The notes under the pieces: generated by a model | The model's input: only the letters and a program-made list of their open reading frames with translations | What the model was told of the DNA's origin: nothing | Database searches by the model: none | Source: Nitrosomonadales bacterium | Lineage (GTDB): Bacteria; Pseudomonadota; Gammaproteobacteria; Burkholderiales; Methylophilaceae | Direction: 5' to 3' | Length of the DNA stretch: 64,000 nt | Assembly: GCA_024642775.1 (NCBI GenBank) | Contig: JAHEAL010000002.1 | Location: 86,196 to 150,195 of the forward strand | Shown: piece after piece, positions 1 to 64,000 of the stretch | Position numbering within the stretch: position 1 is the first letter of the stretch | Layout of the letters: each line of letters opens with the position of its first letter | Made by a program: the position numbers and the translations under genes

Positions 1-2
1 AA

Positions 3-509
3 CCGCTTGGAAATCATGCGTCTATTTCATCAAATATTTTGACCAGTTTTATAGTGGTTTTTTGCTGGGGATATTTTTTATACATTGGTGTGATTGATCC
101 TAACGGAGGGGTGAATATCTTGTGGCCATTATTTGGAATTGCAAATCAAATGCTTGCAGCAATTGCACTTTCTGTCGTTACGGCAATGTTAATCAAATAC
201 AGAAATAGATGGTATGGTTTAATTTCAGGAATTCCTTTGATATGGTTATTGATTATTACAACCACAGCAGCTGTTGAAAAAATATTTAGTAACGATATAA
301 GAGTTGGTTTCCTTGCTTCTGCACAAAATATTGAAAATAAAATTACTAGCCTTAAGTATGTTGATGATATTCAAGTTCTGCAACAAATTTCATTTAATTT
401 ATATGTAAATTCTGTGATAACGTCAATTTTAGTTTTAGTCTTATGGATTGTTGCGCTTGATGTAATTAAGACTGTTTTTAAAGGAGAGGTTTTTGAAAAG
501 AATATTTAA
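3..509 (+). CDS. cstA: Carbon starvation protein CstA, C-terminal part (5' end outside window)
   Basis: The reading frame is open from base 3, so this is the end of a longer gene and not a gene starting at an internal TTG. The visible 168 residues match the CstA C-terminus: a GNH segment, then WGYFLYIGVIDPNGG, LWPLFGIANQMLA and a WLLIITTTA membrane segment. CstA is an inner-membrane transporter of the peptide/pyruvate type, induced in starvation in enterics. At least four hydrophobic segments are visible. The next gene overlaps its end by 17 bases, as expected for the usual cstA-ybdD pair. Family assignment is firm; the substrate is not decided by sequence. Confidence 0.93.
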   Translation, partial: PLGNHASISSNILTSFIVVFCWGYFLYIGVIDPNGGVNILWPLFGIANQMLAAIALSVVTAMLIKYRNRWYGLISGIPLIWLLIITTTAAVEKIFSNDIRVGFLASAQNIENKITSLKYVDDIQVLQQISFNLYVNSVITSILVLVLWIVALDVIKTVFKGEVFEKNI

Positions 510-669
510 ATCTTTATGGTTTTTTCTTAAAGAAATTTCTGGTGAGAATGAATATCAAAAATATCTTTCAAGTAACTCTAAAATAAATAAAGAAGAAATA
601 ATGTCTTCAAAAGAATTTTATATGAAACGGCTAAACCAAAAATGGAACAAAATTAATCGTTGTTGCTAA
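493..669 (+). CDS. ybdD: YbdD/YjiX family small protein (CstA partner)
   Basis: A 58-residue reading frame starts at TTG 493, with AAGGAG at 481-486 six bases upstream. It overlaps the end of cstA. The protein carries a short basic N-terminus, a GENEYQKYL segment, a SKEFYMKRL segment and ends in RCC. E. coli YbdD (about 65 residues) has the same plan: a Y-x-x-Y segment, a EEFFRER-like helix and a terminal RCC. YbdD-type proteins are encoded directly after CstA/BtsT transporters and are needed for their activity in enterics. Its 3' end overlaps the convergent lgt gene by 17 bases. The short length and TTG start make it easy to miss. Confidence 0.85.
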   Translation: MKRIFKSLWFFLKEISGENEYQKYLSSNSKINKEEIMSSKEFYMKRLNQKWNKINRCC

Positions 670-1426
670 GAAAAAGATAGATTCCAAATAGTAGCATGGG
701 CAATGATAGCAGTTGCCCCATAGTCAAAGATTCAAAAAGATAACCTAGATGATGATCAGGTTCACGGAAACATTCAACTATGATCCTTGAGAGACTGTAT
801 CCAATTAAAAATAATCCAGAAATTTTTTTTCTAGCTCTCTGAGTTCCAGAGTAAATCCACAAAACCAAAAATAATAAAACTCCCTCAAGGAAAAACTCGT
901 AAAGCTGTGAAGGATGTCTTGTCAAAAGATCAACTTTGGGGAAAATAACTCCCCAAGGTACTTCAGTTGGCTTACCCCAAAGCTCTTGATTGATAAAATT
1001 TCCGATTCTTCCAAAACCAAGGCCAATAGGAACTAATGGTGCTATAAAGTCTGTTAAGCAGAACCATTCTTTATGATACTTCCTTGCAACTAACCATACA
1101 GACGACAAAACACCAACAAGGCCGCCATGAAATGACATACCGCCATTCCATATTGCAAAAATTTCCAAAGGGTGTGTAAAATAATGTATGGGCTGGTAAA
1201 ATAAAGCATATCCAAGTCGGCCGCCAATGATTACACCAAGGGCCCCATAAGAAAATAAATCGTCGAGTATTTTTACATTTAGTCTGTACCAAGGATTCGT
1301 TTTAATTCGATATTTACCAAGGTAATAGAACAGAATAAATGCAAAAAAATACATTAATCCGTACCAGTGAATTTGGATTAATCCAAGATTGATTGCGATA
1401 GGGTTAATTTCTGGATGAGTCATCAT
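653..1426 (-). CDS. lgt: Prolipoprotein diacylglyceryl transferase
   Basis: Lgt moves a diacylglyceryl group from phosphatidylglycerol to the lipobox cysteine of prolipoproteins, the first step of lipoprotein maturation, in the inner membrane. The 257 residues are of family length. Visible marks are the N-terminal HWYGLMYF segment, the GGRLGYALFY segment, GGMSFHGG and the signature GFGRIGNFINQELWG, with about seven hydrophobic segments. There are two possible ATG starts (1426 and 1423) with no clear ribosome binding site; a -10-like box lies about 10 bases upstream, so the leader is very short. It diverges from ilvD. Likely client lipoproteins include the gene at 52243-52953. Confidence 0.96.
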   Translation of the reverse strand: MMTHPEINPIAINLGLIQIHWYGLMYFFAFILFYYLGKYRIKTNPWYRLNVKILDDLFSYGALGVIIGGRLGYALFYQPIHYFTHPLEIFAIWNGGMSFHGGLVGVLSSVWLVARKYHKEWFCLTDFIAPLVPIGLGFGRIGNFINQELWGKPTEVPWGVIFPKVDLLTRHPSQLYEFFLEGVLLFLVLWIYSGTQRARKKISGLFLIGYSLSRIIVECFREPDHHLGYLFESLTMGQLLSLPMLLFGIYLFLSNND

Positions 1427-1435
1427 AGTTTAAGT

Positions 1436-1443
1436 ATTATAAT
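1436..1443. promoter_or_regulatory. Symmetric -10 box shared by divergent lgt and ilvD
   Basis: The 37 bases between lgt and ilvD contain the palindrome ATTATAAT. Read on either strand it gives a perfect TATAAT: 1438-1443 for ilvD, 1441-1436 for lgt. Distances fit: about 20 bases to the ilvD ATG, which has AAGGAAG as ribosome binding site, and about 10 bases to the lgt ATG, which would leave a near-leaderless lgt mRNA. No good -35 is seen on either side. It is a prediction from sequence only. Confidence 0.45.
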
Positions 1444-1462
1444 GTTTTTTTAAAGGAAGCTT

Positions 1463-3310
1463 ATGCCAAAGTATAGATCACATACAACAACTCATGGAAG
1501 AAATCAGGCTGGTGCTCGAGCATTATGGCGAGCAACTGGAATGAAAGATGATGATTTCCAGAAACCAATCATTGCGATAGCAAACTCCTTTACACAATTT
1601 GTGCCAGGACATGTTCACTTAAAAGATCTTGGTCAGCTTGTTGCTCGAGAAATTGAAAAAAGTGGAGGAGTGGCAAAGGAATTTAATACAATAGCTGTTG
1701 ATGATGGTATTGCAATGGGCCATGATGGGATGCTTTATAGTCTTCCAAGTCGAGATCTTATTGCAGATTCTGTAGAGTATATGGTTAATGCGCACTGTGC
1801 TGACGCTTTAGTTTGTATTTCAAATTGCGACAAAATTACCCCTGGGATGCTAATGGCTGCTATGAGGATTAATATCCCTACAATATTTGTATCTGGTGGA
1901 CCAATGGAGGCCGGTAAGGTCCGCTGGGGAGACCAGGAAATTAAGGTTGATTTGGTAACTCCAATGGTTGCTTCTGGGGATAAAGCAATTTCAGAAAATC
2001 AATTAGAGGATCTAGAAAAATCATCTTGCCCTACATGTGGGTCATGTTCGGGAATGTTTACAGCTAATTCAATGAATTGCCTTACAGAAGCTCTAGGGCT
2101 AAGTTTACCTGGAAACGGCTCAACTCTTGCTACACATAAATTTAGAGAAACCTTATTTTTAGAAGCTGGTAGAAAAATTGTTAGCATAGCTAAAGATTTT
2201 TATGAAAAAGAAAATCATAGTGTTTTACCAAGAGCTATAGCATCAAAAGAGTCTTTTGAAAATGCAATGAAACTAGATGTGGCAATGGGAGGTTCTACAA
2301 ATACAGTACTCCATTTGCTTGCTGCAGCAAAAGAGGCTGAAGTTGATTTCACAATGAGCGACATTGATAGAATTTCAAGAAATACCCCATGTGTAGCAAA
2401 GGTTTCACCTGCAACACAAAAATATCATATGGAAGATGTGCATAGAGCGGGTGGAGTTTTTGGAATACTTGCAGAGCTAAATCGGGGCGGTCTCATTAAT
2501 AAAAGTGTTCCAACCGTTCATTCGCCAACAATGGGTGAGGCAATAGAAAACTACGATATCATTTCTACCTCTTCGGAGGAGGTTAGGAAATTCTTTATGG
2601 CTGCTCCGGGTGGTGTTCGGACAACAGAAGCATTTTCCCAGAGTCGTATGTGGCCTTCTTTAGATTCTGATCGTGAATTAGGATGTATCAGAAATATCAA
2701 AAATGCTTACAGTGCTGATGGTGGCTTGGCTGTTTTGTATGGAAATATTGCACAAGAAGGATGTATAGTAAAAACAGCGGGGGTAGATGAGGAGGTGTTA
2801 ATTTTTAAAGGGCGCGTAAGGTTATTCGAATCTCAAGAAGCGTCCATTAAAGCAATTTTAGATGATCAAATTAAAGAAGGTGATATCGTTCTAATTACTT
2901 ATGAGGGCCCAAAGGGCGGACCTGGGATGCAGGAGATGCTTTATCCGACTTCTTACCTTAAATCCAAAGGACTTGGAAAAAAATGTGCGCTTCTTACGGA
3001 TGGTAGGTTCTCGGGAGGTACTTCAGGTCTGAGTATAGGGCATGCCTCACCAGAAGCAGCTGAGGGTGGAAATATCGGATTAGTCCGTGAAGGTGACATG
3101 ATTGAAATCAACATCCCGAATCGCACCATTAATGTTAATTTATCTGATGACGAGTTAAGTCTTCGAAGAGATGCTATGAATGCAAAAGGCGAGAATGCCT
3201 GGAAACCAGCACCCAGAGAAAGAAAAATATCTCAAGCATTAAAAGCATACGCCTTAATGACAACTAGCGCTGCAAAAGGCGCAGTAAGAGATATTGAGCA
3301 GATAAAATAA
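1463..3310 (+). CDS. ilvD: Dihydroxy-acid dehydratase
   Basis: IlvD dehydrates 2,3-dihydroxy-isovalerate and 2,3-dihydroxy-3-methylvalerate to the 2-keto acids of valine, leucine and isoleucine synthesis. The 615 residues match the E. coli length (616). Iron-sulfur ligands are visible as NCDKITPGM (C122) and [12 protein letters not shown] (C189, C192, C195), followed by [10 protein letters not shown]. The C-terminal segment [19 protein letters not shown] is also typical. AAGGAAG lies 6 bases before the ATG. Its stop codon overlaps the next start by one base (TAATG), so the mutarotase gene is likely translated in coupling with it. Confidence 0.98.
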
Positions 3311-4185
3311 TGACCTCAAAATATTTAAAGTTAGAAGAAAGAGGTGGTCAGCATTACCTTAAAATTGACAATGGTCTGGCAGAGGCAGATATTTCTCTTC
3401 AAGGAGCTCATGTTTCATGGTGGCGACCAAAGCATACAACAGAAGATGTTTTGTGGCTTTCTTCAAATGCTCGGTTTGAAAAGGGCAGATCTATTCGAGG
3501 AGGAGTGCCTATAATTTGGCCTTGGTTTGGCCAGCATCCGACTGATAATAGTTATTGTATGCATGGTTTTGCAAGAGTTATTCCATGGGAGCTTCTTAGT
3601 TCAGAAGATCTAAAAAATGGTTCAACCAGGTTGCATTTAAAAATGACTCCAACTAACGAAGTAAAAAAACAACTTTCATACGAATTTACTTTAGAAGTCG
3701 TAATTATTATTGGTGAATCACTTACCGTGAGCCTGATCACTTCAAATCATTCTCAATTTCCATTTATTATCTCAGAAGGATTCCATACCTACTTCTATAT
3801 CTCAGATCTAGACAATATAAAAATCAGAGGTCTTGAAAATGCTTTATTTACCGATAAGGTTGAAAATTTTAAAAAAGGGATTGAGCAAGATGAGATTTTG
3901 GTATCTGGTGAGATTGATAAAGTTTATTTAAACAATAGCAATGACTGTTATATCGAAGATTCAAAATTTAATAGAGTAATTACTGTTAAAAAATCTAATA
4001 GTAATTCCACAGTTATCTGGTCACCAGGTGAGGTCAAGGCTAAGAAAATGTCAGATATGGGCAAGGAAGACGAGTGGAGGAGAATGATTTGTGTTGAAAC
4101 CGTTAATGCGCTCGAGAATAATGTTGTTATATACCCAGGCAAGACTCATACAATCAGCACGGAGTTCTCTGTTCAAGAGTATTGA
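3310..4185 (+). CDS. D-hexose-6-phosphate mutarotase (aldose 1-epimerase family, YeaD-like)
   Basis: The 291-residue protein has the aldose 1-epimerase/galactose mutarotase fold as in YeaD: an early GAHVSWWRP segment, RGGVPIIWPWFG, then HGFARVIPW with the likely substrate-binding His, and a late VETVNA segment with the catalytic-type Glu. YeaD-type enzymes interconvert anomers of glucose 6-phosphate and related sugars in the cytoplasm. It is joined to ilvD by a one-base overlap, an odd partner for branched-chain synthesis; co-transcription is likely but a shared function is not obvious. No signal peptide is seen. Confidence 0.87.
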   Translation: MTSKYLKLEERGGQHYLKIDNGLAEADISLQGAHVSWWRPKHTTEDVLWLSSNARFEKGRSIRGGVPIIWPWFGQHPTDNSYCMHGFARVIPWELLSSEDLKNGSTRLHLKMTPTNEVKKQLSYEFTLEVVIIIGESLTVSLITSNHSQFPFIISEGFHTYFYISDLDNIKIRGLENALFTDKVENFKKGIEQDEILVSGEIDKVYLNNSNDCYIEDSKFNRVITVKKSNSNSTVIWSPGEVKAKKMSDMGKEDEWRRMICVETVNALENNVVIYPGKTHTISTEFSVQEY

Positions 4186-4241
4186 TTGGAGTTGACAAGA
4201 ATAATATGAACTACTCAACCGATAAAAGGACTAACGTTTGA

Positions 4242-4547
4242 ATGAAAAATTTAATCTTTACCCTGTTATTAATATCTTGTATCTCCCTTCAAGCAGAGAC
4301 AGGAAAGCAATTAGCTCAAGAAAGTGGTTGTTTAGCATGTCACTCAGTAAAAACCAAAGTTCTCGGGCCTTCATATATCGATGTAGCAAAAAAATATAAG
4401 TCTGACAAATCTGCTAATAAAAAACTAGTAAATAAGATCATTAACGGTGGAACTGGTAACTGGGGAAATATTCCGATGCCACCGCATCCAAAATTAAAAA
4501 AACAAGACGTCCAAGAAATCGTTAACTGGATATTAACGATTCAATAA
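4242..4547 (+). CDS. Periplasmic c-type cytochrome (c551/c552-like)
   Basis: A 101-residue class I cytochrome c. An N-terminal signal peptide ends near QAETG (residues 1-19), the heme site CLACH follows near residue 31, and MPPHP near residue 80 supplies the likely methionine axial ligand. The C-terminal helix is DVQEIVNWILTIQ. Such small cytochromes carry electrons to terminal oxidase, here possibly to the aa3-type complex encoded further on; this link is inferred. The 3' end overlaps the convergent permease gene by 15 bases. Confidence 0.88.
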   Translation: MKNLIFTLLLISCISLQAETGKQLAQESGCLACHSVKTKVLGPSYIDVAKKYKSDKSANKKLVNKIINGGTGNWGNIPMPPHPKLKKQDVQEIVNWILTIQ

Positions 4548-5945
4548 GCTTTTTCGGTATCCATAAGCAAAATAAACAACTAGCCCAATCAAATTCCAAA
4601 TCATAAATCTAAGCCATGTGTCAGTTGGTAGGAAAAAAATTAATGAGCCACAAGTAATAATTCCCATGACTGGTATTAAGGGGTGCCATTTGTTTTGATA
4701 AGAATTTTTGTGTACCTCTTTCTCTACTTTTCGAACTTTTAAAACTCCAAAACATACAAAAATAAATGCCGCTAGTGTTCCAATATTAACAATTTCAGCT
4801 AATTTGCCTAATGGAATAAATCCAGCTACTAGTGAAATAATTATCCCTGTGATAAAAATAATTTTAACGGGAGTTTTGGTCTTCGGACTGACTACTGACA
4901 ATGACTCTGGGATTAATTTGTCTTGACTGATGGCATAAAGGATTCGAGTAAGCGCGTAAAATAGAACCAATATTACTGTTGTCAATCCTGAAATAACTCC
5001 AGTTGCTACCAGAGCAGAAGCACCCTTAAATCCAATCTTAAGTAAAGCATACGCTACAGGTGAAGATGTATTAAGTTCTGAATAATTAACGACCCCTGTT
5101 AGAAGGCCTGCGACAATGATATAAATAATTGTGCAAAATATTAATGAGTAGATAATTCCTTTAGGTAGGTCTTTTTGAGGATTGATTGCTTCATCGCCGG
5201 CAGTCGATACTGCATCAAAACCAACATAAGCAAAAAAGACAATAGATGCTCCTGCTAAAACTCCTATAGTACTGCCGTCTGGATTCTTACTAAACCAGCC
5301 GTAAGGAAAAAATGGATTCCAATTTGTTATATCAACGTTAAAAATTGCTACAGCTATGAAAGTAAAAATTGCGATTAGTTTAATGAGGACCATAATGGTA
5401 TTAAATTTTACGGTTTCTTTGACCCCAAAAATAAGCAAACCCATTATTGCAAGAATGATTAACGAAGCTGGAAGATTAATTAGCCCACCATTTGATATAC
5501 TTTTAGTGAGAAAGCTTGGAATAGAAATGCCTATTGAATGTAATGCATTATTAAAATATCCCGACCATCCATTAGCAACTGCAGCGATTGACATTCCATA
5601 TTCCAAAATAAGAATCCATCCAATAATCCAGGCCACTAGCTCACCAAACGTCACATAAGCATAACCATATGCACTGCCACTTCCACCGATTGATGAAGAT
5701 AATTCTGCATAAGATAAAGCGGCAAAAGTACAGGCAATGCCTGATATAACAAAAGATAAAATTACCGCAGGCCCAGCTAAATTCGCTGCTGCAATTCCAG
5801 TAAGGACAAAAATACCAGTTCCAATAATACATCCTATTCCAAGAAGGGTTAGGTCAAACGCGGTTAGACATCGATTAAGTCTACTTTTTCTGATCAACTC
5901 TTGAGATTTTTTCCTTGTGATATTTTTTATAAAATTATTTATCAC
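4533..5945 (-). CDS. APC-family amino acid permease
   Basis: A 470-residue inner-membrane transporter of the amino acid-polyamine-organocation superfamily, cationic amino acid transporter-like subgroup. Marks are GIGCIIGTGIFVLTG near the N-terminus, the GSGSAYGYAYVTFGE loop, FAYVGFDAVSTAGDEAINP, and about 12 hydrophobic segments. I chose GTG 5945 as start: AAGGA lies six bases upstream and the codon overlaps the hemF stop as GTGA. A TTG at 5951 would sit directly on the ribosome binding site. It is the last gene of the minus-strand block. The substrate cannot be told from sequence. Confidence 0.9.
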   Translation of the reverse strand: MINNFIKNITRKKSQELIRKSRLNRCLTAFDLTLLGIGCIIGTGIFVLTGIAAANLAGPAVILSFVISGIACTFAALSYAELSSSIGGSGSAYGYAYVTFGELVAWIIGWILILEYGMSIAAVANGWSGYFNNALHSIGISIPSFLTKSISNGGLINLPASLIILAIMGLLIFGVKETVKFNTIMVLIKLIAIFTFIAVAIFNVDITNWNPFFPYGWFSKNPDGSTIGVLAGASIVFFAYVGFDAVSTAGDEAINPQKDLPKGIIYSLIFCTIIYIIVAGLLTGVVNYSELNTSSPVAYALLKIGFKGASALVATGVISGLTTVILVLFYALTRILYAISQDKLIPESLSVVSPKTKTPVKIIFITGIIISLVAGFIPLGKLAEIVNIGTLAAFIFVCFGVLKVRKVEKEVHKNSYQNKWHPLIPVMGIITCGSLIFFLPTDTWLRFMIWNLIGLVVYFAYGYRKSLLNR

Positions 5946-6841
5946 ACCCAATCCTTTTTAACTAAATAATTTTTATAGAGATCCTCTTCTCGAGAACCTT
6001 TTTTTGGAGTCCATTCATAAGTCCAATTCACCATTGGAGGCATAGACATTAATATAGACTCTGTACGACCTTTAGATTGAATTCCGAAAAGGGTCCCACG
6101 ATCCTGAAGAAGGTTAAATTCTACATAACGTCCTCTTCGGTATAATTGAAATTTTCTTTCAGCTTCATTAAACTCTTCGTTTTTTCTTTTTTGTACAATT
6201 GGCATGTAGGCGTTTAAAAAAAGATCACCAATACTAAAAACAAGTTTTGAGGTTTTTTCAAAACCAAAATGATTTAGATCATCAAAAAAAATTCCACCAA
6301 CACCTCTTGGCTCATCTCGATGTTTCAGATAAAAATATTCGTCACAATCATGTTTATATTTTGGATATAAATTTCGGTCAAATTTATCTAACCCATTTTT
6401 TAATGTTTGGTGGAAGTGGACCACATCCTCTTGATATGGATAATATGGAGTCAGATCCATACCACCACCAAACCACCAAATATCTTCAGCATCATTTTTA
6501 CTGGCGACAAAAAATCTAACATTCATATGTACGGTTGGAATAAATGGATTATTGGGATGAAAGACTAAAGAGACACCCATTGCCTCCCAACTTCGATTTT
6601 CAATATCTGGGTGCGCATCAGAAGCAGATTTAGGAAGTTGCGTACCTTTCACATGCGAGTAACCAACCCCAGCTCTTTCAAAAATTTTACCCTCCTCGAG
6701 CATGCAAGTCGTTCCCCCACCTCCCTCTGGTCTTTGCCATGTGTCATGAAGGAAATTTTTATTCTCAATCATTTCGATAGTATCAATTATCGTCATTTGT
6801 AACGATTGAAATTTGCTGGCAACTTTTTCTTTATCAATCAA
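5942..6841 (-). CDS. hemF: Oxygen-dependent coproporphyrinogen III oxidase
   Basis: HemF uses O2 to decarboxylate coproporphyrinogen III to protoporphyrinogen IX in heme synthesis. Typical segments are WQRPEGGGGTTCML, GVSLVFHPNNPFIPT, WWFGGGMDLTPYYPY, the YFYLKHRDEPRGVGG stretch and QLYRRGRYVEFNLL. I place the start at TTG 6841: AGGA lies seven bases upstream, the start falls one base after the tsaC stop, and the product is 299 residues, equal to E. coli HemF. A further upstream TTG (6871) adds ten residues and lacks these features. HemJ, the next enzyme of the pathway, is encoded at 47878-48288. Confidence 0.96.
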   Translation of the reverse strand: MIDKEKVASKFQSLQMTIIDTIEMIENKNFLHDTWQRPEGGGGTTCMLEEGKIFERAGVGYSHVKGTQLPKSASDAHPDIENRSWEAMGVSLVFHPNNPFIPTVHMNVRFFVASKNDAEDIWWFGGGMDLTPYYPYQEDVVHFHQTLKNGLDKFDRNLYPKYKHDCDEYFYLKHRDEPRGVGGIFFDDLNHFGFEKTSKLVFSIGDLFLNAYMPIVQKRKNEEFNEAERKFQLYRRGRYVEFNLLQDRGTLFGIQSKGRTESILMSMPPMVNWTYEWTPKKGSREEDLYKNYLVKKDWV

Positions 6842-6842
6842 A

Positions 6843-7394
6843 TTAATTCCTAATAATTTTTTTTGAATCAAAATCTATAATTCGTGATGGTTTTTTATAA
6901 GAGCCAATCTTATTCTTTAATATGATACAAGATTTATTTGAAAATATACGACAACAGTCTCTAAAGCGCTTCAAGCTTTTTTGTCCAGAGTAATTGGCGC
7001 TGGTTGAAGTTATCGGAAAATTAAAATTTTTGAGATATTTGTTTAGATGAGCATGATCAGGAATGCGGCAACCAATTTTAAGCATTTTCGGTGTCAAATA
7101 ATGATTATCTTTATTTTTTCTTTTCAATAGGTATGAAGTATGTTTTGGCCATTGATTAAAGATGTCTAACTCTTTATCAAAATAACTCTCTTCAATAAAT
7201 GATCTAAATTTTTTAGCATTATCTGAAATGAGTAGAAAGGCTTTATTTCGTGACCGACGTTTTATTTTGTAGATTTTTTTAAGAGCTTCAACATGTTTTG
7301 GATGACATCCAAATCCAAAACATGACTCTGTTGGGTGTATTAGAATTTTTCCAACGATTAATAGCCTTTTGATTCTTGGGTACGTTAAGTTAAT
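6843..7394 (-). CDS. tsaC: Threonylcarbamoyl-AMP synthase (TsaC/YrdC/Sua5), complete frame with no standard start codon
   Basis: TsaC makes threonylcarbamoyl-AMP from threonine, bicarbonate and ATP for the t6A37 tRNA modification; tsaB is at 31423-32118. The open frame runs from a stop near 7437 to 6843. It shows ILIHPTESCFGFGC, then KRRSRNKAFLLIS, WPKHTS, RIPDHAHL, FPITSTSANYSGQ and KPSRIID, in family order. No ATG, GTG or TTG occurs upstream of the PTE motif. The best candidate is ATT at 7394-7392, with AAAGG about eight bases upstream and overlapping the purD end by 10 bases; it gives 183 residues (E. coli 190). ACG 7385 or ATC 7373 are alternatives. A start at TTG 7127 would lose half of the fold. 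Confidence 0.85.
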   Translation of the reverse strand: MNLTYPRIKRLLIVGKILIHPTESCFGFGCHPKHVEALKKIYKIKRRSRNKAFLLISDNAKKFRSFIEESYFDKELDIFNQWPKHTSYLLKRKNKDNHYLTPKMLKIGCRIPDHAHLNKYLKNFNFPITSTSANYSGQKSLKRFRDCCRIFSNKSCIILKNKIGSYKKPSRIIDFDSKKIIRN

Positions 7395-8656
7395 TTTTTT
7401 GCCTTTTGACCTATGTCTTTTCTGTAATGAGCGCCTTCAAAGGTTACAATAGAAGTTAGATTATAGGCTTGCTCAAAAGCTGACTGAAGCGTTTTGCCTC
7501 GACCAGTTAATCCTAATACTCTTCCTCCATTGGTAACAATTTTCCCGTTTATTTTTTTTGTCCCAGCATGGAATACGTACTGAGTTGAGCTTTTAAAATC
7601 AGAGCCTACTATTTCCTTATTCTTTTCTGGTTCCCCAGGATAGTTTTTGGCCGCCAACACTACTGATAACGCAAAATCATCTTCCCACTCGGGACTGTGT
7701 TCAGATATTTTTCCGTTGCAAGCGCTGTCCAAAAGAAGAGCAAAATCATTTTTCATTCTGAATAAAATTGGCTGAGTTTCAGGGTCACCCATTCTGCAAT
7801 TAAATTCAAGCACTTTTATATCTCCTTGTTTAATCATTAACCCTGCGTATAAAAAACCTTTGAAAGTGATTCCATCTTTTTTTAATCCAGCAATTGTTGG
7901 ATTAATAACTTGAGTCATAATTTTGTCGTGAATTTCAGTAGTTACAATTGGAGCAGGAGAATATGCCCCCATTCCACCTGTATTTGGTCCTAAATCATTA
8001 TCTAATAATCTCTTATGATCCTGGCTTGAGGCCATTGGAAAAATACTTTCGCCATCACACATCACGATAAAGCTTGCTTCCTCTCCTTCCAAAAACTCTT
8101 CAATAATAATTCTAGAACCTGCGTCACCAAATTGATTGTCTTCAAGCATGTGATCTATTGCTTCATGAGCTTCTATTTCTGAAAGGGCTACAATTACCCC
8201 TTTTCCTGCAGCAAGTCCATCTGCTTTAATAACAATAGGACTTCCTTTTTCGTTTACATAGGCATGAGCTTTATCTGCCTCAGTAAAAGTTTCATAAAAA
8301 GCCGTAGGTATGTTGTTGCTAATCATAAATTCTTTAGCATACTTTTTTGAAGATTCAAGTTGAGCGGCATTTTTTGATGGGCCAAAAATTCTTAAACCTT
8401 TCTCCTCAAATTTATCAACTATCCCCTCTGAGAGTGGCTTTTCTGGACCAACAACTGTAAAGGATACATTGTTAGATACTGCAAAATTGATAAGCTCGTC
8501 ATGATCACTTATATCAATATTATAAATTTTTTCTTCAGAATCACTTCCTCCATTCCCAGGAGCCAAGTATACTTTTGAGACTTGATTGCTCTGTGATATT
8601 TTCCATGCCATCGCATGTTCTCTGCCACCATTTCCAATAATTAGTACATTCATCAT
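7385..8656 (-). CDS. purD: Phosphoribosylamine-glycine ligase (GAR synthetase)
   Basis: PurD is the ATP-grasp enzyme joining glycine to phosphoribosylamine in purine synthesis. The protein begins MMNVLIIGNGGREHAMAW, the family's N-terminal nucleotide-site segment, and holds GPEKPLSEGIVD, KADGLAAGKGV and the late EFNCRMGDPE metal-site motif. The start is ATG 8656 (423 residues) or the adjacent ATG 8653; both lie right after the purH stop (TAAAATG), so an upstream extension reading back into purH is rejected. purH-purD is an operon here. Confidence 0.97.
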   Translation of the reverse strand: MMNVLIIGNGGREHAMAWKISQSNQVSKVYLAPGNGGSDSEEKIYNIDISDHDELINFAVSNNVSFTVVGPEKPLSEGIVDKFEEKGLRIFGPSKNAAQLESSKKYAKEFMISNNIPTAFYETFTEADKAHAYVNEKGSPIVIKADGLAAGKGVIVALSEIEAHEAIDHMLEDNQFGDAGSRIIIEEFLEGEEASFIVMCDGESIFPMASSQDHKRLLDNDLGPNTGGMGAYSPAPIVTTEIHDKIMTQVINPTIAGLKKDGITFKGFLYAGLMIKQGDIKVLEFNCRMGDPETQPILFRMKNDFALLLDSACNGKISEHSPEWEDDFALSVVLAAKNYPGEPEKNKEIVGSDFKSSTQYVFHAGTKKINGKIVTNGGRVLGLTGRGKTLQSAFEQAYNLTSIVTFEGAHYRKDIGQKAKKLT

Positions 8657-8657
8657 T

Positions 8658-10208
8658 TTAGTGTTTAAAGTGCCTAATGTTAGTAAAAAGCATAACGAGA
8701 TTATGCTCATTTGCTGCCTGTATTACCTCATCGTCACGCATGCTTCCCCCAGGCTGGATTACACACTTTGCACCATATTGCGCAAGAACATCAATGCCAT
8801 CTCGAAAAGGAAAAAAGGCATCTGAAGCAACGACGCTAGACGATAGGTTTCGGGACGCATTTTCAGCTTTGATAGCAGCAATTCGCGTGCTATCAACTCT
8901 ACTCATCTGACCGGCTCCGACTCCTAGGGTCATTTTATCTTTACAAAATATTATGGCGTTCGATTTAACATACTTCGCTACGTGCCAAGCAAAGCTCATG
9001 TCTGTTAATTGGTCAGGTGTAGGTTTTAAATTAGATACTATCTTACAATCATTTATATCGAAATTGATATGATCTGGAGTTTGAAGAAGAATACCGCCAC
9101 CAATTTTTTTAATATCAAATGGATCATGACCCTTTACATTAGGTATTTGCAGAAGTCGAAGATTTCTTTTTGCTGAAAAAACCTCCAATGCTTTTTTTGA
9201 GAATTCTGGTGCAATGATTAACTCTGCAAATTGATTATTAATTTCCATTGCAGTTTGCTCATCAACCAAATTATTAAAAGCAATAATGCCTCCAAAGGCT
9301 GATGTTGGATCTGTCTTAAATGCCTTGAGGTATGACTCCATTATTGTTCTGTCAGAAGCTACACCACAAGGATTTGCATGTTTGACAATGACGCATGAAT
9401 TTTCATTTAAATTTTTAACACATTCCCATGCTGTTTCAGCATCATTTAAATTATTGAATGACAATTCCTTACCTTGAAGTTGATTAAAGTTGGAAAGGGC
9501 GCCCTCATAGTCTGTTTTATGTTTATAAAATGCAGCTTTCTGATGTGGATTTTCTCCATAACGCATTTCGATATCTTTCTCAAATTTTAGATGTAATGAT
9601 TTTGGGAATATTTCTTCTTTATTGTTTGATAGATAATTGTATATGGCATTATCATACTCTGAGGTATGTTTGAATGCCTTTATGGCAAGCTGTTTTTTTG
9701 TATCTAATGATAATTTACCATCGTTATCTTCAAGTTCTTTGATGATGAAGTCATAATCTTTAGGTTCAGTGATAATCGCAACATCTGCATGATTTTTTGC
9801 TGAGGACCTTATCATCGCAGGACCCCCAATATCTATATTCTCTATCGCATCCTCAAATGTTGAATTGGGATTTTCTATGGTCTTTACAAAGGGATATAAA
9901 TTGATAATGACTAAATCAATTAATTCAATTCCATTTTTCTGGATTGTTTTTAGGTGTTTATCATTATTTCTTTTTGCCAAGATACCACCATGAATAATAG
10001 GGTTTAAAGTTTTTACTCTTCCATCAAGCATTTCTGGAAATTTTGTATGTTCTGAAACTTCAGTCACAGGAATATTAGAATCTTGAAGAGCTTTGGCACT
10101 TCCTCCTGTGGAGAGAATTTTAATATCAAGTTTGTTTAATTTTTGAGCCAGTTCAATTAAACCAGTTTTATCTGAAACACTAATTAATGCAGTTTTTATT
10201 TTATTCAT
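8658..10208 (-). CDS. purH: Bifunctional AICAR transformylase/IMP cyclohydrolase
   Basis: PurH carries out the last two steps of IMP synthesis. The 516 residues split into an N-terminal cyclohydrolase domain (ALISVSDKTGL, STGGSAKAL, VKTLNPIIHGGIL, near residues 1-145) and a C-terminal transformylase domain with RYGENPHQKAAFY, the catalytic-type VKHANPCGVA and SDAFFPFRDGID. Length fits the family (about 520). It follows fis by 14 bases and precedes purD by one base, the dusB-fis-purH order common in beta- and gammaproteobacteria. Confidence 0.98.
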   Translation of the reverse strand: MNKIKTALISVSDKTGLIELAQKLNKLDIKILSTGGSAKALQDSNIPVTEVSEHTKFPEMLDGRVKTLNPIIHGGILAKRNNDKHLKTIQKNGIELIDLVIINLYPFVKTIENPNSTFEDAIENIDIGGPAMIRSSAKNHADVAIITEPKDYDFIIKELEDNDGKLSLDTKKQLAIKAFKHTSEYDNAIYNYLSNNKEEIFPKSLHLKFEKDIEMRYGENPHQKAAFYKHKTDYEGALSNFNQLQGKELSFNNLNDAETAWECVKNLNENSCVIVKHANPCGVASDRTIMESYLKAFKTDPTSAFGGIIAFNNLVDEQTAMEINNQFAELIIAPEFSKKALEVFSAKRNLRLLQIPNVKGHDPFDIKKIGGGILLQTPDHINFDINDCKIVSNLKPTPDQLTDMSFAWHVAKYVKSNAIIFCKDKMTLGVGAGQMSRVDSTRIAAIKAENASRNLSSSVVASDAFFPFRDGIDVLAQYGAKCVIQPGGSMRDDEVIQAANEHNLVMLFTNIRHFKH

Positions 10209-10222
10209 TTTTGAAGAGTCTT

Positions 10223-10456
10223 TTAAAAATTTAAATTATGTTGCTCAAGTTTTTTTCGCAGAGTATTTCTATTTAGACCAAGAATTTTTGCTGCTCTTGA
10301 TTGATTCCCCTGAGCATAATTCATTATATAAATTAATAATGGTTTCTCGACAGACTGGATCACTAAGTTATAAATTGATTTTGGCTCTTCGCCCTCAAGA
10401 TCTTTGATATATTTATCAAGCAGTATTTCAATATTATCTGGTAAGTTTTGTTCCAT
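10223..10456 (-). CDS. fis: Fis family nucleoid/regulatory DNA-binding protein
   Basis: A 77-residue protein whose C-terminal half holds the Fis-type helix-turn-helix: GNQSRAAKILGLNRNTLRKK. Fis dimers bend DNA and adjust rRNA promoters, recombination and supercoiling. I take ATG 10456, one base after the dusB stop (TAGAATG), which gives a protein starting MEQNLPDNIEILL; an 11-residue upstream extension would read back into dusB. Beta-type Fis proteins are shorter than the 98 residues of E. coli, as here. The dusB-fis operon is a conserved arrangement. Confidence 0.93.
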   Translation of the reverse strand: MEQNLPDNIEILLDKYIKDLEGEEPKSIYNLVIQSVEKPLLIYIMNYAQGNQSRAAKILGLNRNTLRKKLEQHNLNF

Positions 10457-10457
10457 T

Positions 10458-11468
10458 CTAGATAGCAACCATATTGGTATCATACTCAATAAAATGCGCT
10501 TCTTCTTTTAACTCACTGAAGAAGTCTTCTATAAACTTTATTTGATCTTTATTATTGGAAATAAGATTCATTTTTGCACGAAACATAGCAGAGTTTTTGA
10601 AACCTTTTGTATACCAAGAAATATGCTTACGCGCTACTTTAAGTCCCGATTCTTCACCATAAAAATCATATAAATCAATTACATGTTCAATTGTTGTTTT
10701 TTCTACCTCCTCAATGGTTGGAGGCTTCAAATGAGTTCCAGTTTTTATAAAATGATCAATCTCTCTAAATATCCATGGACGACCTTGAGCGGCTCGACCA
10801 ATCATCACCGCATCTGCATTTGTTGTCTTTAAAACCATCAAGGCTTTTTCAGGGGTAGTGATATCTCCATTAGCTATTACAGGAATAGATATTTCATTTT
10901 TTACTGCTGCAATGGTATCGTATTCAGCATCGCCAGTATAATGGCAAGCTCGTGTTCTTCCGTGAATAGCTAACGCTTGTATACCTGAATTTTCAGCAAT
11001 TTTAGCAATCTTGATTGCATTCTTATTCTGCTTATCCCATCCTGTTCTTATTTTTAGCGTAACAGGGATAGGTGAGGCGTTTACAACAGACTCTAAAATT
11101 TTTTTTACTAGGTCTTCATGCTGAAGAAGGGCGGATCCTGCCATCACATTACATATTTTTTTTGCAGGACAGCCCATATTTATATCAATTATTTGCGCTC
11201 CCTTATCAGCATTGTATTGAGCAGCTTCAGCCATCATTTTAGGATCTGCACCAGCAATTTGAACTGATATAGGACTTACTTCACCATCGTGATTAGCTCG
11301 TCTGATTGTCTTTGAGCTTCCGTAAAGAAGAGAATTGGAGGTAACCATTTCACTCACAGCCATTCCAGCACCATATTTCTTACATAATTGTCGAAAAGGG
11401 CGGTCTGTTACACCCGCCATTGGTGCAACGACAATATTGTTTTTCAGTGTATATGGACCAATTTGCAT
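10458..11468 (-). CDS. dusB: tRNA-dihydrouridine synthase B
   Basis: DusB is an FMN enzyme reducing uridine to dihydrouridine in tRNA D-loops. The 336-residue TIM-barrel protein starts MQIGPYTLKNNIVVAPMAGV and shows the family set TDRPFRQLCKKYGAG, the catalytic-Cys segment INMGCPAKKI, KIRTGWD, HGRTR and NGDITTPEKA, then GRAAQGRPWIFREI. Its position just before fis supports the B subgroup. A 53-base gap without an obvious terminator separates it from the upstream molybdopterin-binding gene. Confidence 0.96.
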   Translation of the reverse strand: MQIGPYTLKNNIVVAPMAGVTDRPFRQLCKKYGAGMAVSEMVTSNSLLYGSSKTIRRANHDGEVSPISVQIAGADPKMMAEAAQYNADKGAQIIDINMGCPAKKICNVMAGSALLQHEDLVKKILESVVNASPIPVTLKIRTGWDKQNKNAIKIAKIAENSGIQALAIHGRTRACHYTGDAEYDTIAAVKNEISIPVIANGDITTPEKALMVLKTTNADAVMIGRAAQGRPWIFREIDHFIKTGTHLKPPTIEEVEKTTIEHVIDLYDFYGEESGLKVARKHISWYTKGFKNSAMFRAKMNLISNNKDQIKFIEDFFSELKEEAHFIEYDTNMVAI

Positions 11469-11521
11469 GCGTTATTTTTTAACTTAAAAAGAATGCTTAT
11501 TTTATAGGCAATTATTAAGAT

Positions 11522-12247
11522 TTAAAAGCTATAACCCATATCTTTAACATATTTTTTTATTACTAAGATTGACTCTGAAACTTGTGATAGATCTCCCTTT
11601 ACGCCTAATTCCACTTGTTTTGAGGGAGAAATTTTAGGCAAGCTGTAAACTTTCACTTTTGGGAACTTTATTTCAATTTCTCTCATAAAATCAATTAGAA
11701 GGCTTTCAGCAATATCTTTAATAATGATAGATTGATCATCAAAGTTATTTTTTACCTCGGGTAAAATATTTCTAAAGATCCATTCAATCATGGGCCATGC
11801 CATCTCAGGAAATCCGGGCATGAAAAAAAGATGATGCAAGTAAAATCCAGGTATTTGGTTAATTTCATTGGGTAATAGTTTTGCACCCTCTGGAAGATGA
11901 CCCATAAGCACTCTTTTAGGGTAAGCATCTTTTCCAAACTTTTGCTCAATCAGAGAGATTGCTTCTTTGTGAGGTGTCAATTCTTTTTTAAGGGCTTTTG
12001 CCGTGCTTTGTCGAGTATGATCATCTGGAGTAGCCCCTATACCTCCGAAACTAAATAAAATTTTATTAGAATTATTTTGAATAAATAACTCAATAGACTG
12101 AGGTGAATCTGTAAGGTATGTAGAAGAAGAAATTTGGTAGTTATATTTTTTTGCAATTTCCAACATTTTTTTAAAATGTTTATCTTCCCTTTTTCCTGAA
12201 AGAATTTCATCACCTATTATTAAAACATCGATTTGGTTATCAGACAT
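11522..12247 (-). CDS. Molybdopterin-binding domain protein (CinA N-terminal/MoaB-like)
   Basis: The 241-residue protein begins DVLIIGDEILSGKRED, the GDEIL start of the CinA/MoeA-type molybdopterin-binding fold, and includes FSFGGIGATPDDHTRQ, matching the GGxGxTxDD loop of the family, then FFMPGFPEMAWPM. There is no CinA amidohydrolase domain. Stand-alone proteins of this kind are widespread, and their exact role is uncertain (nucleotide or cofactor chemistry is suggested by the fold only). Its ATG follows the polA stop with no gap, so translation is likely coupled to polA. Confidence 0.82.
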   Translation of the reverse strand: MSDNQIDVLIIGDEILSGKREDKHFKKMLEIAKKYNYQISSSTYLTDSPQSIELFIQNNSNKILFSFGGIGATPDDHTRQSTAKALKKELTPHKEAISLIEQKFGKDAYPKRVLMGHLPEGAKLLPNEINQIPGFYLHHLFFMPGFPEMAWPMIEWIFRNILPEVKNNFDDQSIIIKDIAESLLIDFMREIEIKFPKVKVYSLPKISPSKQVELGVKGDLSQVSESILVIKKYVKDMGYSF

Positions 12248-14950
12248 TTAGTGCGCCTCTTCCCAGTTACTTCCAGAACCTAATTCTGCAATAAGTGGAA
12301 TATCCAGTTTTGCCACATCACTCATTATTTTAGGTAACACATCTTTTATTATGCTTGCTTCTTCATTTGGTACCTCTAAAACAAGTTCATCGTGAACCTG
12401 CATTACTATGATGGATTTCATTTTTTCTTTATTAAGCCATATCTGTACTTGATTCATAGCAAGCTTAATTAAATCAGCGGCTGTACCTTGCATTGGAGCA
12501 TTAATAGCCGCTCTTTCAGCTGCCGCTCTCCGAATACCATTGGAGCTATTTATTTCTGGCACCCAGAGTTTGCGACCAAAAATAGTTTCAACAAAACCCT
12601 GATCTTTTGCCTTAATTTTTCCCATGTCCATATAGTTTTTAACACCTGGGTATTCATTAAAATATTGTTCAATAAAATTTTTAGCTGAATTTCTGTCAAC
12701 ATTTAATGCTTGCGAAAGTCCGAAAATACCCATTCCATAGATGAGTCCAAAGTTAATAACTTTTGCAAATCGCCTTTCCTCAGATGATACTTCTAAAACA
12801 TTTTTATGGAATATTTTTGCAGCTGTTGCGCTGTGAATATCTTCACCTTGGTTGAATGCGTTAATCAGTCCATTATCTTGTGATAGATGCGCCATAATTC
12901 TTAACTCTATCTGGGAATAATCGCATGAAAAAATTTGAGAGTTTTTTTTAGCGACAAATGCTTCCCTAACTTTCCTCCCCTCCGAGGTTTTGATTGGGAT
13001 ATTCTGTAGATTAGGATCCGAGCTCGCAAGTCTACCAGTTATGGCAACAGCCTGATTGTAGCTCGTATGAACCCTACCAGATTTTGCATTCACCATTTTT
13101 GGTAACTTATCTGTATAGGTATTTTTTAGTTTACTTAAACCACGATGCTCAAGAACAACTTTTGGCAAGGGGTAGTCGTTAGAAAGTTCCTCCAGCACCT
13201 CCTCGCTAGTGGAAGGAATCCCAGTCGGTGTTTTCTTGGTTGGCGTTATTTGTAATTTATCAAACAAAATTTCTCTTAACTGTTTTGGTGATGCCAAATT
13301 AAATGGTTGTCCAGCTATTTCATAGGCTTGTTTTTCTAGATCAATAATTTTTAAACCAATTTCCTGACTTTGATTTTGAAGTATGTTTTCTGAAATTAAC
13401 ACACCATTTCTTTCAATTTGAAATAAAGTTCTAAGTGATGGAATTTCAACTTCATAGTAGATAAATGTTAGCTTTTTATTGTTAGAAATCTTATCAATGA
13501 ATACATTAAATAATTGTAAAGTTACGTCAGCATCCTCCGCGGCGTACTTAAATGAAGTTTCAATATCAATTTGGTCAAAAGTAAGTTGCTTCACTCCTTT
13601 TCCAACGATTGATTCATAGCTTATACACTCATGACCAAGATATTTCATCGATAATTTATCCATTCCATGAGCCTCGCTACTATTTAAGACGTAGCTCAAA
13701 AGCATGGTATCTTGAATTGGTCCTTTGATATCTAAGTCATAATTTTTGAGTATGTGCATATCATATTTAAGATTCTGCCCAATTTTGGTTATTGCTTCAT
13801 CTTCAAATATAGGTTTAAGCATATTTAAAACATCATCAATTTTTAATTGCTCCATGGATTGATCTTGGTGTTGAAGGGGTAGATAACATGCCTCACCCGG
13901 ATCAATAGCAATAGATATGCCAACAAGCTTTGCTTCCAGCGGGTTAAGAGAGTCAGTTTCAGTATCAATTACAAAATATTTTGATTTATTAATTTTTTCA
14001 ATCCATAAGCGTAATTGCTCTATTTGATTAACAATGCTGTAATTGGCAGTATCTACAAAAGAAACTTTATGACTGCCTTCTTCCTCATATGATGGATTAT
14101 CATGATTATTAAATTCTTTCTTAAGCCAAGATGAAAAATTATATTTTTCATAAATTTTTTTCAAAATTTCTTGATTTTTTTCTTTGATGGAAAATTCTTT
14201 TAGGTCAAATTTAATATCAAGATCTGTTTTAATGGTGATAAGTTTTTTCCCCGTAGGAAGCCATTCAAGTGACTTTTGAAGATTTTCGCCAACAGCGCCT
14301 TTTATCTGTAGATGATTTTTAATGATTCCATCCAGATCACCGAATTCATTAATCCATTTCAAGGCTGTTTTTGGACCAACTTTTTCCACACCTGGAACAT
14401 TGTCCGCTTTATCTCCGATAATAGTTAAGTAGTCCACAATTTTTCCTGGGGGTACACCAAACTTCTCCTTAACTCCATTAATATTCAACTTCTCATTTGT
14501 CATAGTGTTGATTAATGTACTTTTTTCATTAACTAATTGAGCCAGATCTTTGTCGCCTGTTGAGATTAGTACTTCTATATCTTGCTCATTTGCCATATTG
14601 GACAATGTTCCAATAACATCATCAGCCTCAACTCCCTCAATTGACATCATGGGAATCCCAAGTGCACCAATAGAGACTTTTAATGGATCAATTTGTACAG
14701 CAAGATCATCAGGCATTTTTGGGCGATTAGCTTTGTATTCATTGTAAATATCATTCCTAAAAGTTTTTCCTTTAGCATCGAAGACACATACAACGTAATC
14801 ACATGCTGAATCCGAAATGGTCTTTTTTAGCATGTTTAATACTCCGTAAATTACACCAGAGGGTTCATTGTTTTGATTTCTTAAATCAGGAAGCGCATGA
14901 TATGCTCTATATAGGTATGATGATCCATCAATTAGTAAAATTTTTCTCAT
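12248..14950 (-). CDS. polA: DNA polymerase I
   Basis: Pol I fills gaps and removes RNA primers. At 900 residues all three domains are present: 5' nuclease (LLIDGSSYLYRAYHALPDLR, GVEADDVIGTL), 3'-5' exonuclease with intact acidic residues (VIDTETDSL, GQNLKYDMHIL, YAAEDADVTLQLF), and polymerase with DYSQIELRIMAHLSQD (motif A), INFGLIYGMG (motif B) and VMQVHDELVLEVP (motif C). Proofreading is therefore probably active. I place the start at ATG 14950; a 22-residue upstream extension would read back through the divergent gene. Only 10 bases separate its start from that of the LOG gene. Confidence 0.98.
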   Translation of the reverse strand: MRKILLIDGSSYLYRAYHALPDLRNQNNEPSGVIYGVLNMLKKTISDSACDYVVCVFDAKGKTFRNDIYNEYKANRPKMPDDLAVQIDPLKVSIGALGIPMMSIEGVEADDVIGTLSNMANEQDIEVLISTGDKDLAQLVNEKSTLINTMTNEKLNINGVKEKFGVPPGKIVDYLTIIGDKADNVPGVEKVGPKTALKWINEFGDLDGIIKNHLQIKGAVGENLQKSLEWLPTGKKLITIKTDLDIKFDLKEFSIKEKNQEILKKIYEKYNFSSWLKKEFNNHDNPSYEEEGSHKVSFVDTANYSIVNQIEQLRLWIEKINKSKYFVIDTETDSLNPLEAKLVGISIAIDPGEACYLPLQHQDQSMEQLKIDDVLNMLKPIFEDEAITKIGQNLKYDMHILKNYDLDIKGPIQDTMLLSYVLNSSEAHGMDKLSMKYLGHECISYESIVGKGVKQLTFDQIDIETSFKYAAEDADVTLQLFNVFIDKISNNKKLTFIYYEVEIPSLRTLFQIERNGVLISENILQNQSQEIGLKIIDLEKQAYEIAGQPFNLASPKQLREILFDKLQITPTKKTPTGIPSTSEEVLEELSNDYPLPKVVLEHRGLSKLKNTYTDKLPKMVNAKSGRVHTSYNQAVAITGRLASSDPNLQNIPIKTSEGRKVREAFVAKKNSQIFSCDYSQIELRIMAHLSQDNGLINAFNQGEDIHSATAAKIFHKNVLEVSSEERRFAKVINFGLIYGMGIFGLSQALNVDRNSAKNFIEQYFNEYPGVKNYMDMGKIKAKDQGFVETIFGRKLWVPEINSSNGIRRAAAERAAINAPMQGTAADLIKLAMNQVQIWLNKEKMKSIIVMQVHDELVLEVPNEEASIIKDVLPKIMSDVAKLDIPLIAELGSGSNWEEAH

Positions 14951-14960
14951 AGAGTTTATT

Positions 14961-15689
14961 ATGGCTGAAACAGAAAAAAATCCTAGTATTAATGAGAATG
15001 ATTTGTTAATGCACACACAGCTTGATAACGAATCTTGGCATGCTTTTCAGATTATTTCTGAGTATGTGAGTGCAGCTCAAGCACTCGATAAAATAACGCC
15101 TGCAATATCTTTTTTTGGAAGTGCAAGATCAAGTTCAGATGACAAATATTACAAATTAACAGAAAAAATAGCATTTCTACTTTCGGAGTCTGGCTTTAAT
15201 ATTATTACTGGTGGCGGTCCGGGTCTTATGGAGGCAGCAAGTAAAGGAGCATTCCGAGGTAAATCTAAAAGTGTGGGGTTGAATATTGTTTTACCAAAAG
15301 AACAAAACCCAAATAAATTTCAAGATATTAGCATCAACTTTAAATATTTTTTCATGCGTAAAGTAATGTTTGTAAAGTATGCATTTGCATATGTTGTATG
15401 TCCTGGAGGCTTTGGAACATTAGATGAATTGTCTGAAGTCATTACCCTTATCCAAACAAACAAATCGAAGAAAGTGCCGGTGATTTTAGTTGGAAAATTT
15501 TTTTGGGAAGGCTTGGTAGGTTGGCTTGATCATTCAATAATATCAGAAAATTTTGCCAATAAAGATGACTTGAATATTTTTAAAGTCTTGGATGACCCAA
15601 AAGAAATTGTTGATTATATTTTTTCATGTTATGAAAACAACGACAATGATTTATCTTTTGAAAGCAATAATTTAAATATTCATCTATAA
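14961..15689 (+). CDS. LOG family protein (cytokinin riboside 5'-monophosphate phosphoribohydrolase-like)
   Basis: A 242-residue Rossmann-like protein with the two family motifs GGGPGLMEAASKGA (near residue 85) and CPGGFGTLDELSEVITLIQT (near residue 146, holding PGGxGTxxE). Family members hydrolyse the N-glycosidic bond of nucleoside monophosphates, including adenine cytokinin nucleotides; bacterial forms are also called lysine decarboxylase-like from an old misnaming. The protein has an N-terminal extension before ISFFGSARS, as in the longer LOG subgroup. It diverges from polA. Confidence 0.88.
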   Translation: MAETEKNPSINENDLLMHTQLDNESWHAFQIISEYVSAAQALDKITPAISFFGSARSSSDDKYYKLTEKIAFLLSESGFNIITGGGPGLMEAASKGAFRGKSKSVGLNIVLPKEQNPNKFQDISINFKYFFMRKVMFVKYAFAYVVCPGGFGTLDELSEVITLIQTNKSKKVPVILVGKFFWEGLVGWLDHSIISENFANKDDLNIFKVLDDPKEIVDYIFSCYENNDNDLSFESNNLNIHL

Positions 15690-15718
15690 TAATATTTTCT
15701 GATAATGCTCATTAAATT

Positions 15719-16039
15719 ATGCTAAAAAAAATATTAATTCTATTGTTACTTACCAATTTTACTAAGGTTATTGCAGACCAATCTTCTGAATCGGATATCA
15801 CCCCTCCGCCAACTGATTACAGTTATGATTCGACAGTAGATGAGCCAGAAATTATTATTAAAGAAGAGAATGATGAAGTTATTGAGGAGTATCGTATGAA
15901 TGGTAATTTGTACATGATTAAAGTCACTCCTAAGAATTCATCGCCTTATTACTTGATTAAAGATGGCCCTAATGCTGAATGGGTAAAGAAAGAGGATGGT
16001 ACCGTAGCAGTGCCAATGTGGGTAATAGGAACTTTTTAA
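15719..16039 (+). CDS. DUF2782 family exported protein
   Basis: A 106-residue protein with an N-terminal signal peptide (basic KK, hydrophobic LILLLLTNF, cleavage near VIADQ), an acidic middle (residues 22-58) and a conserved-looking end with EYRMNGNLYMIKVTP and YYLIKDGPNAEW. This matches the small DUF2782 proteins that sit between polA and thrB in betaproteobacteria. It is probably periplasmic. Function is unknown. It lies nine bases before thrB. Confidence 0.72.
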   Translation: MLKKILILLLLTNFTKVIADQSSESDITPPPTDYSYDSTVDEPEIIIKEENDEVIEEYRMNGNLYMIKVTPKNSSPYYLIKDGPNAEWVKKEDGTVAVPMWVIGTF

Positions 16040-16047
16040 ATTAATTC

Positions 16048-16977
16048 ATGGCGGTCTATACTTCCCTTGATACAAAAGATATTGAAATTTTGCTTTCTAA
16101 TTTTGATATCGGCACTTTAGAAAAATTCACGGGTATTTCGGGGGGCATTACCAATAGCAATTTTTTTATAGATACATCAAAAAAACTTCGCTATATACTT
16201 ACAATTTTTGAAGAGCATCAAGCAGGTGAGTTAAGTTTTTATTTCAATTTCATGGCGCACTTGTCCTTTAAGGGATTCTCTTGCCCCAATCCAATCCATG
16301 ATCAAAAAAACCAAATAATCCATATATTAAAAAATAAGCCTGCAGCATTTTTATCAAAAATACCTGGTATTGTTGTTGAAGATCCGAACGAAAGCCAACT
16401 GGCTTCAATGGCAGAAAATCTTGCCAAAATGCATATGTTCTCTTTGGATTTTAAAGAGAATAAACCAAACGGTAGAAATTTAGGGTGGATGAAAGCAACA
16501 TTTCACACATTTAGCCAGTACCTGGATAGCTCAACTCGAGAATTTATACTTAAACAATTTGATTACTTATCCACAGACCTTCCGTCATTACCTTCGGGGA
16601 TAATTCATGCAGATTTATTCCGTGATAATGTTTTGTTTAATGGTAATGAAGTTGGTGGATTTATTGATTTTTATTATGCTTGTAATGATTATTTTATTTA
16701 TGATTTAGCAATTGTTATAAATGATTGGTGCATCGAGTTTGATGGTGGTATCAATGAACAACGTAAAAAAATATTATTAGATGCTTATAATAAAACAAGA
16801 CAATTAAATTCGAATGAACTGAACTCTCTAGATTTTTTCTTAATCTTAGCAGCTATGAGATTTTTAATATCAAGATACCATGATTCGTTTCTCCAGAAAG
16901 AAGCGGAAATGAGCAATCCAAAAGACCCTTTATTTTTCTTAGAAATAATTAAACACAGAAGCGGATTAAAATTTTGA
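16048..16977 (+). CDS. thrB: Homoserine kinase (aminoglycoside phosphotransferase-fold type)
   Basis: The 309-residue protein belongs to the APH-fold homoserine kinases found in betaproteobacteria and pseudomonads, unrelated to the GHMP-type enzyme of E. coli. Visible marks are the N-terminal KFTGISGGITNSNFFI, the catalytic segment IIHADLFRDNVLF near residue 191, and GGFIDFYYACNDYFIYDLA with the metal-binding Asp. It phosphorylates homoserine for threonine synthesis. The order polA / DUF2782 / thrB / BPSS1780-type protein is the usual beta arrangement and supports the name. Confidence 0.93.
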   Translation: MAVYTSLDTKDIEILLSNFDIGTLEKFTGISGGITNSNFFIDTSKKLRYILTIFEEHQAGELSFYFNFMAHLSFKGFSCPNPIHDQKNQIIHILKNKPAAFLSKIPGIVVEDPNESQLASMAENLAKMHMFSLDFKENKPNGRNLGWMKATFHTFSQYLDSSTREFILKQFDYLSTDLPSLPSGIIHADLFRDNVLFNGNEVGGFIDFYYACNDYFIYDLAIVINDWCIEFDGGINEQRKKILLDAYNKTRQLNSNELNSLDFFLILAAMRFLISRYHDSFLQKEAEMSNPKDPLFFLEIIKHRSGLKF

Positions 16978-16982
16978 ACATA

Positions 16983-17720
16983 ATGACGCAAACAAAAATA
17001 TGGATTAGGGAGATTTTTAAAATTTTTAATATGAATAAAAATAATTCTTTACTTATAGGTTATTTTTATTTATTTACCTTTTTGGTTTTACCTTCCATTC
17101 CTTTATTACAGTTTTTCTCGCCTCTGATAATTATTTTATGGCCAATTGTTGTTGTGCAGATTGTGATGTTTTTTAACGCTAAGGTTAAAGTTGAAGAGTT
17201 TAGATGGTTATCAATAAACTCAAAGATAAGAGCGCGTGTTCCACAGCTAATTAGGATAGGTTTGATTACTTTCTTATACGCGTTGATCGTTTCTACATTA
17301 CTTTCCAAGCAGATGCAGTCGCTTGTAGAGCAAGCGAACTCTGTAGAAAATAATATTAATATTTCCGCCTTCAAGAACGTTTTTATGAAGTTGTTTTTGC
17401 TTATGATCCCTCTGTTTGCTGCTACTTGGTTTTCGCCAATGATTTCAGTTTTCCGAAAAGAATCTGTATTTAAAGCAATCAAATCAAGTCTTGCTGGAAT
17501 TATTCTTTTTATTGGACCATTATTTTTTACTTGGATAATTTTATTGTTCGGGTTTGGTGTTTCAATTTATTTTATCCAAACAGTTATAGGATTCTTATCG
17601 TTTTCCCAGTCTGCATTTTCCGTGATTTCAACTATTTTAATATTTAGTATGACGGCAATTTATGTATCATTGCTGTTTATCTTTCAGTACGTAAGTTATA
17701 GAGATATATTTAAATTATAG
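16983..17720 (+). CDS. BPSS1780 family membrane protein
   Basis: A 245-residue integral membrane protein following thrB, with about six hydrophobic segments, for example YFYLFTFLVLPSIPLLQFF, LIIILWPIVVVQIVMFF and the paired C-terminal ones around residues 165-240. It matches the BPSS1780-type proteins in position and layout; their function is unknown. I chose ATG 16983; a TTG at 16974 inside the thrB end is a weaker alternative. The 3' end overlaps the convergent uvrD gene by six bases. Confidence 0.72.
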   Translation: MTQTKIWIREIFKIFNMNKNNSLLIGYFYLFTFLVLPSIPLLQFFSPLIIILWPIVVVQIVMFFNAKVKVEEFRWLSINSKIRARVPQLIRIGLITFLYALIVSTLLSKQMQSLVEQANSVENNINISAFKNVFMKLFLLMIPLFAATWFSPMISVFRKESVFKAIKSSLAGIILFIGPLFFTWIILLFGFGVSIYFIQTVIGFLSFSQSAFSVISTILIFSMTAIYVSLLFIFQYVSYRDIFKL

Positions 17721-19859
17721 TGTCTCAAGTTTGGCAAATTCTAATGCCAACCACTTTGTACCACTGGACTGGAATGCAACCTGGATTCTTAGATCATTAC
17801 TACTTCCTTCATAACTTAGAACGACTCCGTAACCAAATTTCTTATGCAAAACAGTTGAACCAATCTTATAGGGGAAACTCTTCGATGGTTCATTTTTTCT
17901 GACTTTCGCAGGTTCGTTAAGAAAAGCATTACTCTTTTCACTAATATTTATTTTTTTTATTAGATTTTCTGGTATCTCATCAAGAAATCTTGAAGAAAGG
18001 TTATATTGAGTTTGCCCATACATTAATCTTGATTGGGAGTAGGTTAGATAAAGTTTTTCTTTGGCTCTTGTTACTGCAACATACATAAGCCTCCTTTCTT
18101 CTTCTAGACCCTCCGCCTCCATAAGACTTTGTTCATGAGGACATAAACCTTCCTCAAGACCAGAAATAAAAACCACATCAAACTCAAGTCCTTTTGCTGA
18201 ATGAATAGTCATCAACTGAAGGGCATCTTGGTTTGCTTTAGCCTGAAGCTCTCCACTTTCTAATGTTGTGTAATTTAAAAATTCAATTAGCTCTAAGTTA
18301 CGATCATTTTCATCAAAATTTTCTGAAAATGTAATGGCCGCAGAAACCAATTCTTCTAAGTTGGAAACTCGGTCTTGGCCATCTTTATCGTTTAGATAAT
18401 GATTTTTTAATCCACTAAAGTTAATTACAACATCAATCGCTTCAGCTAATGTAACCCCCTGAATTTCATCTTCAATTTTTTTTATTAAATCAACAAAAAA
18501 AGAAACTCCTTTCTCACTAGTTGGTGGTTTGTATTCTCTTATTGCAGAATCCCATAAAGATGAGCTGGTCATTTTAGAAATATCTTGAAGCCCTTCAATA
18601 GATCGATTTCCAACTCCACGAGTAGGGAAGTTGACTACCCTTAAGAAAGCATTATCATCACTTTTGTTTGCTACTAGTCTAAGGTAGGCTAGGGCATGCT
18701 TTACCTCTGCTCTTTCGAAGAATCTTAACCCACCATAAACTCGGTAAGGGATATTGTTTGAAACCATATTATGCTCAAGAATCCTCGACTGAGCATTACT
18801 TCTATAGAGTATAGCCATATCCTTAAAAGCAACCCCAGTTCTATGGTGCATCTTGATTTCATCTAGAATATATTTTGCTTCTTCAGTATCTGAGAGAGCT
18901 CTAAAAACTCTTATAGGATCACCATCACCAGATGATGTCCACAAATCTTTTCCTAGTCTTTTCTCGTTATTTTTAATAATGGAATTGGCAGCATTAAGAA
19001 TATTATTTTTTGACCGATAGTTCTGCTCAAGTTTGATGACATTCTGGATCTTAAAGTCTTTCTGGAGGGATTGCATGTTTCCAACATTCGCCCCTCTAAA
19101 TGCATAAATTGATTGGTCATCATCTCCCACTGCAAAAATTATATTGCTCTCACCAGCAAGTAACTTAAGCCAGCGATATTGAAGTTCACTAGTGTCTTGG
19201 AACTCGTCTACTAAGATATGTTTGAACCTATTTTGATAGTGCTCCCTAATTGATGCATTATTGATTAAAAGCTCATAAGACCTTAACAGCAACTCGCCAA
19301 AATCAGCAACTCCTTCTCTTTGGCATTGCTTCTCATATTCTAAATAAACTTCATTTATTTTTTGTGAATGTGGGTCATATGTTTTTACATCTTTTGCCCT
19401 TTTTCCTGATTCTTTTGCACCATTTATATGATACTGAATCTCCTTTGGTGTGTATTTATCCGAGTCAATTTGCAGCGTTTTTGACAATCTTTTGATTGCC
19501 GAGAGTTGGTCACTACTATCAAGGATTTGAAAAGATTGAGGAAGATTGGCGTCTTTAAAATGTGTTCTTAAAAAGCGGTTACATAATCCGTGAAAAGTTC
19601 CAATCCACATGCCTCTTGGATTCATACCCAGCTGCGAAGATACTCTGTTCAACATTTCATTAGCAGCTTTATTAGTAAAGGTTACAGCCATTAAGCCATT
19701 TGGAGAAATAATCTGATTATGAATTAACCAGCTGATTCGTGACGTTAGGACTTTAGTTTTACCACTTCCAGCACCAGCGAGAATTAAAGCTGATTCATTT
19801 TGAAGTTTAACGGCCTCTAATTGTTTTTCATTTAAATCATTTAAGTAGTTTAATTGCAT
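17715..19859 (-). CDS. uvrD: DNA helicase II
   Basis: A 714-residue superfamily 1A helicase unwinding 3'-5' in nucleotide excision and mismatch repair. Motifs in order: LAGAGSGKT (Walker A), LVDEFQDTSELQYRW (II), GDDDQSIYAFRGA (III), LEQNYRS (IV), MTIHSAKGLEFDVVFI (V), EERRLMYVAVTRAK (VI). The C-terminal tudor-like segment (HKKFGYGVV near residue 670, then FQSSGTKWLALEFAKLE) and the total length separate UvrD from Rep. The start is ATG 19859. Nothing in the 166 bases between its start and groEL codes for protein; they hold the groEL terminator. Confidence 0.96.
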   Translation of the reverse strand: MQLNYLNDLNEKQLEAVKLQNESALILAGAGSGKTKVLTSRISWLIHNQIISPNGLMAVTFTNKAANEMLNRVSSQLGMNPRGMWIGTFHGLCNRFLRTHFKDANLPQSFQILDSSDQLSAIKRLSKTLQIDSDKYTPKEIQYHINGAKESGKRAKDVKTYDPHSQKINEVYLEYEKQCQREGVADFGELLLRSYELLINNASIREHYQNRFKHILVDEFQDTSELQYRWLKLLAGESNIIFAVGDDDQSIYAFRGANVGNMQSLQKDFKIQNVIKLEQNYRSKNNILNAANSIIKNNEKRLGKDLWTSSGDGDPIRVFRALSDTEEAKYILDEIKMHHRTGVAFKDMAILYRSNAQSRILEHNMVSNNIPYRVYGGLRFFERAEVKHALAYLRLVANKSDDNAFLRVVNFPTRGVGNRSIEGLQDISKMTSSSLWDSAIREYKPPTSEKGVSFFVDLIKKIEDEIQGVTLAEAIDVVINFSGLKNHYLNDKDGQDRVSNLEELVSAAITFSENFDENDRNLELIEFLNYTTLESGELQAKANQDALQLMTIHSAKGLEFDVVFISGLEEGLCPHEQSLMEAEGLEEERRLMYVAVTRAKEKLYLTYSQSRLMYGQTQYNLSSRFLDEIPENLIKKINISEKSNAFLNEPAKVRKNEPSKSFPYKIGSTVLHKKFGYGVVLSYEGSSNDLRIQVAFQSSGTKWLALEFAKLETL

Positions 19860-19976
19860 GGATCAAGATGCTACATTAATTTTTTAAATTTTAATATTAA
19901 TTCACAGAACTTTTTTATCATTTAGGCATCGTATAAGTAATTCTAGAAGTTTTGTTCCTCCCACAAAACACTAGAA

Positions 19977-20008
19977 AAAAAGGCCTCTTATTGATAAGAG
20001 GCCTTTTT
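19977..20008 (-). terminator. Intrinsic terminator of the groES-groEL operon
   Basis: A perfect 14-base stem, AAAAAGGCCTCTTA at 19977-19990 pairing with 19995-20008, closes a TTGA loop. The run of A on the left reads as a T tract on the minus strand, right after the groEL stop codon, and the right arm ends in T5, so it could work in both directions. It lies 17 bases beyond the groEL stop. Confidence 0.9.
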
Positions 20009-20025
20009 CATTTCATTGATGATGA

Positions 20026-21696
<1,671 letters not shown>

Positions 21697-21709
21697 TTAA
21701 TTATTTGTA

Positions 21710-22000
21710 TTATTCAATAATTGCCATGATGTCATCTTCTCTCATTACCAGAAGCTCTTCGCCATCCACTTTTACAGTTTGGCCTGCATATTTACCAAAA
21801 AGTACTTTATCGCCCACTTTTACATCAAGGGCTTTTACGTTGCCATCTTCTAAAATTTTTCCATTACCAACGGCTTCGATAACTCCTTGATCTGGTTTTT
21901 CTGCTGATGCACTTTCTGGAATAACGATTCCTGATGCAGTTGTACGTTCTTCTTCAACGCGTTTTACAATAACGCGATCATGTAAAGGACGAATTTTCAT
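21710..22000 (-). CDS. groES: Co-chaperonin GroES (Hsp10)
   Basis: A 96-residue cap of the GroEL chamber, beginning [18 protein letters not shown], with the mobile loop [19 protein letters not shown], then [12 protein letters not shown] and a C-terminal [14 protein letters not shown]. The ribosome binding site AGGAGAGC lies just before the ATG. The first gene of the groES-groEL operon; heat control is described in the two regulatory entries upstream. Confidence 0.99.
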
Positions 22001-22051
22001 TTGTAAGCTCTCCTAATAGTGTATTCTTATTGTTAAATTAAGTTTTAAAAT

Positions 22052-22078
22052 TTAGCACTCTATAACTTAGAGTGCTAA
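22052..22078 (-). promoter_or_regulatory. CIRCE operator (HrcA binding site)
   Basis: A perfect inverted repeat, TTAGCACTC, nine bases, GAGTGCTAA, at 22052-22060 and 22070-22078. This equals the CIRCE consensus base for base. HrcA represses groE through CIRCE and is released on heat shock. It lies 52 bases before the groES ATG, between the likely promoter and the gene. hrcA itself is not in this window. Confidence 0.96.
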
Positions 22079-22107
22079 TAATAGGGATGATTACCTCAAA
22101 TTTCAAG
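22078..22107 (-). promoter_or_regulatory. Sigma-32-like heat shock promoter of groES-groEL
   Basis: Reading the minus strand, CTTGAAA at 22107-22101 is followed after 14 bases by CCCTATTAT at 22086-22078. This fits the RpoH consensus (CTTGAAA, 11-16 bases, CCCCATnT) with one change in the -10. The -10 touches the CIRCE operator, so HrcA would sit over the transcription start. Dual RpoH/HrcA control of groE is known in some betaproteobacteria; here it is inferred from sequence. Confidence 0.75.
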
Positions 22108-22136
22108 GGCAATACAATAAAAAAATAAGGTTTTTT

Positions 22137-23207
22137 ATGTTTTCAAACAAAGATTATCGTCAATTACCAAACTCTGAGCTAAAAATTTCACCCATAACGC
22201 TTGGGACCATGACATTTGGCGACCAAAATAGTCAAACAGAAGCATTTCAACAATTGGATTATGCTGTGAGTAGCGGAATTAACTCTATTGATGTTGCTGA
22301 GCTTTATCCTGTCCCACCAAAACCTGATACGTATACTAAAACAGAGACGATCGTGGGTGAATGGCTTAAAAATCAGTATAGGGATCAATTAGTTATTTCA
22401 ACAAAAGTTGCTGGACCAAGGAGAGATCTCGACTGGATACGAGGAGGGCCAAAATCATTAGACCAAGAGAATATCACTTCAGCTCTTCATGCATCATTGA
22501 AGAGATTGCAAACGGATTATATTGATCTTCTTTACCTGCATTGGCCAGAAAGAAATGTTCCTATGTTCGGGCAATACCGCTTTGATCCAAATGATGAGGT
22601 TAAAAATAATCAACAGATTCCGTGGGTTTCAATAGAGAGTCAGTTGGAAACATTAAAAAAACTGACTGACTCTGGAAAAGTAAGGGCAATAGCATTGTCC
22701 AATGAATTTCCATGGGGGATGATGGAGTTCTTAAGGATTGCGCGCGAAAAAAAATTACCTTTGATTTCAGCACTTCAGAACAGTTACAGCTTACTCAATC
22801 GGACAGTTGAATTTGGTATGACTGAAGTTTTATTTCGAGAGAAAATTGGGTTTTTAGCTTACTCACCTTTGGCCTTTGGATATTTGACGGGTAAATATAA
22901 TAAAAATCCAAATGCTAACGGGCGCGTTAATCTCTTCCCTGGATATGCTCAAAGATTCAACAAACCCGGAGTGAGCGAGGCTGTAAAAAAATACGCCTTA
23001 TTGGCAGAAAATTTTAATTTGAGTCTCACAGAGCTAGCTCTTAAATTTGTCAGCCAGCAGTGGTTTGTAACCTCAACTATTATCGGGGCTACAAATATGG
23101 ACCAATTGCAGCAAAATTTAAACGCGGTTACCGCCAAAGCATTAGGCCCAGAAATTCTAGCTGAAGTGGAAAATATACACTTATCTGTTATGAATCCAGC
23201 TCCGTAA
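22137..23207 (+). CDS. Aldo/keto reductase (Tas-like)
   Basis: A 356-residue TIM-barrel oxidoreductase close in plan to E. coli Tas (346). It shows LGTMTFGDQNSQ, SIDVAELYPVPP (catalytic Asp and Tyr), ISTKVAGPRRD (Lys), YIDLLYLHWPERNVPMFG (His) and the C-terminal NADP-type segment TSTIIGATNMDQL. Tas-type enzymes reduce carbonyl compounds with NADPH; the natural substrate is unknown. It diverges from groES, and its leader contains the groE promoter region. It is followed after four bases by bioA. Confidence 0.9.
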   Translation: MFSNKDYRQLPNSELKISPITLGTMTFGDQNSQTEAFQQLDYAVSSGINSIDVAELYPVPPKPDTYTKTETIVGEWLKNQYRDQLVISTKVAGPRRDLDWIRGGPKSLDQENITSALHASLKRLQTDYIDLLYLHWPERNVPMFGQYRFDPNDEVKNNQQIPWVSIESQLETLKKLTDSGKVRAIALSNEFPWGMMEFLRIAREKKLPLISALQNSYSLLNRTVEFGMTEVLFREKIGFLAYSPLAFGYLTGKYNKNPNANGRVNLFPGYAQRFNKPGVSEAVKKYALLAENFNLSLTELALKFVSQQWFVTSTIIGATNMDQLQQNLNAVTAKALGPEILAEVENIHLSVMNPAP

Positions 23208-23211
23208 TGAA

Positions 23212-24531
23212 ATGAAAAAAAAATTTTCAATGATTGTAAAAGAAAGCCTTGAACATGTATGGCATCCTTGCTCAAGAATGGCGGATTACAGTGAGTTAAA
23301 TCTTTTACCCATTAAGTCTGGCGATAAAAGTTGGTTAATTGCCGAGGATGGAAAAAAATATTTTGATTCAATCAGTTCTTGGTGGGTAAATCTTTTTGGA
23401 CATAATAATCCATTCATAAAAAAAAGGATTATTGCTCAATTAAATAAAATTGAGCATGTGATGCTTTCTGGAATGACCCATGAACCAGTGGTTGATTTAT
23501 CAAGAAAATTAAAAATACTAACAAACTTAGACCACTGCTTTTATTCAAGTGATGGTTCCAGTGCGGTTGAAATTGCACTAAAAATAAGTTTCCATTATTG
23601 GAAAAATAAAGGTTTTAACAAGAAGACCAAGTTTGCGATGCTCAGCGATAGTTATCATGGAGAAACGATTGGAGCTCTTTCGGTTACCGATGTTGATATT
23701 TTTTCTAATAATTATAAAGGACTGTTGTTAAAGAACTTTCTTTTACCGAACCCTTCTCCAAAAGAGTACAGCAACGAAAAAGCATTAAAGGCTTATGCTT
23801 TGGAAAGCTTTGAAAAAGCAAGAGCTATCTTAGAAAAAAATCATAACTCTATAGCTGGGCTGATAATTGAGCCAATCGTACAATGTGCTTCAGGAATGAA
23901 CTGTTATCACCCGGTTTACTTAAAAAAAATGAGACAGCTCTGTAAGAAGTTAAATATTCATTTGATTGCTGATGAGATAGCCGTAGGGTTTGGAAGAACC
24001 GGGAAAATGTTTGCTTGCGAACATGCGTCTATCAACCCTGATATCTTATGCCTATCAAAAGGATTATCTGGTGGCTACCTTCCGCTCGCAGCAACGTTGG
24101 TTTGTAAGAAAATTTATAATGAATTCTTAGATGCAAAAATTGATAAGACCTTTCTTCATTCACATAGCTTTACAGGAAATCCTTTGGCCTGTTCAGCGGC
24201 ATTAGCCACGCTAGATTTTTTTGAAGATAAGCAAGTAATGGAAGCTTTAGATAAAAAAATAACTAAGTTTGATAGTTTTATCAGTAAGCTTAATGAGTTT
24301 GAAATTAATAATTATAAAAATATAGGAATGATTTGGCGATTTGATTTACCTGAGAGATTTTCAGCCAAGCAATTTGAACAATTTTCCAGAGATGAAAAAA
24401 TTCTTCTCAGGCCCATAGGTCAAACGATCTACTTTATGCCTCCATTAAGTACTACAATTAAAGATATTAAATTTTTGGTTAAAGCTATAAGAAAAGTCTT
24501 TATAAAATTAGGAGTTGAATGCGTAAAATAA
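23212..24531 (+). CDS. bioA: Adenosylmethionine-8-amino-7-oxononanoate aminotransferase
   Basis: BioA transfers an amino group from S-adenosylmethionine to 8-amino-7-oxononanoate in biotin synthesis. The 439-residue fold-type I PLP enzyme has the BioA N-terminal HVWHPCSRM segment, SSWWVNLFGHNNP, YSSDGSSAVEIALK, the SYHGETIGALSVTD stretch, IADEIAVGFGRTGK and the PLP lysine in LSKGLSGGYLPL. The start may be ATG 23212 or ATG 23230; neither has a strong ribosome binding site. The other biotin genes are not in this window. It overlaps dacB by 13 bases. Confidence 0.96.
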   Translation: MKKKFSMIVKESLEHVWHPCSRMADYSELNLLPIKSGDKSWLIAEDGKKYFDSISSWWVNLFGHNNPFIKKRIIAQLNKIEHVMLSGMTHEPVVDLSRKLKILTNLDHCFYSSDGSSAVEIALKISFHYWKNKGFNKKTKFAMLSDSYHGETIGALSVTDVDIFSNNYKGLLLKNFLLPNPSPKEYSNEKALKAYALESFEKARAILEKNHNSIAGLIIEPIVQCASGMNCYHPVYLKKMRQLCKKLNIHLIADEIAVGFGRTGKMFACEHASINPDILCLSKGLSGGYLPLAATLVCKKIYNEFLDAKIDKTFLHSHSFTGNPLACSAALATLDFFEDKQVMEALDKKITKFDSFISKLNEFEINNYKNIGMIWRFDLPERFSAKQFEQFSRDEKILLRPIGQTIYFMPPLSTTIKDIKFLVKAIRKVFIKLGVECVK

Positions 24532-25913
24532 TTTTTTTATTAACGTTGATTTTAACTAGCCTATTAGTAATTGGTAATGAAAACTTACCAAAGAAAATTA
24601 GCAAAATATCTTTAACCCCTGGAAATTATTCTTTAATTGTAAAGAAAATAAATTCTGATGAAGTGTGGCAAAAAAATTCAGATCAATCATTTAATTTTGC
24701 CTCAGTAAATAAAATTCTTACCTCAATTATTGCATTTGATTTACTTGGTCCGGAATTTCAGTTTAAGACAAAATTTTTTACAAACGGTGAAATTAAAGAA
24801 GGGGTATTGGAGGGTGACTTAATTATCAAGGGAGAGGGTAATCCGGTTTTTTCATACAACGATCTTGAGCAGGTTTTAAGATTTCTTCAATTAAAAGGCA
24901 TTACAAGTATTGATGGGGATGTATTGCTTGATTACTCATATTTCGACGATCAGCAATTCAAATTAATCGATCAGGACGCTTACCGTGCTTATAATGTTTT
25001 TCCTTCTCCATTGATTATTGAGGCAGGAGCAATCGGGCTTGATTTTTTCTTAACGGAAAAAGAGTTGCTAATTCAACATAACCCAGCTATTAAAAATATC
25101 AAATTAATTAATAATATTAAAGTTACTGCTGAGAGTTGTCGCGACTGGAAATCTAAATTAACTTATGGGGCCAGCTTTGAGAATAATCTATTGAACATTA
25201 ATCTCTCCGGTTCCTTCAGTGAAAAGTGCCAAAACAAATCCATATACTTAAACCTTATTAATCAGTCAGAGTATTTTGCATTAATTTTTCAAGAAGTTTG
25301 GTCCAGCCTGGGAGGCAATATAAGCGGGGTTATCCAAAAAAAAACGAAAGAATCAGATCTTGATCAATTAGATTTAATTTATGAGCACCACTCTGAGCCG
25401 TTAAATCAATTAGTTTTTGAGATGAATAAATACAGCCTTAATTTATTTTCTAGAAACCTTGCATTAATTGCAATGAGAGAGGGAAGTCAGTTATCGCCAA
25501 ATGAGTTTAATACCAACCTTTTTTATAGCCAATGGCTTCAAGAAAAAAACATCAATGCTGAATCATTTTATTTAGAAAATGGAGCTGGACTTTCACGAGA
25601 GAGTTATGCCACTACTCAATTTTTTTTAGATGTCTTAGATTATATTCATAAATCAAAATACTCCTCTGAAATTAAATCATCAATGCCTATTGTTGGTATT
25701 GATGGAACCCTTAAGACCATATTCAAGGATGAATTATTTTCAGGCTCCTCCCATATTAAGACAGGTAGCCTCAAAGATGTGTATGCTTTTGCTGGGTTTT
25801 TAATATCTGAAAAGAATGAGGAATACATAATTATTTTAGTAACAAATAAGGAAAATTATGAGTCTTCAGTCGCTTTTTTTAAAGATATGTTAAAGTACTT
25901 CTACAAAAATTAA
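24519..25913 (+). CDS. dacB: D-alanyl-D-alanine carboxypeptidase/endopeptidase (PBP4 type)
   Basis: A 464-residue periplasmic penicillin-binding protein of peptidase family S13. A signal peptide covers residues 1-20. The active-site set is SVNK (S62, K65), SLN in NKYSLNLFSRNLAL, and KTG in HIKTGSLKDVYAFAG. It trims or cleaves peptidoglycan cross-links. The start overlaps the bioA end. The FKBP gene follows directly. Confidence 0.93.
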   Translation: MRKIIFLLTLILTSLLVIGNENLPKKISKISLTPGNYSLIVKKINSDEVWQKNSDQSFNFASVNKILTSIIAFDLLGPEFQFKTKFFTNGEIKEGVLEGDLIIKGEGNPVFSYNDLEQVLRFLQLKGITSIDGDVLLDYSYFDDQQFKLIDQDAYRAYNVFPSPLIIEAGAIGLDFFLTEKELLIQHNPAIKNIKLINNIKVTAESCRDWKSKLTYGASFENNLLNINLSGSFSEKCQNKSIYLNLINQSEYFALIFQEVWSSLGGNISGVIQKKTKESDLDQLDLIYEHHSEPLNQLVFEMNKYSLNLFSRNLALIAMREGSQLSPNEFNTNLFYSQWLQEKNINAESFYLENGAGLSRESYATTQFFLDVLDYIHKSKYSSEIKSSMPIVGIDGTLKTIFKDELFSGSSHIKTGSLKDVYAFAGFLISEKNEEYIIILVTNKENYESSVAFFKDMLKYFYKN

Positions 25914-25925
25914 ATGGGATATTTT

Positions 25926-26369
25926 ATGAGATTTATTTTTTATTTTTTAATTTTGTTAACTTGGAATGTTTTTGCAATTGAACTAGTTGGAGAGGAAAAA
26001 GTGAGTAATCAAGACGGCGCATTAAAAGAGTTGGTAATTATAGATACTGTCGAAGGCAAAGGTCGGGAAGCAGAGGCGGGATTGCTAGTTAAGGTTCATT
26101 ACACCGGATGGCTATATGATCCTCAAGCTAAAGATAAAAGAGGAAAGAAATTTGATAGCTCTCTTGATAGAAATGACCCACTTGAGTTTTCTTTAGGTAT
26201 CGGTCAAGTTATTAAAGGTTGGGATGAGGGCGTTCAAGGGATGAAAATTGGTGGCAAGAGAACAATTCATATTCCTGCTGCTATGGGCTATGGGACAAGG
26301 GGTGCGGGTGATGTAATACCGCCTAACAGTGACCTGATGTTTGATGTTGAATTACTCGGTCTTAATTAA
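25926..26369 (+). CDS. FKBP-type peptidyl-prolyl isomerase, exported
   Basis: A 147-residue protein: a signal peptide (MRFIFYFLILLTWNVFA) followed by one FKBP domain with VKVHYTGWLYD, KFDSSLDR, FSLGIGQVIKGWDEGVQGM, IPAAMGYGTRGAG and IPPNSDLMFDVELL. It speeds prolyl isomerisation, probably in the periplasm. I prefer ATG 25926 to ATG 25914 because it gives a clean signal peptide. It is the third isomerase of the window beside the two cyclophilins. Confidence 0.93.
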   Translation: MRFIFYFLILLTWNVFAIELVGEEKVSNQDGALKELVIIDTVEGKGREAEAGLLVKVHYTGWLYDPQAKDKRGKKFDSSLDRNDPLEFSLGIGQVIKGWDEGVQGMKIGGKRTIHIPAAMGYGTRGAGDVIPPNSDLMFDVELLGLN

Positions 26370-26372
26370 ATA

Positions 26373-26789
26373 ATGGACTTAAAAGTCAAGTGGGATGGAG
26401 GCGTTAGCTTTCTAGCAACTAGTGAAACGGGCCACAATGTAATGATGGATGGCCCCGAGTCATTAGGGGGCAAAAATAAAGGAATGCGACCGATGGAACT
26501 GCTGCTCTCTGGAGTCGGGGGTTGCACCTCTTTTGATGTGGTGACAATTCTAAAGAAGTCAAGGCAAGATGTTTTAGATTGCGAAGCAATAATCACGGCA
26601 AAAAGAGCTGAGGATATTCCAAAAGTATTTACCGACATTCATATCCATTTTAAAGTTTCGGGAAAAAACTTAAGTCAAAAAACAGTTGGTCGGGCAATTG
26701 AATTGTCAGCGACAAAATACTGCTCAGCATCAATTATGCTTGGCCAGTCAGTCAATATCACACATGATTTTGAAATTATAGAGGGTTAG
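26373..26789 (+). CDS. OsmC family protein (YhfA-like)
   Basis: A 138-residue OsmC/Ohr-fold protein with the two conserved cysteines in GGCTSFDVV (near residue 50) and TKYCSASIM (near residue 114). Members of the OsmC/Ohr fold reduce organic hydroperoxides with such a pair; for the YhfA subgroup the role is less clear. It begins MDLKVKWDGGVSFLA and is three bases after the FKBP gene. Its end overlaps the convergent gene by four bases. Confidence 0.88.
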   Translation: MDLKVKWDGGVSFLATSETGHNVMMDGPESLGGKNKGMRPMELLLSGVGGCTSFDVVTILKKSRQDVLDCEAIITAKRAEDIPKVFTDIHIHFKVSGKNLSQKTVGRAIELSATKYCSASIMLGQSVNITHDFEIIEG

Positions 26790-27100
26790 TTATTTATAAT
26801 CTTAACCTGAAGGGTTGTCTCATTATCGATTACGTCTAGAAGCCTATCAATATTAGGATGTTTCCCAGGGTTATTATGGGCATCCTCTGTGTGCTCGGCG
26901 TATAAATCAATTCCCTCCATGGCTGCCTCACCGTTGATTTCACCAAAAGTTTCGAATAGGTGGAAATAAACTTTAATGGAACCCATAGAGCCCGGTTTGC
27001 TTTTAATGCTTCCTATCAATTCCCCCTCTTGGTAGAGCTCAATTTCTTTGATGTGATCTGCGGGATTAAGTGTTTCAAGTATTTCTTTAAATCTTTGCAT
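26786..27100 (-). CDS. Conserved protein of unknown function, 104 residues
   Basis: I do not recognise the family. The protein is soluble and acidic, with no signal peptide or membrane segment. It begins MQRFKEILETLNPADHIKEI, has a central basic stretch (KSKPGSMGSIKVYFHLF) and a His-rich part, EHTEDAHNNPGKHPNIDRLL, then a beta-like end. It precedes no partner but lies six bases from coq7 on the same strand, so it is probably cotranscribed with ctpA-coq7. Codon use looks like its neighbours. Confidence 0.7.
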   Translation of the reverse strand: MQRFKEILETLNPADHIKEIELYQEGELIGSIKSKPGSMGSIKVYFHLFETFGEINGEAAMEGIDLYAEHTEDAHNNPGKHPNIDRLLDVIDNETTLQVKIINN

Positions 27101-27106
27101 TATTAA

Positions 27107-27733
27107 TTAAATCCAATAGGTTGTTCGAGTCATAATCTTTGATGAAAATTTCATAAATTTTTTAAAGACTTGCGGTAATTTTCTTGCACCAAGTTTTTTT
27201 GCTGTCTCTTGATGCTTTTCTTCATCATATTTCATTTGCTTTAAAATTGCATGTGTTTTTTTATCTTTCTGAGGAATTTTATTGATATGAGTTTCAAGGT
27301 GACTAGAAACCTGCTTTTCCGTCTCTTCTAGGAAGCCAAGATTGTATTGGCTGTCAATCTTACTGGCTATCATACCCATACCTAATGAGGCTAAATAGAA
27401 AAAGGGGTTAAGATGGCTAGTTTTGCCACCGAGCTGGTCAATTCTTTTTTGACACCAAACAAGATGATCTATTTCTTCGGACGCCGCTTGATTTAATTGT
27501 TTGTGAATAGTTTGGTCTTGATTAAAAAGCAGTTGTCCACGATACAACGCTTGCGCACAAATTTCTCCGGTATGATTGACACGCATGTACCTTATGATTT
27601 TCTCCTTCTCTTCCTCTGGAAGGGAATCATCAGAAGAATTTACTTTTTCTGAAGGATCTGTTCGATTCCCCTTTGGAGGACAAGAATGTAATTTCAAAGC
27701 AAAATCAATCTCCGAAATTAATTTATCAATCAT
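27107..27733 (-). CDS. coq7: 3-demethoxyubiquinol 3-hydroxylase (Coq7/UbiF-type diiron enzyme)
   Basis: Coq7 carries out the last ring hydroxylation in ubiquinone synthesis. The 208-residue protein shows the diiron ligands: RVNHTGEICAQALYRGQ, the EEIDHLVWCQKRI helix, then EKQVSSHLE and YDEEKHQETAKKLGA near the C-terminus. Having Coq7 rather than the flavoprotein UbiF is normal for many betaproteobacteria. It lies between ctpA and the unknown gene on the same strand. Confidence 0.93.
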   Translation of the reverse strand: MIDKLISEIDFALKLHSCPPKGNRTDPSEKVNSSDDSLPEEEKEKIIRYMRVNHTGEICAQALYRGQLLFNQDQTIHKQLNQAASEEIDHLVWCQKRIDQLGGKTSHLNPFFYLASLGMGMIASKIDSQYNLGFLEETEKQVSSHLETHINKIPQKDKKTHAILKQMKYDEEKHQETAKKLGARKLPQVFKKFMKFSSKIMTRTTYWI

Positions 27734-27740
27734 AAGGTTT

Positions 27741-29153
27741 TTAATTAATTTTTTTAAACTTCTCTACACCCTTAAGAATGTTTAGGGCTTCAGTAAATTG
27801 ATTATCATCTGCCGTACCAAACTCAACCGGTTTAAAATTTTTAAGTGCTTCTGCACCATCATCTGTTTTGGCAGCAGGTTTCGCGGCAGCATCTTTATCT
27901 TCAGCATCCTTAGAATTTTCAGGGGTTACTTTTTGTTCTTCAGGGTTACTCAATCTGTTAGTTAAGTCTGCTTCTCTTGACATTAATCCGCTTAGCCCAT
28001 CTTCAACAATTATATCTGGGTCAATTCCCTTTGCCTGAATTGACCTGCCTTTTGGGGTGAAGTACCTTGCAGTAGTTAATTTAATTGCAGTGCCGTTGTT
28101 CATTGGCAAGATGCTTTGAACAGAGCCCTTGCCGAAACTTTTTGTTCCCACGATGAGTGCTCTTTCATGATCTTGTAATGCTCCAGCAACAATTTCTGAA
28201 GCAGAGGCTGATCCATTATTAACCAAGACTACTAGCGGTGTATTTTGTATATCAGCCGGTAGTTTTTTTATGTAATTTTTCTTTGGATCCCTCACAAAAT
28301 TTTCAGGGATAGCAGTAAGATGCATTTTAGAATCTTTTGCTCGACCTTCTGTATATACTACTAGCTCACCTTCAGGGATGAACGCTGCAGATACGGCTAC
28401 AGCTGCATTAAGAAGGCCCCCAGGATTATTCCGTAAATCGAGAATTAAGCCATCAAGTGGTTTTTTATTTTCCTCAAATAGTTTATTAATTGATTTTGCT
28501 ACATCCTCACCGGTTCTTTCTTGGAACTGAGTCACTCTTAAGTATCCATAATTTTCTTCAATTAACTTTGATTTTACACTTTGGCTTTTAATTTGTGCTC
28601 TAGTAATTTTAACTGTAAAAGGGGCAGCGCCTTGTTCTTTTCTCAAGACCTGGACATCAATAGAAGAACCTGGCTTACCTCTCATGATTTTCACAGCATC
28701 ATTTAAACTCATTCCTTTAACGGACTTGTCATCAAGCTTAATAATTAGATCACCACTTTTAAGCCCTGCTTTGAATGCTGGTGTATCTTCAATTGGAGAG
28801 ATTACTTTAACAAACCCATCTTCCATACCAACCTCGATACCAAGACCTCCGAATTCTCCAGCGGTACCTTGTTGCATTTCTTTAAAGTGATCTTGATCAA
28901 GGAATGTTGAGTGTGGATCCAGACCACCAAGCATTCCGTTTAATGCTTCAGTAAGAAGTTTTTTGTCATCTACATCCTCAACATAGTCTGCTTTAATTTT
29001 TCCAAATACTTCAGCAAATATTCTTAAGTCTTCAATGGGTAAATTTTTTGGATCAGCATTTTTATCAGCAAAAACTGAAAAATTGAGACTAACTAATAAA
29101 CCAAATAAAACACCGAAACCAATCAAACTTAAACTTCTTATTCTGTTTTTCAT
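27741..29153 (-). CDS. ctpA: C-terminal processing peptidase (S41 family)
   Basis: A 470-residue periplasmic serine protease. It has an N-terminal signal/anchor (residues 1-30), a PDZ domain near 85-170 (GEFGGLGIEVGMEDG, KAGLKSGDLIIKLDDKSV, MRGKPGS), and the catalytic Ser-Lys pair in VLVNNGSASASEIVAGAL and GTKSFGKGSVQ. The C-terminal 70 residues are a low-complexity Lys/Ala/Glu tail. I take ATG 29153; a 13-residue longer form begins with no signal-like feature. It cleaves proteins from their C-terminus; substrates are unknown here. Confidence 0.94.
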   Translation of the reverse strand: MKNRIRSLSLIGFGVLFGLLVSLNFSVFADKNADPKNLPIEDLRIFAEVFGKIKADYVEDVDDKKLLTEALNGMLGGLDPHSTFLDQDHFKEMQQGTAGEFGGLGIEVGMEDGFVKVISPIEDTPAFKAGLKSGDLIIKLDDKSVKGMSLNDAVKIMRGKPGSSIDVQVLRKEQGAAPFTVKITRAQIKSQSVKSKLIEENYGYLRVTQFQERTGEDVAKSINKLFEENKKPLDGLILDLRNNPGGLLNAAVAVSAAFIPEGELVVYTEGRAKDSKMHLTAIPENFVRDPKKNYIKKLPADIQNTPLVVLVNNGSASASEIVAGALQDHERALIVGTKSFGKGSVQSILPMNNGTAIKLTTARYFTPKGRSIQAKGIDPDIIVEDGLSGLMSREADLTNRLSNPEEQKVTPENSKDAEDKDAAAKPAAKTDDGAEALKNFKPVEFGTADDNQFTEALNILKGVEKFKKIN

Positions 29154-29226
29154 AAAATACCTTAAATTATTAACAACTTTTATTATGTACAATGATACAA
29201 CACATCTTTAACGTAGAATTATCTCA

Positions 29227-29508
29227 ATGCAAAAAAAAACAATCGAAATAAAATTTTGTCCTCAGTGCAAGTGGCTCAATAGAGCGACTTGGTTTTCTCA
29301 GGAATTATTTAATACTTTTGAATCGGACATTGAGTCAATAAACTTAGTTCCTTCGGGTTCGGGTGTTTTTGATATTTACTGTAACAACCAGCTTATTTTT
29401 TCAAGAAAAGAAAGTGGTGGTTTTGTCGATGTGGCTATCGTCAAACAAAGGATCCGGGACTTAATAGATCCTGATAGGAGTTTAGGGCACATAGACAATG
29501 TCAAATAA
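29227..29508 (+). CDS. Rdx family selenoprotein W/T-like thioredoxin-fold protein
   Basis: A 93-residue protein with FCPQCKW near the N-terminus, the CxxC form of the CxxU motif of selenoprotein W, then GSGVFDIYCNNQLIFSRK, GGFVDVAIVKQRIRDLI and a Gly-containing end. This matches the SelT/W/H (Rdx) family, thought to be thiol-disulfide oxidoreductases. No TGA or SECIS is involved. It overlaps the helicase gene by 11 bases, so the two are cotranscribed. Confidence 0.86.
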   Translation: MQKKTIEIKFCPQCKWLNRATWFSQELFNTFESDIESINLVPSGSGVFDIYCNNQLIFSRKESGGFVDVAIVKQRIRDLIDPDRSLGHIDNVK

Positions 29509-31426
29509 GTTAGATTTTTTTAATCATTTTTATTCTAATACCGGCCCATTGTCAAAAGTTTTAAAAAATTATCAATTAAGACAAGGACAGGTTGAAATGT
29601 CATCATTTGTGGATGATGCAGTGAATACAAATCAACCAGCCGTTATTGAAGCAGGAACCGGAATAGGAAAAACTATTGGCTACCTTCTTCCCCTATTGAG
29701 GCAAAATAAAAAAATAATAATTTCTACAGCGACTAAAAATTTACAAGATCAAATGCTACAAAAAGATTTTCCGGTTTTACAAAAAGCGCTTGGAATAAAC
29801 TTCAATGTAAGTCTCCTTAAAGGAAGATCGAATTATTTATGCCACCACCGGATCTATCAGAATTCAGACTTGTTTTTTTCAAAAAATGATGCAGTAGCAT
29901 TCAGTCACATCGAGTCGACTCTAAATGACTATAAGGCGGGTGATCTTAATGAGGTGGAAGACGTTAAATTATCCTCAAACATTATTCATGCAGTAACCTC
30001 AAATTCTGACAACTGCTTATTTAGTGACTGCAAGTACAGCAAAGAATGTTTTGTCAACAAAGCAAGAAGACGGGCTCATCAGGCTGAGGTGGTTATAGTT
30101 AATCATCATTTATTTTTTTCTGACTTTTTTAATGAAAATGACGAAGCGAATAGCTTGCTTCCAGAATCGGATGTTATTGTTTTTGATGAAGCACACAACC
30201 TGCTAGACTTAGCAACACTATATTCCAGCAAAACCTTTTCAACCTTAAAAACCAACCGCATCTTAGAAGAGCTGATTGCGCTTCTTAAAAAGTCATTTGT
30301 AAAGCTTGACCCAGTTACTAACCACTTTAACCATTACAACTTAATATTATCTCAGCTGAATGAAAGTATTAAGAATGAGAACAAAAGAATTTCTTTATAC
30401 AAAATTAAAAATAAAACAAACTTCAAACAATCGTTATCTGATTTAACAGATTTGTTAGGATTGATCTCTGAGGTTATTTCATCAAATGGGTTGATCAATC
30501 GCGACATTGAGAATTCACTTAATGAGCTAAAAAGTTTAAATTCCATTTTGGCTGAAATTATTAATCCAACCAATAAAAAATATGCAATTTGGCTTGAAAG
30601 GTTTAATAGCTCTTTCTCTATTCATTTGACCCCAGTAGATATCAAGGGAATTTTTGGTGACGATTCCAAAAAAATTAATTCCAATTTTATATTTTCATCA
30701 GCAACAATTACCACGAACCAGGATTTTGAATATTTTAGAGAGTTGACGGGCTTTAAAGAAATTAAAACAAAAATTATCGATAGCCCATTTGATTATAGAA
30801 ACAACGCTGTTTTGCACCTGCCTGAAAATTTACCTAACCCTAATGATCAAGAATATTCTTCGGCACTTACAGATTATGTATATCCTGCAATTAAGCTAAA
30901 TGGGGGAAGAACATTAATACTCACAACATCATTGAGGGCCATAGATGAGATTGAAGTGAGATTGAATCAGATTATTAAAAGTAACTTTGATGATCTGAGT
31001 ATACTTCGCCAGGGGAGTCAGCCAAACCAAATGCTCATAGATCAATTCAAGCAAAATAATCGATCGATATTGATAGGATCATTAGCTTTTTGGGAGGGGG
31101 TGGATTTAATTGGTGATGACCTTTCATTGCTAATAATTGATAAACTCCCCTTTAAGTCTCCAGACGATCCAGTTATTGATGCAAGAATAAACCTTATGGA
31201 AGAGAAAGACTTCTTCAAGAAAACGCAAATACCCATGACATCTCTATTGATCAAACAGGGTTTGGGACGGTTAATTCGTGACTTTAAGGACAAGGGCGTG
31301 GCTATAATTGGTGACAAAAGAATCAAACAAAAATTTTATGGCAAGCATATTCTAAATTCTCTTCCACCATATTATTTGATGGATGATTATAATGGAGTTT
31401 TAAAGTTTATCGAGTCAATGAAATGA
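29498..31426 (+). CDS. DinG/YoaA family ATP-dependent helicase with 4Fe-4S cluster
   Basis: A 642-residue XPD-like superfamily 2 helicase. Walker A is GTGIGKT (53-59). Four cysteines suited to a 4Fe-4S cluster are C115, C173, C178 and C184. The DEAH box is at 230-233, within VIVFDEAHNLL. Later motifs include SATITTN, LTTSLRAIDE, GSLAFWEGVDL and KQGLGRLIRD. Length (E. coli YoaA 636, DinG 716) favours YoaA, which works with the HolC subunit chi in replication repair. A probable holD follows three genes later. Confidence 0.93.
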   Translation: MSNKLDFFNHFYSNTGPLSKVLKNYQLRQGQVEMSSFVDDAVNTNQPAVIEAGTGIGKTIGYLLPLLRQNKKIIISTATKNLQDQMLQKDFPVLQKALGINFNVSLLKGRSNYLCHHRIYQNSDLFFSKNDAVAFSHIESTLNDYKAGDLNEVEDVKLSSNIIHAVTSNSDNCLFSDCKYSKECFVNKARRRAHQAEVVIVNHHLFFSDFFNENDEANSLLPESDVIVFDEAHNLLDLATLYSSKTFSTLKTNRILEELIALLKKSFVKLDPVTNHFNHYNLILSQLNESIKNENKRISLYKIKNKTNFKQSLSDLTDLLGLISEVISSNGLINRDIENSLNELKSLNSILAEIINPTNKKYAIWLERFNSSFSIHLTPVDIKGIFGDDSKKINSNFIFSSATITTNQDFEYFRELTGFKEIKTKIIDSPFDYRNNAVLHLPENLPNPNDQEYSSALTDYVYPAIKLNGGRTLILTTSLRAIDEIEVRLNQIIKSNFDDLSILRQGSQPNQMLIDQFKQNNRSILIGSLAFWEGVDLIGDDLSLLIIDKLPFKSPDDPVIDARINLMEEKDFFKKTQIPMTSLLIKQGLGRLIRDFKDKGVAIIGDKRIKQKFYGKHILNSLPPYYLMDDYNGVLKFIESMK

Positions 31427-32118
31427 ATTTGCTGGCAATAGATACCTCTTCGTCACTATTTTCTATTTCCCTATCTTCTGGGGAACGTATTGAGATGAGA
31501 GAATTCGAGGCAGGGGTTACGCACTCAACAATCGTACTGGCAGAAATTAATAAAATACTTACAAAACTGGATTTGAAAATTTCTGAGTTGGACGGTATAG
31601 CTTTTTCATCAGGGCCTGGATCGTTTACCGGGATAAGAATTGCGGCAGGGGTAGCTTATGGCCTTGCTTATCCACACAAGATCCCGATAATTCCAGTAAG
31701 TTCTTTAGAAGTCATCGCCTCAATGTCTATGTCTAAGTACACCTTGGTAGCATTAGATGCTCGAATGAATCAGGTGTATATTGAATTATTTGAGCGAGAT
31801 CAACAGACAAACTTGCAATCAATTTTTGAAGCAACTGTTGTCTCACCAAGTGAGCTTCCAGACATTCTTGAAACAATTCAGGATGACTTAATATTTATTG
31901 GTTCAGGGATTAATCTGTATGAAGAAAAATTTAAAGAAAAGTATAGCAATGTTAATTATAAAATCATGCAAGTAAAAACCAACGTATCTTCATTTCTGGC
32001 AGAATTGGCTATGAAGAAGCTTCCTTTAGAGTTTTCACTAAAAGATATTCAGCCAAAATACGTCAGGAATAAAGTAGCATTCACAATTTCTGAAAGATTA
32101 AGTAATGGAAATAATTGA
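31423..32118 (+). CDS. tsaB: tRNA threonylcarbamoyladenosine synthesis protein TsaB
   Basis: A 231-residue protein of the ASKHA fold that scaffolds TsaD and TsaE in t6A formation. It begins MNLLAIDTSSSLFSISL and shows HSTIVLAEI, the GSFTGIRIAAGVAYGLAY segment, and ALDARMNQVYIELF. It overlaps the helicase stop by four bases and rimI by 14, so the genes form one translation unit. tsaC of the same pathway is at 6843-7394. Confidence 0.95.
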   Translation: MNLLAIDTSSSLFSISLSSGERIEMREFEAGVTHSTIVLAEINKILTKLDLKISELDGIAFSSGPGSFTGIRIAAGVAYGLAYPHKIPIIPVSSLEVIASMSMSKYTLVALDARMNQVYIELFERDQQTNLQSIFEATVVSPSELPDILETIQDDLIFIGSGINLYEEKFKEKYSNVNYKIMQVKTNVSSFLAELAMKKLPLEFSLKDIQPKYVRNKVAFTISERLSNGNN

Positions 32119-32542
32119 TTCCGCAGAAATATACATTGATGATGTAGTAAATATTGAACATTCCAACCCTCATCCATTATGGTCAAAAAAAAATTTCTTG
32201 GATTCACTTAAGTGTGATGATTTTTTTAAGATTGCACTTTCTGACGGGAAAGTCGCGGCATTTATTGTATCCAAGATAATGGGAAAAGAATGTGAAATAA
32301 TCAATCTGGGTACTTTGCCGAAGATGAGAAGAAAGCTATTAGCCTCCAAACTTATTCAAGAATTAATTAATTTTTCGAAAAATAAATTTTTGGATCAAAT
32401 TTTTTTAGAGGTTCGCGAATCGAACGATGCAGCCATTAATCTTTATAATAAATTTGGCTTCAATGAGTTGGGAATTAGGGCAAACTATTACCAAAGGGAT
32501 AAGGGTAGAGAGGACGCGATAATTATGGGATTAACCTTATGA
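32105..32542 (+). CDS. rimI: Ribosomal protein S18-alanine N-acetyltransferase
   Basis: A 145-residue GNAT acetyltransferase. The CoA-site region reads EIINLGTLPKMRRKLLASKLI, with the Arg/Gly-type loop changed to RRKLLAS, then VRESNDAAINLYNKFGFNELGIRANYYQ, the usual RimI C-terminal motif. The tsaB-rimI order is standard. It overlaps the next gene by four bases (ATGA). Confidence 0.9.
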   Translation: MEIIDSAEIYIDDVVNIEHSNPHPLWSKKNFLDSLKCDDFFKIALSDGKVAAFIVSKIMGKECEIINLGTLPKMRRKLLASKLIQELINFSKNKFLDQIFLEVRESNDAAINLYNKFGFNELGIRANYYQRDKGREDAIIMGLTL

Positions 32543-32988
32543 CAAGCATTTTTAACGAAGAGGATCTATTGGCAGAGTTAAGTTTAATTCCTTTATGGGT
32601 CCAGCGCGAGGGTGGAAAAAGTAATTTAAAGAAAAAAGTTACCTTCACAGAACTTCATCAGAGAGAAGAATTTCTATTCACTATTTTAAATATGAAAAAT
32701 AAAACCTTAGCGATTGGCTTTGATTTGGGGCAAGATAGTGATGCAGAAAAAAAATTAATGACTAGCATCAATAGTTTTTTATCTACACTTGGGGATGTCA
32801 GTTACAAAAAAAATACAATGGACCAAATTGCAGAAACGCATGATGAATCTGTTAAAATTTTGTTGACTGATCAAAATGATTTAAACAAGTCATCGTTCTT
32901 GATACTCCCCTCTCTTGCAAGAATGAATGAGGATTATTTATTAAAAAAAGAGTTGTGGGAAAAAATTAAAGAGAATTTACATTTATGA
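32539..32988 (+). CDS. Probable DNA polymerase III psi subunit (HolD-like), diverged
   Basis: A 149-residue protein of no obvious similarity at first view. Its plan resembles HolD of E. coli (137 residues): an early IPLWVQREGG (E. coli ITQWSLRRPG), a middle fold with FLSTLGDVSYKK, and an end PSLARMNEDYLLKKELWEKI (E. coli PALTDLRANPTARAALWQQI). The position next to rimI is that of E. coli holD-rimI. Psi joins chi to the clamp loader. It overlaps rimI and proS by four bases each. Inference, not an assignment; a member of the uracil-DNA glycosylase-like HolD group is the other possible reading. Confidence 0.6.
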   Translation: MTSIFNEEDLLAELSLIPLWVQREGGKSNLKKKVTFTELHQREEFLFTILNMKNKTLAIGFDLGQDSDAEKKLMTSINSFLSTLGDVSYKKNTMDQIAETHDESVKILLTDQNDLNKSSFLILPSLARMNEDYLLKKELWEKIKENLHL

Positions 32989-34685
32989 AATCAAGCCAAT
33001 TTTTTATATCAACGCTCAAAGAAGCTCCTCAGGATGCAGAGTTAATTAGTCATCAACTTATGATAAGAGCAGGTTTCATAAAAAAATTAAGTTCTGGACT
33101 TTACTCATGGATGCCTATTGGATTAAGAGTGTTAAAAAAGATCGAAAGTATTATACGAGATGAGATGGCTAAAGCTGACGCTATAGAGCTTCTGATGCCA
33201 GCAATACAGCCGGCTGATCTCTGGCAAGAATCTGATAGATGGGAACAGTTTGGACCGCAAATGCTTAAGATTAAAGATAGGCACGATAATGAATTTTGTT
33301 TTGGGCCAACACACGAGGAAGTTATTACCGATATCGTTAGAAAAGAAATCAAAAGTTACAAGCAACTACCGATAAATTTTTATCAAATTCAAACAAAGTT
33401 TCGTGACGAAATTAGACCGAGGTTTGGGGTGATGAGAGCCAGAGAATTTATGATGAAGGATTCTTATTCGTTTCATGCAAATTCGCAATCTTTGGATGAT
33501 ACCTACAAAAAAATGTATGAAGCTTACACCAAGATTTTCGGTAGGATAAAATTAGATTTTAGGCCAGTAAAAGCAGATACGGGGGCAATTGGAGGTGAAA
33601 CTTCTCATGAGTTTCATGTTTTGGCTGATTCGGGAGAGGATCTTATTGCTTATTCGGATGAATCTGATTATGCAGCTAATATTGAAATGGCAACTACAAC
33701 TTTTGTTGATAATCGAAAAAGTGATATCTCGAAATTGGAAAAAGTACTTACCGAGAATGTCAGTTCCATTGAAAGCCTGGTTCAATTTTTTCATTGTGAG
33801 GCTAGTAAGATTCTGAAAGCCGTGGCTTTTATTGCGGATAAGAAATTTTATCTCTGCTTTGTTTCGGGCGATCGTGAAATTAACTTGGTGAAGCTTAAAA
33901 AACAACTAAATGCTGATCAATTGTTTCCAGCTAAAGATGAAGAAGTTTTATCAAGAGGATTGTGCCCAGGATTTATTGGTCCAGATAAAAATTTTAAAGA
34001 GGATATGGAGGTCTTATATGATCACTCTTTGTTAAGAATGCAAGATATGGTCTGCGGTGCAAATGAAATAAATTATCATTTTAAAAATTTTAATTTTACT
34101 GATGATTTAAGTTATGTTGATATCAGTAATGTTAAGGAAGGTGATATTAGTCCGGATGGAAAAGGTCAATTAAAATTTTGTAGAGGAATTGAGGTTGGAC
34201 ATATATTTCAGCTGGGAAGAAAATATACGACAGCCTTGCAAGCGAGTTTCTTAAATGAAAATGGTGTTTCAGAAATTTTAACAATGGGTTGTTATGGGAT
34301 TGGCGTTTCCAGAATAGTTGCGGCCGCAGTTGAACAAAACAATGATGATAATGGAATGATACTTCCAGATTCAATCGCTCCATTTGAATTGGTAATAATT
34401 CCTATTGGCATTAACAAGAGTGAAACAGTTAAGAGTGTGGCTACAAAAACTTACGAGGCACTTAAAAAAATTGGTATCGATGTGTTGTTGGATGACAGAG
34501 ATATGCGACCAGGAATAATGTTTGCTGAGTCTGATCTGATGGGTATTCCTCATCGATTAGTGATTGGTGAAAAGAGCCTAGCCGATGGCGAGGTTGAATA
34601 TAAATCCAGAACTATGGAGAATCCAGAAAAAATAAAATTAACGGATATTGAAGATCATCTTAAATCCAAGATAGAACTGGACTAG
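32985..34685 (+). CDS. proS: Prolyl-tRNA synthetase
   Basis: A 566-residue class II synthetase of the bacterial type. It begins MKSSQFFISTLKEAPQDAE, has motif 1 near GLYSWMPIGLRVL, motif 2 FRDEIRPRFGVMRAREFMMKD, the inserted editing domain in the middle (about 220-400), motif 3 GCYGIGVSRIVAA, and a C-terminal anticodon domain with DDRDMRPGIMFAESDLMGIPHR. Length (usual 570) is normal. It closes the dinG-tsaB-rimI-holD-like group by overlap. Confidence 0.98.
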   Translation: MKSSQFFISTLKEAPQDAELISHQLMIRAGFIKKLSSGLYSWMPIGLRVLKKIESIIRDEMAKADAIELLMPAIQPADLWQESDRWEQFGPQMLKIKDRHDNEFCFGPTHEEVITDIVRKEIKSYKQLPINFYQIQTKFRDEIRPRFGVMRAREFMMKDSYSFHANSQSLDDTYKKMYEAYTKIFGRIKLDFRPVKADTGAIGGETSHEFHVLADSGEDLIAYSDESDYAANIEMATTTFVDNRKSDISKLEKVLTENVSSIESLVQFFHCEASKILKAVAFIADKKFYLCFVSGDREINLVKLKKQLNADQLFPAKDEEVLSRGLCPGFIGPDKNFKEDMEVLYDHSLLRMQDMVCGANEINYHFKNFNFTDDLSYVDISNVKEGDISPDGKGQLKFCRGIEVGHIFQLGRKYTTALQASFLNENGVSEILTMGCYGIGVSRIVAAAVEQNNDDNGMILPDSIAPFELVIIPIGINKSETVKSVATKTYEALKKIGIDVLLDDRDMRPGIMFAESDLMGIPHRLVIGEKSLADGEVEYKSRTMENPEKIKLTDIEDHLKSKIELD

Positions 34686-34695
34686 CAATCCAGCT

Positions 34696-35550
34696 CTACT
34701 TAAACAAATTGTATGCATGGTAGGTCCCGAACTCACCTTCTGAATCAATAAACAAGAAAAAATATCCATTGATTGTGTAGCCCAGTCCATTGAAATGATT
34801 TTTTGCTCTTACCTTAAGATCTTTTGGCAGGTTTGATGCCCCTTTAAAATTTCCTTTAAGATCAAACGTTAGGAATTTTTTGTGGTCTACGTCCAGCAAA
34901 ACCAATTCATGATCTTTCTTACCGGAAAAAGCGACATAGTGATCGGTTATATCATGGTGCTCCGCACCGGCCGCTGAAATATCTAGTTTGATTTCGCTTT
35001 TTATCTCATTGGACGATGCATCAATCACACGAACAACGTTACTTTTTTCCTGTTTGGCATAATAAACATTATTTTTGGCATCGTAGGTTGGCATCGTTCC
35101 CGCACTTCCAAAAGTTTCTGAAAACCCAGAAATAGTAGTTGATCGATTATTCGGTAGCCCTTTGTCATCCAGTTCGATTTTAAAAATTCCTGTATTGGGA
35201 TAAAATCCAGCGGCACTGGATACATTGTAAGTTACGGTTTCAAGTGATTTTGTATTGTCATTGAAATAGATTGACCTGTTATCAAATCCAGGGTTAAACG
35301 ATTTAATATATACCCCCTCTTCATCAAATACATGCACTTCTGATTTGGAGAAGGGTTCAAGACCTAAAGGTGCCAATCCTCCGTCACCAATGTAATATTT
35401 TTTTTCTACGGGGATGTATGCAACCGTCATTGGGCGTGTGGTTGATTCTTTTGCTAATGGGATTTTAAATTTGAGTTGTGCATTTTCAAGAGGCTCGGCA
35501 TAGATACTCAGTGAAAAAATTAAAGTAAATAAAATTGATAAAACTCGCAT
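34696..35550 (-). CDS. Secreted propeller-like protein of unknown function
   Basis: A 284-residue protein with a signal peptide (MRVLSILFTLIFSLSIYAEP) and repeated beta-rich stretches, such as YYIGDGGLAPLG, VHVFDEEGVYIKSF, YDAKNNVYYAKQE, NVVRVIDASSNEI and FDLKGNFKGAS, suggesting a YncE/NHL-like beta-propeller. I do not recognise a named family. The start at ATG 35550 has AAAGGG a few bases upstream; a longer frame to 35658 runs into queA. Probably periplasmic. It follows queA on the same strand. Confidence 0.62.
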   Translation of the reverse strand: MRVLSILFTLIFSLSIYAEPLENAQLKFKIPLAKESTTRPMTVAYIPVEKKYYIGDGGLAPLGLEPFSKSEVHVFDEEGVYIKSFNPGFDNRSIYFNDNTKSLETVTYNVSSAAGFYPNTGIFKIELDDKGLPNNRSTTISGFSETFGSAGTMPTYDAKNNVYYAKQEKSNVVRVIDASSNEIKSEIKLDISAAGAEHHDITDHYVAFSGKKDHELVLLDVDHKKFLTFDLKGNFKGASNLPKDLKVRAKNHFNGLGYTINGYFFLFIDSEGEFGTYHAYNLFK

Positions 35551-35575
35551 ATGGTACCCTTTGTTTAAATAGTAA

Positions 35576-36613
35576 TTATTTGTCAGTCTGTTTAAAATTT
35601 CGTTCAATAAACATTGCATCCCCATAGCTGAAAAAACGATATTTTTTATTGATTGCATGGAGGTAAGCTTCCATCATAAATTTATGTCCACCGAAAGCGG
35701 ATACTAACATCAATAAAGTACTTTTGGGTAAATGAAAGTTTGTGAATAGAGCGTCAATGACTTTAAATTTGTAACCAGGGTAAATAAAGATATCTGTTTT
35801 TTGAAAGTTAGGATTTTGTACACCGCTTTGGAAAGCAGATTCTAATGCTCGTAAAGCTGTGGTACCAATCGCAATAACCCTTCCGCCCCTTGCTTTAGTT
35901 TCTTTAATTTGGTCGAATACTTCCAAAGGTACAATGAAGTCTTCACTGTGCATAGAGTGGTTTTCTATTATATTTTCCCTTACCGGCTGAAATGTTCCAG
36001 ATCCTACATGCAGCGTTATAAATGCATGATTTATGTTTTTTTTTCTCAGTTGCGGAAAAAATTTATCATCAAAATGTAATCCAGCAGTTGGCGCTGCAAT
36101 CGCACCCATCTGGCTTGCAAAAACCGTCTGATACCTGTCATTATCTTGATCGTTATCACTTCTTGTAATATAAGGAGGAAGGGGAAGATGTCCGTGATTG
36201 GTTATGACATCATCAATATTATGACTAACTTTAAGAATAAATAATTTACCGACTCTTTCTAACACTTCAAAGATATTTTCTTTTCCAACGAGAATCTTTA
36301 GACCAATGTCGATTTTTTTTGAAGTACCAATGTGAGTCAAAACAGTATGATCATCGATAATTTTTTCAATAAGAATTTCGACTTTACCGCCAGTTGGTTT
36401 ATTGCCATAAATTCTTGCATTAATTACCTTGGTATTGTTAAAGATGAGAAGGTCTTCAGGGTTCAGGTAAGATAAGAAGTCATTAAATTGCTTGTCTTTT
36501 TTTTCCATCAGAACAGGATCAAGGACTAATAGTTTGCTGTCGCTTCTTCCCTCTAATGGAAATTGAGCTATTAACTCTTCTGGCAAATGGTAATCAAATT
36601 CTTCTATATTCAT
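35576..36613 (-). CDS. queA: S-adenosylmethionine:tRNA ribosyltransferase-isomerase
   Basis: QueA transfers the ribose of S-adenosylmethionine to preQ1 at tRNA wobble 34, giving epoxyqueuosine. The 345 residues begin MNIEEFDYHLPEELIAQFP and include RSDSKLLVLDP, FNNTKVINARIYG, the APTAGLHFDD motif, HVGSGTFQPVR and the C-terminal FHLPKSTLLMLVSAFGG. The start at ATG 36613 avoids the antisense of the tRNA gene that a longer frame would translate. It diverges from tRNA-Leu. Confidence 0.97.
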   Translation of the reverse strand: MNIEEFDYHLPEELIAQFPLEGRSDSKLLVLDPVLMEKKDKQFNDFLSYLNPEDLLIFNNTKVINARIYGNKPTGGKVEILIEKIIDDHTVLTHIGTSKKIDIGLKILVGKENIFEVLERVGKLFILKVSHNIDDVITNHGHLPLPPYITRSDNDQDNDRYQTVFASQMGAIAAPTAGLHFDDKFFPQLRKKNINHAFITLHVGSGTFQPVRENIIENHSMHSEDFIVPLEVFDQIKETKARGGRVIAIGTTALRALESAFQSGVQNPNFQKTDIFIYPGYKFKVIDALFTNFHLPKSTLLMLVSAFGGHKFMMEAYLHAINKKYRFFSYGDAMFIERNFKQTDK

Positions 36614-36627
36614 CTTGTAAACGTTGT

Positions 36628-36633
36628 TATAAT
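36628..36633 (+). promoter_or_regulatory. Extended -10 element of the tRNA-Leu gene
   Basis: The sequence TTGTTATAAT at 36624-36633 holds a perfect TATAAT, preceded by TG and one base, an extended -10. It ends eight bases before the tRNA. No good -35 is visible. The same ten bases occur before ctaA (43694-43703). Confidence 0.6.
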
Positions 36634-36641
36634 TTCGGTGG

Positions 36642-36728
36642 GCCGGGATGGCGGAATTGGTAGACGCACGGGATTCAAAATCCCGCGCTGGCAACAGCGT
36701 GAGAGTTCGATTCTCTCTCTCGGCACCA
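36642..36728 (+). tRNA. tRNA-Leu (anticodon CAA)
   Basis: An 87-base class II tRNA. The acceptor stem GCCGGGA pairs with TCTCGGC (one G-T pair), and the discriminator A and CCA are encoded at 36725-36728. The D-loop region is TGGCGGAATTGGTAGACGCA. The anticodon stem is CGGGA/TCCCG around the loop TTCAAAA, so the anticodon is CAA (reads UUG). A long variable arm follows (CGCTGGCAACAGCG), and the T arm contains GTTCGATTC. Both neighbouring genes have false longer frames running through it. Confidence 0.98.
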
Positions 36729-36754
36729 AACTGAAAGTGATTATATATTATTTA

Positions 36755-37219
36755 ATGATTGAAAAAAAATTAAAAAACTCTAAAGAAATTTCCTCGATTA
36801 TCATTAGACCAAATCCTGCTATGCCATGGAATATTATAAAGCGGGTCTATTTAATCTTTGGCCTGTTTATATTAATGATTGCCATTGCTCTCTCTTACGT
36901 CAATCTATACCTCGCTATTCCTTTTTATGGAATTGAATTTCTGATACTTGGCTATGCTTTATATATAACCGCACTTAAGAGTACTTTTTATGAAGAAATT
37001 TTAGTTGATGAGTATAATATACGTGTCAGATTTGTAATGAGAAAGAATGTAAAGGAATATATTTTAGTTAAGGACTGGACTAACTTCCAATATGAGCCCC
37101 CAACAAACCTTAAGCATTCAACTCTATTTTTTATTCAAAATAATAAGAAAATCCTTTTAGGACAAAGAGTTACTGATAAAGAGCGAGAAGTTTTGAAGAA
37201 TTTGATAAAAAAAATCTAG
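36755..37219 (+). CDS. DUF2244 family membrane protein
   Basis: A 154-residue protein with two hydrophobic segments (near 30-50 and 55-75) and a soluble C-terminal half, AIPFYGIEFLILGYALY then a beta-rich end LKHSTLFFIQNNKKILLG. This matches DUF2244 proteins found before coxB in alpha- and betaproteobacteria; integral membrane, role unknown, probably linked to oxidase assembly. The start is ATG 36755; a longer frame would translate the tRNA. Confidence 0.75.
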   Translation: MIEKKLKNSKEISSIIIRPNPAMPWNIIKRVYLIFGLFILMIAIALSYVNLYLAIPFYGIEFLILGYALYITALKSTFYEEILVDEYNIRVRFVMRKNVKEYILVKDWTNFQYEPPTNLKHSTLFFIQNNKKILLGQRVTDKEREVLKNLIKKI

Positions 37220-37238
37220 AAAAAAATAGATTTTTAGG

Positions 37239-37267
37239 TTGAAAAGTTGTTACAAATTAGTTACATT
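37239..37267 (+). promoter_or_regulatory. Possible sigma-70 promoter of the cox operon
   Basis: TTGAAA at 37239-37244 (five of six consensus bases), 17 bases, then TACATT at 37262-37267 (four of six). It lies about 50 bases before the coxB ATG, in the only intergenic space of the cluster upstream of coxB. Weak evidence by itself. Confidence 0.35.
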
Positions 37268-37319
37268 TACGAAGTTGTAATCTTTTTAATTAATTTTAAG
37301 CATTGTGAAGAGAGAAAGC

Positions 37320-38453
37320 ATGACAAGTATATTTAAAAAAGCAATCCAAGCAATTTTCTTAGTAACACTACCCATATCTGCTTTTGCCGATTGGGCACTG
37401 AACATGAGAGAGGGAGTTACACCAATCAGCCAAAAAGTATATGACATGCATATGGTTTCTCTATGGGTTGTAACAATAATCGGCATTATTGTATTTGGTA
37501 TTATGTTTTGGTCTATCTTTCATCACAGAAAATCACGTGGCGTAAAACCTGCTAAATTCTCTCACAGCACCACAGTTGAAATTATTTGGACAGCGATACC
37601 ACTTCTTATAATTATCGGTCTTGCAATTCCAGCAACTAAATTATTGATTGAGATGGATGATACATCTGAAACCGCGTTAACTGTTAAAGCTGTTGGTTAC
37701 CAATGGAAATGGAAATACGAATATCTTGAAGATGATTTAACCTTATACAGTAACCTCGATGAAAAAAGCGTTGAATTAAGCCAGCGTGCTGATGATGTTG
37801 ATCCAATGGAGTACAGTGATTACCTATTAAATGTGGATGAGCCTCTAGTGCTTCCTACAAATACCAAAATAAGAATTCTTACAACAGCCAACGATGTGAT
37901 ACATGCCTGGTGGGTTCCTGATCTAGGGTGGAAGCGTGATGCGATACCTGGTTTTATTAACGACAACTGGGCTTATATTAATGAACCAGGCACTTATCGT
38001 GGACAATGCGCTGAGATTTGCGGTAAAGGTCACGGCTATATGCCTATTGTAGTAAAAGCTGTTTCAATGGATGATTACAAGGTATGGGTTGCAGAAAAAA
38101 AACAAGAACAAGACGAAGCTAATGCCGCATCCAGCAAAACTATGACAAAAGAAGAGTTGATGACCAAAGGTGAGGCGGTTTATAAAGCCAATTGTTTAGC
38201 TTGTCACCAAGCGAATGGTCAAGGTGTTAAAGGAGTTTTCCCTGCTTTAGCCGGTAGTAAAATTGCTACCCAACCTGAAAATCTGAAAACACATATTACA
38301 CACATTCTTTATGGTAAAAATTTGATGCCACCTTTTGGGGAACAGTTAAATGATGGCGATATTGCTGCCGTTACAACTTACGAGAGAAATGCTTGGGGTA
38401 ATGACACTGGTGATGTAGTTCAACCAGGCGACATTGCCGCAGAAAGAAAATAA
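37320..38453 (+). CDS. coxB: Cytochrome c oxidase subunit II with fused cytochrome c domain
   Basis: CoxB takes electrons from cytochrome c through its CuA centre. The 377-residue protein has a signal/first segment, two membrane helices (near 45-65 and 90-110), the CuA domain with WKWKYEY, AWWVPDLGWKRDAIPG and CAEICGKGHGYMP, and then a C-terminal cytochrome c domain with CLACH (heme) and MPPFG (Met ligand). The fusion is the caa3-like form common in betaproteobacteria. I take ATG 37320 rather than GTG 37305. Confidence 0.96.
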   Translation: MTSIFKKAIQAIFLVTLPISAFADWALNMREGVTPISQKVYDMHMVSLWVVTIIGIIVFGIMFWSIFHHRKSRGVKPAKFSHSTTVEIIWTAIPLLIIIGLAIPATKLLIEMDDTSETALTVKAVGYQWKWKYEYLEDDLTLYSNLDEKSVELSQRADDVDPMEYSDYLLNVDEPLVLPTNTKIRILTTANDVIHAWWVPDLGWKRDAIPGFINDNWAYINEPGTYRGQCAEICGKGHGYMPIVVKAVSMDDYKVWVAEKKQEQDEANAASSKTMTKEELMTKGEAVYKANCLACHQANGQGVKGVFPALAGSKIATQPENLKTHITHILYGKNLMPPFGEQLNDGDIAAVTTYERNAWGNDTGDVVQPGDIAAERK

Positions 38454-38497
38454 TAATAAGTTAATAATTAAAATATATATTTTATGAGGAAAATATT

Positions 38498-40087
38498 ATG
38501 AGTACATTAGCACACGAACATGACCACCATCATGCTCCTTCAGGATTAAAGCGCTGGATTTTTTCAACTAACCACAAAGATATCGGAACGCTATATCTGA
38601 TTTTTGCATTGATGATGTTCTTTATTGGTGGCGCTATGGCAATGATTATTCGTGCTGAATTATTTCAGCCGGGCCTCCAGTTTGTCGACCCGCAATTTTA
38701 TAATTCAATGGTTACCGTTCATGCCCTCATCATGATCTTCGGTGCCGTCATGCCAGCAGGTGTTGGCCTTGCTAACTGGATGATTCCTCTTATGATTGGA
38801 GCGCCGGATATGGCTCTACCAAGAATGAATAACATGAGTTTCTGGATTTTACCTTTCGGTTTTGCACTTTTGATTAGTACATTATTTATGAATGGTGGGG
38901 GCCCAGCTGGCGGTTGGACAATGTATCCTCCTCTTGTATTGCAGTTAAACGATGCATTCCCATTTTTAATTTTTACGGTTCATATTCTTGGTGTTTCATC
39001 CATTATGGGTGCAATCAATATCATCGCTACTGTATTTAACATGCGTGCTCCTGGCATGACACTAATGAAAATGCCATTATTTGTTTGGACTTGGGTGATC
39101 ACAGCATTCTTATTAATCGCTTCATTACCGGTACTTGCTGGTGCGGTGACAATGCTTTTAACTGACAAATACTTCGGTACTAGTTTCTTTAGCGCTGCTG
39201 GTGGTGGAGATCCGGTTCTATTCCAGCACATCTTCTGGTTCTTTGGACACCCTGAAGTTTATATCTTAGCGTTACCGGCATTTGGAATTGTTTCCACAAT
39301 TATTCCAACGTTTGCAAGAAAACCACTTTTTGGCTATGCATCGATGGTTTATGCAACAGCATCAATTGCGATCCTTTCATTCTTTGTATGGGCTCACCAC
39401 ATGTTTACAGTAGGGATGCCAATTAAAGGTGAATTATTTTTCATGTACGCAACAATGTTAATTGCTGTTCCTACAGGCGTGAAAGTATTTAACTGGATGG
39501 CTACTATGTGGAAAGGTGCAATGACTTTCGAGGCGCCTATGTTGTTCTCAATCGCTTTTGTGATTTTATTCACAATAGGAGGTTTCTCTGGACTAATGTT
39601 AGGAATTACGCCAGTGGATTTCCAGTACCATGACACCTATTTTGTAGTGGCTCACTTCCATTATGTGTTGCTAACCGGTGCAGTATTCTCACTTATGGCA
39701 GCTGCTTACTACTGGCTACCTAAATGGACAGGTTATATGTACGATGAAAAATTGGCGAAGATACACTTCTGGCTATCAGCTATAGCTTCGAATGTATTAT
39801 TTTTCCCACAACACTTCTTAGGTCTTGCTGGTATGCCAAGAAGGATCCCGGACTACAACATCCAATTTGCTGATTTCAACATGATCTCAAGTATAGGTGG
39901 TTTTGCATACGGCATCAGTCAATTATTATTTGTTTATATAGTTATCAAGTGTGCGCTTGGCGGTAAAAAAGCTAAAGCTCAGGCTTGGGAAGGTGCAAAA
40001 GGACTTGAGTGGACTGTTCCGTCACCAGCACCATTCCATACATTTGAAACACCTCCTAAATTAACAAAGGCAATGCTTGAAAATTAA
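38498..40087 (+). CDS. coxA: Cytochrome c oxidase subunit I
   Basis: The 529-residue catalytic subunit binding heme a and the heme a3-CuB centre. The protein has about 12 membrane helices. Segments WIFSTNHKDIGTLYLIF (N-terminus), VHALIMIFGAVMP (heme a ligand), FFGHPEVYILALPAFG (His-Tyr pair of CuB), WAHHMFTVG (two CuB histidines), and YHDTYFVVAHFHYVL (heme a3/a ligands) are all in place. GAGG lies nine bases before the ATG. Oxidase of A-type by the HPEVY motif. Confidence 0.99.
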   Translation: MSTLAHEHDHHHAPSGLKRWIFSTNHKDIGTLYLIFALMMFFIGGAMAMIIRAELFQPGLQFVDPQFYNSMVTVHALIMIFGAVMPAGVGLANWMIPLMIGAPDMALPRMNNMSFWILPFGFALLISTLFMNGGGPAGGWTMYPPLVLQLNDAFPFLIFTVHILGVSSIMGAINIIATVFNMRAPGMTLMKMPLFVWTWVITAFLLIASLPVLAGAVTMLLTDKYFGTSFFSAAGGGDPVLFQHIFWFFGHPEVYILALPAFGIVSTIIPTFARKPLFGYASMVYATASIAILSFFVWAHHMFTVGMPIKGELFFMYATMLIAVPTGVKVFNWMATMWKGAMTFEAPMLFSIAFVILFTIGGFSGLMLGITPVDFQYHDTYFVVAHFHYVLLTGAVFSLMAAAYYWLPKWTGYMYDEKLAKIHFWLSAIASNVLFFPQHFLGLAGMPRRIPDYNIQFADFNMISSIGGFAYGISQLLFVYIVIKCALGGKKAKAQAWEGAKGLEWTVPSPAPFHTFETPPKLTKAMLEN

Positions 40088-40090
40088 TAT

Positions 40091-40207
40091 ATGGCATTAA
40101 CCAAGGAGGAGAAAAAAGATTTAGGTAAGAAGAATAAGCGATTAGCAATAATTTTAGGACTGGTCGCTTTTTCCTTTTACTTATTTTTTGTTCTAAGCAA
40201 TCTTTAA
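40091..40207 (+). CDS. Small membrane peptide of the cytochrome oxidase operon (38 residues)
   Basis: An ATG at 40091, three bases after coxA, opens a 38-residue frame ending one base before cox11. The product has a Lys-rich N-terminal half (MALTKEEKKDLGKKNKRL) and one membrane helix (near 18-36). Betaproteobacteria often carry a short membrane peptide in this slot between ctaD and ctaG, named a cytochrome oxidase small assembly protein. The role is unknown. The tight spacing on both sides argues for a real gene. Its AAGGAGG run is coding (Lys-Glu-Glu). Confidence 0.68.
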   Translation: MALTKEEKKDLGKKNKRLAIILGLVAFSFYLFFVLSNL

Positions 40208-40208
40208 G

Positions 40209-40745
40209 ATGGCAAAGAAACAAGGTGATATTAAGAAGACCACAACCACACTTTTTTTTGTAACAATATTAATGTTTGGTTTTGGGTATGCGATGGTACC
40301 TCTGTATGATACATTCTGTCAAATTACAGGACTGAATGGAAAAACACAAAGGGTTATCGAGACAAAAGGGGAGGAAGTAGTTGTTAGTAATCGAGAGGTT
40401 AGGATACTCTTTGACGCTAACGTGAACGGAGATTTGCCATGGAGGTTGAAGCCAACCATTAAGGCAATTAAAGTTCAGCCAGGGAAGTTCTATGACGCAA
40501 CATATTCGGTGACAAATATGTCTAATGAAGCAGTTGTTGGTCAGGCCATTCCAAGTGTTTCCCCTCAAATTGCATCGCTATATTTTAAAAAGTCAGAATG
40601 TTTTTGTTTTGTTAATCAGCTCTTAGAGCCTGGAGAAACAAAAGACATGCTGGTAAGATTTGAAGTAGATAGAGATTTGCCCGAAGACGTGGGAGCACTG
40701 ACACTCTCCTATACATTCTTCAGAGCAAAAGGTGATAATTCATAA
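40209..40745 (+). CDS. cox11: Cytochrome c oxidase assembly protein (CuB chaperone)
   Basis: A 178-residue membrane-anchored copper chaperone that delivers copper to CuB of subunit I (also named ctaG). One N-terminal helix, then MVPLYDTFCQITGLNGKT, a beta-fold with PWRLKPTIKAIKVQPG, and the copper motif ECFCFVNQLLEPGE. The C-terminal segment LTLSYTFFRA is typical. The start follows the small peptide by one base. Confidence 0.97.
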   Translation: MAKKQGDIKKTTTTLFFVTILMFGFGYAMVPLYDTFCQITGLNGKTQRVIETKGEEVVVSNREVRILFDANVNGDLPWRLKPTIKAIKVQPGKFYDATYSVTNMSNEAVVGQAIPSVSPQIASLYFKKSECFCFVNQLLEPGETKDMLVRFEVDRDLPEDVGALTLSYTFFRAKGDNS

Positions 40746-40765
40746 ATTTGATATAGGATTTGAAT

Positions 40766-41638
40766 ATGGCAACAAAAGACATTTATTACGTACCTGAAGG
40801 AAGTAAGTGGCCAATTTTTGGAAGCTTTGCTTTGTTTGTTTTATTTATTGGAGGTGCATTACTGTTTAATGGTAATGCCAATGCTAATTTTGTATTGTAT
40901 TTAGGAATCGCTTTAGTCTTCTACATGTTTGTTGGCTGGTTCAACGACGTAATTGGAGAAAGCCGTTCTGGAAAATACAGTGGCCAAGTTGATGTGAGCT
41001 TTAGAATGGGTATGGGATGGTTCATATTTTCTGAGGTAATGTTTTTTGCTGCTTTCTTTGGCGCTCTGTTTTATGCAAGAATGTTTTCAATTCCATGGCT
41101 TGGTGGCCTTGGAGGAGGTTCAGCAACGCATGAATTCCTATGGTCTGCCTTTGAAGCATCATGGCCGCTAAGTGTAACTCCTGATCCAACTAACTTTGAT
41201 CAACCTAAAGAAGTTATTCCTGCCTTTGGAGTCCCAGGAATAAATACGCTTATACTTTTAACAAGCGGAGTAACGGTAACATTTGCTCATTGGGCACTAA
41301 AAAATAATAAGCGTGCTAATTTAAATATCTGGCTAGCACTCACAGTAATTCTTGGATTTGTTTTTGTTTACTTTCAAGCTGAAGAGTATGCACATGCTTA
41401 CGGAGATTTAAATCTTAAATTGAGCTCTGGTATTTACGGGTCAACTTTTTATATGCTTACTGGATTCCATGGATTCCACGTTACTATGGGTGCGATTATG
41501 TTGTTAGTGATCTTGCTTAGAACAATAAAAGGTCATTTCAGCAAGAAAGATCACTTTGCATTTGAAGCTGTAGCTTGGTACTGGCACTTTGTTGACGTAG
41601 TGTGGTTAGGTTTGTTTATATTTGTATACTGGATCTAA
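40766..41638 (+). CDS. coxC: Cytochrome c oxidase subunit III
   Basis: A 290-residue integral subunit with seven helices. It shows FRMGMGWFIFSEVMFFAAFFG, ITTGVT-like LLTSGVTVTFAHWALK, FQAEEYAHAYGDLNLK, GIYGSTFYMLTGFHGFHV and AVAWYWHFVDVVWLGLF. The ATG at 40766 is preferred to an upstream TTG 40760. It closes the first part of the oxidase group and is followed by a terminator. Confidence 0.98.
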   Translation: MATKDIYYVPEGSKWPIFGSFALFVLFIGGALLFNGNANANFVLYLGIALVFYMFVGWFNDVIGESRSGKYSGQVDVSFRMGMGWFIFSEVMFFAAFFGALFYARMFSIPWLGGLGGGSATHEFLWSAFEASWPLSVTPDPTNFDQPKEVIPAFGVPGINTLILLTSGVTVTFAHWALKNNKRANLNIWLALTVILGFVFVYFQAEEYAHAYGDLNLKLSSGIYGSTFYMLTGFHGFHVTMGAIMLLVILLRTIKGHFSKKDHFAFEAVAWYWHFVDVVWLGLFIFVYWI

Positions 41639-41650
41639 TTTAGTTTACAA

Positions 41651-41679
41651 AAAAAAGCTACCTAAATGGTAGCTTTTTT
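41651..41679 (+). terminator. Bidirectional intrinsic terminator after coxC
   Basis: AAAAAAGCTACC at 41651-41662 pairs perfectly with GGTAGCTTTTTT at 41668-41679, with a TAAAT loop. It follows coxC by 12 bases and precedes the end of the convergent twin-TM gene by two bases, so it can serve both strands. Confidence 0.9.
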
Positions 41680-41681
41680 TA

Positions 41682-41894
41682 TTAGTGATTAGGTTGAATT
41701 AGGCCCAGTTTGTATCCAATGAGAATGAGAACAAATAGTAAAATAGACAGTCCAACTCTTATTGTTAATGAAGCAACCATTCTATTGCTTTGATTTACAT
41801 CCTTCATTAGAAAATGAAGACCGCTGGTTAATGATAAAATAACAATAATAAGTAAAAACACGATTAAAGATTTGTATAAAGTTTGAATATCCAT
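41682..41894 (-). CDS. DUF2909 twin transmembrane protein
   Basis: A 70-residue protein with two hydrophobic helices (residues about 9-30 and 45-65) around a polar loop LMKDVNQSNRM. This matches the DUF2909 or twin transmembrane proteins placed next to cox genes in beta- and gammaproteobacteria. Function is not known. It diverges from the SURF1 gene and shares the terminator with coxC. Confidence 0.78.
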   Translation of the reverse strand: MDIQTLYKSLIVFLLIIVILSLTSGLHFLMKDVNQSNRMVASLTIRVGLSILLFVLILIGYKLGLIQPNH

Positions 41895-41923
41895 ATCTCA
41901 ATATTATAGGAACTTACTAAGCT

Positions 41924-42628
41924 TTGAAAGCGATAATTAAATCATATTTCCTAACAGTTTTATTTCTGGTAGCTTTTATATTATTTGTTCGTCTAGGTTT
42001 TTGGCAGCTGGATCGTGCTGATCAAAAGAATACTATTAACTCCGAATACGTTAAAAGACAAGCAGAAGAAATAATTGAAGATGAGTCACTAATTAGTGAG
42101 AAATTATTATGGAGAAAATTCATAATATCTGGAAAGTTTATAGAGCCCAATATATTTTTGGATAACCAGATGAATTATCGAACTGCTGGCTATGTAATTT
42201 TAACTCCCTACAAAACTATCAATAATAAAATTATACTCATTAATCGCGGCTGGCATCCCCTTCCTGAGTTAAGAAATCAAATACCAAGAATTGAAAAAAA
42301 TATTGATAAAAAATTAGTGGGTGTATTAACGCCGATTCCTGCTCATGGGATCGTATTAGGTGGAAATAATTATGAAGAAATAAATAGTCAGTCTATCAGA
42401 ATACAGCGCGTAGATTTAGACGAGCTTATAAGTAAGCTAAATATTGAAAAATTTGATCTTTATCCATTCATGCTTACATTGACTGATCCAATCGATAAAA
42501 ATTTAACCTCAAATTTAATATTGCCAGTTTCTGATTCGGAAAAAAATTATGGTTATGCATTTCAGTGGTTTGCATTTGCTTTAACATTGCTGATTATTTT
42601 TGTTGTCTTGAGAAAGAAGAAGAAATGA
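41924..42628 (+). CDS. SURF1 family oxidase biogenesis protein
   Basis: A 234-residue membrane protein with an N-terminal and a C-terminal helix. It has RLGFWQLDRADQK, then GKFIEPNIFLDNQMNYRTAGYVILTPY, IILINRGWHPLPELR, and the ending YGYAFQWFAFALTLLIIFVVL, all usual for SURF1 (SurF1/Shy1), which aids heme a insertion into subunit I. It starts at TTG 41924. It overlaps the next gene by four bases. Confidence 0.93.
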   Translation: MKAIIKSYFLTVLFLVAFILFVRLGFWQLDRADQKNTINSEYVKRQAEEIIEDESLISEKLLWRKFIISGKFIEPNIFLDNQMNYRTAGYVILTPYKTINNKIILINRGWHPLPELRNQIPRIEKNIDKKLVGVLTPIPAHGIVLGGNNYEEINSQSIRIQRVDLDELISKLNIEKFDLYPFMLTLTDPIDKNLTSNLILPVSDSEKNYGYAFQWFAFALTLLIIFVVLRKKKK

Positions 42629-43197
42629 TTTCTAAAGTTTTAAAAGCTCGGATCTATTTAATAATAATCCTTTTTTTATTTACCACACCATTCATAGCAT
42701 CTTGGTACCTTGTATTTTTTACAGATTTTAAAAAAAATGACCAGGGTGTGGAGCATGGTGAGTTGATCGTTCCGGTATTAAAAGTGGGGCCAATCTATGC
42801 GCAATCAATCAACAGTCAAGAGGTTAGGGAGTTAAAAGATAAATGGATATTAACGGGCTTCACGCAAGAAAGATGTGATGACCGTTGTGAGCAATTGCTC
42901 TATAAGTTGAGACAAATTAGACTTGCGATTGGAAAAGATATCGACAAGGTTGATCGCTTGGTCATTAGTATTGATAATCTTCAGTCCCATGTTGAACAAT
43001 ACAAGGGGCAAAATATTATAGTGGATCCAGATGAAAGAGATCGTTTATATGTATTATTCCAGCAGGTTGAAAATTTCGATCAGGGTAGTATCTTTCTTAT
43101 TGATCCTTATGGATTTTTGATGATGCAATACGATTTTGATGCTGAGCCCAAAGGTATCATTCGCGATATTGAGCGTTTAATCAAAAATTCAAAGTAA
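42625..43197 (+). CDS. Membrane-anchored SCO-like/cytochrome oxidase assembly protein
   Basis: A 190-residue protein: one N-terminal helix (residues 9-32), then a thioredoxin-like fold with ERCDDRCEQLLYKLRQIR (CxxxC), a DRLVISID segment and SIFLIDPYGFLMMQYDF. This is the layout of SCO-type copper/redox proteins, though the usual downstream His ligand is not obvious. The real start is ATG 42625 (ATGA overlap with SURF1). It likely helps form the CuA or CuB centre. Confidence 0.77.
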   Translation: MISKVLKARIYLIIILFLFTTPFIASWYLVFFTDFKKNDQGVEHGELIVPVLKVGPIYAQSINSQEVRELKDKWILTGFTQERCDDRCEQLLYKLRQIRLAIGKDIDKVDRLVISIDNLQSHVEQYKGQNIIVDPDERDRLYVLFQQVENFDQGSIFLIDPYGFLMMQYDFDAEPKGIIRDIERLIKNSK

Positions 43198-43677
43198 TTT
43201 TGACACAATGTCTCTAAGTTTTTGATAGCTAATCTCACCAATAATAGTATTACTTAGCCTTTTATTTTTATCGATAATAATCGTCGTTGGTGTAAGTTTA
43301 ACATTCTGAAACTGCTGAATAATTTTCCCGTTCGTATCAAGAATGACGTCAAAAGGAAGACTTCTATCTTTGGAGAAGTTTACAACTCTACTGGGAATAT
43401 CATAAGGCATTGCAATTGCAAAAAGCGCGATCTCATGAGAGTGTTTTTCATAGAGCTTAACAAGTTCCGGCATTTCCTTGATGCATGTTGAGCAATCTGT
43501 TGCCCAGAAGTTTAAGACTATAACTTTATCCTCGATATCAGAAGTCTCTATTGTTTTCCCATCAATAGATTGCAGGGTAAGATTGGAAACAATGGTGGCT
43601 TTATTTAAAGCAAAAAGGCTAAATATTATAAGAATAATGAATAGTAAAATTAATAAGTTTTTGAGTTTTTCATGCAT
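43189..43677 (-). CDS. TlpA/ResA-type thiol-disulfide redoxin
   Basis: A 162-residue protein with an N-terminal membrane anchor and a thioredoxin fold: VIVLNFWATDCSTCIKEMPELVKLY holds the CxxC site in the WATDCSTC context, and later LTPTTIIIDKN has the cis-proline region. TlpA-type proteins reduce copper or heme-site thiols in the periplasm. It sits on the opposite strand inside the oxidase gene group, overlapping the SCO-like gene's end by nine bases. Confidence 0.88.
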   Translation of the reverse strand: MHEKLKNLLILLFIILIIFSLFALNKATIVSNLTLQSIDGKTIETSDIEDKVIVLNFWATDCSTCIKEMPELVKLYEKHSHEIALFAIAMPYDIPSRVVNFSKDRSLPFDVILDTNGKIIQQFQNVKLTPTTIIIDKNKRLSNTIIGEISYQKLRDIVSKLL

Positions 43678-43693
43678 AACATTTATTAAGACT

Positions 43694-43703
43694 TTGTTAT
43701 AAT
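43694..43703 (+). promoter_or_regulatory. Extended -10 promoter element of ctaA
   Basis: TTGTTATAAT at 43694-43703 includes a perfect TATAAT (43698-43703) preceded by TGT, an extended -10. It lies 43 bases before the ctaA ATG. A -35 is not clear. The same ten bases precede tRNA-Leu. Confidence 0.5.
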
Positions 43704-43746
43704 CTAGCGTTCAGATTTTATTAACATATTACCATTTTTAACGACA

Positions 43747-44736
43747 ATGATTTTTTATAAAAGACTTATATTATTAGCGATGTTACTAGCACTTGTTGTA
43801 GTATCATTTGGCGCATACGTAAGACTCACTGATGCTGGCCTCGGATGCCCTGATTGGCCAGGCTGTTATGGAACCCTTACCGTACCAGAGAGTATAGATG
43901 CGATAGCAAATGCTCAAGATATTTACCCTGACAGTCCAATCGAAAGCGATAAGGCATGGATAGAAATGATTCACAGATATATTGCTGGGATTCTTGGATT
44001 CATGATTCTATTAATAACCAGTTTATCCTTTGTATTTAGAGATCGAATTAATTACTCCATGAAATGGCCCATTGGACTCTTGTTATTGGTTGGTTTTCAG
44101 GGAGCATTGGGAATGTGGACAGTCACCTTATTACTTAAGCCTGCTGTTGTTTCATCACACCTGATTGGTGGAATGTCAGTTCTCGGACTCTTAACTTTTT
44201 TAATGCATAGAAATTACGGAACACACCGAGAAAATTTCATTACTGGAAGCTTAGATAGAAAGTTAGTTAGGTTTGCATTGGTGCTTTTGTTTATTCAGAT
44301 CGCCTTAGGAGGTTGGACAAGTACAAATTATGCCGCACTAGCATGCACTGACTTTCCAACATGTCATGGATCATTTATTCCAGAAATGGATTTTGATAAT
44401 GCCTTTACTTTATTTCGTGACCTTGGTGTAACCGCCTATGGGGAACCATTAACCATTCAGGCATTACATGCAATTCAATGGGTCCATAGAGTTGGGGCAA
44501 TTATTGTATTATTCTATATGTTATATATTTCTTATATCCTAAAGATTAATAAAGGGTTTAACCTGTGGAGAACTTCTTTAATTGCAGTTGTGATTTTTCA
44601 GTTCATTATTGGAGTTGCCAATCTTTTATTACATCTTCCAATTGTTCTAGCAACATTACATAATCTTGGGGCTGCACTGCTTGTTATTATTTTAGTGGGA
44701 ATTAATTCGAGAATTACAAAACCATGGAAAGAGTAA
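43747..44736 (+). CDS. ctaA: Heme A synthase
   Basis: CtaA oxidises the methyl group of heme O to the formyl group of heme A. The 329-residue protein has eight membrane helices and the family segments [32 protein letters not shown] (His), [47 protein letters not shown] and [13 protein letters not shown] (His). Two Cys pairs at the periplasmic loops are present. It overlaps ctaB by 13 bases. Confidence 0.97.
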
Positions 44737-45638
44737 ATCCAGTGAATGATAAACTAAGAATTAACGGAGATAGCTTGAAAAGCTTCTTAGCATTAACGAA
44801 GCCTAGAGTATGTTCTCTGATAGTTTTTACAGCAATTATTGGCATGTTTTTAGCAACACCCGGAATGGTTCCGTGGGATATTTTAATTATTGGCTCCATT
44901 GGGATTGGATTTGTTTCCGGTGCTGCGGCAGCATTTAACTGTTTGATAGAGGAAAAAATAGATGCACTAATGGCTCGAACAAGAGGGCGTCCTTTGCCGC
45001 TTGGCCAGGTATCTCAAGTTGAGACAATCATCTTTTCAACAGTGCTTGGAGGGCTGGGTTTAGCGCTATTATTTTTCTTTATTAATCCATTAACCATGTG
45101 GCTAACCCTAATAACTTTTTTTGCGTATGCAGTAATTTATACAGTGTTCCTCAAGCCAGCCACACCTATGAATATTGTAATTGGTGGAGCATCAGGCGCA
45201 ATGCCACCAGTACTAGGATGGGCGGCTGTAACCAATCAAGTTAATCCCGAGGCGCTTATCTTATTTCTCATTATTTTCTGTTGGACCCCGCCACATTTTT
45301 GGGCTTTAGCCTTATACAGAAGAAAAGAATACGAGAAGGTTGGAATGCCAATGCTGCCTGTTACCCATGGTGAAAAATACACCAGATTGCAGATTGTTCT
45401 TTACACGATTATTTTAATTATTGTGACCATGATGCCTTTCAGTGTTGGCATGGCTGGGCTTATTTATATAGGGTTTGCTACGATCTTAAATGCTTATTTT
45501 CTCTTCTACACGGTGATGCTATATCGAGAATATTCTGATAAACTATCTATGAAAATATTTCGGTATTCTATATGGTATTTAGGACTTATTTTCTTAGCAT
45601 TTTTAATAGACCATTATTTTAAATTTAAATTTATTTAG
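44724..45638 (+). CDS. ctaB: Protoheme IX farnesyltransferase (heme O synthase)
   Basis: CtaB (CyoE) adds a farnesyl group to heme b to make heme O. The 304-residue UbiA-type prenyltransferase has nine helices, [18 protein letters not shown], the Asp-rich [20 protein letters not shown] motif, and [20 protein letters not shown]. The second Asp-rich motif region is altered to the usual CtaB form. Coupled to ctaA by overlap. Confidence 0.97.
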
Positions 45639-45659
45639 TAACTGATACAAAGGATTTTT

Positions 45660-46127
45660 ATGAGTAAGAACAGTGAATTAAGAAGTGTTATTGAGACGAC
45701 AGCAGTTGTTATAGGAAGTTTTGTAGCAGCGGTAATACTAATTGTTTTATTAACTAAAGACTACTCTTCAGCTGAACCCGCTGTTGAAAAGGTAGTCGAG
45801 ACTTCAAATACAGAGCCAGTAGCACAAGTAGTCATGGACACAGCTGAATCTGATAGTTCAGACTCTTCAGGCGCTGCAATCGATGCTAAAAAAATAGTAG
45901 CAGCTAACTGTGCTATGTGTCATGAGGGTGGACTGATGGGTGCGCCTAAGATTGGCAGTGAAGACCAATGGGCCCCAAGAATTGCTCAAGGTAAAGATAC
46001 GCTCATTTCTCATGCAATAAATGGTATTCGACAAATGCCTGCGCGTGGAGGTAATGCTAAGCTTTCTGATGAAGAAGTTGCAGCCGCAGTCATTGACATG
46101 GCGAATGCTTCAGGCGGAAACTTATAA
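45660..46127 (+). CDS. Membrane-anchored cytochrome c5-type protein
   Basis: A 155-residue protein with an N-terminal helix (near 14-32), a low-complexity linker rich in Glu, Val and Ser (40-75), and a cytochrome c domain with CAMCHEGG (heme) and RQMPARGGNAKLSDEEV (Met ligand). The layout, anchor plus linker plus c5 domain, suggests an electron donor to the oxidase. It stands right after ctaB. A hairpin after the gene could end transcription. Confidence 0.9.
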   Translation: MSKNSELRSVIETTAVVIGSFVAAVILIVLLTKDYSSAEPAVEKVVETSNTEPVAQVVMDTAESDSSDSSGAAIDAKKIVAANCAMCHEGGLMGAPKIGSEDQWAPRIAQGKDTLISHAINGIRQMPARGGNAKLSDEEVAAAVIDMANASGGNL

Positions 46128-46136
46128 CGATTATAT

Positions 46137-46179
46137 AAATGGCAGCTTACGTTATTAGTGACGTACAAGGCTGCCATTT
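46137..46179 (+). promoter_or_regulatory. Hairpin with poly-T tail enclosing the apaH start codon
   Basis: AAATGGCAGC at 46137-46146 pairs perfectly with GCTGCCATTT at 46170-46179; inside, TACGT (46148-46152) pairs with ACGTA (46161-46165) around an eight-base loop. A run of T follows. The apaH ATG at 46139 is in the left arm. It could be the terminator of the preceding gene, or a fold hiding the apaH start. Confidence 0.5.
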
Positions 46180-46951
46180 TTCATTTCTAGATCTATTAGA
46201 TTCAATATCATTTAACAAAAAAAATGACCAACTTATTTTTGTTGGTGACTTAGTCAATCGTGGTAAAAATTCCAGGAAATTTATAAAGTGGTGTTTTGCA
46301 AACCGTTTAACTATAAAATCTGTTCTTGGTAATCATGACCTTCACTTTTTAGCTGTTTTTTTTGGTATTAAAAAACTTAACAATTCAGATACGCTTTCAA
46401 AGTTACTCAAATCGAAAGATGTCGATAATTATGTAGATTGGTTGTTATCCTTACCATTAGCATTGCGCTTTGATGACTATTTGATTGTTCATGCGGGTAT
46501 TCATCCAAATTGGTCTCTTCAAGATTCTTTGCAGTATTCTGAAGAGGTCTCTAAATCACTTAAAAAAAACCCATACAAATTCCTATCTAAAATGTATGGG
46601 AATAATCCAGGTTTTTGGGCTGAGGATTTAAAAAAAAATGATAGAAGGCGGATGATCGTTAATATTTTTACAAGAATGAGAATGTTAAATAAGGATCTAT
46701 CGCTCGATTATGAATACAAGGGAGATATACCCAACAACCATGGAAAGTCAAAACCATGGTTTTCGTATAGAAATCAAAATAAAGATATTAATATTATATC
46801 GGGGCACTGGTCGGCTATTGATATTCAAAAACATCAGTATGGTTTTTCGATTGACTCTGGATGTGTTTGGGGCGGTCGCCTAACAGCACTCAGATTATCT
46901 GATTTAAAAATTTTTCAAGCAAAGGCAAATCCAAAGGATTTATGTGTTTAA
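46139..46951 (+). CDS. apaH: Bis(5'-nucleosyl)-tetraphosphatase (symmetrical)
   Basis: ApaH hydrolyses Ap4A to two ADP. The 270-residue protein has the metallophosphatase motifs VISDVQGCHFSFLDLL, IFVGDLVNRGKNSRKF and VLGNHDLHFL, then LIVHAGIHPNW, GNNPGFW and ISGHWSA. The start lies in a hairpin (see separate entry). Its 3' end overlaps the convergent PfkB gene by 12 bases. Confidence 0.96.
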   Translation: MAAYVISDVQGCHFSFLDLLDSISFNKKNDQLIFVGDLVNRGKNSRKFIKWCFANRLTIKSVLGNHDLHFLAVFFGIKKLNNSDTLSKLLKSKDVDNYVDWLLSLPLALRFDDYLIVHAGIHPNWSLQDSLQYSEEVSKSLKKNPYKFLSKMYGNNPGFWAEDLKKNDRRRMIVNIFTRMRMLNKDLSLDYEYKGDIPNNHGKSKPWFSYRNQNKDINIISGHWSAIDIQKHQYGFSIDSGCVWGGRLTALRLSDLKIFQAKANPKDLCV

Positions 46952-47869
46952 TTTAAATTCCACTAAATCTTCAATTTGACTTAACGAGGGTTTGTGGTTT
47001 TGACCTCCTTGAGACTGAATCTTAAAAAAAGCTAGTGCAGAGCCTAGTTTTGCAGATTGCTCTAAACCCCATTTCTTTATAATACCAAACGCAAGCCCAG
47101 CCCTAAAGGCATCACCACAACCAGTTGGGTCTATTGGTTTATCGACCTTGAATGCTGGCACATCATATGATTTACCTTTCTCAAAAATTGTCGCACCAGA
47201 TGCACCTTTGGTAATAACAAGCCCTTCAACTTGTTGGCCAATTTCTTGTAAGGATAATCCAGAGTTTTTTACTAACAATTCAGCTTCGTAATCATTAACG
47301 GTTATGTATGAAGCTTTATCAATAAAGCTGGTTAGCTCTTCTTGATTAAACATAGGTAGTCCTTGTCCCGGATCAAAAATAAAGGGGATATTGAGCATAA
47401 AAGATTCGTTAGCATGCTGGATCATCCCATCTTTGCCGTCTGGAGAAATTAGGATGAGTTTTGGTTTTTCATTAATTTTAAGAATGCTGTTGTGATGACT
47501 AGCGCTCATAGCACCTGGGTGAAATGCAGTAATTTGGTTATCATCAAGGTCTGTAGTAATAAATGCTTGCGCAGTAAATGTTTTATTAATCTGGGTTAGG
47601 TATTTGGTATTAATCTTTTGTAATTCCAACCAATCATGATAACTAGAAAAGTCCTCGCCAACTGTACTCATTATTAAGAAATCTGCGGCTACTAGATTCA
47701 GGTTATAACCAATATTACCAGCCGTTCCACCAAAATTTTTTTTCATTTCGGGTACGTAAAAGGCTACACTTAATTTATGGATTTGGTCTGGCATTATATG
47801 GTTTTTAAAGTAATCCTGAAAAACCATGATCGAGTCAAATGCCATAGACCCGCAAACTAATATACTCAT
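46940..47869 (-). CDS. PfkB family carbohydrate/nucleoside kinase (adenosine kinase-like)
   Basis: A 309-residue ribokinase-fold protein. It shows VCGSMAFDSIMVF, the NFGGTAGNIGYNLNLV segment (first PfkB signature), VNDYEAELLV, LVITKGASGATIF and DPTGCGDAFRAGLAFGI (second signature with the catalytic Asp). The adenosine kinase subgroup is suggested by its layout and common beta annotation; ribokinase or another sugar kinase cannot be excluded. Confidence 0.88.
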   Translation of the reverse strand: MSILVCGSMAFDSIMVFQDYFKNHIMPDQIHKLSVAFYVPEMKKNFGGTAGNIGYNLNLVAADFLIMSTVGEDFSSYHDWLELQKINTKYLTQINKTFTAQAFITTDLDDNQITAFHPGAMSASHHNSILKINEKPKLILISPDGKDGMIQHANESFMLNIPFIFDPGQGLPMFNQEELTSFIDKASYITVNDYEAELLVKNSGLSLQEIGQQVEGLVITKGASGATIFEKGKSYDVPAFKVDKPIDPTGCGDAFRAGLAFGIIKKWGLEQSAKLGSALAFFKIQSQGGQNHKPSLSQIEDLVEFKLNT

Positions 47870-47877
47870 TTATTTCC

Positions 47878-48288
47878 TTAAGGTTTATATATTACAAGAA
47901 ATACAACTGCAATTAAAATCAATACGGGAGCTTCGTTAAAGATACGATAAAAAACATGACCGTTTCTATTTTGATTATTCTTAAACTGGTTAAGAAAAAT
48001 CCAACAGAAATAATGATAAATGATCAAAATTAACACAAGTGAAAGTTTGTAATGAAGCCATGCCCCTTGGTAATCAAAGTTATAAATAAGGAGTAGTCCG
48101 AAGAAGATAGTTAGTATGCCACCCGGCGTCATGATCCCATAAAATAATTTTCTTTCCATTATTTTAAAACGTTCATCGCTAATTTTATCTTTAACTTCTG
48201 CATGATAAACGAATAGGCGTGGCAGATAAAAAAGCCCAGCAAACCAGGTCACCATAAAAATAATATGTAATGATTTCATCCAAAGCAT
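47878..48288 (-). CDS. hemJ: Protoporphyrinogen oxidase HemJ
   Basis: A 136-residue four-helix membrane enzyme that oxidises protoporphyrinogen IX to protoporphyrin IX, replacing HemG/HemY in many bacteria. It begins MLWMKSLHIIFMVTWFAGLFYLPRL with the conserved His, then VYHAEVKD, MERKLFYGIMTPGGILT and HYFCWIFLNQFK. It uses the product of HemF (5942-6841). Convergent-side neighbour is the PfkB kinase, 8 bases away. Confidence 0.92.
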   Translation of the reverse strand: MLWMKSLHIIFMVTWFAGLFYLPRLFVYHAEVKDKISDERFKIMERKLFYGIMTPGGILTIFFGLLLIYNFDYQGAWLHYKLSLVLILIIYHYFCWIFLNQFKNNQNRNGHVFYRIFNEAPVLILIAVVFLVIYKP

Positions 48289-48344
48289 AACTGTTATTCT
48301 ACATCTTTAATTTATTAATAACCCTAAATTTCTTAGCGTTGATA

Positions 48345-48370
48345 CAAAGGGTATCGCATGATATCCTTTG
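48345..48370. promoter_or_regulatory. Hairpin in the hemJ / FAD-oxidase intergenic region
   Basis: CAAAGGGTATC at 48345-48355 pairs with GATATCCTTTG at 48360-48370 (one G-T pair) around a GCAT loop, followed by GTTTTATATTTT. It lies in the 103-base region between hemJ and the large flavoprotein, 21 bases before its ATG. It could be an attenuator or a leader fold; no promoter is evident there. Confidence 0.4.
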
Positions 48371-48391
48371 GTTTTATATTTTAATAATTTC

Positions 48392-51300
48392 ATGAACGCA
48401 CCAATATCAACGGATTTTTTAAAAGCACAATCTAAATTCTCAAAAAAATTAAGAGAGATTCCATATAATTACACATCCTTTTCTGATAGAGAAATTGTTT
48501 TTCGATTTCTTGGAGAAGAAATGTGGAATATTATCGAAGAATTAAGAGGTCATAGAAAAACAGGAATCTCAGCAAGGATGCTTTTCGAGGTTCTTGGAGA
48601 CTTATGGGTAGTTACAAGAAACCCATATTTGCAAGATGATTTATTAGATAATCCAAAAAGACAAAAACAGTTGGTGGATGCGCTGAATCATAGAATTAAT
48701 TCTATTGAAACAAGAAGCTTTGGAAATATTAAAGTATCTCAGTTAGTGGTTTCAGCAAGAAGGGCAGTGGATGAGTTTGAAATGTCTTTTGGATCAACCA
48801 AGCTTTTAAGAAAAAAAGTTCTAAATAGTCTAAAAAAAGTTACAAAAAAACATAACATTCAATTTGATGGTTTGGCTAGAGTGTCGCATGTCACAGACGC
48901 AACTGACTGGCGAGTTGAATTTCCTTTTGTTGTCGTAAATCCAGATACTGAGGAAGAAATTCCGAGTATTGTAAAAAAACTCATTGAGCTAGGCTTGACA
49001 ATCATACCTAGGGGAGGTGGAACAGGTTATACCGGTGGAGCAATCCCTCTGACAAATATGTCTGCTGTTATCAATACTGAAAAATTAGATTCAATTTCCT
49101 CGATTCATTATGCAGATCTTCCTGGTGTAGCAAATAAAGTCCCAGTTGTGGATTGCGGTGCCGGTGCTGTTACAAGAAGAGTAATGGAGGCAGCATCTTT
49201 TGGTGGCTTGGAGTTTGCTACAGACCCAACATCAGCTGATTCTTGTTGTATTGGTGGCAATGTTGCGATGAATGCTGGTGGCAAAAAAGCAGTCTTATGG
49301 GGAACGGCGTTAGATAATTTATCTTCGTGGAAGATGGTTGATCCAAATGGAGATTGGATTATCGTAAACAGATTAGATCATAACCTTGGAAAGATACATG
49401 ATATTGATTCAGCAAAATTTGAGATTCTGCGAATTGATTCAGAAAATCAAAAAGAATTAAGACCTCGAGAAGTTCTTGATATTCCTGGGCATAAATTCCG
49501 AAAGATAGGTCTTGGAAAAGATGTTACGGATAAATTTTTAAGTGGGCTACCGGGAGTTCAGAAAGAAGGTTGTGATGGGCTGATTACGTCAGCAACATTC
49601 ATCCTTCACAAAATGCCTCAGTTTGTGAGAACTGTTTGTTTAGAATTCTTTGGCCAGGTTGGTGACGCTGTTCCTTCTATCGTAGAAATTAAAAATTATA
49701 TTGATCAAACTGATAATGTTGTCTTGGCTGGGCTGGAACATCTTGATGATAGGTATATCAAAGCAGTTGGTTATTCAACAAAGGCACCTAAAACTGAAAG
49801 ACCTAAAATGGTCTTAATCGCAGATATTGCATCAGATGATGAGTCAATCGTTGGTTCAGTTTGTTCTCAGGTTGTTGCAATTGCCAACAGAAGGTCTGGT
49901 GAGGGCTTTATTGCTGTCTCCGAGGATTCAAGAAAGAAGTTTTGGGCAGACCGTGCAAGAACTGCAGCGATTGCTAGACATACAAATGCTTTTAAAATCA
50001 ATGAAGATGTTGTTATCCCATTGGAGCGATTGGGAGAGTATTCTAATGGCATTGAGAGACTTAACATTGAATTATCGATCAAAAATAAATTAATGATTTT
50101 AGAATCGGTATTAAGTTTTATTAGCTCATACAAGGCTAATCCTGAAAATGAAGAATTTGACAAAGAGCTTTATGCCGATAAATTACTTTTGGCTCAAAAT
50201 CTAATTACTAAAGTCGGGTCGGTTTGGAATTTATTATTATCAAATTTAGATAATCCAATTTCAAGTATTGATTATGGTAATAACGATCTTTCTTTTGATT
50301 CCACAATTTTTGAGCTAATACAAACTAAAAAAATTAAGATTTCATGGAAGTCAGAGGTGTTAGCACCCCTGACAGAAATATTTTCTGGAAGAGAATTTGA
50401 GCAGGTAATCAAAGGTATCAAAGATGCGCATCAAAAAATATTAAAGTCCCGAGTATTTATAGCTCTCCATATGCATGCCGGGGATGGAAATGTGCACACA
50501 AATATTCCTGTTAATTCCGATGATTACTTAATGATGCACGATGCACAAAATGCAGTTTCAAGGGTAATGGTTCTTGCAAAAAGTTTAAACGGAGTGATCT
50601 CTGGTGAACATGGTATTGGAATCACAAAGATGGAGTTCTTAGATAGTGAGACCATCGAAACTTTTAAAAAGTACAAAGAACAAGTTGACCCAAATGGACA
50701 TTTTAATAAAGGCAAGCTCCTCCAGGGATCTGGATTAGAGAATGCTTATACCCCAAGCTTTGGATTGTTGGAAGAAGAATCAATAATTATGGAACAATCA
50801 GAGATGGGCGATATAGCTGAATCTATAAGCTCATGCTTAAGGTGTGGAAAATGTAAACCTGTATGTACAACACATGCTCCACGAGCTAATCTGATGTATA
50901 GCCCTAGAAATAAAATTCTTGGTACATCGCTTTTGATAGAGGCATTTCTATATGAGGAGCAAACAAGAAGAGGAATTTCGATTAAGCACTTCGAAGAATT
51001 TAATGATATTGCTGATCATTGTACGGTATGCCATAAGTGTTTGAGTCCTTGCCCAGTTAATATTGATTATGGCGAAGTTAGTATTCAGATGCGAGATTTC
51101 CTGCGAAAACAAAACCAGAAAAAATTTAATTTAGGTAGCTTTGTTGGTATGTCTTATTTGAATTTAAAAGATCCTAGAACAATAAAATTAATGCATGCTC
51201 TAATGATTAATTTTGGGTATAAGGCGCAAAATTTTGTTCATAAGATAATTAAAAAATTATCATTCGGTTCTAGTTTATTTAAATCGTCACCTCCCTCAAC

Positions 51301-52240
51301 TGTAGGAAAACCAAACATTGCATCCCAAGTGATTCATTTTATTAATCGACCAATGCCAAAAAATGTACCAACAAAAACCTCAAGGGCAATGCTAGGTATC
51401 GAGGATGAAAAAACAATTCCAATTATTAGAAATCATTCTAAAGTTAATGATGATTCGGATGCAGTTTTTTACTTTCCAGGGTGCGGTTCAGAAAGATTGT
51501 TTTCTCAGGTTGGGTTGGCAACTCAGGCCATGCTTTATGATATTGGTGCCATAACAGTTCTCCCGCCAGGTTACTTATGTTGTGGGTATCCACAAACTTC
51601 ATCTGGAGATGTTGAAAAAGGTCATCAAATTTCTTCTGATAATCGAGTTCAGTTCCATAGAATGGCTAACACATTAAATTACCTTGATATTAAAACGGTT
51701 GTTGTTTCTTGTGGAACTTGTATGGATCAATTATCAAAATATCAATTTGAAAATATTTTCCCAGGATGCAGACTATTAGATATTCATGAATATTTGCTTG
51801 AAAAAAACGTGTCAATGAAGGATGCAACCGGTATTAAGTATATGTATCATGAACCTTGTCATAATCCAATGAAAACCTATTCTTCTGCAAAGGTAACCGA
51901 AACATTAATTAATAAGGATATTAAAAAGACTGACAGGTGTTGTGGCGAATCAGGTACATTTGCTGTCACAAGGCCAGATATAGCAACCCAAGTTAAGATG
52001 CGTAAATCTGAAGAAATTATCAAAGATAAGAATAGTATTGTTGAAAATGAAACTGATCAGGTAAAGATCTTAACTTCATGCCCATCCTGCCTTCAAGGAC
52101 TTTCAAGATATGAGGATGAGGCAGGGACGAAATCAGATTATATTGTCGTTGAGATAGCAAAAAATAATCTTGGAGAGAATTGGTTGCAGGATTATGTTGA
52201 AAAAGCCAACAACGGTGGAATAGAAAAAGTTTTACTTTAA
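48392..52240 (+). CDS. Large FAD-linked oxidase with two Fe-S clusters and CCG domain (DUF3683 type)
   Basis: A 1282-residue D-lactate/glycolate dehydrogenase-like flavoprotein. An N-terminal DUF3683-type part (1-170) comes first, then the FAD-binding PCMH domain ([19 protein letters not shown]), FAD oxidase C-terminal domain ([30 protein letters not shown]), two CxxCxxCxxxC clusters ([31 protein letters not shown]), and paired CCG motifs ([35 protein letters not shown]). It likely oxidises a 2-hydroxy acid and passes electrons onward. The substrate is unknown. A TTG start at 48368 sits in the hairpin; ATG 48392 is preferred. Confidence 0.88.
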
Positions 52241-52242
52241 AG

Positions 52243-52953
52243 TTAAATGAATGGCAGAAATAATCGTGTAGTTACACTTTGAACAGCTCTTGTTATTGTC
52301 CTTTCGGTTTTTTCAGACAAAGTATAAGCAAAGTAGTCTGTCCTACCTATAATTTTTCCAAATTCTCTTTCAAAGCTTAAGTTTTGCTCCTCTTCGTTAA
52401 TTGAGTTAGTTATTAAAAAAGGGCTTCCATCTTGTTTCTTTTTTGAAGATAATTTCCAGACTACTACTTCAACGTTTCTTGCCGCATTGTAAATATTTTG
52501 GGGATTCAAAGTATCAGTTAAGTAAAAATCTACTTTATTGCCATGCGCCTTGAGCATCATAGTTTTTAAGCCAACAATAATAGCTAGAACACGATCACCA
52601 TTAAAACTTTCATCAAAAGCTAGATCAAGTGAAGATACTTCAATTTTATTATTTAGTTGAGAGAATTTATTATCATGGTCGCCGTTGAAAATCCATTTAA
52701 CCATTGCAGCGACATCCTCAGAAGTACTTTTTTTTAATTCCTGCGGATTTCTTTTATAAAGTTTGGTAGCAAGTATCTTCAAACTTTCAATATTTTCTCT
52801 AATTTCGAGATCAGCCATCCTATCAAAATCAGTTTTGCCGAATTGATTAAAACTACTCTTATCATATTGAGTATTTTTTGATTTTATTGTGGTTGAATTA
52901 CATCCCGATAAAAAAAGTAATATTGTTAAAGTTAGAAAAACTTTTTTTCTCAA
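52243..52953 (-). CDS. Lipoprotein of unknown function
   Basis: A 236-residue protein with a clear lipoprotein signal: MRKKVFLTLTILLFLSGC (lipobox LSGC, Cys 18). The mature part has EDVAAMVKWIF, a VLAIIVGLKTMMLKAHG stretch and a central AARNVEVVVWKL. It starts at TTG 52953, overlapping the phoR stop (TTGA), so it is the third gene of the phoBR operon. I know such a gene in betaproteobacteria only by position; no function is assigned. Confidence 0.72.
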   Translation of the reverse strand: MRKKVFLTLTILLFLSGCNSTTIKSKNTQYDKSSFNQFGKTDFDRMADLEIRENIESLKILATKLYKRNPQELKKSTSEDVAAMVKWIFNGDHDNKFSQLNNKIEVSSLDLAFDESFNGDRVLAIIVGLKTMMLKAHGNKVDFYLTDTLNPQNIYNAARNVEVVVWKLSSKKKQDGSPFLITNSINEEEQNLSFEREFGKIIGRTDYFAYTLSEKTERTITRAVQSVTTRLFLPFI

Positions 52954-54239
52954 TTTTTAACAATTCTTTCTTCAGGAAAAATCAATTTAAATTCACTACC
53001 TGATTTTCCATCGCTAATTATTTCAACAGATCCGCTATGCTGATCCATGATATTTTTTACAATTGACAAACCAAGCCCTGTTCCACCAGTATTACGGCTT
53101 CTGTCAGAGTCTACCCTGTGAAATCTTTCGGTGAGTTTACTTATATGAGATTCTGGAATTCCTATACCTGAGTCTTTTACGGAAAGAATTCCTAATTTTT
53201 TCTCTTCGGACCAGGTAACTTTAACATAACCCTTATTGGTATACCTGAACGCATTAGAAACTAAGTTTTGCAATGCGCTTACAATCTCTTTCTTTGATCC
53301 TATTATTTTTTTTTCTGATAATTCATCATAGGAAAAATCTATCAACTTATCCCCTCGCAAGATATCTAGCTCATTGGTTAGATTGTTAATTATTTCTTTA
53401 ATTGCTATTTTATTATTTCTTGTATTATTTTTTTGTCCATCAATACTGTTTAGAATTAGCAGGTCAGATATAAGTGTGTTCATTCTATTTGTTTGTTCAA
53501 TCATAGATTTTAGAGGCTTATGGTACTCTGATTTTTTATCGATTTTATCAAATAAGATTTCGGCATTACCCATTAAAACAGTTAAGGGTGTTTTTAACTC
53601 ATGGGAAACATCAGAAATAAATTGTTTTCTACTTTCCTCAATTCTCATTTCATTACCTATGTCCCTACAAATGATAATCTTTTGATGGTATCCAAATTCA
53701 ACTAAATAAAGTTGATAATGATTATTACCCATAATGATTACTATATCTTTGGGTGTTTCTGATTCGCTATCTATTAAATCAATTAACTTTGTATTACGAA
53801 CAATATAAGTAATGGGTTTATTTAAGTCCTGAGGAATTTTAATTCCAAGCATCCCTTGTACTTTCTTGTTAGCCCAAATAATTTCATTATATTCATTCAA
53901 TGAAATTACACCATCTGGAAGCGCTTGAGCACCAGACATAAACTGATCTAAGGCATTTGTTAGATCCTTTTTCATATTTTTTTGCTTTTTATGTGATCTA
54001 TATAATTTTGAGAATATAATTTCCCATGACCCAGTGCCTATGGGAAGTGTTGCAAGCGATGGATAACTTAACCATTTATCAAGTTTCACAAGAAAATAAT
54101 AATGTTTAATTAATTTATAGAAATTTAAGATTAGAAAAAATCCAACCCCAAATTTTAAAGAGAAAGACAGGGTGATGATAATTGACACGGGGATGACAAT
54201 TAAATAAAAAGTTACCAAGCTATTAACTATTTTATTCAA
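52950..54239 (-). CDS. phoR: Phosphate regulon sensor histidine kinase PhoR
   Basis: A 429-residue sensor kinase with two N-terminal membrane helices, a PAS region near 95-190, the H-box SDVSHELKTPLTVLMGNAE, N-box NLVSNAFRYT, and G-boxes DSGIGIPES and GGTGLGLSIVK. PhoR phosphorylates PhoB when phosphate is low. The name rests on the PAS plus H-box order and the PhoB-like partner. It overlaps phoB by eight bases. Confidence 0.9.
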   Translation of the reverse strand: MNKIVNSLVTFYLIVIPVSIIITLSFSLKFGVGFFLILNFYKLIKHYYFLVKLDKWLSYPSLATLPIGTGSWEIIFSKLYRSHKKQKNMKKDLTNALDQFMSGAQALPDGVISLNEYNEIIWANKKVQGMLGIKIPQDLNKPITYIVRNTKLIDLIDSESETPKDIVIIMGNNHYQLYLVEFGYHQKIIICRDIGNEMRIEESRKQFISDVSHELKTPLTVLMGNAEILFDKIDKKSEYHKPLKSMIEQTNRMNTLISDLLILNSIDGQKNNTRNNKIAIKEIINNLTNELDILRGDKLIDFSYDELSEKKIIGSKKEIVSALQNLVSNAFRYTNKGYVKVTWSEEKKLGILSVKDSGIGIPESHISKLTERFHRVDSDRSRNTGGTGLGLSIVKNIMDQHSGSVEIISDGKSGSEFKLIFPEERIVKN

Positions 54240-54933
54240 AGTATTTTGATTCAGATAATTTGTAACCAGATCCCCGGACGGTTTCTATTGTTTCCTCAAG
54301 ACCATTATTTTTTAAAGAAGCCCTGAGTCTTTTTATATGAACATCTATTGTTCGCGAATCAATCTCAGTTTCATTACCCCAAATTTTATTTACAATTTTT
54401 TCCCTTGTGAGCACTCTATTGTTATTAGTCATGAATAAATAAAGTATTTTGAATTCTGTTGGGCCTAACTTTATTTGATTTTCATTATATGAAACTGTAT
54501 GGCTATCTGGATTTATCTTTAATTTTCCAATGACAATCTCACTGGGAATAAGGTCGGGAGTATTTCTTCTAAGAATAGCCTTTATTCTTGCAATAAGCTC
54601 CTTTGGGCTAAAAGGTTTGGCAATGTAATCATCAGCACCTACATCTAAACCACGAACCTTGTCATCCTCTTCTGCTTTTGCAGTGAGCATTATCACTGGA
54701 ATATCTTTTGTTTCTGAATTGATCCTTACTCTTTTGAGAAAATCAATTCCACTCATTCCTGGAAGCATCCAGTCAAGTAATATCAGATCTGGTTTATTAT
54801 TTTTTAAAGATTGTTCCGCCATTTCAGCATTGATAGATCTTTGCGGTATAAAATTATTTTGATGTAGATTTAAAGATATCATCTCAAGAATGGCCTCTTC
54901 ATCTTCTACAATAAGTACGTAAGGTTTTTTCAT
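54232..54933 (-). CDS. phoB: Phosphate regulon response regulator PhoB
   Basis: A 233-residue OmpR-type regulator. The receiver domain has VEDEEAILEMI, the phospho-acceptor LILLDWMLPGMSG, VIMLTAKAEEDD and KPFSPKELIARI; the winged-helix domain has GPTEFKILYLF, RVLTREKIV and DVHIKRLRA. No clear PHO box was found in the 82 bases between it and the divergent transporter. The pair phoB-phoR is in the usual order. Confidence 0.92.
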   Translation of the reverse strand: MKKPYVLIVEDEEAILEMISLNLHQNNFIPQRSINAEMAEQSLKNNKPDLILLDWMLPGMSGIDFLKRVRINSETKDIPVIMLTAKAEEDDKVRGLDVGADDYIAKPFSPKELIARIKAILRRNTPDLIPSEIVIGKLKINPDSHTVSYNENQIKLGPTEFKILYLFMTNNNRVLTREKIVNKIWGNETEIDSRTIDVHIKRLRASLKNNGLEETIETVRGSGYKLSESKYFE

Positions 54934-55015
54934 TTTATTTGTAGATAATTAATTTTGATTTTTACCTTTTTTTTCTTTATTGTAATACATATTCATATCT
55001 TAACTGGAAACAATA

Positions 55016-56575
55016 ATGTTTAATTCACTCAATAAAGAAAATATTGTCGCAGACAAAAATTTCAATCGCTGGTTAGTTCCTCCAGCAGCCCTTTTAATTC
55101 ATCTTTCAATCGGAATGATTTATGGATTCAGTGTTTTTTGGAAAAGACTTACACAAGTTGTTGGTACAGAATGTGGTGTGGATGTTAGCTTTTTTGAACG
55201 AATTTTCATAACCTCTTGCGATTGGAGAATGAGTGACCTTGGGTGGACTTTCTCGTTGGCTATTGTTTTCCTTGGCGCTTCTGCGGCAATATTTGGACAT
55301 TGGCTTGAAAGAGCAGGACCAAGAAAAGCTGGCGTTGCGGCTGCTTTGACATGGGGGGGAGGTTTAATAATCTCATCTATCGGAGTTTATTTTCATCAAC
55401 TCTGGATTATTTGGTTGGGAACAGGTGTAATCGGAGGAATTGGTCTGGGTTTAGGTTACATTTCACCTGTGTCGACATTGATTAAATGGTTCCCAGATAG
55501 AAGAGGGTTGGCCACGGGCATGGCTATTATGGGTTTTGGAGGAGGCGCTATGATTGGCAGCCCATCGGCAGAATATCTGATGAACCATTTTTCTACAAAT
55601 GGCTCTGGGGTCTGGCAGACCTTTTTAGTTCTTGGTTGCACCTATCTTGTCGCGATGCTTTTGGGTGCTTTTGGATATAGAGTGCCAGCAGATGGATGGA
55701 AACCAGAGGGCTGGGTGCCAAAGGTTAAAGATAATAAATTAATTTCAAAAAATCACGTACATGTTCAAAATGCGCACAAAACTCCTCAGTTTTGGCTTTT
55801 ATGGCTTGTTTTATGTCTCAATGTTTCTGCTGGAATTGGTGTTTTAGGAGTAGCTTCTCCAATGTTCCAAGAGGTAGCTGTGAGTATTTTTGATAAAGAC
55901 AGTATAGTAGCGATTGCTGCAGGATTCGTTGCTCTTTTGTCGTTATCCAATATTCTTGGCAGAATTTTTTGGGCATCATCTTCAGATTTTCTGGGTAGAA
56001 AAAACACATATTTAATATTTTTCGCATTAGGTTTTTTAATGTATGTCCTTTCACCATGGGCAGGATCTATCCAAAATATATCCTTATTTGCTTTGATTTT
56101 TTGCGTTATTTTAACAATGTATGGCGGCGGTTTTGCTACCATCCCAGCTTATCTTGCTGATATTTTTGGCACACAGCATGTTGGTGCAATTCATGGAAGG
56201 TTATTAACCGCTTGGTCAACAGCTGGAATTCTGGGTCCAATGTTGGTTTTTTACTTAAGAGAATACCAGATTAATCAGGGAGTTGACCCCTCACAGGCCT
56301 ATAATCTTAGTATGTACATACTTGCCGGTTTATTGGTATTTGGATTTATTGCAAATATCTTGATAGGCCCTGTAAATAAGAAATTTCACATGACCAAAGC
56401 TGAGGTTGACAAGGAGAGTAGGTTGGTTAAAAACGTTTCTAAAATAGGGGTATCGTCATCTAGTAATGTAGGAATTCAAAAAATTATTCTTCCTGTGGCT
56501 TGGTTGGTGGTAGGTGTTCCGCTTGCTTTAGCAATATACAATACGCTTGATAAAGCTATAGTAATTTTTCATTAG
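55016..56575 (+). CDS. OFA family major facilitator transporter
   Basis: A 519-residue transporter with about 12 helices. Typical marks are LIHLSIGMIYGFSVFW, GHWLERAGPRKAGVAA, the GGIGLGLGYISPVSTLIKWF segment, and WFPDRRGLATGMAIMGFGGG; the second half begins TPQFWLLWLVLC. This is the oxalate/formate antiporter (OFA) group; substrates vary and cannot be told from sequence. Its first periplasmic loop is long (residues about 42-75) with two cysteines, TECGVDV and TSCDWR. Confidence 0.88.
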   Translation: MFNSLNKENIVADKNFNRWLVPPAALLIHLSIGMIYGFSVFWKRLTQVVGTECGVDVSFFERIFITSCDWRMSDLGWTFSLAIVFLGASAAIFGHWLERAGPRKAGVAAALTWGGGLIISSIGVYFHQLWIIWLGTGVIGGIGLGLGYISPVSTLIKWFPDRRGLATGMAIMGFGGGAMIGSPSAEYLMNHFSTNGSGVWQTFLVLGCTYLVAMLLGAFGYRVPADGWKPEGWVPKVKDNKLISKNHVHVQNAHKTPQFWLLWLVLCLNVSAGIGVLGVASPMFQEVAVSIFDKDSIVAIAAGFVALLSLSNILGRIFWASSSDFLGRKNTYLIFFALGFLMYVLSPWAGSIQNISLFALIFCVILTMYGGGFATIPAYLADIFGTQHVGAIHGRLLTAWSTAGILGPMLVFYLREYQINQGVDPSQAYNLSMYILAGLLVFGFIANILIGPVNKKFHMTKAEVDKESRLVKNVSKIGVSSSSNVGIQKIILPVAWLVVGVPLALAIYNTLDKAIVIFH

Positions 56576-56584
56576 GCGGATGAT

Positions 56585-57031
56585 ATGGGTTTAATTGATA
56601 ATAAATTAATCAAGGTGGCTATATGTGTATCAAAGTTTAATTATGAGCATGTAAGCAATCTAGAGAAATCAACTTTTAGTAAACTGGTTGAATCGGGAAT
56701 AAATAAAGAGAATATCGATGTATTTTATGTTCCTGGCGCACTAGAACTGCCAATAATTCTTGCTGAGTGCTGTAAAGCCGAGAGGTATGATGGTTTAATT
56801 GCTGTTGGCGCTATTATTCGAGGTGAGACTTATCATTTTGAAGTAGTTTCTGATCAGTCTGCTTTCGCAATTATGAATGTACAATTAAAATATGGAATAC
56901 CAATAATGAATGCTGTTCTGACTACAAATAATGACGAAGAAACCAGCAATAGAACAGTAATTAAAGGGCATGAGGCTGCAGAGGGTCTGCTGCAAACGAT
57001 TGCTACCCTAAAAAAAATTAATCAAGATTAG
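56585..57031 (+). CDS. ribH: 6,7-dimethyl-8-ribityllumazine synthase
   Basis: RibH joins the two riboflavin precursors to lumazine. The 148-residue protein has [45 protein letters not shown] (catalytic His), [10 protein letters not shown] and a [12 protein letters not shown] helix. Coupled to nusB four bases downstream, the usual ribH-nusB order. Confidence 0.98.
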
Positions 57032-57035
57032 ATTT

Positions 57036-57470
57036 ATGAAAAAAATTAATAGTCGACGCAAGTCCAGAGAATTAGTTATGAAGTCTGTTTATAGGGGACT
57101 GGTCAACTCATTTGATTACTTACAAATCATGAAAGATATCAAGGAAGACCCTGACTTTTGCAGATCTGATGAGGTTTTTTATGAGTCTATGCTTATGGGT
57201 ATAAAAGAGAATTACGAATCAATATTTAATGAAATTGAAGATTTTACTGATAAGAAATCAAGTGAACTAAACCCAATTGAACTATCAATTATCATTTCAA
57301 GTATTTATGAGCTAAAGTATAAGATTGATATTCCCTTCAAAGTATCAATCAATGAAGCTTTGGAAATCACCAAAAGCTTTGGTGGGGTTGAGAGTTACAA
57401 GTTCATCAATGGAGTTTTAGACAAGGTGGCAAAAAAATATCGACCAACAGAGTTTAACTTATCTCATTGA
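57036..57470 (+). CDS. nusB: Transcription antitermination protein NusB
   Basis: The 144-residue all-helical protein pairs with NusE in rRNA antitermination. It has [35 protein letters not shown], the [29 protein letters not shown] end. Its 3' end overlaps the convergent lpxH by 17 bases. Confidence 0.95.
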
Positions 57471-58194
57471 ATGTAAAATTTTCTTTCTCTGACCATATTA
57501 GATAGTTTCCATATTTCTCTGTCCAGTCTCCTAAAACATATCTGTAATGCTCGTGATTATCATAAATATTTTTGTGTATCTTTCTTCTATGCGTATGACC
57601 ATGTATTAGTGGTATAAAATTAAATTTTTCTATCAACTTAATAGTATCTTCGTTATTTACATCTGTGATAGCTTGTGATTTTTGCCTGTTAGCTTCTCGA
57701 CTTTTTTCACGCATTTGATGTGCAATCTCAATTCTTTCTGAAAGTGGTTTAAGCAGGAATTTTTCTTTCCACTCTATACTTCTAACTTTAGATCGAAAAT
57801 TTTGATAATCCTTATCATCGGTACAAAGAGTGTCTCCATGAATTAATAGGGCACTGGACTTATCGTTTAGATAAAGTTCCGTAACTTCATCAAGTTCGGT
57901 AATTTGTGTTTCTTGAAAAAATTTTTTGCCTACTAAAAAGTCTCTGTTGCCATGAAGAAAAAATATATTTATCTTCCTTGATAAATCTCTAAGGGCTTCA
58001 CACTCTTTGACATACAGACCCGAGTCGTCGCCAACCCAATAATCAAATAGGTCCCCAAGAATAAACAGATGATCCGTAATTGTAGGGACATTTTTTATAA
58101 AATCTAAAAATAGCTTATTATCACGGTCATCTGAGAGGTGCAGGTCAGAAATAAAGACTGCTGAACTAGCTTCGCTACTCAGTGATAGCTTCAT
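57454..58194 (-). CDS. lpxH: UDP-2,3-diacylglucosamine pyrophosphohydrolase
   Basis: LpxH makes lipid X in lipid A synthesis. The 246-residue metallophosphatase has [49 protein letters not shown] and [13 protein letters not shown]. It overlaps the cyclophilin gene upstream by 20 bases. The order cyclophilin-lpxH next to cysS is the one seen in betaproteobacteria. Confidence 0.95.
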
Positions 58195-58663
58195 CTATAC
58201 TTATTTGATCTTTGGGAACATCTTGATGGCCGGAGGGGTGATTACCTGTCGGTACCTTAGCTATGTCATCAACTATATTCATACCTTCAATTACTTTGCC
58301 AAAAACACAATATCCAAAACCGTCTTGACCTGGATAGTCTAAGAAACTGTTGTCAGCAACATTGATAAAGAACTGTGACGTAGCTGAGTCAGGAATGCTT
58401 GTTCTGGCCATTGCTACTGTGTATTTATTATTCTTTAAACCATTAGCAGCTTCATTCTTAATAGCTGGATTTGTATCTTTTTGATTCATATCTTTATCAA
58501 ATCCACCACCTTGAATCATAAAGCCATCAATAACACGGTGAAAAATTGTTCCATTAAAAAAACCATCATTTACATATTTTTCGAAATTACTTACTGTAAT
58601 TGGAGCCTTGTCAGCATATGTTTCTATTACTATGTCGCCTTTGCTTGTTTTAATTTTAATCAT
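58175..58663 (-). CDS. ppiB: Cytoplasmic peptidyl-prolyl cis-trans isomerase (cyclophilin)
   Basis: A 162-residue cyclophilin without signal peptide, starting [20 protein letters not shown]. It has [14 protein letters not shown] (catalytic Arg), [17 protein letters not shown], and [17 protein letters not shown]. Its central part is identical base for base with the neighbour gene for 412 bases (58248-58659). Only the last 20-odd residues differ, ending in [10 protein letters not shown]. Known to speed Xaa-Pro isomerisation. Confidence 0.96.
58248..58659. repeat. Direct repeat copy 1 (412 bases, in ppiB)
   Basis: These 412 bases are identical to 58757-59168 with an offset of 509, in the same orientation. 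All positions agree including third codon positions and the small ORFs on the opposite strand. Confidence 0.98.
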
Positions 58664-58683
58664 ATAATCCTCATTTCCTAATA

Positions 58684-59253
58684 TTATTTAATTTTTGATA
58701 TTCCTTGAATTGAAATAGCTCTAATAGGTACATTTTCATGTCCGTTTTTATTTCTAGTCGGTACCTTAGCTATGTCATCAACTATATTCATACCTTCAAT
58801 TACTTTGCCAAAAACACAATATCCAAAACCGTCTTGACCTGGATAGTCTAAGAAACTGTTGTCAGCAACATTGATAAAGAACTGTGACGTAGCTGAGTCA
58901 GGAATGCTTGTTCTGGCCATTGCTACTGTGTATTTATTATTCTTTAAACCATTAGCAGCTTCATTCTTAATAGCTGGATTTGTATCTTTTTGATTCATAT
59001 CTTTATCAAATCCACCACCTTGAATCATAAAGCCATCAATAACACGGTGAAAAATTGTTCCATTAAAAAAACCATCATTTACATATTTTTCGAAATTACT
59101 TACTGTAATTGGAGCCTTGTCAGCATATGTTTCTATTACTATGTCGCCTTTGCTTGTTTTAATTTTAAAAATTTCAGCAGAAAAGGATATTGATGAGATT
59201 AAAATAAATGTAAAAGTGAGTATTAATTTTATTATTTTAAATTGATGTTTCAT
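58684..59253 (-). CDS. ppiA: Exported peptidyl-prolyl cis-trans isomerase (cyclophilin)
   Basis: A 189-residue cyclophilin with a signal peptide ([18 protein letters not shown], cleavage near SFSAE), then the same core domain as its neighbour, from [14 protein letters not shown] on. It probably acts in the periplasm. The C-terminal tail ([17 protein letters not shown]) is distinct. I take ATG 59253; ATG 59271 is six codons longer. Both starts overlap the end of the L,D-transpeptidase gene. Confidence 0.95.
58757..59168. repeat. Direct repeat copy 2 (412 bases, in ppiA)
   Basis: The second copy of the perfect 412-base repeat. It ends on the left where the C-terminal codons diverge and on the right just before the signal peptide codons. 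Confidence 0.98.
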
Positions 59254-60439
59254 TGATAATTTTCCAATCATTGTTAAATTTCTTCCAAATTTGTATCTTA
59301 TGGGAACTGTTTATTAGTAAGTTACTTTGGTAGTGCTGGTCAAACTCCACATACCTTATTGTATCTTTATCATCTGGATAATCAATAATCGAAATATTTT
59401 CAATCTCAACTGAAATATTTTTTGTATTTCTAAAAATTTCAAATTTATCATTTGTCCAGTCTGAATAGTGTCTTCCATTATTTTTGGCATCACCATCATA
59501 AAAAGCTAAATAATTAGCAATAAATTTTGACTCCCATGAGTTTTTCCATTCATCTAGCGTTTTTATAAAATTATCATGAGAATCCTCTAAATTTTTTTCA
59601 AGATAGCTTTGATAGGACTCTTCAGAAATAATAACTTTTGTTTTATTTGATTTAAGTATAGTTTCTAATCTCTTTAGATCGTCATTAGCAAGAACTACAC
59701 ATCCATCGCTTGATTGAGGTGCTCTACTATATGTATTCTTTGGAGTTCCATGAATCCATATCCCATGACCAGTTTTATTCTGTAATTTGTCATATATGTT
59801 TGGATAATTTATAGGGAAGGCACCATCTCCATAGAAATCGCTTAGCTTTTGTTTGATTTTATTTCCAAGCGTATAGACTCCGATAGGCGTTTTCTTATCC
59901 CCTTCAAATTGCTTACCAGATCCATTTTTTCCTATGGAAATATAAGCGTCCATTAATTTAATAATTTCTCTACCATTATTTTTAAATACAATTAATCGAG
60001 ACCCGGATGTATCAATAAAAACTAAATTATCAATTTTATTGGATAAGGTAAGCCTTTGTTCTGAATTAGGGCTTAAATAATTAGTTTCCAAGTGACTTTT
60101 AATTCTTCTCCTGGCTTCTTCTCTTAGTCCGCTAACCTCTTCTGAGGAATAGTTAGTAGAGCCTCCAAATCTTTCCAAACCTTTAGCTTGTGCAAGATAG
60201 ATATCACCCTTGATCAGATGGGCAAGTTTAAAGTTAGGTTCTTTTTCAATTACATCATCAATATTATTTAGAGCTTCATTCAGGTTTCCTTCAGAAATGT
60301 CGAACAAGGTTTGAATTAAAAGATCTTCGATATTTAAATGATTATCGTCATTGGATTTGGCTTGCAAGTTACCAGATAGTCCTTCAAGACATAAAAAGAG
60401 GAAAAAAAGCGGAAGTATTTTTATGCTATGAGATCTCAT
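59237..60439 (-). CDS. L,D-transpeptidase (YkuD) with TPR-like N-terminus and NTF2-like C-terminus
   Basis: A 400-residue exported protein. Signal peptide 1-27; helical, TPR-like repeat part about 35-95; YkuD catalytic domain with [21 protein letters not shown] split over residues 240-261 (catalytic His and Cys in SDGC); last about 110 residues form an alpha+beta, SnoaL/NTF2-like domain. It makes 3-3 cross-links or anchors proteins to peptidoglycan. This domain order resembles the Cds6-type L,D-transpeptidases. The C-terminal domain is shared with the next gene (see findings). It overlaps that gene by 14 bases. Confidence 0.88.
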
Positions 60440-61349
60440 TTATTATTTTTAATACGCCATTTTCATTTTTTAAAATTAATGTTTTCTTGCTAGTGCTTGA
60501 AATATTATTTGATTTGTAGGTCTGATTGAATGAAACTTCAACAGTCTCTTTTTGGACTTCAAAATAAAGGTTTGATATCTCAATGAAAATTTCATCTTTA
60601 TAAATAATTCTGGGTTTCCTGAACTTTTTCCATTTTTCATAATTTTGATTTTTGTTGTTCATAAAATCTAAAGAATAATGGTTTATGTAATTATCAAAAT
60701 CTTTACTAGACCATGCAGTCTTCCAGCTTTCGATGAATTCATTCACCTGGGAAGGGTTTATTGTAATTGGTGCATTTAAGTTACTTTCTGATTCCGCCTT
60801 TTCATTTTCCTCTGAAATTTTGAGTGCCACATTTTTACCAATAGGTTGAAAGTTAAAAAGTCTTTTTATCAAAGATAATTTAGTTTTAGCGCTCTGATTG
60901 CTTTTATCAATCTGTAAAGCTTGATTATAAGACTCGCTAGCCATCCTTGTGTATAAATCGCCTAAATTTACATGAGCTGTTGAATAGCTAGGATGAGTTT
61001 TAATAGCTTTTTCTAGTGCATTTTTTGCCGCAAGAAAATCACCTTTCTGAGCATATAAAACTGCGAGATTATTATAAGGTTCGGGAAGGTTTGGATGACT
61101 TTTGGATAAATCTTCAAAAACTTTTATTGCTTCATTTTGTTTACCCATTTCGGAAAACAACACCCCTTTTATAAATAGTAATTGAGGGTCATCACTATCA
61201 CTTATCAATAATTTTTCAATTTCTTCACTTGCAGATTTATAGTCTTTGGATTCAATTAACAAGTTAATACTTTTAATATCTGCTGCATATATTGTTGTTG
61301 ATATAAATATATATAACACCAAGTTTGCTATTAAATTTTTTTTTGACAT
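60426..61349 (-). CDS. TPR-repeat exported protein with NTF2-like C-terminal domain
   Basis: A 307-residue protein: an N-terminal signal/anchor (MSKKNLIANLVLYIFIST, near YAADI), about four TPR-like units (residues 25-150, for example PQLLFIKGVLFSEMGKQNEA, LPEPYNNLAVLYAQKGDF), a linker, and a C-terminal 105-residue SnoaL/NTF2-like domain beginning FIESWKTAWSSKDFDNYINH. I do not know a named function. It is followed by the L,D-transpeptidase gene and is probably in one operon with it and the two cyclophilin genes. I take ATG 61349. Confidence 0.82.
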   Translation of the reverse strand: MSKKNLIANLVLYIFISTTIYAADIKSINLLIESKDYKSASEEIEKLLISDSDDPQLLFIKGVLFSEMGKQNEAIKVFEDLSKSHPNLPEPYNNLAVLYAQKGDFLAAKNALEKAIKTHPSYSTAHVNLGDLYTRMASESYNQALQIDKSNQSAKTKLSLIKRLFNFQPIGKNVALKISEENEKAESESNLNAPITINPSQVNEFIESWKTAWSSKDFDNYINHYSLDFMNNKNQNYEKWKKFRKPRIIYKDEIFIEISNLYFEVQKETVEVSFNQTYKSNNISSTSKKTLILKNENGVLKIINEIS

Positions 61350-61423
61350 ACTATAATTAATTAAAGCGTATAAGAAATAACATTTTAACAAATTACTCAG
61401 AATCTTACTATTAAATATCTACC

Positions 61424-62785
61424 ATGATCCAAATTTATAATACTCTCACAAGGCAAAAAGAAGTCTTTAAACCACTAAAAAAAAATGAGGTGAATATGTA
61501 TGTTTGTGGAATGACGGTTTATGACCACTGCCATCTTGGACATGCAAGAGCTTTAATCGTTTTTGACTTAATCTACCGCTGGTTGTTAGATGCTGGGTTG
61601 CAAGTTAACTATGTCAGAAATATAACTGATATTGATGACAAAATTATTGCTAAAGCCAAAGATGCAAACGTCGATTTTTCAGTCATAACGCAAGAATTCA
61701 TTCAGTCTATGAACGAGGATTCGAGCGAGTTAAATATTTTGCCCCCCAAAAAACAACCTAAGGCAACCGAGTCAATTGAAGAAATGATTCAGATGATCTC
61801 AAATTTAATTGCCGAAGAATATGCTTACATTGGAAGGAATGGTGATGTTTTTTTTCATATTTCGAAGTTTAAGGAGTACGGAAAGTTATCAAAAAAAACT
61901 TTGGAGGATTTGGACCCAGGATCAAGAGTAGGCCTTGATGAAAATAAAATCAACCCTCTTGATTTTGTTCTCTGGAAATTAAGTAAGCCAGGAGAGCCAT
62001 CATGGAAATCTCCATGGGGCGAAGGAAGACCAGGTTGGCATATTGAGTGCTCTGCAATGAGTACAAAGTATTTGGGAAAAAGTTTTGACATTCATGGGGG
62101 AGGTCAAGATTTAATATTTCCCCATCATGAAAATGAAATCGCACAATCTGAATGCTGCAATCATCAAAAAATGGCTAACTACTGGGTTCATAATGGATTC
62201 GTGAATGTTGATAATGAAAAAATGTCAAAGTCATTGGGAAATTTTTTCACTATAAAAAAAATCTTAGAACAATTTAATGGTGAAGTAATTCGCTTTTTTA
62301 TATTAAAGTCGCATTACAGAAGTCCTTTGAATTATTCTGATACTAATTTAGTCGACGCAGAAAATAGCTTAAAAAAAATATATATTTCTTTGAGAGATTA
62401 TAATTGTATTGAAATAGCAATCGACTGGAATAAGCCCTATTTGCATAATTTTAAAGCGGCTTTAGATGATGATTTTAATTCTCCAAAAGCGCTAGCAGTA
62501 ATTTTTGAATTGATTAATAAGCTTAATAAAAATAAAGATCAAGTTCTGGCTAATGAAATTTTTACAATTCTTAAGAAAATAGGCTTATTAAAATTTACCC
62601 CTGAAGAATTTCTCAAGAATCCAATCAATCTTGATGTTACTAAGATTGAAGAGTTAATCAAATTGCGGCAACAGGCTAAAATTAATAAAAATTTTTCTCA
62701 GGCTGATCAGATTCGTAGCGAAATTGAATCATTGGGAGTTGTTATTGAAGATTCACTTGGCGGAACATCTTGGAGAAAAAAATGA
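61424..62785 (+). CDS. cysS: Cysteinyl-tRNA synthetase
   Basis: A 453-residue class I synthetase. It has YVCGMTVYDHCHLGHARAL (HIGH-type HLGH), the zinc-site C28-type Cys and ECSAMS, GGGQDLIFPHHENEIAQSEC, and EKMSKSLGNFFT (KMSKS). It starts at ATG 61424. It overlaps argJ by four bases. cysS diverges from the TPR protein gene. Confidence 0.98.
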   Translation: MIQIYNTLTRQKEVFKPLKKNEVNMYVCGMTVYDHCHLGHARALIVFDLIYRWLLDAGLQVNYVRNITDIDDKIIAKAKDANVDFSVITQEFIQSMNEDSSELNILPPKKQPKATESIEEMIQMISNLIAEEYAYIGRNGDVFFHISKFKEYGKLSKKTLEDLDPGSRVGLDENKINPLDFVLWKLSKPGEPSWKSPWGEGRPGWHIECSAMSTKYLGKSFDIHGGGQDLIFPHHENEIAQSECCNHQKMANYWVHNGFVNVDNEKMSKSLGNFFTIKKILEQFNGEVIRFFILKSHYRSPLNYSDTNLVDAENSLKKIYISLRDYNCIEIAIDWNKPYLHNFKAALDDDFNSPKALAVIFELINKLNKNKDQVLANEIFTILKKIGLLKFTPEEFLKNPINLDVTKIEELIKLRQQAKINKNFSQADQIRSEIESLGVVIEDSLGGTSWRKK

Positions 62786-64000
62786 ATATAAGTTCAAAAT
62801 CCAATCTCAATAAAAATATAAAACATATTGAAGGGTTTAAATTTATTACTTTCAATGCAAAAGTAAAAGAAAAGTCAGTTAGAGATGATTTTTTGATCAT
62901 AATAATGGATGATAGATCAAAAGTATCAGCTGTTTTTACAAAAAATAAATACTGCGCAGCTCCAGTTTTGATAGCTAAGAAAAATTTAAAAAATTCAACA
63001 AAATTGCTTGTTATAAATTCGGGTAATGCAAATGCGGGGACAGGTAAAAAAGGTGAACAAGACGTCGAAAAAATAAATCATAAGTTGGCAACTTTATTTT
63101 CGATTAAGCCCAGTCAAGTCCTACCATTTTCAACCGGAGTCATTTTGCAGCCTATGCCAGTTGCTAGAATAATGAAGTCCTTTGAGAAATATTTAACGAA
63201 ACCATTTTTGTTCAAGTCCGATTGGCTAGATGCTGCAAAAGCAATTATGACAACAGATACTATTCCAAAAGCTATCAGTAAGACTTTTAATATCGATGGC
63301 CATAAAATTAGTTGTACTGGAATTGCAAAGGGTTCTGGCATGATTAATCCAAATATGGCAACCATGCTCGCTTTCATTATGCTTGATGTAAGTATTTCAC
63401 AAAAAATGTTAAATGAGCTAATAAAGCAAGTTGTTGCTAAATCCTTTAATTTAATTACCGTTGATGGTGATACATCTACCAACGACTCTCTTGTTATTGC
63501 ATCATCAAACAAGGCAGCTAACGAGGTAATCAAAACAAAAAACAAATATTATTTTGAATTAGAAAAACATCTAATAGCTATTGCCAAGAATCTAGCACAA
63601 GCCATTGTTAGGGATGGTGAAGGTGCAACAAAATTTGTTGAAATAGAAATAAAAAATGCAAAAAATATTTCTGAGGTCTCAACTGTTGGAAAGGTTATTG
63701 CTAATTCACCGCTTGTAAAAACTGCTTTTTTTGCATCAGATCCAAATTTAGGAAGAATTTTAGCTGCTATAGGAAATGTTGGAAGTATTAATTTTGATCC
63801 AGGAAAAATTGATATTAAGTTAAATAACAGTATTGTCATTCGCAATGGTCAGTTAGCTAAATCATACTCAGAAGAAAAAGCATTTTTAGCGATGAAGAAA
63901 AAAGAATTCAAGTTAAGCATAAATTTAAAACGTGGCTCTGTTACCGAATCAGTTTTTACAACAGACTTTTCGTATGATTATGTAAAGATTAATGCAGAAT
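62782..64000 (+). CDS. argJ: Bifunctional glutamate N-acetyltransferase/amino-acid acetyltransferase (argJ), 3' end cut
   Basis: The frame begins at ATG 62782 (ATGA overlap with cysS) and stays open to base 64000, about 406 codons. ArgJ moves the acetyl group from N-acetylornithine to glutamate in arginine synthesis. Visible are NSGNANAGTG, VLPFSTGVILQ, MTTDTIPKA, and GMINPNMATMLAF with the self-cleavage Thr194. The last bases read DYVKINAE, matching the usual ArgJ ending DYVxINAEYRT, so only about three codons lie beyond the window. Because the stop is missing it is not counted among closed frames. Confidence 0.95.
   Translation, partial: MNISSKSNLNKNIKHIEGFKFITFNAKVKEKSVRDDFLIIIMDDRSKVSAVFTKNKYCAAPVLIAKKNLKNSTKLLVINSGNANAGTGKKGEQDVEKINHKLATLFSIKPSQVLPFSTGVILQPMPVARIMKSFEKYLTKPFLFKSDWLDAAKAIMTTDTIPKAISKTFNIDGHKISCTGIAKGSGMINPNMATMLAFIMLDVSISQKMLNELIKQVVAKSFNLITVDGDTSTNDSLVIASSNKAANEVIKTKNKYYFELEKHLIAIAKNLAQAIVRDGEGATKFVEIEIKNAKNISEVSTVGKVIANSPLVKTAFFASDPNLGRILAAIGNVGSINFDPGKIDIKLNNSIVIRNGQLAKSYSEEKAFLAMKKKEFKLSINLKRGSVTESVFTTDFSYDYVKINAE

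Follow-up and report, generated by a model that had tools for sequence, protein, structure and literature searches.

In eight genomes of one bacterial clade, the neighbouring cyclophilin genes ppiA and ppiB carry cores that are 99.7–100% identical within each genome, while the orthologous cores of the same genomes are 77–97% identical, that is, 3–23% apart. These comparisons support recurrent gene conversion as the process that keeps the two cores near-identical while the species diverge. Taken as a whole, the reading that we consider very probable is that of an ancient tandem ppiA/ppiB pair, the cores of which (about 400 bp) would be recurrently converted within the genome by RecA-type exchange, with edges limited by homology and with the absence of MutS and MutL probably acting as a permissive condition.

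The pair was found in a stretch of 64,000 nucleotides, here called the window, from a draft genome of 1.15 Mb (46 contigs, 91.6% complete). The preliminary description had claimed a perfect repeat of 412 bases, synonymous sites included, and this is borne out: 412 of 412 bases match, at an offset of 509, between a segment inside ppiB and one inside ppiA, with 97 bases separating the copies. Within the 64-kb window no other exact direct repeat of at least 25 bases is present, except for a stretch with a 9-base period (20041–20070). The position of all relevant features is reported in Table 1.

Table 1. Features of the ppiA-ppiB locus in the window: position, strand and basis of the assignment
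Feature	Position	Strand	Basis
Repeat copy in ppiB (presumed converted cyclophilin core, 412 bp)	58248..58659	-	exact match
Repeat copy in ppiA (presumed converted cyclophilin core, 412 bp)	58757..59168	-	exact match
ppiB, cyclophilin without signal peptide, 162 aa	58175..58663	-	ORF; Pfam PF00160, 161 bits
ppiA, cyclophilin with N-terminal signal-peptide-like stretch, 195 aa	58684..59271	-	ORF; Pfam PF00160, 159.1 bits; signal peptide by eye
ppiA N-terminal (signal-peptide) segment, outside the identical tract	59169..59271	-	sequence, repeat limits
97-bp linker, apparently unconverted: ppiA C-terminal tail, intergenic bases, first four bases of ppiB	58660..58756	-	
ppiB C-terminal tail, apparently unconverted	58175..58247	-	
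lpxH, conserved downstream neighbour, synteny marker	57454..58194	-	NCBIfam above cut-off; synteny
YkuD-domain protein with Cds6_C domain, upstream neighbour	59237..60439	-	Pfam; in fetched stretches only in the homogenised clade
cysS, synteny marker	61424..62785	+	ORF; name presumed from its sequence

Both proteins match the Pfam model PF00160, the gathering score of which is 21.7. They belong to the same cyclophilin family as PpiA and PpiB of Escherichia coli, where the two genes are presumably not adjacent, and remain below the cut-offs of the NCBIfam equivalogs NF008151 and NF008057 for PpiA and PpiB (223.9 vs 308 and 219.7 vs 297); for each of them, the better-scoring model is the expected one. 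The solved structures nearest to ppiA are named peptidyl-prolyl isomerases or cyclophilins. The N-terminus of ppiA, as read by eye, features a basic and a hydrophobic stretch, and resembles a signal peptide. A PpiB query against the window's own genome returned two matches, ppiA and ppiB only.

Relatives were sampled from 31 genomes of the genus, the window's own included: a match was found in 27, and none in the other four (G006, G011, G015, G026). The homogenised set consists of all the clade genomes in which both copies are readable (G000, G001, G003, G005, G008, G013, G023, G029). Third codon positions of the two cores are 99.2–100% identical within each of the eight, while those of orthologous cores are 46–93% identical among them. 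When changes are counted by parsimony on the flanking-gene topology, over 396 interior columns, 231 are found for ppiA and 230 for ppiB; between the two copies, a single difference is present in the whole set of 8 x 396 interior sites, and G008 and G023 additionally differ in the edge codon. States private to one of the eight genomes are present in both copies in 55 cases, and in one copy only in none. For nine diverged genomes of the genus, used as a control and compared with orthologues of their own type, the private states are shared with the same letter in 10 cases, limited to ppiA in 128 and to ppiB in 106, and present in both copies but different in 7. The two distributions (55/0 vs 10/241) differ with a Fisher p of about 8e-51, a value to be read with the provision that some dependence exists among sites and among genomes, and that private states are defined slightly differently in the two sets.

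In a tree of core proteins, the pairs group by genome in seven of the eight cases, six of which correspond to identical proteins; the support of the G023 fork is 77/0. In a tree of the flanking genes (26 rows, G027 being left out), a long and fully supported branch separates the eight genomes and G014 from the rest. Comparison with close relatives, as proposed in the preliminary description, thus argues for gene conversion, concerted identity being found in 8 of 8 scorable clade genomes. The conversion had been called "recent": the term understates the case, as conversion appears to recur in every lineage of the clade, and is probably ongoing.

The edges of the identical tract nearly coincide in all eight genomes, to within a few codons at the start and about two codons at the end; in G000, the tract starts at the fifth base of ppiB. 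Both the signal peptide and the C-terminal tails had been described as unrelated between the two genes. This holds for the N-terminal stretch, which has no counterpart in ppiB, and not entirely for the tails: these feature 44% nucleotide identity over 72 bases and a common G-H-x-x-V-P motif, and look like diverged homologous tails left unconverted.

The possible donor of the shared core was evaluated by scoring its segments, in four of the eight genomes, against the unconverted pairs of the genus. The first 14 codons are ppiA-like (+19 to +22 bits), the segments that follow score close to neutral, and codons from about the middle onwards are ppiB-like; four of the nine leave-one-out controls were run against the genus pairs, and behaved as expected. 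When the same 14 codons are scored against other genera, the sign reverses (-4 to -10), one leave-one-out control (ppiA of G035) being itself weak there. Since the first segment is not ppiA-like by this second comparison, donation in both directions, from ppiA and from ppiB, is likely rather than proven.

The tandem arrangement had been described as old, and the wider survey agrees. Wherever flanks are readable, the neighbourhood in the genus is formed by cysS, ppiA, ppiB, lpxH, nusB and ribH. In the eight homogenised genomes, two extra genes are located between cysS and ppiA. In the window they occupy 59237–61391, and encode a TPR protein and a YkuD-domain protein, with a common Cds6_C NTF2-like domain and about 36% amino acid identity; the stretches fetched for the other genomes of the genus contain no match to them, the contig of G014 ending before that place. 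Outside the clade, two copies are found in 13 genomes of the genus: nine diverged pairs, G007, and three pairs that are partly alike.

Tandem pairs also occur in other genera, where flanks were not compared. A search of the whole family gave matches in 97 of 100 genomes. Of 20 loci taken from it outside the genus, 14 contain a pair, with cores 60–64% identical; the other six feature one gene in the fetched stretch, and any additional matches listed for these genomes lie at other places. Among 80 named loci, the best of 577 confirmed relatives, a tandem pair is present in 39, and is identical only in LSUCC0401; in the other 38 pairs, cores are 63–83% identical and the longest common runs do not exceed 45 bases. 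The top of this range is held by a pair from a Curvibacter MAG (L097, 4117–4635), with a core identity of 83%; some pairs like this one may convert now and then.

Within the genus, states other than full homogenisation were observed. The nine unconverted pairs (G002, G004, G009, G016, G018, G019, G024, G025, G028) share 62–70% of their core bases, with longest common runs of 11–20 bases, so that an identity over 412 bases is far beyond chance. G007 also carries diverged copies; its ppiA is cut by the contig end, and it was therefore left out of the codon comparison. Copies are partly alike in G012, G021 and G027. G012 and G021 feature local blocks of near identity between the copies: comparing the two genomes, both copies changed alike at 7 positions, 6 of which fall within 67 bases, while 31 changes are limited to ppiA and 30 to ppiB. 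This pattern is read as partial conversion, over a short tract, after the split of the two genomes. G010 belongs to the same lineage, with an assembly gap in its ppiB: its three match rows are fragments of the locus, interrupted by a run of N. A ppiB remnant was considered for this genome and rejected, as the bases flanking the run are 61/64 and 61/63 identical to ppiA (95–97%).

G027 contains an identical run of 257 bp. In its ppiB (L152, about 3431–3935) a GC-richer, non-cyclophilin stretch is located between a first part that looks converted and the gene's own tail; the assembly being 47% complete, with cysS in three pieces, the inserted stretch is probably an assembly chimera, and G027, although counted among the listed pairs, was not relied on. 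In G014 the contig ends about 70 bases into the ppiA core, and in G022 the core is split between two contigs, so that it was counted neither as fused nor as paired.

Finally, three of the 27 matched genomes, G017, G020 and G030 (L144, L147, L155), contain a single gene, in which a signal-peptide-like start and a core are followed by a ppiB-like tail; a second cyclophilin match was not found in these drafts. Such fused genes are apparently the product expected from a deletion between the direct repeats. The three genomes are all drafts (90% complete for G030, 61% for G017 and 68% for G020), so that in each of them the second copy may be missing, or may have been collapsed by the assembler.

Genes for mismatch repair and recombination were searched for in the same 31 genomes. 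MutS was found in none of them, while the same search was positive in 11 of 14 control genomes. For MutL nothing scored over the cut-off in the 31 genomes; short sub-threshold matches are present in nine of them, in ORFs of 705–711 aa. Family-wide, MutS is present in 76 of 100 genomes: of the 24 without it, 11 belong to this genus, 10 to genus g14, where all 10 genomes searched score negative, and 3 are multi-contig drafts. Mismatch repair thus seems to have been lost in small-genome branches of the family, MutL having been searched for in the window's genus only. RecA is found in 27 of the 31 genomes, and in 14 of the 14 near-complete ones. RecB-like helicase matches are present in 30 of 31, none of them above the RecB cut-off; we guess that some of these may be AddA.

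In Salmonella, the tuf genes convert 200–1000-fold less with mismatch repair than in mutS strains (PMC5485169). As conversion of tuf is higher when mismatch repair is missing, loss of MutS and MutL is a plausible permissive cause for ppiA/ppiB as well. Loss of MutS as a sufficient cause was considered and rejected: nine pairs read in genus g14 are unhomogenised, with cores 60–64% identical, and the nine diverged pairs of the window's own genus are also unconverted, all of them in genomes without MutS. The loss would thus be at most permissive.

The proposed mechanism starts from RecA-type strand exchange between nearby direct repeats, at an offset of 509 bp in the window and of 519 bp in LSUCC0401. 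A new mutation in one copy would be overwritten by the other copy, and as a result the two cores would evolve as one sequence. Conversion would stop at the limits of homology: at one edge the signal peptide or the start codon, at the other the C-terminal tails, which have diverged. Products that would swap localisation are probably purged by selection as well. Without the MutS/MutL barrier, conversion is probably rapid enough for hardly any difference to persist.

Other explanations of the identity were weighed against this reading. A single genome alone, identical at all synonymous sites, would fit a recent tandem duplication of ppiB, in which the new copy captured a signal peptide and became ppiA. 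The preliminary description had left the choice between conversion and such a fresh copy; conversion stands, while the fresh copy is refuted, as it requires neighbours without the pair, and the pair is present in the 13 other two-copy genomes of the genus and in other genera. In unconverted genomes of the genus, ppiA occupies the same position and has a signal-peptide-like start and a tail of its own, and the tails of the eight homogenised genomes group by gene (58–99% identity among ppiA tails, 67–99% among ppiB tails, 44–56% between the two). A fresh duplication would need eight separate events, at the same place and with the same edges, and is given very little credence. Even less is given to purifying or codon selection acting without DNA exchange. 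Cyclophilin cores are indeed conserved proteins, but third positions are 99–100% alike within a genome, as against 46–59% between G000 and the other seven clade genomes; selection on the protein cannot account for a synonymous identity limited to copies of the same genome, and this explanation is refuted.

The repeat might also have been created by a short-read assembler, writing one consensus into two diverged copies: the window comes from a draft, and other drafts break at this locus, as in the contig end of G014 and the run of N of G010. Such breaks are, however, what truly identical repeats would produce, and the same near-identity is present in five single-contig genomes (G001, G003, G005, G008, G013). 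One of these, G008, is the complete chromosome CP103442.1 of Methylophilaceae bacterium LSUCC0401, which we take to be a member of the marine OM43 clade, and features an exact repeat of 405 bp. An artefact is therefore very improbable. Somewhat more weight, although still a minor share, is assigned to cycles of unequal exchange, in which triplication followed by loss would homogenise the copies in place of non-reciprocal conversion. The direct repeats, 97 bp apart, and the deletion-type fused genes agree with such cycles; on the other hand, a deletion removes the linker, so that the pair cannot be re-formed from its product, and no triplicated locus is seen among the 27 matched genomes of the genus. 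The sequence outcome would otherwise be the same, which makes the two processes hard to separate. As to the suggestion that repeats of this kind allow deletion or expansion of the pair, deletion is thus supported by the three fused-type drafts, with the reservation of collapse made above, and expansion is not.

A bistable switch may also be tentatively proposed, as a possibility that we rate below even chances: in a streamlined lineage without mismatch repair, a tandem pair would either keep diverging (60–70% identity) or, after one conversion that creates sufficient homology, lock at near-identity. The identities of 34 pairs fall at 60–70% in 23 cases, at 99.7–100% in 8 and at 75–82% in 3, one of which is unreliable, a distribution compatible with two states and few intermediates; the 8 are related to each other, and 5 of the 23 come from genera with MutS. 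A homology threshold would fit the gap between 70% and 99.7%, which holds these three pairs only. If the switch operates, a single catalytic core evolves in common for proteins of two compartments, and only the signal peptide and the tail are shielded from the exchange.

Gene conversion is an established cause of concerted evolution, described for tuf, amo/hao, fla and other genes (Wang and Chen 2018, PMC6053082). The tufA and tufB genes, encoding EF-Tu, are likewise kept near-identical within a genome by recurrent conversion, strongly raised by loss of mutS (PMC5485169, PMC6053082). In Salmonella, the two tuf genes are separated by 762 kb, inverted, and nearly identical over their full length; ppiA and ppiB, in contrast, are 97 bp apart, conversion appears to be limited to a domain, and each product is expected in a compartment of its own. 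Long-lasting concerted evolution is likewise described for the tandem paralogues of fla (flagellin) and mtrA in PMC6053082, for genes and taxa other than those considered here. None of the 26 genes listed in Tables 1 and 2 there is a cyclophilin. No prior report of gene conversion between bacterial cyclophilin genes (ppiA-ppiB) was found in the open-access literature searched: the word "cyclophilin" occurs 0 times in the accessible text of PMC10872708 and PMC12421898, and ppiA-ppiB conversion is unmentioned in that of PMC4285135, where the word itself was not searched for. The process is known; the novelty lies in this gene pair, in a tract limited to the domain between products of two compartments, and in the MutS-less setting.

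For these bacteria, the core sequences of ppiA or ppiB cannot serve as markers independent of each other, and the locus is one at which short-read assemblies are broken or possibly collapsed. Few cases of long-lasting concerted evolution are listed for bacteria, and the pair adds a clean, small one. Unconverted pairs, partly converted and fully homogenised ones, and apparently fused genes all occur in a single genus: this natural series is suited to asking what starts and what keeps concerted evolution, and whether the loss of mismatch repair matters.
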